Shown: piece after piece, positions 1-43,652 of the stretch
Position numbering within the stretch: position 1 is the first letter of the stretch
How the letters are laid out: each line of letters opens with the position of its first letter
Assembly: GCA_903934875.1 (NCBI GenBank)
Contig: CAIZPP010000104.1
Coordinates: 1 to 43,652, forward strand
Length of the DNA stretch: 43,652 nt
Source of the DNA: an uncultured Methylococcaceae bacterium
GTDB taxonomy: Bacteria > Pseudomonadota > Gammaproteobacteria > Methylococcales > Methylococcaceae
Reading direction: 5' to 3'
Position numbers and translations under genes: made by a program
Notes under the pieces: generated by a model
What the model was told of the DNA's origin: nothing
Database searches by the model: none
Seen by the model: the letters and a program-made list of their open reading frames with translations, nothing else

Positions 1-2
1 AA

Positions 3-140
3 CTGATGTTACGCAACCGTGTAGGCTGTAGCCCGGATGTTGTGGAGTGCGGCGACTCGTCGCCGCCTTTTGCGTCCAGCGGCGACGAGTCGCCGCACTC
101 CACAAGTTGCCATCCTCTAGCGATGACTGCGTAACGTCAG
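3..140. mobile_element. Small inverted-repeat element (family 2) carrying a REP hairpin pair
   Basis: The stretch begins with CTGATGTTACGCA (3-15) and ends with its near-perfect inverted copy TGCGTAACGTCAG (128-140). Its interior holds two inverted hairpins of the GTGGAGTGCGGCGAC type at 42-66 and 79-103. Two other copies of the same termini occur at 15185-15311 and 18853-18982, each with a different hairpin pair inside. There is no reading frame for a transposase, so this is a non-autonomous element moved in trans, if at all. The left flank is cut by the window edge, so a target duplication cannot be tested here. Confidence 0.75.
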
Positions 141-182
141 TCAGATAATTACCCGTTTGGTTATGTTTTTGCTTCGCCAGAT

Positions 183-350
183 TTAACTCAGCTTCCTCAA
201 CCGCGCCACCGCTTCCAAGGACAAACCGGTAGCGGCGGCAATGGCTGTGTCGTCCAGCAGTGGCAACAGGTTCCGTGCCACGGCGTGTGTCCCCTCGGCC
301 CGCCCATCCTCGAATGCCTTTTCCTGGGAACCCCGTTGGCTGTAATAAAA
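183..350 (-). pseudogene. C-terminal remnant of an Rpn/PD-(D/E)XK-type transposase-like protein
   Basis: A minus-strand frame ending at a TAA (183-185) reads SQEKAFEDGRAEGTHAVARN, then about 25 residues ending AVARLRKLS. This acidic and alanine-rich tail with a final GLSLEAVARLRKLS-like helix is typical of the C-terminus of Rpn family (recombination-promoting nuclease, formerly YhgA-like transposase) proteins. No start codon and no nuclease core are present upstream; the frame degrades near 350. I infer a leftover 3' end of a gene whose main part was deleted. The family call rests on the tail alone. Confidence 0.5.
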
Positions 351-441
351 AAACCGATGACCGGGATTGCCCCCGGTTCACCGGCTTTCGGCCTATTGTC
401 AGGGCGCGTAGCTTTTACTATGCCAGACATTTAGGGATTGG

Positions 442-468
442 CCGGGTAACGATGAAGCTGTTACCCGG
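442..468 (-). terminator. Hairpin just after glnA
   Basis: CCGGGTAAC (442-450) and GTTACCCGG (460-468) form a perfect 9-bp stem with a 9-nt loop, starting 9 bp past the glnA stop codon on the minus strand. No T-run follows on that strand, so it may be a weak terminator or an mRNA 3'-end stabiliser. Confidence 0.5.
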
Positions 469-476
469 TTTATTCT

Positions 477-1889
477 TTACAGGCTGTAGTACATGTCGAA
501 CTCGACCGGATGCGTGCTCATGCGGAAGCGAGTCACTTCCTGCATCTTCAGTTCGATGTAGGCATCAATCACGTCGTCGGTGAACACGCCGCCCTTGGTC
601 AGGAACTCGCGGTCTTTGTCCAAGGTGTCCAAGGACAGATCGAACGAGTAGGAAACCTGCGGAATGGCTTTTTCCTCTTCCGGCGGCAGGTCGTACAAGT
701 CCTTGTCCATTGCATCGCCGGGATGGATCTTGTTCTGAATGCCGTCGAGTCCAGCCATCAGCATGGCAGAAAATGCCAGGTAGGGGTTGGCGGTGGAATC
801 GGGGAAGCGCACTTCAATGCGGCGTGCCTTCGGATTCTGCACATAAGGAATGCGGATGGAGGCGGAACGGTTGCGGGCGGAGTAGGCCAGCATGACCGGA
901 GCTTCGAAGCCTGGGACCAGACGCTTGTAGCTGTTGGTGGAGGCGTTACAGAAAGCGTTCAGAGCACGTGCATGTTTGATGATGCCACCGATGTAATACA
1001 GCGCAGTCTCAGAAAGCCCGCCGTACAGGTCGCCCGTGAAGATATTCTTGCCGTCTTTTGCCAAAGACTGGTGCACATGCATACCGCTGCCATTGTCGCC
1101 AACCAGCGGTTTGGGCATGAACGTGGCAGTCTTGCCGAAGGCGTGAGCAACGTTCTGGATAACATACTTCAACACCAACACTTCGTCAGCTTTTTTCACC
1201 AAGGTGCCAAATTGGACACCGATTTCGCATTGGCCGGCGGTGGCCACTTCGTGGTGATGGACTTCAACAACCTGGCCGAATTCTTCCAAGGTGTTGCACA
1301 TGGCGGAACGCAGGTCTTGCAAGGAATCGACCGGGGGAACCGGGAAGTAACCGCCCTTGATACCGGGGCGATGGCCGATGTTGCCGTCTTCGTAGACTTT
1401 CTCGGAGTTCCAACCGGCTTCTTCTGAGTCAATCTTGAAGAAGGCGCCCTGCATGGAAGTACCCCAGCGCACGTCATCAAACACGAAAAACTCATTTTCG
1501 GGGCCGAAAAACGCGGTGTCGGCAATGCCAGTGGACTTCAGATAGGCTTCGGCACGCTTGGCGATGGAACGGGGATCGCGCTCGTAACCCTGCATCGTGG
1601 ACGGTTCGATGATATCGCAACGCAGCACCAGCGTAGTGTCGTCGAAGAATGGGTCGAGTACGGCGGTATCTGGGTCAGGCATCAAGATCATGTCGGACTC
1701 GTTAATGCCTTTCCAGCCGGCAATGGACGAGCCATCGAACATTTTGCCATCTTCAAACAGGTCTTCGTCAATGGTGCTGGCGGGAACCGTGACATGCTGC
1801 TCTTTGCCACGGGTATCGGCGAAGCGGAAATCAACATATCTGACTTCCTTATCTTTAATTATCTGAAGTACTTCTTTGGGCGTCGTCAT
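477..1889 (-). CDS. glnA: Type I glutamine synthetase GlnA
   Basis: GlnA makes glutamine from glutamate, ammonia and ATP in the cytoplasm and is the main ammonium assimilation enzyme. The 470-residue length matches bacterial GS-I (E. coli 469). Family signatures are visible: DGSSIAGW near residue 53, the ATP-site block ending [12 protein letters not shown], and NRSASIRIP. Tyr399 lies in [10 protein letters not shown], the adenylylation site of the GS-I-beta subtype, so control by GlnE adenylylation is expected. A GAGGAA ribosome site precedes the ATG. It has its own leader of about 160 nt downstream of the Nudix gene; a TATAAT-like -10 lies at 2056-2061. A hairpin at 442-468 follows the stop. 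Confidence 0.98.
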
Positions 1890-1962
1890 GCGTTTTTCCT
1901 CAAGGGTTTATAGAATTTTAACTAAACAGGTTAGTACGCAGGCAGGAACCATACCAACCAAT

Positions 1963-1998
1963 CAACACCCATAACTGGCGATGGGTGTTGCTTTTTTT
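1963..1998 (+). terminator. Perfect intrinsic-terminator structure reading + strand, inside the glnA leader
   Basis: CAACACCCAT (1963-1972), an 8-nt loop, ATGGGTGTTG (1981-1990), then C and seven Ts (1992-1998). This is a textbook Rho-independent terminator for + strand transcription, yet no + strand gene lies upstream. On the minus strand the same hairpin would fold in the glnA 5' leader, preceded by seven As. It may stop transcription antisense to glnA or act as a leader structure. Confidence 0.7.
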
Positions 1999-2055
1999 CC
2001 CCAGGCCACTGGGTGGCCAAGCGTGTTTATGCTCTTCCGTGGTGCGGAAACCGCC

Positions 2056-2061
2056 ATTATA
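2056..2061 (-). promoter_or_regulatory. Candidate -10 of the glnA promoter
   Basis: On the minus strand the sequence reads TATAAT (plus-strand ATTATA at 2056-2061), about 20 bp past the stop of the upstream Nudix/TenI gene. The hexamer 17 bp upstream (CATGAA) is a poor -35, so an activator could be needed. No convincing sigma-54 -24/-12 pair was found nearby. Confidence 0.35.
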
Positions 2062-2079
2062 AGGCAAAACAGGAAAACT

Positions 2080-3039
2080 TCATGCGTCGGCGAATCCACG
2101 AATTCCAGCAACGCCTTGCGCCCCTTGGCGTTTGGCTTGCGCGAGATGGTCGCGGGTCATGCCCCCCAACGCAAAAACTGGCAAAGCGGCATCATCCACC
2201 CATGCACCAAATTGCTCCCAACCCAACGGGCGGGCATCGGGATGGCTGGGCGTGGGCAATACCGGAGAGAGCAACACGAAATCGACCCCGGTCATTTCCG
2301 CCTGGCGGATTTCATTAGGGCAATGGCAGGAGGCACCCACCCACAGGGACTTGGGCAGTGGCCTGTGGTTTAACGCCAGCAAGCGCCGGCTGTTCAAATG
2401 GACTCCCGCCGCACCGGTCTGCATCACCCGCTCGGGCTCGCTGTTGAGCAGCAGACCCAAGCCTCGCGGACGGCAATAATCCACCGCAGACCGGGTCAAG
2501 CGCAAGTAAGCGGCTTCATCTGAGGTTTGCAAGCGCCATTGTGCCAGACTGTAACCGGCTTGGCACAAGCGTTCAAGTTTGGCGAACAGGGCTTCCCCAT
2601 CGCCCAGGCTGCCAGAGGCGATAGGATAATAGTCGGGGAGTCTGGCTGCCGCGATGATGTGCCGGTTGGCTGCGGGAAAATCGAATTGGTGCAATTCATC
2701 GGAGGAAACCCAAAGAATGGGCTGGTTTTCCAACCCATACGGGCTGCCACCGAAGGCATCCACCCGCCAAACATCCAGCAACACCCGCGTAAGGCCATAA
2801 TCATGGCGTATTTTGATCAAGGGTGTGGCGTGTTCAACGGTGATGGACAATTCTTCGCACAACTCCCGTTTAAGGGCTTCCTCTACCGTTTCCTTAGGCT
2901 CGACCTTGCCGCCGGGGAACTCCCACAACCCGCCTTGGTGCAAATGGTCGTGGCGGCGGGCAATCAGTATCTCGCCCTGCCCGTTGCGGACCACGCCTAC
3001 AGCCACATGCAACAAGCGGGGATGCTTTTGGATTTCCAT
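2080..3039 (-). CDS. Nudix hydrolase (MutT-type) fused to a TenI/ThiE-like domain
   Basis: Residues 1 to about 135 form a MutT-type Nudix domain. The Nudix box runs GGKVEP, then E, then REL and EEL at about residues 43-65, fitting G-x5-E-x7-RE-x2-EE. MutT enzymes hydrolyse 8-oxo-dGTP and so prevent A:T to C:G errors. Residues from about 145 to 319 resemble thiamine phosphate synthase/TenI (GAAGVHLNSRRL, then a GVDFVLLSPV strand and FALGGM). This two-domain layout is known in gammaproteobacteria and usually follows secA/argJ; here it sits alone. The TenI part lacks an obvious full ThiE active site, so its catalytic role is uncertain. Start ATG at 3039 is supported by the domain boundary. Confidence 0.9.
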   Translation of the reverse strand: MEIQKHPRLLHVAVGVVRNGQGEILIARRHDHLHQGGLWEFPGGKVEPKETVEEALKRELCEELSITVEHATPLIKIRHDYGLTRVLLDVWRVDAFGGSPYGLENQPILWVSSDELHQFDFPAANRHIIAAARLPDYYPIASGSLGDGEALFAKLERLCQAGYSLAQWRLQTSDEAAYLRLTRSAVDYCRPRGLGLLLNSEPERVMQTGAAGVHLNSRRLLALNHRPLPKSLWVGASCHCPNEIRQAEMTGVDFVLLSPVLPTPSHPDARPLGWEQFGAWVDDAALPVFALGGMTRDHLAQAKRQGAQGVAGIRGFADA

Positions 3040-3253
3040 GAAATTAAATGAGTTATGTGCGCTAGCGAACAGATAAAAAAAGATTTTTGCAGTACTGTCA
3101 TATTATCCGTGTAAAGTATGCTCTTATGCTATTGGAATTTTGCGCATCTTCGATTCGGTTGAGGCAATCTTGGCTAATGGTGTTTTTGCGGACAAACAAG
3201 GCGCAAGCCTTACATTCGTCACGAGACGCAACCTGATTTAAGAGGAAAATAAT

Positions 3254-3622
3254 ATGAAATTGAAACACGCATTTGCGGCATTGCTGCTGTCAGCCTTTTC
3301 GATAGGCGGCGCGCAGGCGGCCGGTTCCCCGATGAACGAGGACTTTACCCAGTTGGTCACGCTTGCACAGAAAGCGGTCGCAACCGGCAAAACGGGCAGT
3401 GTTGAAGCGTTCGCAGCGGATGCTGATGCAGCCTTCAAAGCGTCAAAGGAGAAACTGACGACAGCGAACTCCCCCGCCATGCAGCGCATTACCGGCAAAC
3501 TGAAAATTGGCATGAACGAAGCCAAAGCAGGCAAGGTTGCCGAAGGCACGGCTGCCATTGAAGAAGCGCTGGCTATCATGAAAGAACCCCCCAAAACACA
3601 AAAGTTTGGCGGCGGTTCGTAA
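3254..3622 (+). CDS. Small secreted helical protein, SmbP-like
   Basis: A 122-residue protein with a clear signal peptide: MKLKH, a hydrophobic stretch, then cleavage near AQA-A at about residue 23. The mature part is four short amphipathic helices with repeated A-x2-A and G-K-x-G turns (AVATGKTGS, KAGKVAEGT). This spacing resembles the small periplasmic metal-binding protein SmbP and cytochrome b562-type bundles. Unlike SmbP it has almost no histidines, so metal binding cannot be claimed. AGAGGA precedes the ATG by a normal distance, and a strong terminator follows. It is likely monocistronic and periplasmic. Family assignment is by pattern only. Confidence 0.65.
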   Translation: MKLKHAFAALLLSAFSIGGAQAAGSPMNEDFTQLVTLAQKAVATGKTGSVEAFAADADAAFKASKEKLTTANSPAMQRITGKLKIGMNEAKAGKVAEGTAAIEEALAIMKEPPKTQKFGGGS

Positions 3623-3659
3623 TCTCGCCTTGCCATTGCGGCAATTCTGACGAGACGCT

Positions 3660-3690
3660 AAGGGCGGGGTTATTCCCGCCCTTTGTTTTT
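3660..3690 (+). terminator. Intrinsic terminator after the SmbP-like gene
   Basis: AAGGGCGGG (3660-3668) pairs with CCCGCCCTT (3675-3683) across a 6-nt loop, followed by TGTTTTT. It lies 38 bp past the stop codon. Confidence 0.85.
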
Positions 3691-3793
3691 GCTTAGGATT
3701 TGGTAAAAAACAACTTCCCGAAAACCTGCCTAGGAAAAAGTGCGCTAACCCATCCACAGACTCAATTCAGGGAAACTGTTCCCGGCCATATTC

Positions 3794-5014
3794 CTACCGC
3801 TTTAGAATGGCCTCTCCCCTAGCCAATTTCGGTAATTGCCCCCCCAAACCCATCGCGTATTTCATCGCCAGCTTCTTCGCCGGCGCAATCCGCTCGGCCA
3901 GCCCCAAGCCGATGTTGCGCAGCAATTTCAGCGGCAATTGCGAATTGCCAAAGACGCGGTAAAACATATCCATTGTCGTCATCATCAGCAAATTATTCTG
4001 GCGGCGCATTTTCTCATAAGCATACAATACCGCAGCCGCGCCTATGTCCTTGGAGGCTTGTTTCGCGGCAACCAGCACCTCAGCCAGCGCGGCGGCATCC
4101 AACAGGCCGATGTTGACGCCTTGGCCTGCCAAGGGATGGATCATATGGGCGGCATCGCCAATCAAGGCCACACCCTCTTTGACATAGCTTTGGGCGTGTT
4201 GGCGGCGTAGCGGGAAACTGCCACGCGAAACGATCTGAGTAATATCGCCCAAAACCGGCGGGAAAGTCGCCAATAATTCTTGCAGCAATTCTTCGTCCGG
4301 CAGGGCTTTCAGGCGTTTGACCTCCTCCGGTTTATTATACCAAACCAAAGACGCATTGGGTCCGTCCAAAGGCAGGAAGGCCAAGGGTCCGCTGGGGGTG
4401 AACTTCTGCCAGGTGATGTCCTGCTGGCCGTAGCCGGTTGCCACCGTCAACACCAAGGCGTGTTGCTCATAATCCCAAGTATGGACCCCCATGCCGGCGG
4501 CCTGGCGCACTCGGGAAAAGCCACCGTCAGCGGCCACCAGCAAGCGCGCGGTGATAGTGCGGCCATCCTCCAAAACGATACTGGACTGGCCTGCTGTGTA
4601 ATCTATCGACTGGGTTTTCACCGGACAGAGGAAATCGACATTGTCGAACGCCTGCAAGCGGTCTAACAAGGCCAACTGGATAATGCGGTTTTCGGCAATG
4701 TAGCCCAGCACGGATTCGTTGATGTCCTCGCTGCGGAACTCGACATCGCCGCCGGCCTCCCAAACCCGCATCCGGCGGAACGGGCAAAAGCGCCGGGAGG
4801 CAATGCCCTGCCAGGCACCGATGGTCTTGAAGATGCTGGCCGAGGCAATGCTGATCGCAGAGACGCGCAAGTCGTGCGGCTGCCCAGGCTCGAAGACGGG
4901 CGGCGGTGCATCCTCCAACACGGCCACCCGCAACGGGCTACCACCCAAAGCACATCCCAGCGTAGCTCCGACCATGCCGCCACCGACGATGACCACATCA
5001 TAATGTTCGTTCAT
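3794..5014 (-). CDS. ubiF: Ubiquinone biosynthesis FAD monooxygenase, UbiF type
   Basis: A 406-residue member of the UbiH/UbiF/VisC flavin hydroxylases, which add ring oxygens during ubiquinone synthesis at the inner membrane. The FAD-binding GxGxxG is GGGMVG at residues 11-16. The DLRVSAIS block, the ADGGFSRVRQ motif and GDAAHMIHPLAGQGVN near residue 286 are the family fingerprints. Several stretches (GVHTWDYEQ, WQKFTPSGPLAFLPL, a C-terminal KYAMGLGG) match my memory of E. coli UbiF better than UbiH or UbiI, so I infer C6 hydroxylation of demethoxyubiquinol. UbiF-versus-UbiI substrate specificity cannot be proved from sequence alone. It stands apart from other ubi genes here. Confidence 0.88.
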   Translation of the reverse strand: MNEHYDVVIVGGGMVGATLGCALGGSPLRVAVLEDAPPPVFEPGQPHDLRVSAISIASASIFKTIGAWQGIASRRFCPFRRMRVWEAGGDVEFRSEDINESVLGYIAENRIIQLALLDRLQAFDNVDFLCPVKTQSIDYTAGQSSIVLEDGRTITARLLVAADGGFSRVRQAAGMGVHTWDYEQHALVLTVATGYGQQDITWQKFTPSGPLAFLPLDGPNASLVWYNKPEEVKRLKALPDEELLQELLATFPPVLGDITQIVSRGSFPLRRQHAQSYVKEGVALIGDAAHMIHPLAGQGVNIGLLDAAALAEVLVAAKQASKDIGAAAVLYAYEKMRRQNNLLMMTTMDMFYRVFGNSQLPLKLLRNIGLGLAERIAPAKKLAMKYAMGLGGQLPKLARGEAILKR

Positions 5015-5687
5015 AGCTAATGCCCTTAGTTCTCGTAATTTTTAAATTGTGCAGCAATTCTCAGTTTGAGCCAGAAACGATAAATAGAACCTCTCCGCAG
5101 GGATGCCGAAATCAAGCGACCATGGATGGCAAGCTACAGGTTACGGCAAGCCTATCGTAAGGCATGTCCGGCAACATCATTCCGTTGCCCGGCATTCCTG
5201 CCCGGAAGCCAAATGTCGGGCGCAATGCAAAGAGACACGCCCGGCAAACGGTTTTACTGACGTTATGCGTAACATCAATTGCCCATGATAAAGCATAAGC
5301 CACGGTTAAACCTATGCCAAGATCATGAAAAACGTCTTTTTACCCTAAACTGATTTGGTGATATATCAGAATTCCTAATGACTAACAAAATATTTTTTGA
5401 TTTTACTTATCCATAGATAGTGTCTATAGTGCTAACCATGCAAAAGGCTTCTTAAGCTATCTCCTAAACTTTGCGGCCAAGGATGGCTCTTTTTTGTTGG
5501 AGCTTGCCATAGAAACAGTGCGTGACGTTGACAACTTTTGCTTTGGTTTTTGATTCGAGAATCCAAAGCGAAGATTGCCACCCTTTTTTTCCACAACCAC
5601 CATAGGAGTAAACCCAGCTAAGACCAGACCCTTTATGTCACGAAGAATATTGGGCAAGAGCGAACCGTTCTAAACTGAGGTAAAAAC
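5015..5687. other. Intergenic gap of 673 bp
   Basis: No convincing gene. The stretch next to ubiF holds that gene's promoter region. At 5257-5278 there is a collapsed family-2 terminus pair: CTGACGTTA is joined directly to TGCGTAACATCAA. The rest is AT-rich with homopolymer runs (5335-5660). Short frames at 5112-5303 and 5457-5657 have no recognisable domains and overlap repeats, so I do not call them genes. Confidence 0.5.
5257..5278. repeat. Collapsed family-2 inverted-repeat ends
   Basis: Nine bases of the left terminus (CTGACGTTA) are fused to the 13-base right terminus TGCGTAACATCAA seen at 18970-18982. It looks like an element that lost its whole interior. Confidence 0.5.
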
Positions 5688-6077
5688 ATGAAAACACTAG
5701 CACTACTATTGGCAGTTTTTTTGCCGCACATCAGCTTCGCCGAGGAAAACACACTCTCTGACGGCGAAAATCAACAAATTAGCCATTATCAACAGAAAGG
5801 CATAGCCAGTTGGTATGGCCCGGGTTTCGCAGGACGTAGAACAGCCAGCGGTGAGCGGTTTAACCCGTCACTGCATACCCTAGCCCACCGGACTTTGCGC
5901 TTGGGAACACTAGTTCGCGTCACCAATCTTAGAAATCACAAATCCGTCATTGCCAGAGTCACCGACCGAGGACCGTTCCATCGCGGCAGGATAGCCGATC
6001 TGTCGGCCTCCGCCGCCAGCGCGATAGGCTTGAAAAGCGCTGGAACCGCGCCCGTTTTGATCGTCGCGTTGGGTTAA
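5688..6077 (+). CDS. RlpA-like double-psi beta-barrel protein
   Basis: A 129-residue exported protein: signal peptide at residues 1-18 (cleaved after SFA) followed by one double-psi beta-barrel domain. The RlpA signature is clear: GIASWYGPGFAGRRTASGE at about 38-56, then LRLGTLVRVTNL, and VTDRGPFHRGRIADLS. RlpA proteins are septal lytic transglycosylases that cut glycan strands lacking stem peptides. This copy lacks the C-terminal SPOR domain and the lipobox of E. coli RlpA, so it is a minimal periplasmic form and may not be targeted to the septum. TGAGG lies 8 bp before the ATG. A REP hairpin at 6083 starts 6 bp past the stop. Confidence 0.85.
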   Translation: MKTLALLLAVFLPHISFAEENTLSDGENQQISHYQQKGIASWYGPGFAGRRTASGERFNPSLHTLAHRTLRLGTLVRVTNLRNHKSVIARVTDRGPFHRGRIADLSASAASAIGLKSAGTAPVLIVALG

Positions 6078-6082
6078 CCCCA

Positions 6083-6107
6083 GTGGAGTGCGGCGACTCG
6101 TCGCCGC
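6083..6107 (+). repeat. Single GTGG-headed REP hairpin after the RlpA-like gene
   Basis: GTGGAGTG followed by CGGCGA-CTCG-TCGCCG, the same hairpin found paired at 42-103 and 43351-43411. Here only one unit is present, placed where a terminator would be. Confidence 0.75.
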
Positions 6108-6344
6108 TTCCCGATCAACAACCATAGACCAGAATAAGCCTGTCTTGAACGAAGTCGAAAGTCGCGTTCGCGGGTGTTTCGGCATACCCCCCCAAAGTAC
6201 TGGTCGCCGTCTTCTAAGAACCTGCATGGCACGCACAGCATACCCTACAGTCTGGCTTTCATCGGCGGGGTACAAACAAATTTGCATGACTGCTAGGTGC
6301 TTTTTTCTTGCGCCGTAACCCAACATCGGCATAAGAGCTACTTG

Positions 6345-6842
6345 TTAAGTTATATTTTTTTGCAAAGCACACACACAATTGGTGGTTTGGTTCAGTATCC
6401 TTATTATCGTTCCCACGGTCACCGAGGGAATTCTGCCTTCGACGTTGCGCGTTGAGTTTCTCTCCAGCGAGCTTACCTTCCCCCTCAAACAAACAGTCGG
6501 ACGCAGAGCGTCTGTGGAGGCATTCCCACGCGGAGCGTGAGAACGATGTAAATTATGATTCCCCGGCACCGCCAGCAATATGGCATCACCCGAGCCAAGT
6601 TCGGCCAGCTTTTGCCAAAGCCGGTCCAGAACCTCTTGCTGCATTTCTCGGAACTCCTCGGATTTGCCTTGCTGGACCAAATCACCGGTAAACAGCACCG
6701 CTTGCCAAGGGCCGCTGAGGACATGCAGTTCAGCCAAATCATCGAGAAACGGCTGGCGCAGATTCGGCCAAAGGAAATTCTGACCCTTAAGGCCAAAATG
6801 AAAATCTGTCAGGTGTAGCCAAGAAAAGGAATTTGACGACAT
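6345..6842 (-). pseudogene. N-terminal remnant of a calcineurin-like metallophosphoesterase, probably of a STAND/NACHT protein
   Basis: Residues 1 to about 97 are a good start of a calcineurin-type phosphoesterase: WLHLTDFHFG (D13, H15), VLFTGDLV (D54 region), then VPGNHN near residue 95. WPNLRQPFLDDLAELH and GPWQAVLFTGDLVQQGKSEEF recall the N-terminal phosphoesterase found on large NACHT/STAND ATPases, some defence-linked; that link is from memory. At about 6545 the frame runs into a palindromic repeat (CCCACGCGGAGCGTG), and the last 68 residues are repeat-encoded and meaningless. The metal-binding histidines that should follow GNH(D/N) are gone. The gene is dead or a fragment; the downstream ATPase was lost. 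Confidence 0.75.
6484..6545. repeat. Palindromic repeats that terminate the phosphoesterase gene
   Basis: Two adjacent small palindromes, GACGCAGAGCGTC (6499-6511) and CCCACGCGGAGCGTG (about 6526-6540), follow one another at the point where homology of the phosphoesterase stops. Such GTTCCCACGCTCC-type repeats are widespread in gammaproteobacterial intergenic regions. Confidence 0.55.
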
Positions 6843-6868
6843 ACTTGTGACAATTAAGGTCTTGATGC

Positions 6869-7147
6869 CTAGATTCTATGCGTTTCGAGCCAATCGCGCA
6901 GAACCAAGTTGATGCGGGTCTGCCAATCTTTGCCGGTGGCTTTGAAAGCTTCCAGCACATCGGCATCAAGCATGATGTCGGTGAACTCCTTGGGCGAGTC
7001 CGCTTTGAGGTAGTGGGGTATCTGTCGCAATTGCGCGAACTCCTCATCATTTAATTCATAGGTGTCTGTGTCAGCAGCAATTCCGGCTTGAATAGCAGCT
7101 TCCTCTTCGGGTGTAGGGACGATTGTCCCAAATTTAAGCTTTGGCAT
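6869..7147 (-). CDS. brnA: BrnA-type antitoxin
   Basis: A 92-residue protein with the typical BrnA start MPKLKFGTIVPTPEEEAAI, the IAADTDTYELNDEEFAQL middle and a C-terminal ribbon-helix-helix-like part (ADVLEAFKATGKDWQTRINLVLRDWL). BrnA binds and neutralises the RNase toxin BrnT and represses its own operon. It follows brnT with a 14-bp overlap, so the two are translationally coupled. Toxin before antitoxin is the normal brnTA order. Both members look intact. Confidence 0.9.
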   Translation of the reverse strand: MPKLKFGTIVPTPEEEAAIQAGIAADTDTYELNDEEFAQLRQIPHYLKADSPKEFTDIMLDADVLEAFKATGKDWQTRINLVLRDWLETHRI

Positions 7148-7409
7148 ACTGTGATACCTCTCTTAGGTTGGCCTTGCGCAGACTGATAATTCGGCGAGTA
7201 TCCTTACGTTCCGTGTACACAACACAATATAAACGCAAGCCTATGTAAGCATATCCAATCATGCGAAGTTCGCCATAGTCGCGTCGTGCATCGGGTTTGG
7301 CCCACAGTGTCTCCCACTCAATAAAAGCCGCATCGGCCAGCGACACACCATGCTTGGCGATATTCGCGTTATTTTTGGCAGGGTCAAAATCTATTTTCAT
7401 GACACTCAT
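7134..7409 (-). CDS. brnT: BrnT-type RNase toxin
   Basis: About 91 residues from ATG at 7409 (MSVMKIDFDPAKNN) or 88 from ATG at 7400. An upstream ATG at 7445 only adds residues outside the family. BrnT is a RelE-fold ribonuclease that stops translation. Family marks are visible: DPAKNNANIAKHGVSLADAA, then DYGELRMIGYAYIGLRLYCVVYTER, and the C-terminal RRIISLRKANLREV carrying the conserved arginines. It overlaps brnA and sits in an accessory gap rich in repeats. Expression is likely self-repressed by the BrnTA complex. Confidence 0.88.
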   Translation of the reverse strand: MSVMKIDFDPAKNNANIAKHGVSLADAAFIEWETLWAKPDARRDYGELRMIGYAYIGLRLYCVVYTERKDTRRIISLRKANLREVSQYAKA

Positions 7410-7523
7410 TGTACCAACTGATTTGAAAGTTGTTTCGGAAATCAATAAAGTAACAAGCCCTTATCGGCAGCATTTCAGCCCTGCGGTGTGGTAGGTAAGG
7501 GATCAGCCCACTGCTGTTGAATT

Positions 7524-7576
7524 ATGGATTTTTCCGTTCGCCCTGAGCTTGTCGAAGGGTGAACGGAAAAATCCAT
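7524..7576. repeat. Long perfect inverted repeat upstream of parC
   Basis: ATGGATTTTTCCGTTC (7524-7539) and GAACGGAAAAATCCAT (7561-7576) form a 16-bp perfect stem. The loop contains CCCTGAGCTTGTCGAAGGG, itself a hairpin and a common intergenic repeat; the same core recurs near 26575-26600. It lies between divergent brnTA and parC and ends about 58 bp before the parC start. Confidence 0.75.
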
Positions 7577-7634
7577 GCGCAATTGATGCGAAGGGCGTTA
7601 AAATCCCCCGCAACATTCAACTGTCAAACTTCGC

Positions 7635-9869
7635 ATGAACATTCCCCAAGCTCACGAAACCATCCCCCTGAAAGAATTCACCGAGAAGGCTTACCTGGAT
7701 TATTCCATGTACGTCATCCTCGACCGCGCCCTGCCGCATATCGCCGACGGGCTGAAGCCGGTGCAACGGCGCATCGTCTACGCAATGTCCGAACTGGGGC
7801 TGTCGGCGCTGTCCAAGCATAAAAAATCCGCCCGCACCGTGGGTGACGTGCTGGGCAAATACCATCCACACGGCGATTCCGCTTGTTACGAGGCGATGGT
7901 GCTGATGGCGCAACCGTTCTCTTACCGTTACCCGCTGATCGACGGCCAAGGCAACTGGGGTTCGCCAGATGACCCTAAATCCTTCGCCGCGATGCGCTAC
8001 ACCGAAGCCAGGCTCACTCCCTACGCACAAAGCTTATTGTCGGAACTGGAGCAGGGCACGGTGGACTGGATGCCCAATTTTGACGGAACCTTGGACGAGC
8101 CTGCCCTGTTGCCGGCGCGTTTGCCTAATCTATTGCTGAACGGCGCGACCGGCATTGCCGTGGGCATGGCGACTGACATCCCGCCGCACAATCTGCGCGA
8201 GGTGGTCAGCGCTTGCATACGCTTGCTGGACAACCCTGACGCTACGCTGGCAGAATTGTGCGAGTTGGTGCGGGCACCGGACTTCCCCACCGAAGCGGAA
8301 ATCATCACCCCCAAGGAGGATATCCTGCGCATGTACCAGACCGGCAATGGTTCGGTGCGCTTGCGCGCCCGTTACGAGCAGGAAGACGGCAACATTATCA
8401 TCACCGCGCTGCCCTTCCAAGTGTCCGGCAACAAGATCATGGAACAAATCGCCGCGCAAATGCAGGCGAAGAAGTTGCCTATGGTGGAAGACCTGCGCGA
8501 TGAGTCTGACCACGAAAGCCCGACCCGGCTGGTCATCATGCCCAAAACTAAGCGCATCGACGCGGTGCAATTGATGTCGCATTTGTTCGCCACCACCGAC
8601 TTGGAAAAAAGCTACCGCATCAACCTGAATATGATCGGCTTGGACGGCAAGCCACGGGTGAAGAATCTGCGCGAGATACTCACCGAATGGCTGATTTACC
8701 GCACCCAAACCGTCACCCGCCGTTTGCAACACCGTTTAGCCAAGGTCGAGGCGCGCTTGCATATCCTTGACGGCCTGCTGATTGCCTATCTCAATATCGA
8801 CGAAGTCATTCGCATCATTCGCCAGCAAGACGAACCCAAGCCGGTGTTGATGGCCCGCTTCGGTCTCAGCGACATCCAAGCCGAGGCCATACTGGAATTG
8901 AAGCTGCGCCACCTGGCTAAATTGGAAGAAATGAAGATTCGCGGCGAACAGGACGAACTGGGCAAGGAGCGGGAAAAATTGCAGGGCATTCTGGGCTCTA
9001 AGGAAAAACTATATGCACTGGTCAAGCAGGAGTTGACGCAAGATGCCGACAAATACGGCGATGCCCGCCGCTCACCGATTGTAGTGCGGCAAAGCGCCCA
9101 GGCCATGGACGAAACGGCATTGATTCCGAATGAGCCGCTGACCATCATCCTGTCGGAAAAGGGCTGGGTGCGCTCCGCCAAGGGCCACGATATCGACGCG
9201 GCCAATCTAGGCTACCGCACGGGCGATGGCTTTCTTGCAGCAGCCCTTGGCCGCAGCAGCCAACCGGCTTATTTCATCGACTCCACAGGCCGCAGCTATG
9301 CCATTTCGGCCCACGACCTGCCCTCCGCCCGCAGCCAGGGGGAACCGCTGACAGGCCGCTTGAATCCACCGCCCTTGGCGACGTTCAAGACCGTGCTGGC
9401 CGGTTCCGATGAAGACTGGTATTTGCTCGCCACCAGCGCGGGCTATGGCTTTATCACCAAACTGGGGGAATTCGCCACGAAGAACCGGGCTGGCAAGGTT
9501 TTGCTGTCCGTGCAGGAACATGCGGACGTGTTACTGCCATTGAAGATTGGCAGTCCCGAAACTGACCGTCTGGCAGTAGTCACGTTACAGGGGCGCTTAA
9601 TCGTGTTTCCTGTCAGCGAGATACCGGTGCTGAACAAGGGCAAGGGCAATAAACTCATCGACATCAAATTAAGCGATTTGGCCGAAGGGACTGACCGCGT
9701 CGTCACACAACTTGCCTTGCCTGCTGGCAGTGCGTTGAAAATCGTCGCGGGTAAGCGCTTTTTGACTTTACAGGGCAATGACTTGGCGGCCTATGTGGCA
9801 GGACGGGGCAAGCGCGGCCACCCCTTGCCTAGAGGTTTCCAGAGAGTGGACGGGATGGAGGGGGTTTGA
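7635..9869 (+). CDS. parC: DNA topoisomerase IV subunit A (ParC)
   Basis: ParC is the cutting and religating subunit of topoisomerase IV, which with ParE decatenates daughter chromosomes. The 744 residues match the family. The catalytic Tyr122 lies in [10 protein letters not shown]. The quinolone-determining region reads [11 protein letters not shown] with Ser82 and Glu86 (E. coli Ser80, Glu84) intact, so no target-based resistance is visible. The C-terminal beta-pinwheel follows from about residue 490 and includes [12 protein letters not shown] and NRAGKVLLS. Strong collinearity with E. coli ParC (not GyrA: no QRRGGKG box). No clear Shine-Dalgarno precedes the ATG. parE is not in the window. 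Confidence 0.97.
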
Positions 9870-9872
9870 TCC

Positions 9873-9910
9873 TACAGCGTTTTTTAATATCGAAGAGTTA
9901 CTTGTTGAGT
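9873..9910 (-). mobile_element. Solo right end of the CAGCGTTTT MITE family
   Basis: TACAGCGTTTTTTAATATC followed by GAAGAGTTACTTGTTG is the reverse complement of the right end of the intact copy at 42661-42783. The rest of the element is missing. It starts 4 bp past the parC stop. Confidence 0.75.
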
Positions 9911-10264
9911 TCAAGGTTGCACAGGCCAAATCTGCACATTCGACGGGCCGAACACTATGCGGCTGTTTGCTGTAGGCAGTGGCACGTCCACTTGAAAACC
10001 ACCACTCAGACCTTTTTTGGCTGGTGTCAGCCGAACTAAAACTTGTACTGTGTCGCCTGCGGGGATGACATCAATTGCGCTGACCGCCAACGCACTATGA
10101 AACACCAAGCCTTTTAACTTTACGGAGCGTCCAGCCGAAGTTTGAAACTCTTTTATCTCAAGGAATCGCACATCTTTGGCTTCAACAATGGTTGGATAGC
10201 TCATGCAAGCACCTAAATATAGAAAACTTAAAAGGGTTGCAATAATGGGCAAACGCTTAGGCAT
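9911..10264 (-). CDS. Putative lipoprotein of unknown function
   Basis: A 117-residue protein with a lipoprotein signal: MPKRL, hydrophobic core, then the lipobox LGAC with Cys at residue 20, so it should be lipidated and anchored to a membrane. The mature part is short and beta-rich (SVKLKGLVFHSALAV, DTVQVLVRLTPA) and resembles no family I know. A purine-rich AGGGGGAAAAAGG precedes the ATG. The 3' end touches the MITE fragment at 9873-9910, so the original C-terminus could have been altered. It stands alone between parC and a toxin-antitoxin pair. Confidence 0.7.
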   Translation of the reverse strand: MPKRLPIIATLLSFLYLGACMSYPTIVEAKDVRFLEIKEFQTSAGRSVKLKGLVFHSALAVSAIDVIPAGDTVQVLVRLTPAKKGLSGGFQVDVPLPTANSRIVFGPSNVQIWPVQP

Positions 10265-10336
10265 TACCTTTTTCCCCCTGTATTTTCAGACCACGAGCAG
10301 GATTGGACCGGTTTTCCCATTTCCTGATCAGATCAG

Positions 10337-10600
10337 TTAATAATGGTATCTACAAGCCAATATTCTGATGAAGTCCTCTTTCACTTGGTAAACGAGTCGA
10401 TGTTCCTCATCAATCCGTTTCGACCAGCATCCAGATAAATCATGCTTCAATGGTTCAGGCTTGCCTATGCCTTTGAATGGATCGTCTGGCAGTTTCTGAA
10501 TGAGCTTGATAATGCGTAAGGCCGTTTTCTTGTCCTCTCTGACCCACCATTCCAAGTCTTCTAAAGCAGCCTTGTCAAAGATCAAGCTTCGCAACGACAT
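10337..10600 (-). CDS. yoeB: YoeB/Txe-type mRNA interferase toxin
   Basis: An 87-residue RelE-superfamily toxin that cleaves mRNA in the ribosome. Almost all YoeB landmarks are present: LIFDKAALEDLEWW, then KLIQKLPDDPFKGIGKPEPL, LSGCWSKRIDEEHRLVYQV and the terminal CRYHY with the catalytic C-terminal histidine/tyrosine. Its start overlaps the end of the antitoxin gene by 26 bp, the usual coupled antitoxin-toxin order. The exact start (ATG 10600) adds four residues relative to E. coli YoeB. It looks intact and functional. Confidence 0.93.
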   Translation of the reverse strand: MSLRSLIFDKAALEDLEWWVREDKKTALRIIKLIQKLPDDPFKGIGKPEPLKHDLSGCWSKRIDEEHRLVYQVKEDFIRILACRYHY

Positions 10601-10787
10601 CCTCCAACGAAATGCTTTCCTGGCGATGCATCGCTTCCAACAAGCGGGCTTTCATGGCAGGACTTTTTAACAGATAGGCGGTTTCACGTTCGGATTCGAT
10701 CTCATGCCAAAGGTCAATCGGCACGATGACACCAACAGGTTTTCCGTCGCTGTCCGAAATATATTGGATTGAGTGCTGTGTAGACAT
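10575..10787 (-). CDS. Phd/YefM-type antitoxin
   Basis: A 70-residue antitoxin directly upstream of yoeB. The N-terminal part (QYISDSDGKPVGVIVPIDLWHEIE) fits the Phd/YefM DNA-binding fold; the C-terminal tail (SPAMKARLLEAMHRQESISLEDV) is the flexible toxin-binding segment, with the common LLKSPAMKARLLEA pattern. It should bind YoeB and repress the operon from the region around 10790-10830. Divergent from E. coli YefM but the pairing makes the role clear. Confidence 0.88.
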   Translation of the reverse strand: MSTQHSIQYISDSDGKPVGVIVPIDLWHEIESERETAYLLKSPAMKARLLEAMHRQESISLEDVVAKLDL

Positions 10788-10904
10788 TTAATAAAACCTT
10801 GAATTAAGAATATAGCCCATATGAAGCATAGCGGAATGCTGAATCCTCGGCTCCTGTTAACCCGTATTCCGTTTCGCTTCGTTCGGCTACTTCTGGCTGC
10901 TTGA

Positions 10905-11248
10905 CTAACCATAATGTCTCTTTCTATGGCAGTTTGGACATAATGCAACGGTGTTTTCAAGCGAATCTTCACCGCCTTTGGACAAGAATTTGATGTGATG
11001 AACTTCTAAAAATGGCTCATCGCCATCGCACTTAGTAAACGGAGCTGGTTCCTTACAGTCCTCGCAAACTCCCTTTGCGATGGCTAGCCTTTCTGAGATA
11101 ACATGGGGATTTCTAAGGTATAGCGTCGTATTTGCGGTGTATTGCTGCGGAATTTTAGATGCATCTTTGAGTTCCTTTTTCCTAGTGGGTTGATTTGCCA
11201 ATTTAGCCATTTCATATATCCATCTTCATCATCAATAAATTCTTTCAT
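10905..11248 (-). pseudogene. HNH endonuclease, probably frameshifted
   Basis: From ATG at 11210 there is a 101-residue frame with an HNH core: GVCEDC (zinc pair), EVHHIKFLSKGGEDSLENTVALCPNCHRKRHYG, where the two histidines, Asn and CxxC fit the McrA-like HNH motif. In another frame, ATG at 11248 gives MKEFIDDEDGYMKW, which looks like the N-terminus usual for HNH nucleases of this kind (DDExGYLxWL). The two frames overlap near 11200. I infer one gene that lost its middle and its frame, leaving an HNH piece that could still be translated alone. Its role (restriction or homing) is unknown. Confidence 0.6.
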
Positions 11249-11289
11249 TGCATGTCTCCATAACGGCAAAATAAAAAGGATTCATGAGC

Positions 11290-11459
11290 TACAGCGTTTT
11301 TAATATCAAATAGTTACTTAAAAATAAATATATGCAAAATGTAGAAGCGGGCCATGCCCGCGAAAATAACCCACTATGCAGAATCGGCCCAATCAATCGC
11401 GGGCATGGCCCGCTCCTACGACCTAAACAAAGTAATCAATTGATGTTGAAAACGCTGTA
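11290..11459. mobile_element. Composite element: two CAGCGTTTT right ends around a REP hairpin pair
   Basis: The left boundary TACAGCGTTTTTAATATC and the right boundary GATGTTGAAAACGCTGTA are both right ends of the MITE family, in inverted orientation. Between them lie inverted GTAG-headed REP hairpins: GTAGAAGCGGGCCATGCCC (from 11341) and its partner ending at 11419. No transposase is encoded. Compared with normal 123-bp copies the interior has been replaced, giving 170 bp. The flanks begin and end with TA. Confidence 0.75.
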
Positions 11460-11551
11460 AGTTGCTGGACAAATATCATTATCATTTGCCCATGCGAAAC
11501 TGATACGCCGCTTTGCTTTGCAATTACCAAAACGGTAAATTCTACTTATGA

Positions 11552-12373
11552 TTATAAAAACCCACTCTCTTTAACCACCCTATCCAATTTCAACAGCGTT
11601 TCTAGCAACTCTTCCATCCGGTGCAAAGGCCATGAATTCGGCCCGTCGCTCAAGGCTTCTTCGGGTTTGGGGTGGGTTTCCATGAACAATCCGGCGATGC
11701 CCACGGCGACGGCGGCTTTTGCCAAGGTCGGCACATGCTCGCGCTGCCCACCCGAAACATTGCCCTGTCCGCCGGGCAATTGCACGGAATGGGTGGCATC
11801 GAAGACCACCGGGCAGCCCGTGTCGCGCATGACAACCAAGGAGCGCATATCGGAGACTAAATTGTTATAGCCGAAGGAGGCACCGCGTTCGCAAACCATG
11901 ATGTGCTCGTTGCCGGTGGCCTTGGCTTTGTCAGTGACATTTTTCATGTCCCAAGGGGCCATGAACTGGCCTTTTTTGATATTGACCGGCTTGCCGGTGG
12001 CGGCGACGGCTTGGATGAAATCAGTCTGCCGACACAAGAAAGCCGGGGTTTGCAACACATCGACGACGGCGGCGACCTCATTCAAGGGCGTGAATTCATG
12101 GACATCGGTAAGCACCGGCACAGCAATGGTTTTCTTGACCTTTTCCAAGATGCGCAAACCTTCTTCCAAGCCCAGGCCGCGAAAACTCCCCAGGGAGGAG
12201 CGGTTGGCTTTGTCAAAGGAAGACTTATAAATGAAATTGAGCCCAAGCCGGGCGCAGATTTCCTTCAATTGACCGGCGGTGTCCAAGGCCAATTGCTCGC
12301 TTTCGATGACGCACGGGCCTGCAATCAGGAAGAAAGGCAGCTCCAGGCTGGTTTCAAATCCGCATAGTTTCAT
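11552..12373 (-). CDS. kdsA: 3-deoxy-8-phosphooctulonate (KDO8P) synthase, metal-dependent type
   Basis: KdsA condenses phosphoenolpyruvate with arabinose 5-phosphate to KDO 8-phosphate for lipid A-KDO synthesis. The 273 residues are full length. Signatures: [24 protein letters not shown]-like [20 protein letters not shown] and [14 protein letters not shown]. The N-terminal IAGPCVIES carries Cys21 where E. coli KdsA (metal-independent) has Asn26, and SDG replaces CDG near the end. Both point to the metal-dependent class known from Aquifex. It lies 88 bp after pyrG on the same strand, a common pair. Confidence 0.96.
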
Positions 12374-12394
12374 AATTTTTCCCCCATCCTAATC

Positions 12395-14143
<1,749 letters not shown>

Positions 14144-14236
14144 TTACCCGAGATGGGGCTGTGCGTCATCGCTTTTACAAAAGGCCGCGCTTCTATAACA
14201 TAGCGACAGATTTTCATTCATCAGAGTTAAGGAATT

Positions 14237-14566
14237 ATGAACACAATCGTTAAATTTACCACCGTTGCACTGTTGTCCGCTAGCCTGCTGTCCGCTTGCG
14301 CTTGGGTGGACTTGAAACCGCAGGCGGAAAAAGTCCGCATTCTGGCAGCCCAGGAAATCGGCAGGTGCCGGGAATTGGGTCGCGTCTCCGCCGTCACCGC
14401 CGCTAAAGTCGGTTTTATCGCACGCGGGAAAGACACCGTCCAGGAAGAAGTCTATCGTCTGGCGCGAAACAATGCCGCCGAAATGGGCGGAGACTCTATC
14501 GTCAGCGCCGGCCCGTTGATTGACGGGGAGCAACCGTTTAAGGTTTATCGGTGTATCAACCCATAA
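14237..14566 (+). CDS. DUF4156 lipoprotein
   Basis: A 109-residue lipoprotein: hydrophobic signal and lipobox LLSAC with the lipidated Cys at residue 21. The mature part has the DUF4156 pattern: KVRILAAQEIGRCRELGRV, then RLARNNAAEMGGDSIV and a C-terminal cysteine (YRCINP) that likely pairs with the one in GRC. The family is common in gammaproteobacterial outer membranes with no known function. AAGGA precedes the ATG and a strong terminator follows, so it is monocistronic. It is divergent from pyrG with about 120 bp between. Confidence 0.85.
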   Translation: MNTIVKFTTVALLSASLLSACAWVDLKPQAEKVRILAAQEIGRCRELGRVSAVTAAKVGFIARGKDTVQEEVYRLARNNAAEMGGDSIVSAGPLIDGEQPFKVYRCINP

Positions 14567-14576
14567 AAATTCCCTC

Positions 14577-14611
14577 AAAATTCCCATCTCCCAGAGGGAG
14601 ATGGGAATTTT
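14577..14611 (+). terminator. Strong hairpin after the DUF4156 gene
   Basis: AAAATTCCCATCTCCC (14577-14592) pairs perfectly with GGGAGATGGGAATTTT (14596-14611) across 3 nt. The T-rich end of the stem can serve as the U-tract. Starts 11 bp past the stop. Confidence 0.8.
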
Positions 14612-14688
14612 GTACATGTGCTAGAAAGCTGTAATTTGAAAACGGGAAGAAATTTCGTTGATTATCATTAAAGGGAAAGGTTAATATC

Positions 14689-15003
14689 ATGCTACCCAGC
14701 CACCGAATTGCCATTCATCCAGGAGTGATTTTGCAAGAGGAGTTTTTGGAACCTATGGGTCACAACCCACAGGCTCTGGCTAAACATATCGGTTTTTCAG
14801 AACAAACTATTGAAGAAATAATAGGCGGCAAGCGGGGTATCATGCCGGAAACGCCATGGTTGCTTGCGCAGTCCTTGGGCACTACCCCGGAATTTTGGTT
14901 AAATCTTCAAGCAAACTACGATCTTTCAGCCAACCGGCCACATAGCCAAATTGCAAGGCTTGCGCCAAATACGTCACTTAACTCAGATATGCGCGAAAAA
15001 TAA
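14689..15003 (+). CDS. higA: HigA-family antitoxin, without its toxin
   Basis: A 104-residue XRE-type helix-turn-helix protein. HigA/VapI features: HPGVILQEEFLEPMG at the start, the HTH (ALAKHIGFSEQTIEEIIGGKRGI) and the family tag GTTPEFWLNLQANYDL. HigA neutralises the RelE-type RNase HigB and represses the operon. HigB is normally encoded immediately upstream; here the 120 bp upstream holds only a terminator and no toxin frame. So this is an orphan, either a regulator in its own right or a relic of a lost module. AAAGG precedes the ATG. The C-terminus (NTSLNSDMREK) is unlike the family and may be altered. Confidence 0.82.
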   Translation: MLPSHRIAIHPGVILQEEFLEPMGHNPQALAKHIGFSEQTIEEIIGGKRGIMPETPWLLAQSLGTTPEFWLNLQANYDLSANRPHSQIARLAPNTSLNSDMREK

Positions 15004-15161
15004 TATGCCAGAACTGCAATTGATATAACAAATAATCTTCCGCTCGTACAATCTTGATAATTAACCATGTCTGGTTACCGTCCTTGGCCTAGATTTCGGC
15101 ATCCATGCCGAAATGACGGGGCTTTGATCCAAAATGAGAATTACTGCTACGGATACCTGTA
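15004..15161. other. Intergenic stretch with one small palindrome
   Basis: No gene. TTTCGGCATCCATGCCGAAA (about 15092-15111) is a perfect-arm hairpin of a common intergenic repeat type; a degenerate relative lies near 24420-24455. The remaining sequence is AT-rich. Confidence 0.5.
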
Positions 15162-15419
15162 TACAGCGTTTTTATCTTAACAAACTGATGTTACGCATTG
15201 GAGTGGCAAAGCTCGCTTTGCCTGTCAAGGCAAGCCTTGACACTCCAAAACGAATTCGCACATCGGCAATCCTTTGCAGACAACAGCACAGGGGCCTGTG
15301 CGTAACATCAGTTAACAAAGAAAAATAATAAAGGACACTCAATCAAACCATCCTGTGTGCGAATTGCTTTGCAAAATGATATAACCCAACAAGTAACTAT
15401 CTGATATTAAAACGCTGTA
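15162..15419 (+). mobile_element. CAGCGTTTT MITE (subfamily II) split by a family-2 element
   Basis: Left end TACAGCGTTTTTATCTTAAC, right end GATATTAAAACGCTGTA. If 15185-15311 and its duplication are removed, the sequence matches the intact copy at 42661-42783 nearly base for base (CAAAGAAAAATAATAAAGG and onward). The element ends 6 bp before the uvrA start codon. Its right half contains TGATATAACCC, a possible -10 region pointing toward uvrA. Confidence 0.88.
15185..15311. mobile_element. Family-2 inverted-repeat element nested in a MITE
   Basis: Perfect 13-bp inverted ends CTGATGTTACGCA (15185-15197) and TGCGTAACATCAG (15299-15311). TTAACAAA is present on both sides of the insertion but only once in the uninterrupted MITE at 42661, so it is an 8-bp target duplication if these ends are exact. 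Inside are two inverted hairpins, GGAGTGGCAAAGCTCGCTTT and a GGAGTGTCAAGGCTTGCC-type partner (15199-15247). No coding capacity. Confidence 0.85.
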
Positions 15420-15425
15420 GCTGTA

Positions 15426-18260
15426 ATGGACACCATATCAATCAGAGGGGCACGCACCCACAACCTGAAAAACATCGACCTAGACCTGCCGCGTGACAAA
15501 CTCATCGTCATCACCGGCTTGTCGGGTTCGGGCAAGTCGTCTTTGGCGTTCGACACCATATATGCCGAAGGCCAGCGGCGCTATGTGGAGTCGCTGTCGG
15601 CCTACGCCCGGCAATTCCTGTCAGTGATGGAAAAACCGGATGTGGACCACATCGAAGGCTTGTCGCCGGCCATTTCCATCGAACAAAAATCCACCTCCCA
15701 CAATCCGCGCTCCACCGTCGGCACCATCACCGAAATTTACGATTATTTGCGCTTGCTGTTTGCCCGCGCCGGCACCCCGCGCTGCCCCGACCACGGGGTT
15801 TCGCTGGAGGCGCAGACCATTAGCCAGATGGTCGATACGGTATTGGAACTGCCGGAGGATTCCCGTTGGATGCTACTCGCCCCGGTGGTCAATCAGCGCA
15901 AGGGCGAACATGTGCAGGTGCTGGAAGAATTGCGCGGACAAGGCTTCATCCGCGCCCGCATCAACGGCGAGGTTTATGAATTGGACGAACCGCCGAAGCT
16001 GGATTTGAAGAAGAAGCACACCATTGAGGTCATCGTTGACCGGTTCAAAATTCGTAGCGATTTGGGGCTGCGACTGGCCGAATCCTTCGAGACGACGTTG
16101 CGTCTGGCCGAGGGCTTGGCCTTGGTGGCTTCCATAGACGATCCCCAACAGAATCAGGTGTTCTCGGACAAGTACGCCTGTCCACATTGCGGCTATTCCT
16201 TGAGTGAACTGGAGCCGCGCATCTTTTCGTTCAACAACCCCAAAGGCGCTTGCCAAAAATGCGACGGTCTGGGGGTGCAGCAATACTTCGACCCCCGGTT
16301 GATTGTGCATAGCCAGCAACTTAGCCTGGCTGGCGGGGCGGTGCGCGGTTGGGACCGGCGCAATGCGTATTATTACCAGTTGATCTGTTCGTTGGCTGAG
16401 CATTACGGATTTGACCCGGAGCAACCGTTCGACAAGCTGCCGCAAGCGGTGAAGGACGTGATTTTTTATGGCAGCGGCAAGGAGGACATTGCCTTCAAGC
16501 ATGTCAACGCACGGGGCGGCTATGATATCCGCTTTCATCCGTTCGAGGGCGTAGTCAATATCATGGAAAGGCGCTACCGGGAAACCGATTCGAGCCTGGT
16601 GCGGGAAGAATTGGCCAAGTACATGGGCGGCAAGCCCTGTCCAGATTGCGCTGGCACACGCTTGAACAAAGGCGCCCGCCATGTGTTTGTGGCCGAGCGC
16701 AACCTACCGACATTGACCGGCCTGCCGATACGGCAGAGCTTGGATTTTTTTGAAAACCTGCAATTGTCCGGCCAGCGTGGTGCAGTGGCGGCAAAAATCG
16801 TCAAGGAAATCCGCGAGCGATTGCAGTTCTTGGTCAATGTGGGTTTGGATTATCTGACCCTGGACCGCAGCGCAGACACCCTATCCGGCGGGGAGGCCCA
16901 ACGCATCCGCTTGGCCAGCCAAGTGGGTGCGGGGCTGGTGGGTGTCATGTATGTGCTGGACGAACCGTCCATCGGATTGCACCAGCGCGACAATGAGCGC
17001 CTGTTGAAGACTTTGATCCACTTGCGCGATCTGGGCAACACTGTGATTGTGGTGGAGCATGACGAAGATGCCATCATGACCGCCGACCATGTGGTGGACA
17101 TAGGCCCTGGCGCGGGTGTCCACGGCGGGCGCATCGTCGCCGAAGGAACCCCAAAGCAAATCACCGAGCATCCCGATTCACTGACCGGCCAGTACCTTTC
17201 CGGGCGGCAGGAAATCGAGATTCCCGTCCGGCGCAGCCACCTTGACACGGGGAAAGTGCTGCGTTTGCTCAATGCCAGCGGCAACAACTTGAAGGCTGTG
17301 GACGCAAGCTTCCCAGTCGGCTTGTTTACCTGCGTCACGGGCGTGTCGGGTTCGGGAAAATCCACCCTAGTCAACGACACCTTGCACAAATACGCAGCCA
17401 GGGAACTGAATGGCGCGAGTGCGCCGCCCGCTCCATGCAAAGAAATCATCGGGCTGGATTTGTTCGACAAAGTGGTGGACATCGACCAAAGCCCCATCGG
17501 ACGGACACCGCGCTCCAACCCCGCCACTTACACCGGGCTATTCACCCCGATCCGCGAATTGTTTGCGGCAACGCCGGAGTCACGGTCACGCGGTTATTTG
17601 CCGGGGCGGTTCAGCTTCAACGTCAAGGGAGGGCGCTGCGAGGCTTGCGCGGGGGATGGCGTCATCAAGGTCGAGATGCATTTCCTGCCGGACATCTTTG
17701 TCCATTGCGACATTTGCAAGGGCAAACGCTACAACCGGGAAACCTTGGAAATCCGCTACCGTGGCAAGACCATCGACGAAGTGCTGGCGATGACCGTAGA
17801 GGAAGCCAGCGTATTTTTCTCGGCCATCCCCAATGTCCACCGCAAACTGCAAACCCTGCTGGAAGTTGGCTTAAGCTATATCACGCTAGGCCAAAATGCC
17901 GTCACCCTGTCCGGCGGCGAAGCGCAGCGCGTCAAACTCGCCAAGGAACTCTCCAAACGCGACACCGGCAACACCTTGTACATCCTTGACGAGCCTACCA
18001 CGGGCCTGCATTTCCACGACATCAAACAATTGTTAAAGGTACTGCACCAACTGCGCGACCACGGCAACACCGTGGTGGTGATCGAGCATAACCTGGACGT
18101 GATCAAAACCGCCGATTGGATCATTGACTTGGGACCGGAAGGCGGCGATGGCGGAGGACGGATCATCGCCGAAGGCACACCGGAACATGTGGCCGCCAAC
18201 CCTGCTTCACATACCGGAAGGTTTCTGAAGAAAGTATTAGAGAACAGGAGGATGGCTTGA
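15426..18260 (+). CDS. uvrA: UvrA, excision nuclease ATPase subunit
   Basis: UvrA is the damage sensor of nucleotide excision repair; it dimerises, loads UvrB on damaged DNA and leaves. The 944 residues carry two ABC modules: Walker [10 protein letters not shown] (about 31-39) and GVSGSGKST (about 639-647); signatures LSGGEAQR near 485 and 828. Zinc modules are visible: CPHCGYSL with CQKCDGLG, and [11 protein letters not shown] with [10 protein letters not shown]. The start [18 protein letters not shown] agrees with the family. No Shine-Dalgarno is seen; the 5' flank is a MITE ending 6 bp upstream. I found no LexA-type CTGT-N8-ACAG box in the 420 bp upstream. Confidence 0.98.
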
Positions 18261-18621
18261 ATGCCCTGTCCGTTACACCAGTGGGTTTGGCTCTGCCTTG
18301 CAATCCGAGCCTATCCAAGCCAACAAGACACTGTGTTTTGACAGGGTTATCCACCGCAGCCTAGATTTGGCACTTGACACCGGAAGATTGTTCACAATTC
18401 AGCAACTTACATTGCGAATAAATATTAAACATATAAATATCATAAACTTATAAAATATCAACCGATAATCGAAATCTCAGCCAAAAATTAAAAAAGCCCG
18501 CTAAACTTCAAAATGATGCTAAGAGCATAAAGAAACTCACAAACTTATCCACAGCTTTGTCCTCAGGTTTTGTGGAACAAACATGCCGATTTATCAATGC
18601 TTAATAGCATAGGTTTAATAG
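18261..18621. other. AT-rich gap with two DnaA-box-like sites
   Basis: No gene seen. TTATCCACC (18347-18355) and TTATCCACA (18545-18553, a perfect DnaA box) are in the same orientation and flank a very AT-rich segment (about 18405-18500). The TTGTTCACA near 18390 is a further weak match. The region also has to contain any promoter for the remnant at 18622. No origin genes (dnaA, dnaN, gidA) are nearby. Confidence 0.4.
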
Positions 18622-18879
18622 ATGAGTCAGTTCCGAAAGATAGGTGAAAATGCAAAAAATCTGGATGCTCTGAGGCTGCAACTGCGGACTAATCTAGGTT
18701 TGGTGCCGTTTGTGGGGGCAGGTTTCAGTGTTCCTTGCGGAACCTTGAACTATTTGCGCTGCGTCAGGACATTTCACGGAGCGCCAGCCCGCCATTTTGC
18801 GATATTGGAATTACCGGAAGATTTGCATGTTCAGCCACAAATTGATCAATTACTGATGTTACGCAACGAACACTTGTAG
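18622..18879 (+). pseudogene. Internally deleted SIR2-like protein gene
   Basis: The 85-residue frame starts like bacterial SIR2-like (NAD-binding) proteins: LRLQLRTNLGLVPFVGAGFS followed by VPCG, where GAGFS is the NAD-binding loop. The next part, ARHFAILELPEDLHVQ, looks like a segment normally found 150-200 residues later, so the catalytic core is deleted. The last residues (MLRNEHL) and the stop are encoded by the family-2 element that starts at 18853. SIR2-like domains often serve as NAD-depleting effectors in phage defence (ThsA, SIR2-pAgo, DSR). That is family knowledge; this copy cannot work. Confidence 0.7.
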
Positions 18880-18982
18880 GGTGGCCTTCAGGCCGCTTCG
18901 ACCTGCCTAATTCCAACGGACTTAGTTTAGCGGCCTGAAGTCCGCCCTACAACAGCCAACAAACGGCACTGCGTAACATCAA
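18853..18982. mobile_element. Family-2 inverted-repeat element with GTAG-type REP pair
   Basis: Ends CTGATGTTACGCA (18853-18865) and TGCGTAACATCAA (18970-18982). Interior inverted hairpins: GTAGGGTGGCCTTCAGGCCG (from 18876) and the partner ending TCCGCCCTAC at 18950. It truncates the SIR2-like frame. No clear target duplication is visible, perhaps because the right flank is itself a MITE remnant. Confidence 0.78.
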
Positions 18983-19007
18983 TTCTTAACAAAGAAAAAA
19001 CGCTGTA
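18983..19007. mobile_element. Deletion derivative of the CAGCGTTTT MITE
   Basis: TTCTTAACAAAGAAAAA matches the inner left part of MITE subfamily II and is followed directly by ACGCTGTA, the family's right terminus. The outer left terminus is missing where the family-2 element abuts. Only 25 bp remain. It ends 9 bp before the hrpA stop codon. Confidence 0.65.
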
Positions 19008-19015
19008 ATCGCACC

Positions 19016-22000
19016 CTAGCCCTTTAGCTTCTTCGCCCACGCCTCATCCAAACGCTTGGCCGACACCGGATAAAGAGTTTTCAGGGGCTGGGCGAACAGG
19101 GATACCCTAAACTCTTCCAGCATCCAGCGGAAGTCGTCCCGTTCCGGCGCGGTTTTGTCTTTGCCCTGTTTTACCCGGTCCCAATATTTCTTCCAAAACG
19201 GAGCCAACTCGCCGACTAATTTCGCGTCGCGGCCAGGGTCTAGGGCAGATTTATCCAGCCGGTAGAGTATCGCCTTGAGGTAACGGGGCAGTTGTTTTAA
19301 CGCGGGGTAGGGGGTGGCAGCGATAAACCCGGAATAAACCAACAAATCCAATTGCCCGCGCAGGTCCACGGCGGCAGCATCGGTGCGGATTTTCAGTTTA
19401 CTAGCCACCTCGGCATAGAGCTTGAGTATGTCATCGGCCAGTTTGGCGTTGTCGTTGCCGACGGGAACCATTTCGCTCTTGCCCTCTTCCAAGCGCCGGT
19501 CAAAAGCCGCTTTGCTGCGGATGTCGGGGTGTCCATCCAAGTACAGCGCGGCCATGATGCGATCCAGCACATCTTCGCGCAAGTCGCGGCTGGCTTGAAA
19601 TTCAGCATACAGGAAAGGATGTTGCGGCAATTGCCGGTAGGCCAGTTCGGCGGTCGTGGAAATGTTCAGGTTTTTGCGCAAATACTTCAAAGACTGGACC
19701 ATAGCCAAACGGAACAAGCGCACCAAGCCACGTTCTTGCGCGGCGGCGGCTTTTTCTTGCGTGTCGAAAACCCGCAGGCCCACGGTGGCACCCTCGTCAA
19801 CCAATGCAGGAAAACCGTGGATTGCCCCGGACTGGAAGCGCTCAGGCAAATCGTCGAACACCCATTCCTTCTTGCCGGTGATGGACCATTCCTCCTGGGC
19901 CAATTCCTGGAAGTTTTCCACCGCCGCCGCTTCGTGGCCTTGTTTCAATTCGTTGAGATTGCGGGCGCGGGCAATCACCACGTTGGCCTCGTCCACCAGT
20001 GCGAAGTTCATCCGCAAATGCAGGGGGATGCCGTCTTCGCTCCATTCTTTTTCCGGGATGGTGAAGCCTTCAATGCGCCGCAACGCCGCGCTGATTTGCT
20101 CGGTGAATTTGCCGTGGCCGAAATCCAGTTGCGGCACTACCTTGTCGGCATAATCCGGGGCGGGGACAAAATGCTTGCGGGTTTGCTTGGGCAGGTTTTT
20201 GATCATCGCCACCACTTTTTCCCGCAACAGCCCAGGCACCAACCAGGCGAAAGGCTCGGGCGACAACTGGTTCAGCAAATGCAAAGGAATAATCGCGTTG
20301 ACACCGTCATCCTCATGGCCCGGCTCGAAACGGTATTCCAAGTGTATGCGAATATCGCCAATTTTGATTTCATCGGGGAAATTCCGGCTATCCAACCCCT
20401 GCTCTTCTTTGCGCGTGATGTCCTCGCGGGTCATCCTCAGCAAGTTGGGGGCGGCTTTTTCCGCTTTTTTGCGCCAGACCTCGAAACTGATGCCGCTGAC
20501 CACTTCCCTGGGGATGCGCCCATCGTAAAACTGGTAAATCCATTCCTCGTCCGCCACCAAATCCACGCGCCGGCCTTTTTGTTGCAGATAATCCGCCGCC
20601 GCCAGCAATTCGCGGTTGTGCAGAAAAAACGGCGCTTTGCTGTCATATTCCATTTCCACCAGCGCGGAACGGATGAAAATCTCCCGCGCCATTTTCGGAT
20701 CGACATTTTCCAGCGGCACACGACGGCCGTTGGTAATCGTCAGGCTGAACAGCGTCACTTTTTCCAATATCCCGGCACGGGCGGCTTTTTTCTCCCAATG
20801 CGGATCATGATAGGAGCGCTTGACCAAATGCGCCCCGCATTTTTCCACCCATTCCGGTTCGATCTTGGCGACGGTGCGGGCGAAGACTTTGGTGGTTTCG
20901 ACTTGTTCGGCAGACATGATCCATTTGGGGCGAACTTTGAACAGTGAGGAACCCGGCCAAATTTGGCATTTCAAGCCGCGCGCACCCAAATAGTCCGAGC
21001 CTTCCTGCTTGAAACTGACATTGGATAACAGGCCCGTCAGCAAAGGCTGGTGGATTTCCCCGTAGCCCGACGCTGCCATATTGAAACGCAAAGCCAGCTC
21101 GCCCTTGGCGACTTGCATGATTTGCTGGTGGATATCCTCCCATTCCCGCATTCTCAAGTAAGACAGAAAATTCGTATGGCAATACTGGCGCAGTTTGCTA
21201 TTGGACAGATGCTTTTTTTGTTCTTGGAAATCCGTCCATATTTTCAAATAACTAAGGAAATCCGAGTTTTCATCCTTGAAGCAGGCATGTTTCTGGTCCG
21301 CCGCCTGCGCCTTGTCCGAGGGCCGGTCACGGGGGTCTTGCAGGCTCAAGGCCGACACGATGATCGCCACTTCGGTCAGGCTATTTTGCTCGGACGCGGC
21401 CAATAGTATCCGCGCCAAACGCGGGTCCACCGGCAATTTGTACAGTTTCTTGCCGATTTCGGTGAGCCTGCGCTTGTCGTCGATGGCGTTGATTTCCTGC
21501 AAGGTGCGCAAACCGTCGCGGATCATCCGTTCGTCAGGCGGTTCCAAAAATGGAAAATCCTCCAGATCGCCCAAGCCCAACGCCTTCATTTGCAAAATCA
21601 CGGCGGCCAGATTGGTGCGCAGGATTTCCGGCTCGGTAAACTCCGGACGGCGCAAAAAATCCGCCTCGGAATACAGCCGGATGCACACACCCGGACCCAC
21701 GCGACCGCAACGTCCAGCGCGTTGGTTGGCAGAGGCTTGGGATATGTTCTCAATCGGCAGGCGTTGCAGTTTGCTGCGGTGGCTGTACCGGCTGATGCGG
21801 GCATGGCCTGCATCAATCACCGAGCGGATGCCCGGCACGGTCAACGAGGTTTCCGCCACGTTGGTGGACAACACAATGCGGCGCTTTTTATGCGGCTTGA
21901 ATATCTGCTCCTGCTCGGCATTGGACAAGCGCGAGTACAGAGGCAAAATTTCACAATCAACCGGATGGTGCTTGCGCAAAGACTCGGCGGTTTCGCGTAT

Positions 22001-22972
22001 GTCACGCTCGCCGATCAAAAACACCAAAATGTCCCCCGGCGATTCCCGGTGCAATTCGTCCACCGCCGCCAATATGCCGCGCTGCAATTCGTTCGAGGTT
22101 TCGTCTTCGTTGTCATCCTCCTCCACCAGCACGGGCCGGTAGCGGATTTCCACCGGGTAAGTGCGTCCCGATACGTTAATGATAGGCGCGTCATTAAAAT
22201 GCCGCGAAAAGCGCTCCGGGTCGATGGTCGCGGAGGTGACGATCAACTTGAAGTCGGGCCGCCGCGGCAGCAGCCATTTCATATAACCCAGCAGGAAGTC
22301 AATGTTCAGACTGCGTTCGTGGGCCTCGTCGATAATCAGCGTGTCATATTGGTCAAGGAAACGGTCATTCTGCGTTTCCGCCAGCAAAATGCCGTCGGTC
22401 ATCAGTTTGATAAGGCTGTCCGTGCTGGTGTGGTCGCTGAAGCGTATCTTGAAGCCCACCGCCTTGCCCAAGGGTTGCTTCAACTCCTCGGCGATGCGGT
22501 TCGCCACACTGCGGGCGGCGATGCGGCGCGGTTGGGTATGGCCGATGTAACCGGCCACGCCCCGGCCCGCCTCCAGGCAAATCTTCGGCAATTGCGTGGT
22601 CTTGCCCGAACCGGTCTCGCCACAGACGATCACCACTTGGTTTTCCAGGATCGCCTTCAATATATCATCTTTGCGCTCCGAAACCGGCAAGTCAGCGGGG
22701 TATTCCAATTCCGGGATGTTGGCCACCCTTGCCAGTCTGGCGGCGACCGATTCGGCCAGCCGGGTTTGCAACTCTTCCAGAGGTTTGGCAATATCCTTGC
22801 CAGCCATATGGTCACCCCTGAGTTTGTCCAAGCCGCGCCTGATGCGGTGTTGGTCTTTGCGCAACGATAGAGGGATTTGGCGTTCTAGGGTTTTGAAATC
22901 GGTCGTCATTCGAAAAGCTTGAGGCGTAAGGGTTGGTTCGATGGCTGAATTTTCCATTATCGCTGATTTCAA
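19016..22972 (-). CDS. hrpA: ATP-dependent RNA helicase HrpA
   Basis: HrpA is a large DEAH-box RNA helicase linked to mRNA processing and ribosome rescue. The 1318 residues match the family (E. coli 1300). Motifs: Walker A GETGSGKTTQ (118-127), DEAH (215-218), SATI, and QRAGRCGRVGPG (motif VI), then the HA2 and OB-fold regions and a long DUF3418-type C-terminal domain (PLHLRMNF, LKYLRKNLN). The start is uncertain: ATG 22972, or ATG 22909 (MTTDFKTLERQIP), which better fits where homology should begin. It is monocistronic here and converges on uvrA. Confidence 0.96.
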   Translation of the reverse strand: MKSAIMENSAIEPTLTPQAFRMTTDFKTLERQIPLSLRKDQHRIRRGLDKLRGDHMAGKDIAKPLEELQTRLAESVAARLARVANIPELEYPADLPVSERKDDILKAILENQVVIVCGETGSGKTTQLPKICLEAGRGVAGYIGHTQPRRIAARSVANRIAEELKQPLGKAVGFKIRFSDHTSTDSLIKLMTDGILLAETQNDRFLDQYDTLIIDEAHERSLNIDFLLGYMKWLLPRRPDFKLIVTSATIDPERFSRHFNDAPIINVSGRTYPVEIRYRPVLVEEDDNEDETSNELQRGILAAVDELHRESPGDILVFLIGERDIRETAESLRKHHPVDCEILPLYSRLSNAEQEQIFKPHKKRRIVLSTNVAETSLTVPGIRSVIDAGHARISRYSHRSKLQRLPIENISQASANQRAGRCGRVGPGVCIRLYSEADFLRRPEFTEPEILRTNLAAVILQMKALGLGDLEDFPFLEPPDERMIRDGLRTLQEINAIDDKRRLTEIGKKLYKLPVDPRLARILLAASEQNSLTEVAIIVSALSLQDPRDRPSDKAQAADQKHACFKDENSDFLSYLKIWTDFQEQKKHLSNSKLRQYCHTNFLSYLRMREWEDIHQQIMQVAKGELALRFNMAASGYGEIHQPLLTGLLSNVSFKQEGSDYLGARGLKCQIWPGSSLFKVRPKWIMSAEQVETTKVFARTVAKIEPEWVEKCGAHLVKRSYHDPHWEKKAARAGILEKVTLFSLTITNGRRVPLENVDPKMAREIFIRSALVEMEYDSKAPFFLHNRELLAAADYLQQKGRRVDLVADEEWIYQFYDGRIPREVVSGISFEVWRKKAEKAAPNLLRMTREDITRKEEQGLDSRNFPDEIKIGDIRIHLEYRFEPGHEDDGVNAIIPLHLLNQLSPEPFAWLVPGLLREKVVAMIKNLPKQTRKHFVPAPDYADKVVPQLDFGHGKFTEQISAALRRIEGFTIPEKEWSEDGIPLHLRMNFALVDEANVVIARARNLNELKQGHEAAAVENFQELAQEEWSITGKKEWVFDDLPERFQSGAIHGFPALVDEGATVGLRVFDTQEKAAAAQERGLVRLFRLAMVQSLKYLRKNLNISTTAELAYRQLPQHPFLYAEFQASRDLREDVLDRIMAALYLDGHPDIRSKAAFDRRLEEGKSEMVPVGNDNAKLADDILKLYAEVASKLKIRTDAAAVDLRGQLDLLVYSGFIAATPYPALKQLPRYLKAILYRLDKSALDPGRDAKLVGELAPFWKKYWDRVKQGKDKTAPERDDFRWMLEEFRVSLFAQPLKTLYPVSAKRLDEAWAKKLKG

Positions 22973-23387
22973 CTGGATGTTGTGCTATTGCTTTGCTACA
23001 AAATAGCGGCGGTTTGTGCCGGGAATGATCGCGGTGCGGCCTTTATCCCGGCCTACTTCCTTGGTAAGCGCTCTCCCCCCTAGTAGCGCGGGCATCTCGC
23101 CCGCTAAAATGATGGCCAAGATGATGGCCGCGCTCCCAGGAAAAGGCAGGGGCGTGAACGCTTACCTTCCTTGCAGTCACCTATTTATATTTTTTTTCAT
23201 TGGTTGATTTTAGCCGTCTATTCAAGAACAATAGCGATGGTCGAAGTATTGGGATAGGCATGGTGGTGGTTTTGGGTATTTGTCAGCACATCCTAGGCCA
23301 AGCCCCAAAAAACCCAATATTCACTAGGTTTAAATTAACAATTCTGCTGCAATCAGTTTACTTACAAACTATAGGGGAGCTTAAGCT
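22973..23387. other. Intergenic gap with one REP-like hairpin
   Basis: No gene supported. GCGGGC-ATCTC-GCCCGC (23088-23104), preceded by GTAG with a one-base spacer (TAGTAGCGCGGGC), is a GTAG-type REP unit; a degenerate partner (GATGGCCAAGATGATGGCC and GCGCTCCCA) follows. The stretch next to 23388 carries GGGGAG, the ribosome site of the DUF2235 gene. The 23016-23207 frame is repeat-encoded and not called. Confidence 0.5.
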
Positions 23388-24350
23388 ATGGCTAAAAACA
23401 TCGTTGTCTGTTGCGATGGAACAGGAAACGAGTACGGTAGCAATAATACCAATATTGTTGACATGTACGAACCTATCGTCCGCGATCAGGATCAAATTGC
23501 CTATTATGACCCTGGAATTGGTACTTTCAGCATCTTTGGCCGTGAGTTTGGAAAGTCAATCGGCATCCTCTTAGGCCAAGCGTTTGGCTACGGCCTGACG
23601 GAAAACATCGAAGATGCTTATGTATATCTGATGGATCGATATGAACCGGGAGACCGGGTATTTTTGTTTGGTTTTAGCCGGGGTGCGTTCACCGTCAGGG
23701 CTTTGGCCGGCATGCTCCACAAAGTTGGTTTATTACAAAAAGGCAGTAATAACCTAATCCCTTATGCAAGTAGTGTCTATAATACCCGTGGCAACGGTCC
23801 CATCGCAGAGGGTTTCAAAAAAACCTACTGTCATGAATGCAAGCCCTATTTCATAGGAGTTTGGGATACCGTGGCTTCCCTCGGCTTGTGGCTGGGCAAG
23901 GAGTTTTTTGACGACCGATTGAACCGGGATGTCACCAATGCCTACCACGCCATTGCCATTGACGAAAAACGTAAAAAATTCCCCGTCAGCCTCTGGGACG
24001 AAACCGAACTGGCTCCCGGACAGAATGTGCAGCAAGTCTGGTTTGCAGGGGTACATTCGGATGTGGGCGGATGGTATGATGAACGCGAGTTGTCTAATAT
24101 TACACTGATATGGATGTTGGAAAATGCCGAGAAGCATGGCCTGCGGTTGAAGCAGGGTTGGCGTGATAGGCTCCACGGCGACCCTCTAGGAGCCATACAC
24201 GAATCACGTACGGGAATGTGGCGCATCTGGCCGTCCGTCACGCGCAAAATCCCTGAAGGCGCTAAAATCCACAAGAGTGTGTTAATCAGAACACAGGGTA
24301 TGCCTGATTATACGCCTCAGTTGCCGACTCAGTATATAGAGGTGGAATGA
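23388..24350 (+). CDS. DUF2235 alpha/beta hydrolase (Tle1-like)
   Basis: A 320-residue DUF2235 protein. The N-terminal CCDGTGN (8-14) is the family's oxyanion/aspartate motif; the nucleophile elbow is GFSRGA with Ser97; VHSDVGGWY (H223, D225) supplies later active-site residues. DUF2235 includes the type VI secretion phospholipase effectors Tle1, but many members are free-standing and uncharacterised. This one is short, lacks a secretion or PAAR domain and has no T6SS genes next to it, so an intracellular hydrolase is at least as likely. GGGGAG precedes the ATG. Confidence 0.85.
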   Translation: MAKNIVVCCDGTGNEYGSNNTNIVDMYEPIVRDQDQIAYYDPGIGTFSIFGREFGKSIGILLGQAFGYGLTENIEDAYVYLMDRYEPGDRVFLFGFSRGAFTVRALAGMLHKVGLLQKGSNNLIPYASSVYNTRGNGPIAEGFKKTYCHECKPYFIGVWDTVASLGLWLGKEFFDDRLNRDVTNAYHAIAIDEKRKKFPVSLWDETELAPGQNVQQVWFAGVHSDVGGWYDERELSNITLIWMLENAEKHGLRLKQGWRDRLHGDPLGAIHESRTGMWRIWPSVTRKIPEGAKIHKSVLIRTQGMPDYTPQLPTQYIEVE

Positions 24351-24510
24351 CATAGCGTAATGGCCAGTGCTGCGTTACGATGGACGGCGGGGCTTTGGAA
24401 ATCCATGATATCTGGATTCAGGCGGTCCATGCCGAAATCGGAATAGCTGAGGAATACTCCTAATCAGGTACATTTATGAAACGGCATGAGAAGCATGGAT
24501 ATATATTATG
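24351..24510. other. Intergenic stretch with degenerate repeats
   Basis: Contains GGATTCAGGCGGTCCATGCC and surrounding pieces that resemble the GGCATCCATGCC palindrome at 15092, but no gene. Confidence 0.35.
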
Positions 24511-24631
24511 TACAGCGTTTTCATTTTAAATATATACCTAAAACAGACATTCAGTTAAACCTTCAGGTTAACCGAATAACCTGCGCTATCATACCCACTA
24601 CCAAGTAACTCTTTGATGTTGAAACGCTGTA
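24511..24631 (+). mobile_element. CAGCGTTTT MITE (subfamily I, divergent copy)
   Basis: Left end TACAGCGTTTTCATTTTAAA, right end CTTTGATGTTGAAACGCTG plus TA; 121 bp. The interior has its own small hairpin (GTTAAACCTTCAGGTTAACC) and differs from the copies at 29421 and 33246 while the ends agree. TA at both borders fits TA target duplication. It lies about 100 bp upstream of the RoxA-like gene. Confidence 0.85.
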
Positions 24632-24733
24632 AGGGAGGTGATTGCACTCTATAGACATAACAATACCCGATGGCTATTTCATAACGAATAACAACAAAGC
24701 TTCACTCAAAACGACTGTTTTAGGAGACATCTA

Positions 24734-26521
24734 ATGAATCTAAAGCAAAAAAGATGGCTACATGGCATAACGGTTCTGCTGCTGGGAACTTCCGCGTATT
24801 CCCAGGCTTATGAATACGGCAAGGAGTCTGCCCCCAGTAATACAGGATACCAATCCACTTCACCAACAAGTTCCTATGCGGCCAAAGTCCCCGCTGATTT
24901 GGATCAAGGCTTCAGTCATGAACTTCGCTTGGAATGGTGGTACACCAGCCAAGGCTCCCGCATCATCCCTTATAATTGGTTTCTAGCCTTGGAACGGGCC
25001 GATAGCGAAGAACTGTTTCACTCCAACGAAAACTTGGAGCAGCGCTTACGCTATATCGCCTGGCCGGCGCATCCGCGATGGAATCCCGATGGCCTACCCA
25101 TTGGTTTCGTAGCGGACACAGATGCCAAGACTGGCAAAACCTATATCGGTGTCACCTGCGCCGCCTGCCACACCGGCAAAGTGGAGTTTGACGGGAAATC
25201 CGTACTGATCGAAGGCGGACCCGCACACGCCGACTTTGACCGCTTGATATCCGAACTTACCCAGTCTTTGCAGGCCACATTGGGCGATGACAAAAAGTTT
25301 TCGCGCTTTGCCAACCGTGTATTGGGTGCAAAGTTCGACCCTTCAAGCATCTCCGCGTTGAAAGATGAAGTCAAACAAGCCACAGCCCCCTTGGCAGAGC
25401 GCAGCAAAATCCAACACCCGCCCCATCCCAACGGCTACGCCCGGCTGGATGCCTTTGGCAATATTTTTAACGAAGTCGCGGTTTTCGCCATCAATGAGCC
25501 AGGCAACGCCAAGATAGTCAACGCGCCAGTATCCTACCCAGTGGTCTGGGACGCTCCACACCATGACGTAGTCCAGTGGAACGGATCGGCGGTCAACGCC
25601 GGCCTCGGTGCCTATGCCCGCAACGCAGGTGAGGTCGTTGGCGTATTCGGCGATCTGCACATTAAGAAAGTAGATGTGATCGACAAGGAGAAACTGCGCT
25701 ACGAACACCACATCAACGTCAAAGCGTTGGAGCGCTTGGAGGCACTTCTAACCAAGCTTGAGTCCCCAGTTTGGCCGGAAAACATCCTGCCGGCCATTGA
25801 TAAGCAAAAAGCCGAACTTGGCAAGCAGGTTTATGAAAAGAACTGCGTATCGTGCCACCAGCCGATCAACCGCGCCGACCCCAACCGCCATATCACTGCG
25901 CAGTTGATACCTGTCACAGCAGTTGGCACCGACCCGACCGTGGCGATGAACATCGCGACCAGCATCTCCAAAACCGGCATGTTGGAGGGACAGCCGACGA
26001 TCCCGCTCACCAAGTTCTTGCCTAACCCTGGCATTATCGACCTATTCGGCCCGCAAGCACTCACTCCGAATGTAGTCGGCAACGGTGTCCTCGGTGTGCT
26101 GCGCGATGAGTTGGGATTTGTTGACTTCACCCGGCTATTACCCGAATTTGTCGCCGCATCAATGAAAAATGTCTTAGTCGATAACTGCGACCCAAGGCAG
26201 CAAGGCCCCATATGCTTCAAGCCTCCGCGCTACAAGGCCCGTCCGCTGAACGGGATTTGGGCCTCGGCACCCTTCCTGCACAACGGATCAATTCCCAACC
26301 TCAGCGAACTGTTGAAGAAACCCGACCAGCGCGTGTCCAAATTCAATGTCGGAAGCTGGGAGTTCGACCCGGTCAACGTCGGTTTCTCCACCGTATCAGG
26401 ACCATCCACCAGCGAGTTGGACACCTCACTGACCAACGACTCCAATCGCGGGCATGATTACGGCACAGGCCTCAGCGAGAGCGAAAAAGCGGAATTGATC
26501 GAATACATCAAAACTCTGTGA
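24734..26521 (+). CDS. RoxA-like secreted di-haem cytochrome c
   Basis: A 595-residue exported protein with a signal peptide (cleavage near YSQA at about residue 25). Two covalent haem sites are visible: CAACH at 142-146 and CVSCH at 371-375. The layout, including HPNGYARLDAFGNIFNEVAV, APFLHNGSIPNLSELL and a terminal DTSLTNDSNRGHDYGTGLSE, matches the RoxA/RoxB rubber-oxygenase-like group, often annotated as di-haem cytochrome c peroxidase. Such proteins either split polyisoprene with O2 or reduce peroxide. Many bacterial members have unknown substrates, so I do not claim rubber cleavage. AGGAGA precedes the ATG. A hairpin follows at 26720. Confidence 0.85.
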   Translation: MNLKQKRWLHGITVLLLGTSAYSQAYEYGKESAPSNTGYQSTSPTSSYAAKVPADLDQGFSHELRLEWWYTSQGSRIIPYNWFLALERADSEELFHSNENLEQRLRYIAWPAHPRWNPDGLPIGFVADTDAKTGKTYIGVTCAACHTGKVEFDGKSVLIEGGPAHADFDRLISELTQSLQATLGDDKKFSRFANRVLGAKFDPSSISALKDEVKQATAPLAERSKIQHPPHPNGYARLDAFGNIFNEVAVFAINEPGNAKIVNAPVSYPVVWDAPHHDVVQWNGSAVNAGLGAYARNAGEVVGVFGDLHIKKVDVIDKEKLRYEHHINVKALERLEALLTKLESPVWPENILPAIDKQKAELGKQVYEKNCVSCHQPINRADPNRHITAQLIPVTAVGTDPTVAMNIATSISKTGMLEGQPTIPLTKFLPNPGIIDLFGPQALTPNVVGNGVLGVLRDELGFVDFTRLLPEFVAASMKNVLVDNCDPRQQGPICFKPPRYKARPLNGIWASAPFLHNGSIPNLSELLKKPDQRVSKFNVGSWEFDPVNVGFSTVSGPSTSELDTSLTNDSNRGHDYGTGLSESEKAELIEYIKTL

Positions 26522-26853
26522 TAGATTAGCACTAGTAGGACTTACGCAAAAACGTCTGCTAACACCGTTCGCCTGAGTCCTGAGCTTGTCGAAGGGTCGA
26601 AGGGTGAACCGCACTTGTGCAAAGCCCCTATCACGCTTCGACAGGCTCAGCACGAACGGGGCTTAGCGTTAGCCCTATCTAGCCTATCAATGCTCAAGGC
26701 ATGAAAAGGCTTGCATTTTGTTCCCCCTCCCGACCAGAGGGGGAACGCTTTTCCGTGGTGTTTCCCAACTAGAGCAGTCAGTTCATGAGTGCTTACGGGA
26801 CACCCATGCGAAAACACACGGCTGTGCCAAGGCAACTATGAGGAGAAAAATAC
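26522..26853. other. Intergenic gap with repeats
   Basis: No gene. Two inverted copies of the CCTGAGCTTGTCGAAGGGT-type repeat lie within 26566-26661 (the second reads CTTCGACAGGCTCAGCACGA). A terminator-like hairpin follows at 26720-26746, then the hflK leader with AGGAGA before the ATG. Confidence 0.6.
26720..26754 (+). terminator. Terminator-like hairpin between the RoxA-like gene and hflK
   Basis: GTTCCCCCTC (26720-26729) pairs with GAGGGGGAAC (26737-26746) across 7 nt, then GCTTTTCC. It is about 200 bp past the cytochrome stop, so it would end long read-through transcripts. Confidence 0.6.
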
Positions 26854-27858
26854 ATGAATAGCGATAAAAGCCCCTGGGATGTGCTTCCTGATTCCCCTAA
26901 GATTTCGCCAACCCCGATCATCATCGGCTTTATTGCCCTGATAGCCGCTTGGACCTCCTATTATACGATACCCGCCGAGTCGGAAGGGGTGCTGCTGCGA
27001 TTTGGCAAGTACATCGACAAGGTTCCGCCCGGCCTGCATTTTAAGCTGCCGTTCGGCGTTGACAGCGTCATCGCCATACCGACCCAACGCCAACAGAAAC
27101 TTGAATTTGGCTTCACCACGCCGAACTACACCAATCAGGACCAAGCAAGTGCGGACCCGCAAAAAGAAAAATCCATGGTCACCGGCGACCTGAATTCGGC
27201 CTTGGTCGAATGGATAGTCCAATATCGCATCACCGATCCTAAGAATTACTTGTTCGATGTGCGCGATCCGGGGGAAACCTTGCGGGATATATCCGAATCC
27301 GTGATGCGTGAGGTCGTCGGCGACCGTACGGTTGACGAAATCATCACCATCGGCCGGCAAGAGATAGAGGAAAACGTGCTTATACGCTTGAGCGCTCTGG
27401 CTAAGCGCTATCAACTCGGCGTGACAATTAACCAGGTGCAATTAAAGAATGTGAACCCGCCGTTACCGGTCCAACCCTCATTCAATGAGGTAAATCGGGC
27501 GCAGCAAGACCGCGAGAATTTGATCAACTTGGCCAATGGCGAATACAACAAGGCGGTGCCCCGCGTCCGTGGCGAGGCCGACCAAAAAGTGCGCGCCGCC
27601 GAGGGTTATCGTTTCAAGCGGGTCAACGAGGCGGATGGCGATGCGGCGGCTTTCAGCGCGGTATTGGAACAATATGTCAAGGCACCGGATGTCACCCGCG
27701 CCCGCATATACTTGGAAACCCTGGGGAACGTACTGCCCAAGGCAAGGCAAACCATCATCGTGGACGACACTGTACAGCAAATACTGCCCATGCTGCCCTT
27801 CCCGGCCCAACCCCAATCACCAAACCTACCACAGCAACCCGTGGAGGAACAAAAATGA
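26854..27858 (+). CDS. hflK: HflK, FtsH protease modulator
   Basis: HflK and HflC form a membrane SPFH/prohibitin cage around the FtsH protease and limit its access to substrates. The 334 residues have one N-terminal membrane segment (about 22-38) and an SPFH domain (ESEGVLLRFGKYIDKVPPGLHFKLPFG), with a long helical part (EVNRAQQDRENLINLANGEY). The C-terminal tail is proline- and glutamine-rich. Start ATG 26854 with AGGAGA upstream. hflC follows with a 4-bp ATGA overlap. It is not next to hfq-hflX as in E. coli, so it may be a second or relocated hflKC pair. Confidence 0.93.
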   Translation: MNSDKSPWDVLPDSPKISPTPIIIGFIALIAAWTSYYTIPAESEGVLLRFGKYIDKVPPGLHFKLPFGVDSVIAIPTQRQQKLEFGFTTPNYTNQDQASADPQKEKSMVTGDLNSALVEWIVQYRITDPKNYLFDVRDPGETLRDISESVMREVVGDRTVDEIITIGRQEIEENVLIRLSALAKRYQLGVTINQVQLKNVNPPLPVQPSFNEVNRAQQDRENLINLANGEYNKAVPRVRGEADQKVRAAEGYRFKRVNEADGDAAAFSAVLEQYVKAPDVTRARIYLETLGNVLPKARQTIIVDDTVQQILPMLPFPAQPQSPNLPQQPVEEQK

Positions 27859-28820
27859 AATTGCCACCCCTCGCAACCCTTGCCTTTGCTATCGTAGGCA
27901 TCATCGTCTTGCTGTCCGCCTTTACCGTCGACCAGACCGAGCAGGTGATCATTACCCAGTTCGGCAGGCCGATCGGCGAACCGATTACCACCCCCGGCTT
28001 GCATTTCAAAATGCCATTTGTCCAGCATGTTAACCGCTTCGACAAACGCTATATGGCTTGGGACGGGCCTATGGTTGAGATGTCGACGAAAGATAAAACC
28101 TATGTGCAAGTGGACACCTTCGCACGCTGGCGCATCGCCAAGCCCATGCAGTATTACCTTAGACTGCGGGACGAACGCAGCGCACAATCCCGCTTGGAAG
28201 ATATTTTAGGCAGTGAAACCCGCACCGCCATTGCCCGCCATGAGTTGATCGAAGTCGTGCGCACCGAGAAAGACCGCTTGCCGAAAGTCGACGAAAGCTT
28301 GGCTGCCGCCAGCGAGGGGACGATTGGCTCGTTGCGCCCCATCCACTATGGGCGGGTGGAAATCGAAAAAGGCATTTTTGATGCCGCCGCTCCAAAATTG
28401 GCCGAATTTGGCATTGAATTGCTGGATGTGCGTTTCAAGCGGATCAATTACAACCCGGAGGTACTGGAACGTATTTACCAACGGATGATCAGCGAAAGGC
28501 TACAGATTGCGCAACGTTTCCGCTCCGAGGGGGAAGGCGAGGCCGCACGCATCAACGGCAACAAAGAGCGCGACATCAACGAGATTGAGTCTACCGCCTA
28601 CAAGCAAGTGCAAGAAATCCGTGGCGAGGCGGATGCCAAAGCGACGGCCATTTATGCCCAAGCTTACACGCAAAACCCCCTGGCAGCAGAGTTTTATCGG
28701 TTTTTGAAAAGCATGGAAACCTATGGCAAGGTCATCAACGGTAGTTCTACCATCGTATTGTCAACCAACAGCGACCTGTTCTCCTTGCTTAAGCGCGTTG
28801 ACGGAAAGTCTCATCCGTAA
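27855..28820 (+). CDS. hflC: HflC, FtsH protease modulator
   Basis: The 321-residue partner of HflK. One N-terminal membrane segment (about 7-24), then an SPFH domain starting TEQVIITQFGRPIGEPITTPGLHFK. HflC-specific sequences include DRLPKVDESLAAASEGTIG, RIYQRMISERLQIAQRFRSEGEGEAARI and the terminal FYRFLKSMETYGKVI. Overlap with hflK (ATGA) implies translational coupling. It is slightly longer than E. coli HflC (334 aa there versus 321 here, within family range). No terminator is seen; the next gene begins 46 bp later. Confidence 0.94.
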   Translation: MKLPPLATLAFAIVGIIVLLSAFTVDQTEQVIITQFGRPIGEPITTPGLHFKMPFVQHVNRFDKRYMAWDGPMVEMSTKDKTYVQVDTFARWRIAKPMQYYLRLRDERSAQSRLEDILGSETRTAIARHELIEVVRTEKDRLPKVDESLAAASEGTIGSLRPIHYGRVEIEKGIFDAAAPKLAEFGIELLDVRFKRINYNPEVLERIYQRMISERLQIAQRFRSEGEGEAARINGNKERDINEIESTAYKQVQEIRGEADAKATAIYAQAYTQNPLAAEFYRFLKSMETYGKVINGSSTIVLSTNSDLFSLLKRVDGKSHP

Positions 28821-28866
28821 ACCCCAATTTGGCTATAAATTAGGCACAGTGTCTTGAGAAGGGGCA

Positions 28867-29415
28867 ATGCTAGTAATTCGCCAAGACCAGATGGAGATGT
28901 TCCGCAAGGAGGCGCAGCGCAACTTTGAGAAAGCGATGCTGGCCCATCTTGGCAATTTTTCGCCCCTGCTATTCAATACGCTCGGGTTTCAACTACGGAT
29001 TTACGAGGAATTGAAGCAGATGCTGTGGGAAAACCTGGCTATCGCGGTTATTTGGGGACTCCTAGCGGTACTTTTATCCAATACGACCCCAATACTCGCA
29101 CAGTCTCAAACTTATAAGAAAATCATGGCACGGCAGGAAGATAAAAATATGACTACTGAAGAAAAGGCTCCCCAACCCGTTGACAACATCGCTACAGAGG
29201 CACTCAGCGCATTTATGGGGGAAATGGCAAAACGTGCGGTAGACCTATCAAAGTACGATTTGCATTTTTACCAAACGGAGGAATTATATATTGTCGCCAC
29301 CTCAAATAAACTAAAAACTGCATGGCTACCCGGCAGAGTGGCTGGAGTTCCCGATTATGAGGTCCAGATACTACGCAAGGACAACAGTATCAAATCAACT
29401 TCTATAGCGCGATGA
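28867..29415 (+). CDS. Unknown protein, possible fusion of two pieces
   Basis: 182 residues of no recognised family. Residues 1-33 (MLVIRQDQMEMFRKEAQRN and on to LGNFSP) resemble the start of a hypothetical family often seen near PAAR/T6SS effector genes. The expected continuation of that family is absent; instead a hydrophobic segment follows (LAIAVIWGLLAVLLSN, about 58-73), then a polar region and a short beta-rich end (LHFYQTEELYIVATS, LPGRVAGVPDYEVQIL). A second ATG at 29149 (MTTEEKAPQPVD) could mark an originally separate gene of about 88 residues. AAGGGG precedes the first ATG. A MITE begins 6 bp after the stop. Confidence 0.5.
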   Translation: MLVIRQDQMEMFRKEAQRNFEKAMLAHLGNFSPLLFNTLGFQLRIYEELKQMLWENLAIAVIWGLLAVLLSNTTPILAQSQTYKKIMARQEDKNMTTEEKAPQPVDNIATEALSAFMGEMAKRAVDLSKYDLHFYQTEELYIVATSNKLKTAWLPGRVAGVPDYEVQILRKDNSIKSTSIAR

Positions 29416-29420
29416 TCACT

Positions 29421-29541
29421 TACAGCGTTTTCATGTTTATAAACTAACTAAAAATGAATATTCAAACAAACTCTGATTGAAAAAATATCTAGCACAGCCA
29501 TAAGCCTTATCAAGTAACCAATTGATGTTGAAAACGCTGTA
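29421..29541 (+). mobile_element. CAGCGTTTT MITE (subfamily I) abutting two genes
   Basis: 121 bp from TACAGCGTTTTCATGTTTAT to TTGATGTTGAAAACGCTGTA. It begins 6 bp after one stop codon and its last A is the first base of the next start codon. A candidate promoter faces right: TTGAAA near 29478 and CATAAG about 16 bp on. The copy at 33246-33368 is nearly identical and in the same orientation. Confidence 0.88.
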
Positions 29542-32500
29542 TGTGGACATTGATTTCCAGAAAAAGGCATGGTTCCGTCAGGCTTTTCGCGGGCCTAGTC
29601 ATTATTGTGGGCCTCTATGCTTTGGCGGGCTTTTATCTTGTGCCTCATCTCATCCAAACCAGGGTTTGGCCGATGTTGTCGGAACAGACGGGCGGTCATT
29701 TCCAGTCAGAGCGGACGGATTTCAACCCCTTCGACCTATCTTTGGCGATAAACGGGTTTTCCTTACAAGGGCCGGACCATGCCGAAGTAGCCAGCTTTGG
29801 CGAGTTCAGCCTTGACGTCGATGTGGGAGCCTCAGTCAAATCCAACGCCTTGGTCGTTAAGGGCAAGATTACCCGGCCTTCCATCAATATTCTTATAGAC
29901 CAGCAAGGAAAACCGAATTTCGCTTTCCTGTTGCCCACGCAGGCCACGCCCAAGGAACCGACTAAGCCCTTGGTTTTTCCCTTCCTGTTGACCCAGTTTG
30001 GCATCGAACACGGCCGATTGGCATTCGAAGACCGCTCACGGGGCGCAGGCTTCAAGACGGTGATAGCACCGTTGGATGCCAGCATGGAAAATTTTGGGAC
30101 CAGTGCGAACACGGAGGCACGCTTTAAGTTATTCGCAAAAGAGGATGGCAAAGAACTGATTTCCAGCGATGGCGATTTGCATCTGGTGCAATCATCTGTC
30201 ACCGGAGACTTACAGTTACAAGACATTAAACTGGCCCCGCTGGCGGCTTGGCTAGTTTCCCAAGAGGGCTACGTTGTGAGCGGAGGATTGCTGTCTGTCA
30301 AGCTCAAATATAGCTATGACACGAATGGCAATTTGCAGATTCCATCGTTGCAAGCCGTTGTCAAAGAATTAAGCCTAGACAAAGACAGCCAGCCGTTTTT
30401 GACAGTAGGCTCGGCCACTGCCACTGAACTCAGCTACCAGTTGCAAACTAATCAACTGCAACTGAAATCCTTAGGGCTAGAGAACCTTTCGCTAAAAGGG
30501 CCGGTAGCCTTTGCTATTGGCTCGGTCAAAACGCTGGGGCTAGGCTTCGATATGAAGTCCAACCGACTGAGGCTGGAATCCATCGCCATGGACAAGATCG
30601 GGCTTGAGGCACCCTTCCGGGTTGCTATCGGCTCGGTCAAGACGCAGGGCTTAGGCTTCGATATGCAGGCCAATCAACTAAAGCTGGAATCCATCGCAGT
30701 GGAAATGATCGGGCTTGAGGGGACAACCCCGGTTGCTGTCGGTTCGATCAAGACACAGGGGTTGGGCTTCGATATGCAGGCCAATCAACTGAGGCTGGAA
30801 TCCATCGCCGTGGAGAAAATGGCGATCAATGGTCCGGCTACGCTTGATGTTGGCTCGGTAAACCTCCAAAGGTTGGGCTTTGATATAAAAACCGACCAAC
30901 TCAATTTAGACTCCATCGGTTTGGCAAACATAAACTTTAAGGAACCCGCTCCGGTGGATGTCACATCCATCAGCGCAGTAGGGCTGGGTTTTAGTGTGCA
31001 GGCCAAGCAACTGCAATTGAAATCGTTGGCCGTGGAAAAGATTGAATTGCAGACACCAACCCCGGTTCGTGAAGAAAACGGCAAAAAACGCTTGGTCAGC
31101 GTCGGCTCGCTGAAATTGGATGAAATAGGCATGAGCCTTGCGGAACAGTCCCTGCATATTGGAAAAGCGGCTACCCAAAACGCCATTTTGGCCGCTTGGT
31201 TGAAACGTGACGGCACCCTAGGAATTCCTGGTTTGCCCCCTGCCAATACTTCTGTTTCGCCTAAACCGGCGGAAGGCGGCAACGAATCCCCATCCAGCAA
31301 ACCGTGGACGTTTGCCGTGGATGTGATGGAACTCAATAAAAATGACCTTGCTTTGCGCGACTTTAACTATGACCCCCCTATCACGCAACGCCTGTCGCCG
31401 TTGAACCTATTGGTAAAAGGTTTCAGCTCAGAAAGCGGCAAGCCTTTTTGGCTAGGCATGAACACGGGCTTGAGCATGAATGGGCGCATCGCCTTGGAAG
31501 GCAAAGTAAAACTTTCACCGCCAACAGCCAGTTTCAAGGTTTATGTCGATGACTTGAGCTTGCCAGCTTTCCAGGCCTACTTGGATAAATCCGTAGGTTT
31601 CCGCTTGGTTAAAGGCACTTTAAACCTGAATGCAGACATCGACTATGAAAACCAAGGACAGCAACATTTGCGCTTTGGTGGCGACGCGGCTGTGGCCAAT
31701 TTCGTCTCGGATGACCTGAACCAAGGCAAAGACTTCATCAATTTCGACAATCTCCGCATCAACGGAATTATTTATGAAAACACCCCCCAACGCTTAAGCA
31801 TACGGGAAGTCACCGCCACCGAGCCATACATTAGGGCAATCATCTACCCGAACCGCAAATTTAACATCGCTGAAAACCTGAATCCCCCTCCCCCCCCTAA
31901 ATCCGAAGAAAAAAACACCGGACAGGCAGAGAGCACATCCAATCGCGGACAGTCAGTTGAACCAATGAACGTGGTGATAGGTGTTGTGCATATCAACCAA
32001 GCCGATGCGGACTTTACTGACATGAGCATCAAACCGACCAATTTCTCGATCAGCATCCATGACTTAAGTGGCGATATCCGCAGCCTGTCCTCCAACCTTG
32101 ATTCCAAGTCTGATGTTAACCTAGTGGGCAAGCTGGACGAAGGCTCCCCGGCGAAAATCTTCGGTCAAGTCAACCTCTTCAGTGTCAAGCTGTTTACCGA
32201 CATCGTGATGAACTTTAACGATGTCAACCTGACCACGCTATCACCCTATTCCAGCAAATTTGCCGGCTATCGAATTGAAAAGGGCAAGATATCCATGGAC
32301 CTCCATTACAAGCTGGAGAACGGGCAATTAACGGCAAAAAATAAATTCGTGCTTAACCAACTGACGCTGGGCGAGCGGGTGGAGAGTCCTGAGGCGACCT
32401 CCTTGCCGGTAAGCCTGGCCATTTCTTTGTTGAAGGATGCTAATGGGCAAATCGACATTGATCTGCCAATCAGCGGCGATTTGAGCAACCCGCACGTTGA

Positions 32501-33173
32501 TATTTGGGGGCTGTTGGGCGACGCGGCCACGACCTTGATCAGCAAACTAATCGCCGCACCATTTAACCTGCTGGCCAATCTGTTTGGTGGCAGTTCCGAG
32601 GAAGACTTGGGCACGGTTAAGTTCTCGCCGGGCCAGGCGGAATTGAGCAGGCAGGAAAAAGACGATCTGGACAAACTTGCCAAAGGCTTGCAAGATCGCC
32701 CCGCGTTAAATTTGGAGATCAAAGGCACTGCCCATCCGGCATTGGATAGCCCGGCCTTGGCTGAACAGGGGCTGGACCGGCAATTAAAGAACACCAAACT
32801 GATAGAGTTGGGCAAGACGAAGGGAAAGGAATCCGAGTGGGACGTAGTGGCACTCAGCAATGAAGATTATGCCCGATTGCTGACTAATTTATACCGTTCA
32901 AAATATCCCGATGCGCCTGAATTGCAAGGCGTGAAAATTAACCAAGGCTTGCAGGGAGACCCACTGCAAAACGCCAAACGCAAGCTATTGGAAAAATGGA
33001 TAGTCAGCGAGGTGGATTTGCGCCTTCTCGCCCAAGCACGGGGCAAGTCCATTCGCAACTATATGACACAAGCAGGGGGGCTTCCCGACCAGCGCATTTA
33101 CCTACTGGATGTCAAACTCCTAGCCCCGGAAGAAAAGGAAATCAAGTCACTGCTTTCTTTGAGCAGCAACTAG
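29541..33173 (+). CDS. Giant DUF748 (AsmA-like) envelope protein with internal repeats
   Basis: 1210 residues. One N-terminal membrane segment (about 15-35, LFAGLVIIVGLYALAGFYLV) anchors a long periplasmic chain. The DUF748 signature is present (RVWPMLSEQTGGHFQSERTD; FSLQGPDHAEVASFGEFSLDV; NFDNLRINGIIYENTPQRLS; a C-terminal OmpA-like part FSPGQAELSRQEKDDLDKLA). DUF748 proteins are grouped with AsmA-like bridges for lipid traffic between membranes; the function of this one is unproven. Residues from about 290 to 515 hold about six repeats of 37 residues (pattern VGSVKTQGLGFDMQANQL...LESIAVEKI). The ATG uses the final base of a MITE, and no Shine-Dalgarno is visible. Confidence 0.85.
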   Translation: MWTLISRKRHGSVRLFAGLVIIVGLYALAGFYLVPHLIQTRVWPMLSEQTGGHFQSERTDFNPFDLSLAINGFSLQGPDHAEVASFGEFSLDVDVGASVKSNALVVKGKITRPSINILIDQQGKPNFAFLLPTQATPKEPTKPLVFPFLLTQFGIEHGRLAFEDRSRGAGFKTVIAPLDASMENFGTSANTEARFKLFAKEDGKELISSDGDLHLVQSSVTGDLQLQDIKLAPLAAWLVSQEGYVVSGGLLSVKLKYSYDTNGNLQIPSLQAVVKELSLDKDSQPFLTVGSATATELSYQLQTNQLQLKSLGLENLSLKGPVAFAIGSVKTLGLGFDMKSNRLRLESIAMDKIGLEAPFRVAIGSVKTQGLGFDMQANQLKLESIAVEMIGLEGTTPVAVGSIKTQGLGFDMQANQLRLESIAVEKMAINGPATLDVGSVNLQRLGFDIKTDQLNLDSIGLANINFKEPAPVDVTSISAVGLGFSVQAKQLQLKSLAVEKIELQTPTPVREENGKKRLVSVGSLKLDEIGMSLAEQSLHIGKAATQNAILAAWLKRDGTLGIPGLPPANTSVSPKPAEGGNESPSSKPWTFAVDVMELNKNDLALRDFNYDPPITQRLSPLNLLVKGFSSESGKPFWLGMNTGLSMNGRIALEGKVKLSPPTASFKVYVDDLSLPAFQAYLDKSVGFRLVKGTLNLNADIDYENQGQQHLRFGGDAAVANFVSDDLNQGKDFINFDNLRINGIIYENTPQRLSIREVTATEPYIRAIIYPNRKFNIAENLNPPPPPKSEEKNTGQAESTSNRGQSVEPMNVVIGVVHINQADADFTDMSIKPTNFSISIHDLSGDIRSLSSNLDSKSDVNLVGKLDEGSPAKIFGQVNLFSVKLFTDIVMNFNDVNLTTLSPYSSKFAGYRIEKGKISMDLHYKLENGQLTAKNKFVLNQLTLGERVESPEATSLPVSLAISLLKDANGQIDIDLPISGDLSNPHVDIWGLLGDAATTLISKLIAAPFNLLANLFGGSSEEDLGTVKFSPGQAELSRQEKDDLDKLAKGLQDRPALNLEIKGTAHPALDSPALAEQGLDRQLKNTKLIELGKTKGKESEWDVVALSNEDYARLLTNLYRSKYPDAPELQGVKINQGLQGDPLQNAKRKLLEKWIVSEVDLRLLAQARGKSIRNYMTQAGGLPDQRIYLLDVKLLAPEEKEIKSLLSLSSN
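30402..31068 (+). repeat. 111-bp tandem repeats inside the DUF748 gene
   Basis: Units start with a GCTATCGGCTCGGTCAAG-like string at 30513, 30624 and 30735, exactly 111 bp (37 codons) apart. Units 2 to 4 are nearly identical in DNA (TTAGGCTTCGATATGCAGGC recurs), while units 1, 5 and 6 are diverged. The recent copies point to expansion by unequal exchange. Confidence 0.9.
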
Positions 33174-33245
33174 TCGGGATTTGGGCAGTTGGTTCGATTG
33201 TACATGAATGCAATTTTTTAGTGATTAGAGAGTAGCTTTCGGTAT

Positions 33246-33368
33246 TACAGCGTTTTCATGTTTAAAAACCAGCTAAAATAGAATATTCAAACAACCTTTG
33301 ATTGAAAAAAATATCTAGCAACAACCATAAGCCTTATCAAGTAACCGATTGATGTTGAAAACGCTGTA
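33246..33368 (+). mobile_element. CAGCGTTTT MITE (subfamily I) between convergent genes
   Basis: 123 bp from TACAGCGTTTTCATGTTTAA to TTGATGTTGAAAACGCTGTA, about nine positions in ten equal to the copy at 29421. It lies 72 bp after the DUF748 stop and 17 bp before the norB stop. Borders are TA on both sides. Confidence 0.88.
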
Positions 33369-33385
33369 TAGAATGACAGCTCACT

Positions 33386-34864
33386 CTACGCTTCCGATAA
33401 TTGCAGGGCCGGGCGGGTTTCGCCCTTGCCGATGGTCATCAGATCCCAGATCAACAAGACCAAGCCAGCAATGGTGATTAAGCCGAACAGCAGCCGCCAA
33501 TGCATGGCCTGCTGGAACCAAGGATGGTTCTGGGCGCTGAAATAACCGCTCCAAGTCGAACCCTCCACGGCGCGTTCGATGAAGGATTGCTCGTATCCTG
33601 CGATCAGCAAGGCAACGGTCATGCCCAATACGCCAATATTCAACAGCGCCATGGCCCATTTCCACTTCCAGCCGTTACCGGGCAGTTCGCCACCCATCCA
33701 GACATTGCCGCGCCATTTCTGCACCGCCATGTAGAAGAATGCAATATTGATGGTGGCGTAGGCGCCAAAGAAAGCGAGGTGGCCGTGGGATGCCGACCAT
33801 TGGGTGCCGTGCGTGTAAAGATTGATCTGCGGCAGGGTGTGCATGAACCCCCACACGCCGGCCCCTAAGAAATTGCCGAAGGTGTGGGCGATGATCCAGG
33901 CCAAAGCCGGGTGGTTGCGACTTTTGAATTGATGCACACCCGCGTCATAGACCGAATGCACCACCATTGCCACCAGTGGGATGGGTTCCAAGGCGGAGAA
34001 AAAACCGCCGATGGAGAACCAGTAGTCCGGGGTTCCGATCCAGAAATAATGATGGCCCAACCCTAAAATGCCGGACCCGAACATCAAGGCCACCTCAATG
34101 TAAAGCCAAGTTTGCACAATCTTGCGGCGCGCACCGATCAGATGCATCAGCGACCACGCCATGATGCAGCCCACCAGCACCTCCCAAGTGGCCTCGACCC
34201 ACAAATGGATGACCCACCACCACCAGAATTGGTCGGCGGTGATGTTGGTCAGGTAAAACATGCCCGCGCAATACAGGCCGGCCAAGGCTATCAGATCCAG
34301 GGTCAAAACCCCCGAGATTCCCGACCAGCGGCCTTTCATGAAGGTGCCGGCGACGTTATAGAAAAACACCAGCATCACCGCAACAATGCCGAAGTCGGCC
34401 CAGCGCGGGGCTTCGATGTATTCGCGGCCCTCGTTGATGAACCAGATGGTGGAGTCTTTGCCCGGACCGGTCTGGATTAGCAGATAGACCAAAACCACAA
34501 TAGTCACCGCGCCAGTCAGCACATAGAAAGCAATGTTGCCCAGCTTTAGACCGGCAATTTCGGTTCCGCTTTCCTCTTCCAAGAACCAGTACACCGAGCC
34601 TATGAAACCATAGAGCAACCATACCACCATGGCGTTGATGTGGACCATGCGGTTGACGCTGAAATCCAGCCAGCCGAACAGGAAGCCCGGCGCGACAAAT
34701 TGGATGGCTGCGAGCAGGCCGAATAGCAATTGCGCAAAGAACAGCACCGTCGCCACGGAGAAATATTTCACCGCGAGTTGCTGGCCACCGTTGAGATAAG
34801 GACTGTCGAGCCTGGTAAAGACAGAGGCAATTTTGCCGGGTAGGGCGGTGACAATAGAGTTCAT
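33386..34864 (-). CDS. norB: Nitric oxide reductase catalytic subunit NorB
   Basis: NorB reduces two NO to N2O at a haem b3/non-haem iron site in the inner membrane, taking electrons from NorC. The 492 residues have about 12 membrane helices. Metal ligands all align with the known cNOR: H75 and H362 (low-spin haem b), H360 (haem b3), and H220, E224, H271, H272 (non-haem iron; HLWVEATWE and GLGHHYFWIG). This is the short cytochrome c-dependent type, not quinol-dependent qNOR. It starts 3 bp after the norC stop, so the pair is co-translated. It is the last gene of the NO operon. Confidence 0.97.
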   Translation of the reverse strand: MNSIVTALPGKIASVFTRLDSPYLNGGQQLAVKYFSVATVLFFAQLLFGLLAAIQFVAPGFLFGWLDFSVNRMVHINAMVVWLLYGFIGSVYWFLEEESGTEIAGLKLGNIAFYVLTGAVTIVVLVYLLIQTGPGKDSTIWFINEGREYIEAPRWADFGIVAVMLVFFYNVAGTFMKGRWSGISGVLTLDLIALAGLYCAGMFYLTNITADQFWWWWVIHLWVEATWEVLVGCIMAWSLMHLIGARRKIVQTWLYIEVALMFGSGILGLGHHYFWIGTPDYWFSIGGFFSALEPIPLVAMVVHSVYDAGVHQFKSRNHPALAWIIAHTFGNFLGAGVWGFMHTLPQINLYTHGTQWSASHGHLAFFGAYATINIAFFYMAVQKWRGNVWMGGELPGNGWKWKWAMALLNIGVLGMTVALLIAGYEQSFIERAVEGSTWSGYFSAQNHPWFQQAMHWRLLFGLITIAGLVLLIWDLMTIGKGETRPALQLSEA

Positions 34865-34867
34865 GGG

Positions 34868-35467
34868 CTACTCCTTGGTGTTGAGTGTTTTGAAGTTATT
34901 GGGGAAACCGTTGGTGTCGATGGCCGACATCCATTTCAAGAAAGCGACGACGCCATGCGCCTCCTCGTCGGTTATCCCCAAATTGGGCATGCGCCGACCC
35001 GAGCCGAAGCTGCGGGCATTGCCCGCAGGGTCTTTGAGGAAGGCCAGCATCAGGTTCTCCCGGTTGGCCGCGTCGATCCAGCCGGGGTCCAGCCAGGCCT
35101 TGGTCAAATCTGGTGCATAGTAGGCACCGTTGCCCAGCAGGGTGTGGCAGTTCATGCAGTTTTTGGCCTGAGTGGTCTTCTTCCCCAGCATCACCAATTT
35201 TTCCGCCTCCTCTTCGCTCAATGCCTGTCCAAACAGTGGCGCGTCCTTGCCGATGACCGGTGCAAACCGCTTCTGCTTCTCGTCGTAGCGGTAGTCGATT
35301 TCTTTATTGATGACGCTGTAGGCGCGCACTCGTTCGCCGCCGACTGAAACCTTCGACAAGGTGTCGAAAGTCAGGAAGACCAGCAGGACAAAACTTCCTG
35401 CGGTCACCCAGATGGCGATTTTTTTCCACCGGGCCTCGGAAGCCCATGCTGGTGTTGTCTGACCCAT
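34868..35467 (-). CDS. norC: Nitric oxide reductase cytochrome c subunit NorC
   Basis: A 199-residue membrane-anchored cytochrome c that passes electrons to NorB. One N-terminal membrane helix (about 17-36), then a periplasmic domain with one haem c site C104-M-N-C107-H108 and the distal ligand Met160 in GRRMPNLG. NorC-typical segments include CMNCHTLLGNGAYYAPDLTK. It precedes norB with a 3-bp gap. norD and norQ, the usual activation genes of denitrifiers, do not follow; such stand-alone norCB sets are seen in NO-detoxifying bacteria. Confidence 0.95.
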   Translation of the reverse strand: MGQTTPAWASEARWKKIAIWVTAGSFVLLVFLTFDTLSKVSVGGERVRAYSVINKEIDYRYDEKQKRFAPVIGKDAPLFGQALSEEEAEKLVMLGKKTTQAKNCMNCHTLLGNGAYYAPDLTKAWLDPGWIDAANRENLMLAFLKDPAGNARSFGSGRRMPNLGITDEEAHGVVAFLKWMSAIDTNGFPNNFKTLNTKE

Positions 35468-35568
35468 GTTTTTACCTCGTGTGGTTTGTGTTAAAGGGGT
35501 GAATCAGGTTTTAAGTCTGTCTTGCCCGCCTTGGCGAAAAGTGGGCAGGGGGGTTCATTTGTCCTCTT

Positions 35569-35889
35569 TTACAAAAAGGGGGATGGGGGATTTTCATCGC
35601 CATGGCTGGCGACGCACAGTTTCCAAATACCCAGCGGCACCAGCAAGTAGCCGGTCAACATCAAGCCCACCAGCACCTGCCACTGGCCGTTCAAATGGGT
35701 GGCCCGCGCCAGCAGGAATGTCGCGCCTGCGAGTACGGCGTAGCAGGCATAGGCCCACAGCAACAACCTTGGGTTGCCGCGCAGCTTGGCCCAGGCATAA
35801 AGACCCGCATAGCCTGCCCCGCTCAAAATGATCAATGCAGCGGAGAAGAAGGTGATAAAGAAATCTTGCAATGCTACGGGTTCAATCAT
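35569..35889 (-). CDS. Small membrane protein of the NO operon
   Basis: 106 residues with three hydrophobic segments (about 9-30, 41-62, 70-92): FFITFFSAALIILSGAGYAG, LLLWAYACYAVLAGATFLLA and VLVGLMLTGYLLVPLGIWKL. I do not recognise the family. It starts 10 bp after the HPP-CBS gene and precedes norC by 101 bp, so it belongs to the operon and may help NOR assembly or electron supply; that is inference from position. Confidence 0.75.
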   Translation of the reverse strand: MIEPVALQDFFITFFSAALIILSGAGYAGLYAWAKLRGNPRLLLWAYACYAVLAGATFLLARATHLNGQWQVLVGLMLTGYLLVPLGIWKLCVASHGDENPPSPFL

Positions 35890-35899
35890 GTGGGTTTGC

Positions 35900-36768
35900 T
35901 TATGGTGTTTCGTGTTTGTCCGTTGCGCCAGTCATGCTCCGGTATAGGGCTGCGATGAGATCGGTTTGGGTGATTAAGCCCACCAATTTATTGCGCCCGT
36001 CAACCACAGGCAACTGATGAATACCCCGTTCGGTCAACAACCTCGCGAGTTCGGCCAAAGGCTGGGAATGCCCGGCGGTGAGTGCCAGAGATGCCATGAT
36101 TTGGCCTGCCACTTCCGGTTTTGCGAAGTAACGGTGGGGCTGGCCTTGAGTAGCTCCCTCAACTTTCCTCCCAGGCCGTTGAATTCCTTGGCGCGGGCAT
36201 GGCGGAAAAAATCGCTCTGGGTGACGATGCCGATGACATGGCGGCCCCGGTCAATGACCGGTAAAACCTTGATGCTGTGTTTTTGCACCAGCGCCCAAGC
36301 CTGCTCCAATTCCGTGCCAAACTCAACCGTCAAGGGATTGGGTGTCATCACCTCGGCGGCGGTGGTGGGTTCACCGAAATGACGGTGGAAGGCGTGGGCG
36401 GTGGCTAGTTTATAAATTTCATTCAATTCACGCTCGCCCACGTCTATGAATTCATGCATGTCGGCCAAGGCGGCCCGCAGATCATCGGCCTGTAGACCTA
36501 AACGTTCTGCCGGCCCTCCACCGGACGGTCGCGGGGCTAGAGCGATGGGTTGGGTCAGCAAGAAGCGCTGGTAAGCCAACGCGCTCATGGATGCCAGGAG
36601 GGTCTTCAAGCCACCGCCGTCAATCGTAAGTCTGGCTAGCCATCCGGTGAGGAAAATCGCCACGCTTGCGATCAAGGCGGTGCGTATCTTTTCACTATGG
36701 CTGAGGGGGGAAGCTTGGGGTAGCGTGAACAAGGGCTGCCTACCGGTTTTTAGTCTAGCATCAATCAT
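35900..36768 (-). pseudogene. HPP-type membrane protein with two CBS domains, frameshifted
   Basis: The first frame starts like HPP proteins (KIRTALIASVAIFLTGWLAR, one remaining membrane segment) but most of the four-helix HPP part is missing between about residues 60 and 70. CBS domain 1 follows (VMTPNPLTVEFGTELEQAWA to GIVTQSDFF). CBS domain 2 (HRYFAKPEVAGQIMASLALT, then LPVVDGRNKLVGLITQTDL) is in another frame. The switch falls at a GGGG run (36136-36139), so one base is lost or gained there. HPP-CBS proteins have been tied to nitrite/NO handling. Either a true pseudogene or a sequencing error at the homopolymer. Confidence 0.8.
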
Positions 36769-36777
36769 AATGAATGT

Positions 36778-37749
36778 TTAAGCATGGCTGACGTTGAAGG
36801 CATCGGCGTGGATGTCTCGCAGGGCAGCTCCGGCCAAGTACGCACTCTTCCTAGTTTGCTTGACCATTTCAGGATGGCCGCACAGGAAGACCCGCCAGCC
36901 CTTGAGTTCATGTGTTTCGCGTAACGCGGCTTCATGCACACGGCCGGCAACGAAGCCTGCGGGAACATGGGAAGCAGAAACGCAAGGGAAATAGGAGAAA
37001 TTGGGAAAGCGTCTTTCCATTTTCCGCAGTTCGTCCATCAAATAAAGGCCATGAAAATCCCTGCTACCATGGAACAATCGGACCGGACCTTGGTGGCCTT
37101 GATCCAGCGCGTCCCGCAGGATGCCGTAAAGCGGCGCAAGCCCTGAGCCAGTGCCAATCAGTAGCAAGGCTTGCTCTGGCTTGCCGGGTAGGTAAATGCA
37201 ATCCCCACTCGGGCCGCGTATCTCAACGCGCTGGCCGATGCTTAGCTCCTCATGAATCCAGCCGCTGACCCTGCCCTTTGGCAGGCGGCGCACATGCAAA
37301 TGGATGTGCTTGTCAAGACGGGGCACACTGGCGAGGGAGTAGCTGCGCACATGGCTGCTGTCACGCACTAAGTTAATGAATTGCCCTGCTCGATATTCAA
37401 AGGGGCTTAAGGCTTCCAAATCCACCCGCATGATGTCATGGTTCAATAACTCCAAGCCGCTGACCAAGGCATGTGTAGATGGCAGGGCATCGTCTGGCAG
37501 GGCCACATCCAAATTTTCCGTCGGTCGGCATGCGCAAGCCAGAAAATGACTGGAAAGCCTCAGACTGTCTTTCAAACCAATTTGGGAGGCGGCAGGCGGG
37601 GTGCCATCCGTGGCACGCATCAGGCAGTTTTGACAGACACCTGTGCGGCAGGCATAGGGGATGGGTATCCCATGCCCGTTCAAGCAATCCAGCACAGATT
37701 GGTTTTCAGCCAGTTCTAGGCTCTTGTTGCCGTAACGGATTGTTGTCAT
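36778..37749 (-). CDS. 2Fe-2S ferredoxin-FAD/NAD oxidoreductase
   Basis: A 323-residue reductase of the MmoC/BenC-type fold. Residues 1-80: plant-type ferredoxin with cluster cysteines C34, C39, C42 and C72 or C74 (CRTGVCQNC). Residues about 95-190: FAD domain with RSYSLAS (flavin binding). Residues about 195-310: NAD domain with LLLIGTGSGLAPLYGIL and the late FLCGHPEMV. It would pass electrons from NAD(P)H through FAD to the Fe-S cluster. It is 27 bp downstream of glbN, so the likely partner is that truncated haemoglobin, regenerating ferrous haem for NO dioxygenation; this is inference. The gene symbol is left blank because several families share this layout. Confidence 0.88.
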   Translation of the reverse strand: MTTIRYGNKSLELAENQSVLDCLNGHGIPIPYACRTGVCQNCLMRATDGTPPAASQIGLKDSLRLSSHFLACACRPTENLDVALPDDALPSTHALVSGLELLNHDIMRVDLEALSPFEYRAGQFINLVRDSSHVRSYSLASVPRLDKHIHLHVRRLPKGRVSGWIHEELSIGQRVEIRGPSGDCIYLPGKPEQALLLIGTGSGLAPLYGILRDALDQGHQGPVRLFHGSRDFHGLYLMDELRKMERRFPNFSYFPCVSASHVPAGFVAGRVHEAALRETHELKGWRVFLCGHPEMVKQTRKSAYLAGAALRDIHADAFNVSHA

Positions 37750-37776
37750 GGGGTGTACCGCAGTCTGCCCTTGGGG

Positions 37777-38199
37777 TTAACGTCCCAGCACGTCGTCGCG
37801 GGTGGACTCAGCGATGGCGGCGACTTGGCCGATCAGATTGTCAGCAACCCCCAATTCTTTCAATGTGCCGGCGAGGTTTTCCATCACAGCGTCAAAGTGG
37901 CTGTCGTTCAGGCCTTGTGTAACCAAGTGGGCGTGCCCTTTGCGCATGTCCAAGCCGGTGTAGTTGTGTGGTCCGCCAAAGGCCATGGTCAGGAAAGCTT
38001 TTTGTTTGGCGGCCTGCTTGTCCATGTCCACTCCTTCAAAAAAGTGGTTGATGCGTTTGTCGTTCAACACCTTGCGGTAGAAAATATCAACGGCGGCATC
38101 GACTGCCCCGCTGCCGCCCAATTGCTCAAACAGCGGGGGGTTGTGCATCTTGCCATATTTTTCATCGTACCAGTCTGCCAAGTTTTGTTTTTCAGCCAT
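37777..38199 (-). CDS. glbN: Truncated haemoglobin, group 1
   Basis: A 140-residue globin with the 2-on-2 fold. Group 1 marks: Tyr41 (B10) in FYRKVLND, GGPHNYTG, and the proximal F8 His89 in MRKGHAHL; the end (GTLKELGVADNLIGQV) resembles GlbN of cyanobacteria. Group 1 truncated haemoglobins oxidise NO to nitrate with bound O2. The N-terminus has an extra 20 residues (MAEKQNLADWYDEKYGKMHN) of unknown role. GGAG precedes the ATG. It is the first gene of the operon leading to norB and lies downstream of an NsrR-like site. Confidence 0.94.
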   Translation of the reverse strand: MAEKQNLADWYDEKYGKMHNPPLFEQLGGSGAVDAAVDIFYRKVLNDKRINHFFEGVDMDKQAAKQKAFLTMAFGGPHNYTGLDMRKGHAHLVTQGLNDSHFDAVMENLAGTLKELGVADNLIGQVAAIAESTRDDVLGR

Positions 38200-38247
38200 G
38201 TGGTTCTCCCGAAATATTGTTTTGTTTGTATTGCTTTATATAGATGA

Positions 38248-38322
38248 CTGCGGCAGTAAAGCTACATTTGATTTGCCCTCCCCCGGAGGGAGAGGGAGCT
38301 TAATGTTGCTTTACTACCGCAG
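38248..38322. repeat. Long inverted repeat between glbN and its operator
   Basis: CTGCGGCAGTAAAGC (38248-38262) pairs with GCTTTACTACCGCAG (38308-38322), 14 of 15 positions, and the stem continues through ACATT/AATGT. The interior holds a CCCTCCCCCGGAGGGAGAGG-type hairpin. It would lie in the 5' leader of the glbN mRNA. It may be a MITE of another family or a leader structure. Confidence 0.65.
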
Positions 38323-38366
38323 CACCCTATATGCCGCTAACCCGAGTCTTTAGTTCTTGGTTTTTA

Positions 38367-38389
38367 AAGAAGCATATTACATACAACTT
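38367..38389. promoter_or_regulatory. NsrR-like operator
   Basis: A 23-bp imperfect palindrome: AAGAAGCATAT, one T, then ACATACAACTT. It follows the known NsrR site design (AAG-A/T-TGCAT... ATACATCTT as in E. coli) at most positions. It sits between the divergent glbN-norB operon and nsrR, about 170 bp upstream of glbN and 240 bp upstream of nsrR. NsrR would block the operon until NO damages its Fe-S cluster. Confidence 0.75.
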
Positions 38390-38631
38390 AAGACCTGCCA
38401 AGAATTAAGTCAAGGTTATTTTTATCCATCCTTTGAAGATGCCATGCCCGGCACGATTTAAACTTTATTTTATTCCGGTTGCAGCCCTTAGAAGAAAATG
38501 AATTCATTGCGGCTTGTCATCAACCGGCATGGTTTGCTGTTATCATGTAAGACCGTCGCACAATTTTTGAGAATTTTAAAAGTACGCGGGAAAACCAAGT
38601 CACTCGCGGCAGTCGTGGAATGATTTAACTA

Positions 38632-39084
38632 ATGCAACTGACCCAATTCACAGATTATTCTTGCAGAGTATTGATTTACCTTGCCAGACTGCCAGAACCG
38701 GGTTCTGCGACGATCAGCGAAATTGCCGCATATTACAAAATTTCCCGCAACCATCTAATCAAAGTGGTCAACAATTTGGCCAGCCATGGTTTTGTCGAGA
38801 CGACCAGGGGCAAGGGCGGGGGGCTTAGACTAGCCCGGGCATCGCACATGATCGGCGTGGGCGAGATTGTCAGGTTGACCGAAACGAACATGAATCTAGT
38901 TGAGTGCTTCGATTTGAAATCCAATCAATGCTGCATAATCCGTGGCTGCGGTCTCAAGTCTGCCCTGCATGAGGCGAGGCGTGCTTTCATGGCGGTTTTG
39001 GATCAGTTCACCCTAGCCGATGTTGCGGCAAACGCCAGGCCCTATACCCCTCCGCCGCATGAGTTGTCCGAATCAGACTCATAA
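38632..39084 (+). CDS. nsrR: NO-sensing repressor NsrR (Rrf2 family)
   Basis: A 150-residue Rrf2-type regulator. The winged helix (LTQFTDYSCRVLIYLA; KISRNHLIKVVNNLASHGFV) and the wing (TTRGKGGGLRLAR) are typical. Cysteines C92, C100 or C101, and C106 in VECFDLKSNQCCIIRGCGLK fit the NsrR cluster pattern rather than IscR. NsrR carries a [2Fe-2S] or [4Fe-4S] cluster; NO nitrosylation stops DNA binding. Its gene is divergent from the NO operon and an NsrR-like site lies between them. The extra cysteine next to C100 is unusual and could alter the ligand. Confidence 0.9.
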   Translation: MQLTQFTDYSCRVLIYLARLPEPGSATISEIAAYYKISRNHLIKVVNNLASHGFVETTRGKGGGLRLARASHMIGVGEIVRLTETNMNLVECFDLKSNQCCIIRGCGLKSALHEARRAFMAVLDQFTLADVAANARPYTPPPHELSESDS

Positions 39085-39150
39085 TTTCTATTTCTTGTCC
39101 CATTGTTGCAGAAACAATAGAATATGACTTGTAATTAACCGTCCCCATGC

Positions 39151-39173
39151 GATAATTAGGAATGGTTATCATT
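39151..39173. promoter_or_regulatory. Fur-box-like site before feoA
   Basis: GATAATTAGGAATGGTTATC and the following ATT resemble the Fur inverted repeat GATAATGATAATCATTATC: GATAAT on the left, TTATC on the right. It lies 14-36 bp upstream of the feoA ATG. Iron repression of feoAB would be expected. Confidence 0.6.
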
Positions 39174-39186
39174 TGGAATTACTCTC

Positions 39187-39429
39187 ATGTCAGAACCCAG
39201 ACTCAGTTCACTCCATCCCGGTGACACCGCCATCATCAGGTCCATTTCCGCCGAAGAGAGCCTGCATCACCGGCTATTGGCACTAGGCTTTCGCATTGGC
39301 AAAGAAATCCACCTAATTCGCCGCGCTTGGTTCCGGGGGCCTTTGCAAGTACGCATCGGCACCACCGAAATCATCATGCGCCGCAGCGATGCGGACAAAA
39401 TACGCATCAGCCCCCACCCAGCGCGATGA
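39187..39429 (+). CDS. feoA: Ferrous iron transport accessory protein FeoA
   Basis: An 80-residue SH3-like FeoA: LSSLHPGDTAIIRSI, HHRLLALGFRIGKEIHLIRR and a C-terminal GTTEIIMRRSDADKIRI. FeoA supports the ferrous iron channel FeoB, probably through its GTPase domain. It overlaps feoB by 4 bp (ATGA). A Fur-box-like site precedes it. Its upstream neighbour nsrR is on the same strand 102 bp away; in E. coli both Fur and NsrR affect feoABC, so shared control is possible. Confidence 0.93.
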   Translation: MSEPRLSSLHPGDTAIIRSISAEESLHHRLLALGFRIGKEIHLIRRAWFRGPLQVRIGTTEIIMRRSDADKIRISPHPAR

Positions 39430-41213
39430 AATGCATTGCCTTGTTGGGGATGCCGAACACTGGCAAATCCACCTTTTTCAACCGCTTCACCGGCGCATCC
39501 GCACGGGTCGGCAACTGGCCGGGCATCACCATTGATTTGATGGCTGCAAAAATCCCCTTGGGCGGGCAAGTCGTCCGGGTGGTGGACCTGCCGGGAATCT
39601 ATGATTTTCATGGGTTTTCCGAGGACGAAAAGGTAGTCCGTGATTTTTTGGAAAACAACCGCGTGGATTTGCTGCTGATCATCCTCAACGGTGTGCAATT
39701 GGACCGCCAACTAAGCCTAGTGTTACAGGCGCAGCAATTGGACCTACCCACAGTACTGCTGCTCAACATGTCGGACGAAGCGAAGCGGGCAGGGATTACC
39801 GTTGACCTCGAAAAAATGGCATCCCGCCTTAAAATACCCGTGGCTTGGGTGAGCGCAAAATATGGCGAAGGCTTCAACTCGGCCAGTTCGGTGATTGCCA
39901 AGGCCTTGGAGGAGAACCACCCGACGGACCCGTCCAAACTGCGAGAAAATCTCAGGGCCGACGATGAGATCGAGGCGGCCATGGAAAAAATCATGGACGA
40001 AGCGGTGCATGTGCCAAAAACCATGCCCAAGGGCATGACCGACAAGCTGGACCGCATCCTGCTGCATCCGCTATTTGGCTTGCCGCTGTTCTTCTTGATC
40101 ATGTTTGTGCTGTTCCAGTTCATCTTTACCCTAGGCAAACCCATGCAAGACGGCATGGCTTGGTTGCTGTCGCAAGCCCGGACCTTAGGCCTGGAACCCC
40201 TGCTTGCCAGCCTGCCAGCATGGATGCAAGGCTTGTTACTGGACGGCATTTATAACGGCGTGGGCACTGTGGCCGCATTTGTGCCGGTCATCATTCTTTT
40301 CTTCCTCGTGATGACGGTGGTGGAAGACAGCGGCTATTTGTCGCGCGCCGCATTTTTAATGGATGCCTTGATGGCCAAGCTGGGGCTGGACGGGCGCAGC
40401 TTTGTGATGTTGTTAATGGGCTTTGGCTGCAATGTGCCGGCCTTGATGGGTACGCGCATCATGCGCTCGCATTCCTTGCGCCTGCTGACGATGCTGGTGA
40501 TTCCGTTTTCCCTGTGTTCGGCGCGTTTGCAAGTCTTTCTGTTTCTAATCACCGCCATTTTTACCGCCCAGGCCGCGCCTTTCGTGCTGTTCAGCCTGTA
40601 TCTATTGAGTTTCGCCACCGCGCTGCTGACCGCCGTGGTGTTCAAGCACCGCTTTCCCAGCACCGAGCCGTTCATTATTGAATTGCCTCCGTACCGGTTG
40701 CCGACCACCCGCCAGATCATCCTGCGGGCCTGGCATGAAGTCCGCCATTTCCTGAAACGGGCATCCAAGTTCATCACCTTTGGCGTGGTCGCAGTGTGGA
40801 TACTGACCCATGTGCCCACCGACGTGCCACCCGCCAGCGCCAGCACCTTGGCCGGCCATATCAGCACCCTGCTGGCCCCGCTTTTGTCGCCTATAGGCAT
40901 AGACGCGCAGCTGTCCGTCGTATTGATCTTCGGCTTTGTCGCCAAGGAAATTGTCATCGGCTCCCTAGCCGCGATATATGGCTTGGAAGGCAGTTCCCTG
41001 ATGGGATTAATGGCGCAGAAGCTGGATTGGGTGCAGGCTTATAGTTTTATGCTATTCACACTAATTTACACCCCCTGCCTGTCTGCCGTGGCGACCTTGC
41101 GCAATGAATCAAAAAGCTATGCCTTCATGTGGGTGTCCATCGTCTGGTCGCTGGTATTGGCTTGGGTGGTCAGTTTTGTGTTTTACCAGGGGGCGAGGGG
41201 GCTGGGGTTTTAA
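39426..41213 (+). CDS. feoB: Ferrous iron transporter FeoB
   Basis: FeoB imports Fe2+ across the inner membrane. From ATG 39426 the protein is 595 residues: an N-terminal G domain (G1 GMPNTGKST at 8-16, G3 DLPG, G4-like NMSDEA), a helical linker, then about eight membrane helices. Conserved membrane motifs are GFGCNVPALMG and FVAKEIVIGSLAAIYG with a final RNESKSY loop. I reject a longer version starting at 39327, because that start lies inside feoA. The protein is shorter than E. coli FeoB (773), as in many gammaproteobacterial relatives. The start codon overlaps the feoA stop. Confidence 0.95.
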   Translation: MKCIALLGMPNTGKSTFFNRFTGASARVGNWPGITIDLMAAKIPLGGQVVRVVDLPGIYDFHGFSEDEKVVRDFLENNRVDLLLIILNGVQLDRQLSLVLQAQQLDLPTVLLLNMSDEAKRAGITVDLEKMASRLKIPVAWVSAKYGEGFNSASSVIAKALEENHPTDPSKLRENLRADDEIEAAMEKIMDEAVHVPKTMPKGMTDKLDRILLHPLFGLPLFFLIMFVLFQFIFTLGKPMQDGMAWLLSQARTLGLEPLLASLPAWMQGLLLDGIYNGVGTVAAFVPVIILFFLVMTVVEDSGYLSRAAFLMDALMAKLGLDGRSFVMLLMGFGCNVPALMGTRIMRSHSLRLLTMLVIPFSLCSARLQVFLFLITAIFTAQAAPFVLFSLYLLSFATALLTAVVFKHRFPSTEPFIIELPPYRLPTTRQIILRAWHEVRHFLKRASKFITFGVVAVWILTHVPTDVPPASASTLAGHISTLLAPLLSPIGIDAQLSVVLIFGFVAKEIVIGSLAAIYGLEGSSLMGLMAQKLDWVQAYSFMLFTLIYTPCLSAVATLRNESKSYAFMWVSIVWSLVLAWVVSFVFYQGARGLGF

Positions 41214-41655
41214 CAGGAATGCTCATTTTGGGTAAAATAACCAAAACCTGACAAAATCAACATCTTCCATAAAATAACGATTGCATTCGCAGATGTCATT
41301 TGGGTAATATTTGACCGTGACGGCCTACTTGCCAATTCGGAGCATGCCGCTTAAGGAAGCGCCACTTGACGGATTGGATTTCAAAGTTGACGCAAAACAA
41401 AACGTCAAATAAATTTTTTTTCGGTATAGGCTTTGTTTTTAAGGCCGAATACAAAGTTGGGCGTCATGTTTGATTCCGACTTGGTGTTAGACGGTTGCTA
41501 AACTGATTATCATTGAATCATGTAATAAGTATCCTGTATCATCATCTGTATATAATAGCATAGGTCCACTCTTTGACGGCTTTCCATTCTTTAATATTTT
41601 TGTTGCATATATGGCAATGCCAAAGCCTCTCCATATGGGGTCGTTATATCTCACT
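41214..41655. other. Intergenic gap of 442 bp
   Basis: No gene I can defend. An ORF on the minus strand (41487-41729) codes for a plausible-looking peptide but overlaps the start of the next gene and has no family. There is a T-run (41413-41420) and AT-rich leader sequence; no clear terminator for feoB. Confidence 0.4.
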
Positions 41656-42279
41656 ATGAAAATTTGTGCTATTTCTCCGCTTATATCCGCAAGCAAAAAT
41701 GATATTCTGCAGTTTATTAGCATCTGCAAGCACGATCTTGTTGTCTTACCCGGAAACGCTACTAACCACCCTAGCTATCAGAGCGTTGCAAACGTATTGA
41801 AACCTGGAGTGTTCGCATTTGTGGAAACGGGTTTGGGTAAAGGTGAGTCCGTCCCTTGGTTGGTTTCATCGACACAGAAAGTCGAAATGCCTAGCCAGAT
41901 TTTTGCGAGAAAACCAACCACTCGCGAGTTAGATCAACTGCAAGATATATGGCCTAAGCGAACACACAAAATCAAAGAGCGAGTGGTTTCATTCGCCATC
42001 TGTGGCGAAATTGATGCTTTTGCAAAGGATGGTTCAGTCAAAGCTGGCCGCAATCTTCCTTATGATGTACTCGTGAATCCGACCCATACTACGAGGGGCC
42101 GATGGAATCATCTTGGTGTGAAACTGAATAATCTATCGACCAATACCGCCGTAGTGCATGTCGCAAACAATGATTATGATCACCACGGAATAACTACCAA
42201 TGTCCGCATTTATGTGAATGGTGAAGTTATGAATCGGCAGGTTTCTGGTAAGGTCACATGGTCAGAGTGTGAAATATAA
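41656..42279 (+). CDS. Nitrilase-superfamily-like protein, active site partly lost
   Basis: From ATG 41656, 207 residues. The chain reads as a carbon-nitrogen hydrolase fold: MKICAISPLIS, then HDLVVLPGN, later VVSFAICGEIDAF with the candidate nucleophile Cys, DVLVNPTHTTRGRWNHLGVKL, and AVVHVANND. In active nitrilases a Glu sits where LPGN has Gly, and a Lys precedes the Cys region; neither is clearly present. So catalysis is doubtful. The region is AT-richer than its neighbours and flanked by REP elements, which suggests transfer. An ATG 45 bp upstream exists but adds residues outside the fold. Confidence 0.6.
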   Translation: MKICAISPLISASKNDILQFISICKHDLVVLPGNATNHPSYQSVANVLKPGVFAFVETGLGKGESVPWLVSSTQKVEMPSQIFARKPTTRELDQLQDIWPKRTHKIKERVVSFAICGEIDAFAKDGSVKAGRNLPYDVLVNPTHTTRGRWNHLGVKLNNLSTNTAVVHVANNDYDHHGITTNVRIYVNGEVMNRQVSGKVTWSECEI

Positions 42280-42298
42280 CCTTACATTCGAGAGGGCC

Positions 42299-42327
42299 GT
42301 AGGATGCGGTGAGGAACGAACCGCATC
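42299..42327 (+). repeat. GTAG-headed REP unit, left of the RAYT remnant
   Basis: GTAGGATGCGGTGAGGAACG followed by AACCGCATC: the GTAG head plus an imperfect hairpin (GATGCGGT/ACCGCATC). Its inverted partner lies at 42584-42612. Confidence 0.85.
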
Positions 42328-42358
42328 GTTCGCGTGACCTCGCTTGGAACCATTAGCC

Positions 42359-42585
42359 ATGACAGATTACCGACGCATTTATATTCCCGGCGCGACGTGG
42401 TTTTTTACCGTCAATCTTGTCGAACGCAAGAACAATCGGCTATTGGTAGACCACATTGATGTATTGCGGCAAGCCTTTGTCAATATTCAAGCTTTCAGCG
42501 TTTTGTCATGCGCGGCCTATATCCGCTTAACTGGGGTAGCCAAGGCACTTTTTTAAATAATGTTGCGGGAGAAGAACGCGAATGA
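42359..42585 (+). pseudogene. Internally deleted RAYT (REP-associated tyrosine transposase)
   Basis: From ATG 42359 the frame reads MTDYRRIYIPGATWFFTVNL, a classic RAYT start, for about 44 residues. At about 42490 it jumps, in a different frame, to SFQRFVMRGLYPLNWGSQGT followed by FLNNVAGEERE and TGA (583-585), a RAYT C-terminus. The middle with the HUH motif and catalytic tyrosine (about 90 residues or more) is deleted. RAYTs are domesticated IS200/IS605-like enzymes that spread REP sequences. Inverted GTAG-type REPs at 42299 and 42584 bracket this one exactly, as in a RAYT-REP locus. It cannot be active. Confidence 0.85.
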
Positions 42586-42612
42586 TGCGGTTCGTTCCTC
42601 ACCGCATCCTAC
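42584..42612 (-). repeat. GTAG-headed REP unit, right of the RAYT remnant
   Basis: GATGCGGTTCGTTCCTCACC followed by GCATCCTAC, the exact inverted copy of the unit at 42299-42327. It overlaps the RAYT stop codon. Confidence 0.85.
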
Positions 42613-42660
42613 GGGCTCGGTTTTTCACCGAACGTGGACCAAGGCCGGTATTTCTTTATG

Positions 42661-42783
42661 TACAGCGTTTTTTCTTAACAAAGAAAAATAATAAAGGACA
42701 CTCAATCAAACCATCCTGTGTGTGAACTGCTTTGCAAAATGATATAACCCAACAAGTAACTCTTCGATATTAAAAACGCTGTA
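42661..42783 (+). mobile_element. CAGCGTTTT MITE (subfamily II), intact reference copy
   Basis: 123 bp from TACAGCGTTTTTTCTTAACA to CGATATTAAAAACGCTGTA. TA flanks both ends. There is no coding capacity. The interior matches the copy at 15162-15419 after removing its insertion, and the first 80 bp of the copy at 43435. It truncates the 5' end of the HNH gene that follows. Confidence 0.9.
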
Positions 42784-42785
42784 AG

Positions 42786-43307
42786 TGGACGGAAGATTAC
42801 GTCAAAAGCCGAGCGAATAACCCGAAATTTAAGTTCAGTTGGCGAGACCATGCCTGTTATCAAGCCATACAAAGCGCACTCACCCACATGACTCCAGAGC
42901 GTTGTGCGTTTTGTGATGGCCCAATCGGTTCGGAAAGCAGGGAGACAGTCGAGCATTTCAAACCGAAAAGCCGATTTCCCGAATTGGCCTACGCTTGGGA
43001 TAACCTTTTTCCTTGTTGCGATCTATGCCAGTCCATCAAACGGGAACAGTTCGACGAAGCACTATTAAAACCCGATGCACTGGACTATATTTTTCACCAT
43101 TATTTCACTGTGAATTACCACACAGGAGAAATCGAACCTTCTCCCCAAGTGGATGAAAATGCGCAGCATCGGGCCAAAATTACCTTGACGCTGTATGGCT
43201 TGAACACACCTAAGCGAAAAGCGATGCGCCAGCGGGAGTGGAGGTCTTATTCAAACGACCCAAACCCACATATTGATGATTTTAATTACCGCTATTTTTT
43301 AGAATAG
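42786..43307 (+). CDS. HNH nuclease of PtuB/TIGR02646 type, 5' end lost
   Basis: The frame is open from the MITE border (TGGACGGAAGATTACGTC) and in-frame residues before the first ATG (42888) look coding: EDYVKSRANNPKFKFSWRDH and ACYQAIQSALTH. Then CAFCDGPIGSESRETVEHFK, PKSRFPELAYAWDNLFPCCD and LCQSIK carry an HNH-type core with two CxxC pairs. I recall this arrangement from HNH proteins paired with AAA ATPases (Septu PtuB, retron-type HNH). No ATPase gene is present. The MITE removed the start codon and promoter; translation from 42888 would give 139 residues with the HNH core intact. Confidence 0.65.
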   Translation, partial: WTEDYVKSRANNPKFKFSWRDHACYQAIQSALTHMTPERCAFCDGPIGSESRETVEHFKPKSRFPELAYAWDNLFPCCDLCQSIKREQFDEALLKPDALDYIFHHYFTVNYHTGEIEPSPQVDENAQHRAKITLTLYGLNTPKRKAMRQREWRSYSNDPNPHIDDFNYRYFLE

Positions 43308-43434
43308 CCGGGGTTTGGTCACAGTTCAGCCCATAGGCACCGTCCGAGTCTGGAGTGCGGCGACTCGTCGCTGCATGGCTTGGAAAACGGCGACGAGTCG
43401 CCGTACTCCACAAACGCCTGAGTCTTAGAGAGTT
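43308..43434. repeat. GTGG-type REP hairpin pair
   Basis: TGGAGTGCGGCGACTCGTCG (from 43351) and the inverted CGGCGACGAGTCGCCGTACT (from 43388) form the same pair as at 42-103, here without family-2 ends. Small substitutions (CTGC, GTAC) show decay. Confidence 0.7.
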
Positions 43435-43514
43435 TACAGCGTTTTGTCTTGTCAAAGAAAAATAATAAAGGATACCCAATCAAGCCACCACTTGTTTGAA
43501 TTGCCTTGCAAAAT
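43435..43514 (+). mobile_element. Truncated CAGCGTTTT MITE (subfamily II)
   Basis: TACAGCGTTTTGTCTTGTCA and on through AAAGAAAAATAATAAAGGA match the first 80 bp of the copy at 42661. Identity ends at about 43514 (GCAAAAT), after which unrelated sequence begins; the right terminus is absent. Confidence 0.8.
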
Positions 43515-43652
43515 CAATACCTTCGCCAATCGGCATGAGTGGTTTTGGGTTTGGTCATCATCCGGCAAGGCATGCTATGGCATCAGGGGGATTCAACGAT
43601 GCCTGTGGGCCGAACGATGGCAAAGGCGTAATTGTTATACAAGGATGGATGG
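43515..43652. other. Window end, unexplained
   Basis: An open frame begins at ATG 43535 (MSGFGFGHHPARHAMASGGF) and runs off the window edge. I cannot say if it is coding. Confidence 0.25.

Follow-up and report, generated by a model that had tools for sequence, protein, structure and literature searches.

Doublets of REP hairpins framed by transposon ends in an uncultured Methylococcaceae bacterium and in other phyla

We found that a family of short non-coding elements in an uncultured Methylococcaceae bacterium, defined by the 13-bp ends CTGATGTTACGCA, mostly encloses doublets of REP-type hairpins, and that both the doublets and the ends occur in other combinations, within the host genus as well as in distant phyla. 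We observed the shared ends, duplications of the target, a parent insertion sequence (IS) with the same ends, diversity and folding of the enclosed cargo, many-to-many pairing of cargos with shells, and insertion of shell and cargo as one unit. In our judgement, the best account, and probably the correct one, is recurrent capture of REP doublets followed by amplification by the transposase of the shell. The window, i.e. the whole stretch analysed, is a 43,652-nt contig (C104) of the host genome G000 (5.41 Mb, 344 contigs), and the MITE shell with the CTGATGTTACGCA ends, called family 2 in a preliminary description of this DNA, is named T2 here.

The T2 13-mer had nine matches in the window at up to two mismatches, compared with a mean of 0.94 in shuffled sequences, and none of 100 shuffles reached nine. 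The three elements with common ends noted in the preliminary description were all present (Table 1), the right ends of the class A and class C elements each containing one mismatch (CTGACG... and TTGATG..., respectively), and for all three the claim of unrelated interiors, each a REP-like doublet, was borne out. The pair placed earlier at 15199-15247 also exists, but is a heterodimer with the limits shown in Table 1, in which GGAGTGGCAAAG faces GGAGTGTCAAGG and a GGAGTG head is common to both halves. The composite MITE carrying a REP doublet inside different ends was as described. Two inverted REP hairpins with a GTAG/GTGG/GGAG-like head, the hallmark of REPINs, were found in the window elements and in most T2 elements of the genus, but not in the interiors of the Thiotrichales MAG BB2 (see below) and some others.

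Table 1. Positions of T2 elements and related features in the window
Feature	Position	Strand	Remarks
T2 MITE, class A cargo	3-140	+	Ends 3-15 and 128-140; REP doublet 42-66 / 79-103
Lone class A REP, no recognised shell around it	6083-6107	+	
T1 MITE with class H REP doublet	11290-11459	+	Doublet 11341-11362 / 11398-11419
T1 MITE, TACAGCGTTTT ends, split by the T2 element of class B	15162-15419	+	
Target duplication TTAACAAA, left copy	15177-15184	+	Exact, 8 bp; right copy 15312-15319
T2 MITE, class B cargo	15185-15311	+	Heterodimer 15200-15222 / 15224-15246
T2 MITE, class C cargo	18853-18982	+	REP doublet 18876-18896 / 18930-18950
T1 MITE, same subfamily, without T2 insertion	42661-42783	+	TTAACAAAG uninterrupted; paralogous empty site for the class B element
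Class A doublet outside T2	43352-43409	+	Left flank degenerate, T3-like (GGTCACAGTTCAGCCC)

Since the class B element is flanked by an exact duplication and interrupts a T1 MITE whose uninterrupted form is visible in the same window, the REP-bearing unit moved as a whole. No exact target duplication was found at the flanks of the class C element, and the class A element starts two bases inside the contig start, where a duplication is not assessable. T2 ends lie 2-3 bases inside several contig starts of the host genome (C104, C27, C44, C53, C61 and C77), with class A or B cargo where read, and near-identical T2 copies appear to have broken the assembly at these points. In addition, lone T2 ends at window position 5278 (reverse) and at position 3847 of locus L033 are followed by similar sequence (GTCTCTTTGCATTGCGCCC), perhaps the remnants of a further class of T2 element.

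In the whole host genome, T2 ends numbered 302 forward and 302 reverse at up to one mismatch (221 and 212 exact), against 0 and 1 for a reversed control. They were present in all six other searched genomes of the genus, with 7 to 191 exact ends each, and in 16 of 60 relatives overall, four of the 16 having a single match. We counted distinct T2 pairs of 30-400 bp in the sampled stretches, leaving out longer pairs, pairs enclosing another left end, ends with more than two mismatches and repeats with the same sequence and flanks, and obtained 47 elements in G000, 19 in G005, 16 in G006 and 2 in G001-G004. At least one REP-type module was carried by 46, 17, 13 and 1 of these, respectively, i.e. 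by 77 of 84, a proportion that is partly circular, as both the list of modules and the shell patterns were made with these elements already in view, whereas the fold tests given below are not. A common non-REP interior, which the preliminary description had named as the finding that would make its three elements exceptional, was sought and not seen among the sampled G000 elements. Exact duplications of at least 7 bp flanked 40 of the 84 distinct elements of the genus, as is expected of MITEs; the elements have no coding capacity, and their interiors, apart from the ends, are not IS-derived as judged by eye. The 19 distinct 138-bp copies with class A cargo in the sampled G000 stretches had a mean pairwise identity of 0.967. 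A 247-bp T2 element at L077, made up of a D doublet, F and a B doublet and flanked by its own 7-bp target repeat TTAAGGG, seems to have arisen by the joining of a D element to a B element. Two genomes of other genera, G051 and G059, carried further kinds of cargo in elements of 150-386 bp. Two reading frames, at L069 5117-5650 (resembling an acetyltransferase by eye) and at L074 2577-3650, run into T2 ends and have C-terminal TDVTH/TDVTQ stretches.

MITEs might form around any short intergenic DNA, with REPs merely being abundant there. Some T2 interiors are indeed non-REP, such as that of the element at L080 11512-11727, which has a 7-bp duplication; REPs are abundant in G000, and 39 of its 49 T1 elements are without a listed REP module. 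We regard such neutral capture as quite improbable, because REP modules predominate in the T2 elements of the genus, several shells converge on the same kind of core, and the folding of the interiors greatly exceeds that of random windows taken from the same loci, controls that were not limited to intergenic DNA. T2 interiors had a median fold z of -8.1, with 39 of 46 below -3, compared with a median of -0.79, and 6 of 39 below -3, for the T1 interiors without T2 ends or class H. As T1 spreads without a doublet and with weak folding, MITEs here do not in general require a hairpin core. Host selection, by which MITEs with bidirectional hairpin terminators are tolerated near genes so that REP-bearing versions survive, would fit the strong hairpins and the finding that at least two reading frames (those at L069 and L074) end in or just past a T2 end, but hairpin-free T1 elements were similarly numerous in the samples, and we consider this explanation unlikely.

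Inspection of the inverted repeats around doublets outside T2 in the host genus, with patterns set by eye, revealed seven further terminal-repeat shells, T1 and T3 to T8, that hold REP doublets, T7 and T8 being weakly supported. The earlier claim that REP doublets are repeatedly framed by transposon ends is thus upheld, but the phenomenon is not particular to family 2. In T1 (TACAGCGTTTT), a minority of elements contain H, F or R1; T1 elements, e.g., those at window positions 24511, 29421, 33246 and 42661, begin with TACAGCG and end with CGCTGTA, termini that would fit a TA target duplication of a mariner/IS630-type element. T3 (GGCCTTGGTCATCGTTCAGCCC) holds class A in four of five pairs, one of them loose, and the fifth is a 48-bp palindrome with an 8-bp duplication and no REP (L247). 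F or I occurs in all five T4 elements (CAATACTGTTGAATTAAG), three of which have 11-bp duplications, and R3 in all 11 T6 elements (GGGTGCGATTAAAAGTGATGC), with 9-bp duplications in 3. All 15 T5 elements (CACTGCCATTAAGTTAAG) contain I, J, R1, D, H or R3, and 10 of them are flanked by duplications of 11-12 bp. Class I was found in three of four T7 and four of nine T8 elements, with a duplication of at least 7 bp in one copy of each. The T5 duplications (e.g., at L237 4605-4740, L067 1229-1366 and L257 13171-13307) are palindromic in several copies (AAGCNGGAGCTT), and T5 is a different kind of transposon from T2. At L077, a 389-bp T5 element with an 11-bp duplication encloses the whole 247-bp T2 element together with an R3 doublet.

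Arranged by cargo, F was present in T1, T2 and T4; I in T4, T5, T7 and T8; A in T2 and T3; D in T2 and T5; H in T1 and T5; and R3 in T5 and T6. The presence of one class in several shells, and of several classes in one shell, indicates that cargo exchange is real and not special to T2.

The preliminary description had proposed a search for the same doublets outside the frame. We surveyed 0.494 Mb of G000, comprising the window and the loci L031-L070, part of which had been chosen for their T2 ends, and scored a repeat as framed when T2 ends with up to three mismatches lay within 250 bp, a loose rule under which an estimated 6% or so of unrelated places would fall beside one end by chance, so that the one-ended class is soft. 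Of 63 class A matches, 38 lay between two T2 ends, 16 beside one and 9 away from T2, some of the 9 in another shell; the corresponding numbers were 12, 6 and 0 for the 18 matches of class B and 14, 1 and 0 for the 15 of class C. Unframed copies were thus found for class A but not, within these 0.494 Mb, for B or C, and the doublets of the three window elements are mostly not free repeats in G000. In the same survey, R3 lay mostly away from T2 (31 of 38), as did R1 (14 of 18), which was matched at up to five mismatches and includes a separate tail-to-tail repeat. In a sample of G006, all three class A matches were away from T2 and 10 of 12 class D matches were at T2; in G005, class E was away from T2 in 10 of 15 cases and class F in 10 of 20, and class G was at T2, at both ends or one, in 30 of 32. 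The framing status of a REP class therefore changes between genomes.

Few bacterial repeats are as abundant as REPs, and the mechanism usually invoked for their dispersal is that of the RAYTs. Three RAYT-type genes of the Y1_Tnp family were found in G000 (L071, L072 and L073), each adjoining its own REP array (GGGAACGCCGAGCACCAGC, GGAGCGCCGAGCGTCGGC and GGAGTGCAAGGCCTGCC, respectively); class R3 is the repeat arrayed at the gene of L073, R1 resembles the array at another of them, and none of the three was tied to class A, B or C. These data bear on the idea that the interiors are palindromes that evolved inside MITEs rather than true REPs, their unframed copies being decayed MITEs. Long internal palindromes are common in MITEs generally, and classes B and C were confined to the neighbourhood of T2 ends in the surveyed part of G000. 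We find this idea very doubtful, however, because the same class occurs in unrelated shells (A in two, F in three and I in four), R3 belongs to a RAYT-associated array, and each half of a doublet forms a separate hairpin headed by GTAG or GGAG.

A route that starts from a RAYT has more in its favour, although we still think it somewhat unlikely: a Y1/HUH enzyme may have inserted REP doublets (REPINs) into small shell palindromes, after which the shell transposase spread the product. Y1_Tnp-family genes, with RAYT and IS200/IS605-like members not told apart, were present in 19 of 20 T2-bearing genomes searched. Among the copies of one T2 element in Parabeggiatoa, one arm may or may not contain an additional GTAG...CTAC hairpin (L146 and L197 compared with L177 and L166, by eye), suggesting that hairpins can be added later. 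The 48-bp T3 palindrome with its 8-bp duplication is free of REPs, the arms of classes E and G sum to about 13-14 bp (by eye), near the spacer of T2 mini elements of 41-43 bp, and REP dimers within palindromes were described by Di Nocera et al. (2013, PMC3733652), as far as the consulted part of that paper goes. The arms of class A, on the other hand, sum to about 50 bp. Mini elements with exact ends, tried as the ancestral empty form of T2, do exist but are rare, with three having gaps of 5-35 bp and four having gaps of 36-66 bp in 12 genomes, and several apparently derive by deletion from neighbours that carry REPs; two further minis with imperfect ends have 7-bp duplications (L031 17258-17300 and L080 12579-12619). 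Among the elements read, none was an empty progenitor with arms matching those of a loaded element, and T2 elements without a core seem rare. In addition, the Latescibacteria chromosome G064 contains 220 T2 ends, and a search of it for Y1_Tnp gave no match, suggesting that the shell can work without a detectable RAYT, though the REP loci of this genome are mostly one-ended. T2-framed doublets are dispersed in a unit that is bounded by T2 ends and flanked by duplications, unlike the duplication-free unit of RAYT dispersal. In G053, a gene of RAYT type adjoining a T2 end was considered as framed cargo and rejected, as the 3.2 kb read there contain one T2 end.

The enzyme expected to move T2 was found in a parent IS of about 1.1 kb, with T2 ends on both sides and an open frame, in two Gammaproteobacteria (G059, 1105 bp; G006, 1134 bp, beginning at a contig end), a Latescibacterota MAG (G063, 1107 bp) and a Bacteroidetes MAG (G068, 1109 bp). 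The MITEs thus share their ends with complete, potentially autonomous elements. Only the G068 copy (L292) is flanked by an exact duplication, TTAAATAA (8 bp). The transposase matched the NCBIfam model NF049921, "IS701 family transposase" (4.8e-105), and the Pfam models DDE_Tnp_1 (PF01609) and DDE_5 (PF13546), all over their cut-offs, and contains by eye a Y-2-R-3-E-6-K motif, which we take to count towards a DDE transposase of IS701/IS4-type. IS701 typically makes a 4-bp duplication; as we found 8 bp at the IS of L292 and 7-8 bp at the MITEs, we file the element as IS701/IS4-type rather than as IS701 proper.

A fragment of this transposase was matched in 9 of 61 genomes, namely all seven of the host genus (G003 weakly), G058 and G059, every one of which has T2 ends. 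It had no match in 8 of the 17 end-bearing genomes, four of which are those with a single T2 match, but another, G051, has 37 ends. NF049921 matched in 15 of 20 T2-bearing genomes, above the cut-off in 5, and had no match in the other 5; two complete-frame copies in G067 (L291 and L306) are without a flanking T2 pair. In G000, two contigs (C157 and C42) break off within the IS, as would be expected for a repeated sequence, and C185 contains another partial copy. At the first G000 loci inspected for a transposase, at long end pairs and single ends, the frames look by eye like ordinary genes. An end pair in G058 taken for a 1566-bp IS (L074 1028-2593) is really a T2 parent IS split by a different one, which has two reading frames and looks IS3-like; the transposase fragment of this interrupted copy led to the other IS copies. 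A related IS of G059 (L303 1432-2580) has variant ends (TAGAAGTTACGCA), suggesting that end sequence and transposase diverged together. The ends shared with the parent IS point to movement of the T2 MITEs in trans by its transposase, with which their co-occurrence is incomplete.

Scanning GTDB species genomes for two exact T2 ends 92-122 bases apart gave at least 87 stretches, with 80 loci listed. The organisms among the loci listed include Methylococcaceae, Thiotrichales, Thiotrichaceae, Parabeggiatoa, Chitinophagaceae, Hymenobacter, Cyclobacteriaceae, Saprospiraceae, Chloroflexi, Elusimicrobia, Latescibacterota, Opitutaceae and others; most of the cross-phylum records are MAGs, in which binning errors are possible, and Hymenobacter siberiensis is named as a strain. 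A 7-8 bp duplication with the consensus TTATTAA was found at 56 of the 80 loci listed, against 1.4 for mismatched flanks, and the interiors differ by lineage among these loci. Fold z was below -3 in 48 of the 80 loci listed, compared with 1.3% of 320 control windows drawn at random from the same loci and not restricted to intergenic DNA; the median was below -3 in 16 of 26 organisms among the loci listed, and the inverted-repeat score exceeded the 95th percentile of the controls in 48 of the 80. The 32 loci not below -3 include members of the Thiotrichales MAG BB2, which contributes 19 of the 80 loci listed and has a median z of -2.4 and, by eye, no GTAG/GGAG head; GMC7 and a Bacteroidales locus had z values of -0.8 and -0.9, respectively.

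Two Opitutaceae genomes contain 879 and 677 T2 ends at up to one mismatch. One of them has 595 matches to a REP that is matched once in the other, and in the former at least three different REP doublets lie within T2. The genome with 879 ends (G065, 3.9 Mb) also has 42 Y1_Tnp matches and is heavily loaded with both systems. Of 15 loci read for a TGTCATTGCGAGCG repeat in the Elusimicrobia genome G062, 10 had the repeat framed by a pair of T2 ends and 5 had it next to a single end. For a similar repeat in G064, one T2 end lay within 150 bp in 12 of 15 cases, none in 3 and both in 0; on the far side of most one-ended repeats is another conserved sequence, and framed copies exist too (L179 and L379).

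Taken as a mechanism, recurrent capture would proceed as follows. A DDE transposase of IS701/IS4-type, recognising the CTGATGTTACGCA ends and duplicating a 7-8 bp TTATTAA-like target, would move T2 MITEs in trans, and their interior would mostly be a doublet of REP-type hairpins of the classes found in that lineage. New combinations of shell and cargo would arise recurrently, each then multiplying as one unit, and several other shells of the host genus would have done likewise, making REP doublets a shared, exchangeable core of short transposons. Pre-existing REP doublets are presumably what the shells capture, although no donor locus for a captured doublet was identified. The arms between end and doublet are mostly unrelated across cargo classes, and class C alone has at least three different arm pairs (its own and those of L088, L083 and L176), suggesting repeated independent framing rather than swaps inside one interior. 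A doublet may have entered a shell in one of three ways: ends were gained close by on both sides of a REP, enclosing little flanking DNA; adjoining elements fused and lost their inner ends, as perhaps at L077; or a RAYT inserted a REP hairpin into a small shell palindrome. The hairpin core may be kept because it shortens the path between the ends of an element of about 130 bp, or because it makes insertions less harmful. A stronger version, which we put forward tentatively and think rather unlikely, is that some very short DDE transposons depend on a hairpin core, an extruded or single-stranded hairpin bringing the ends of an element of about 130 bp together, and that unrelated shells in many phyla have independently recruited the REP doublets of their hosts. 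If true, RAYT-driven and DDE-driven mobility would have REP doublets as their common currency, and this would account in part for how REP classes spread and turn over between genomes.

T2 elements share several features with known systems. BIMEs are mosaics of REPs and other motifs, as T2 elements are, but are not known to have terminal repeats with target duplications. The 13-bp ends in common with a complete IS, the duplication and the non-coding nature of T2 elements are those of MITEs of IS4/IS701-type IS, from which they differ in that their interiors are mostly REP doublets that vary between lineages. With REPINs and RAYTs, as presented in the parts consulted of Bertels and Rainey (2011, PMC3116915) and Nunvar et al. 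(2010, PMC2817692), they share inverted REP hairpins, GTAG-/GGAG-like heads and the presence of RAYT genes, whereas the mobile unit here has DDE-type terminal repeats and a 7-8 bp duplication. IS and REPs are also associated in the study of Tobes and Pareja (2006, PMC1525189), but there, in the sections consulted, the REP is the target, and here it is inside the element. The closest case is that of Di Nocera et al. (2013, PMC3733652), whose consulted sections describe REP dimers inside conserved palindromes, GTAG-15 in A. variabilis and CGTC-1 in H. neapolitanus; palindromes without REP were not found in these two organisms, a topic not pursued in those sections. In both studies, REP dimers are regularly enclosed by an unrelated inverted repeat, but those sections give one palindrome per REP family and read it as an insertion target, whereas here the inverted repeats are transposon ends with duplications, T2 has a parent IS, one shell holds many REP classes and one class occurs in several shells. 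The earlier statement that no such system had been described thus needs qualification: palindrome-framed REP dimers were known, and transposon shells with exchangeable cargo are not reported in those sections. The open-access literature, as far as it was covered, contained no account of transposon ends with REP doublets as their exchangeable cargo; the T2 end string was matched there only under a reovirus title, and the REP motif strings were unmatched.

Many REP doublets here spread as part of a cut-and-paste transposon, one whose parent IS is recognisable and whose ends are identical in several phyla, suggesting that the dispersal of REP repeats does not depend on an enzyme of their own alone but can also be brought about by ordinary transposons of the cut-and-paste kind. 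This gives a testable route for the spread of REPs without a matching RAYT, and a natural test case for whether hairpins help very short transposons to move.
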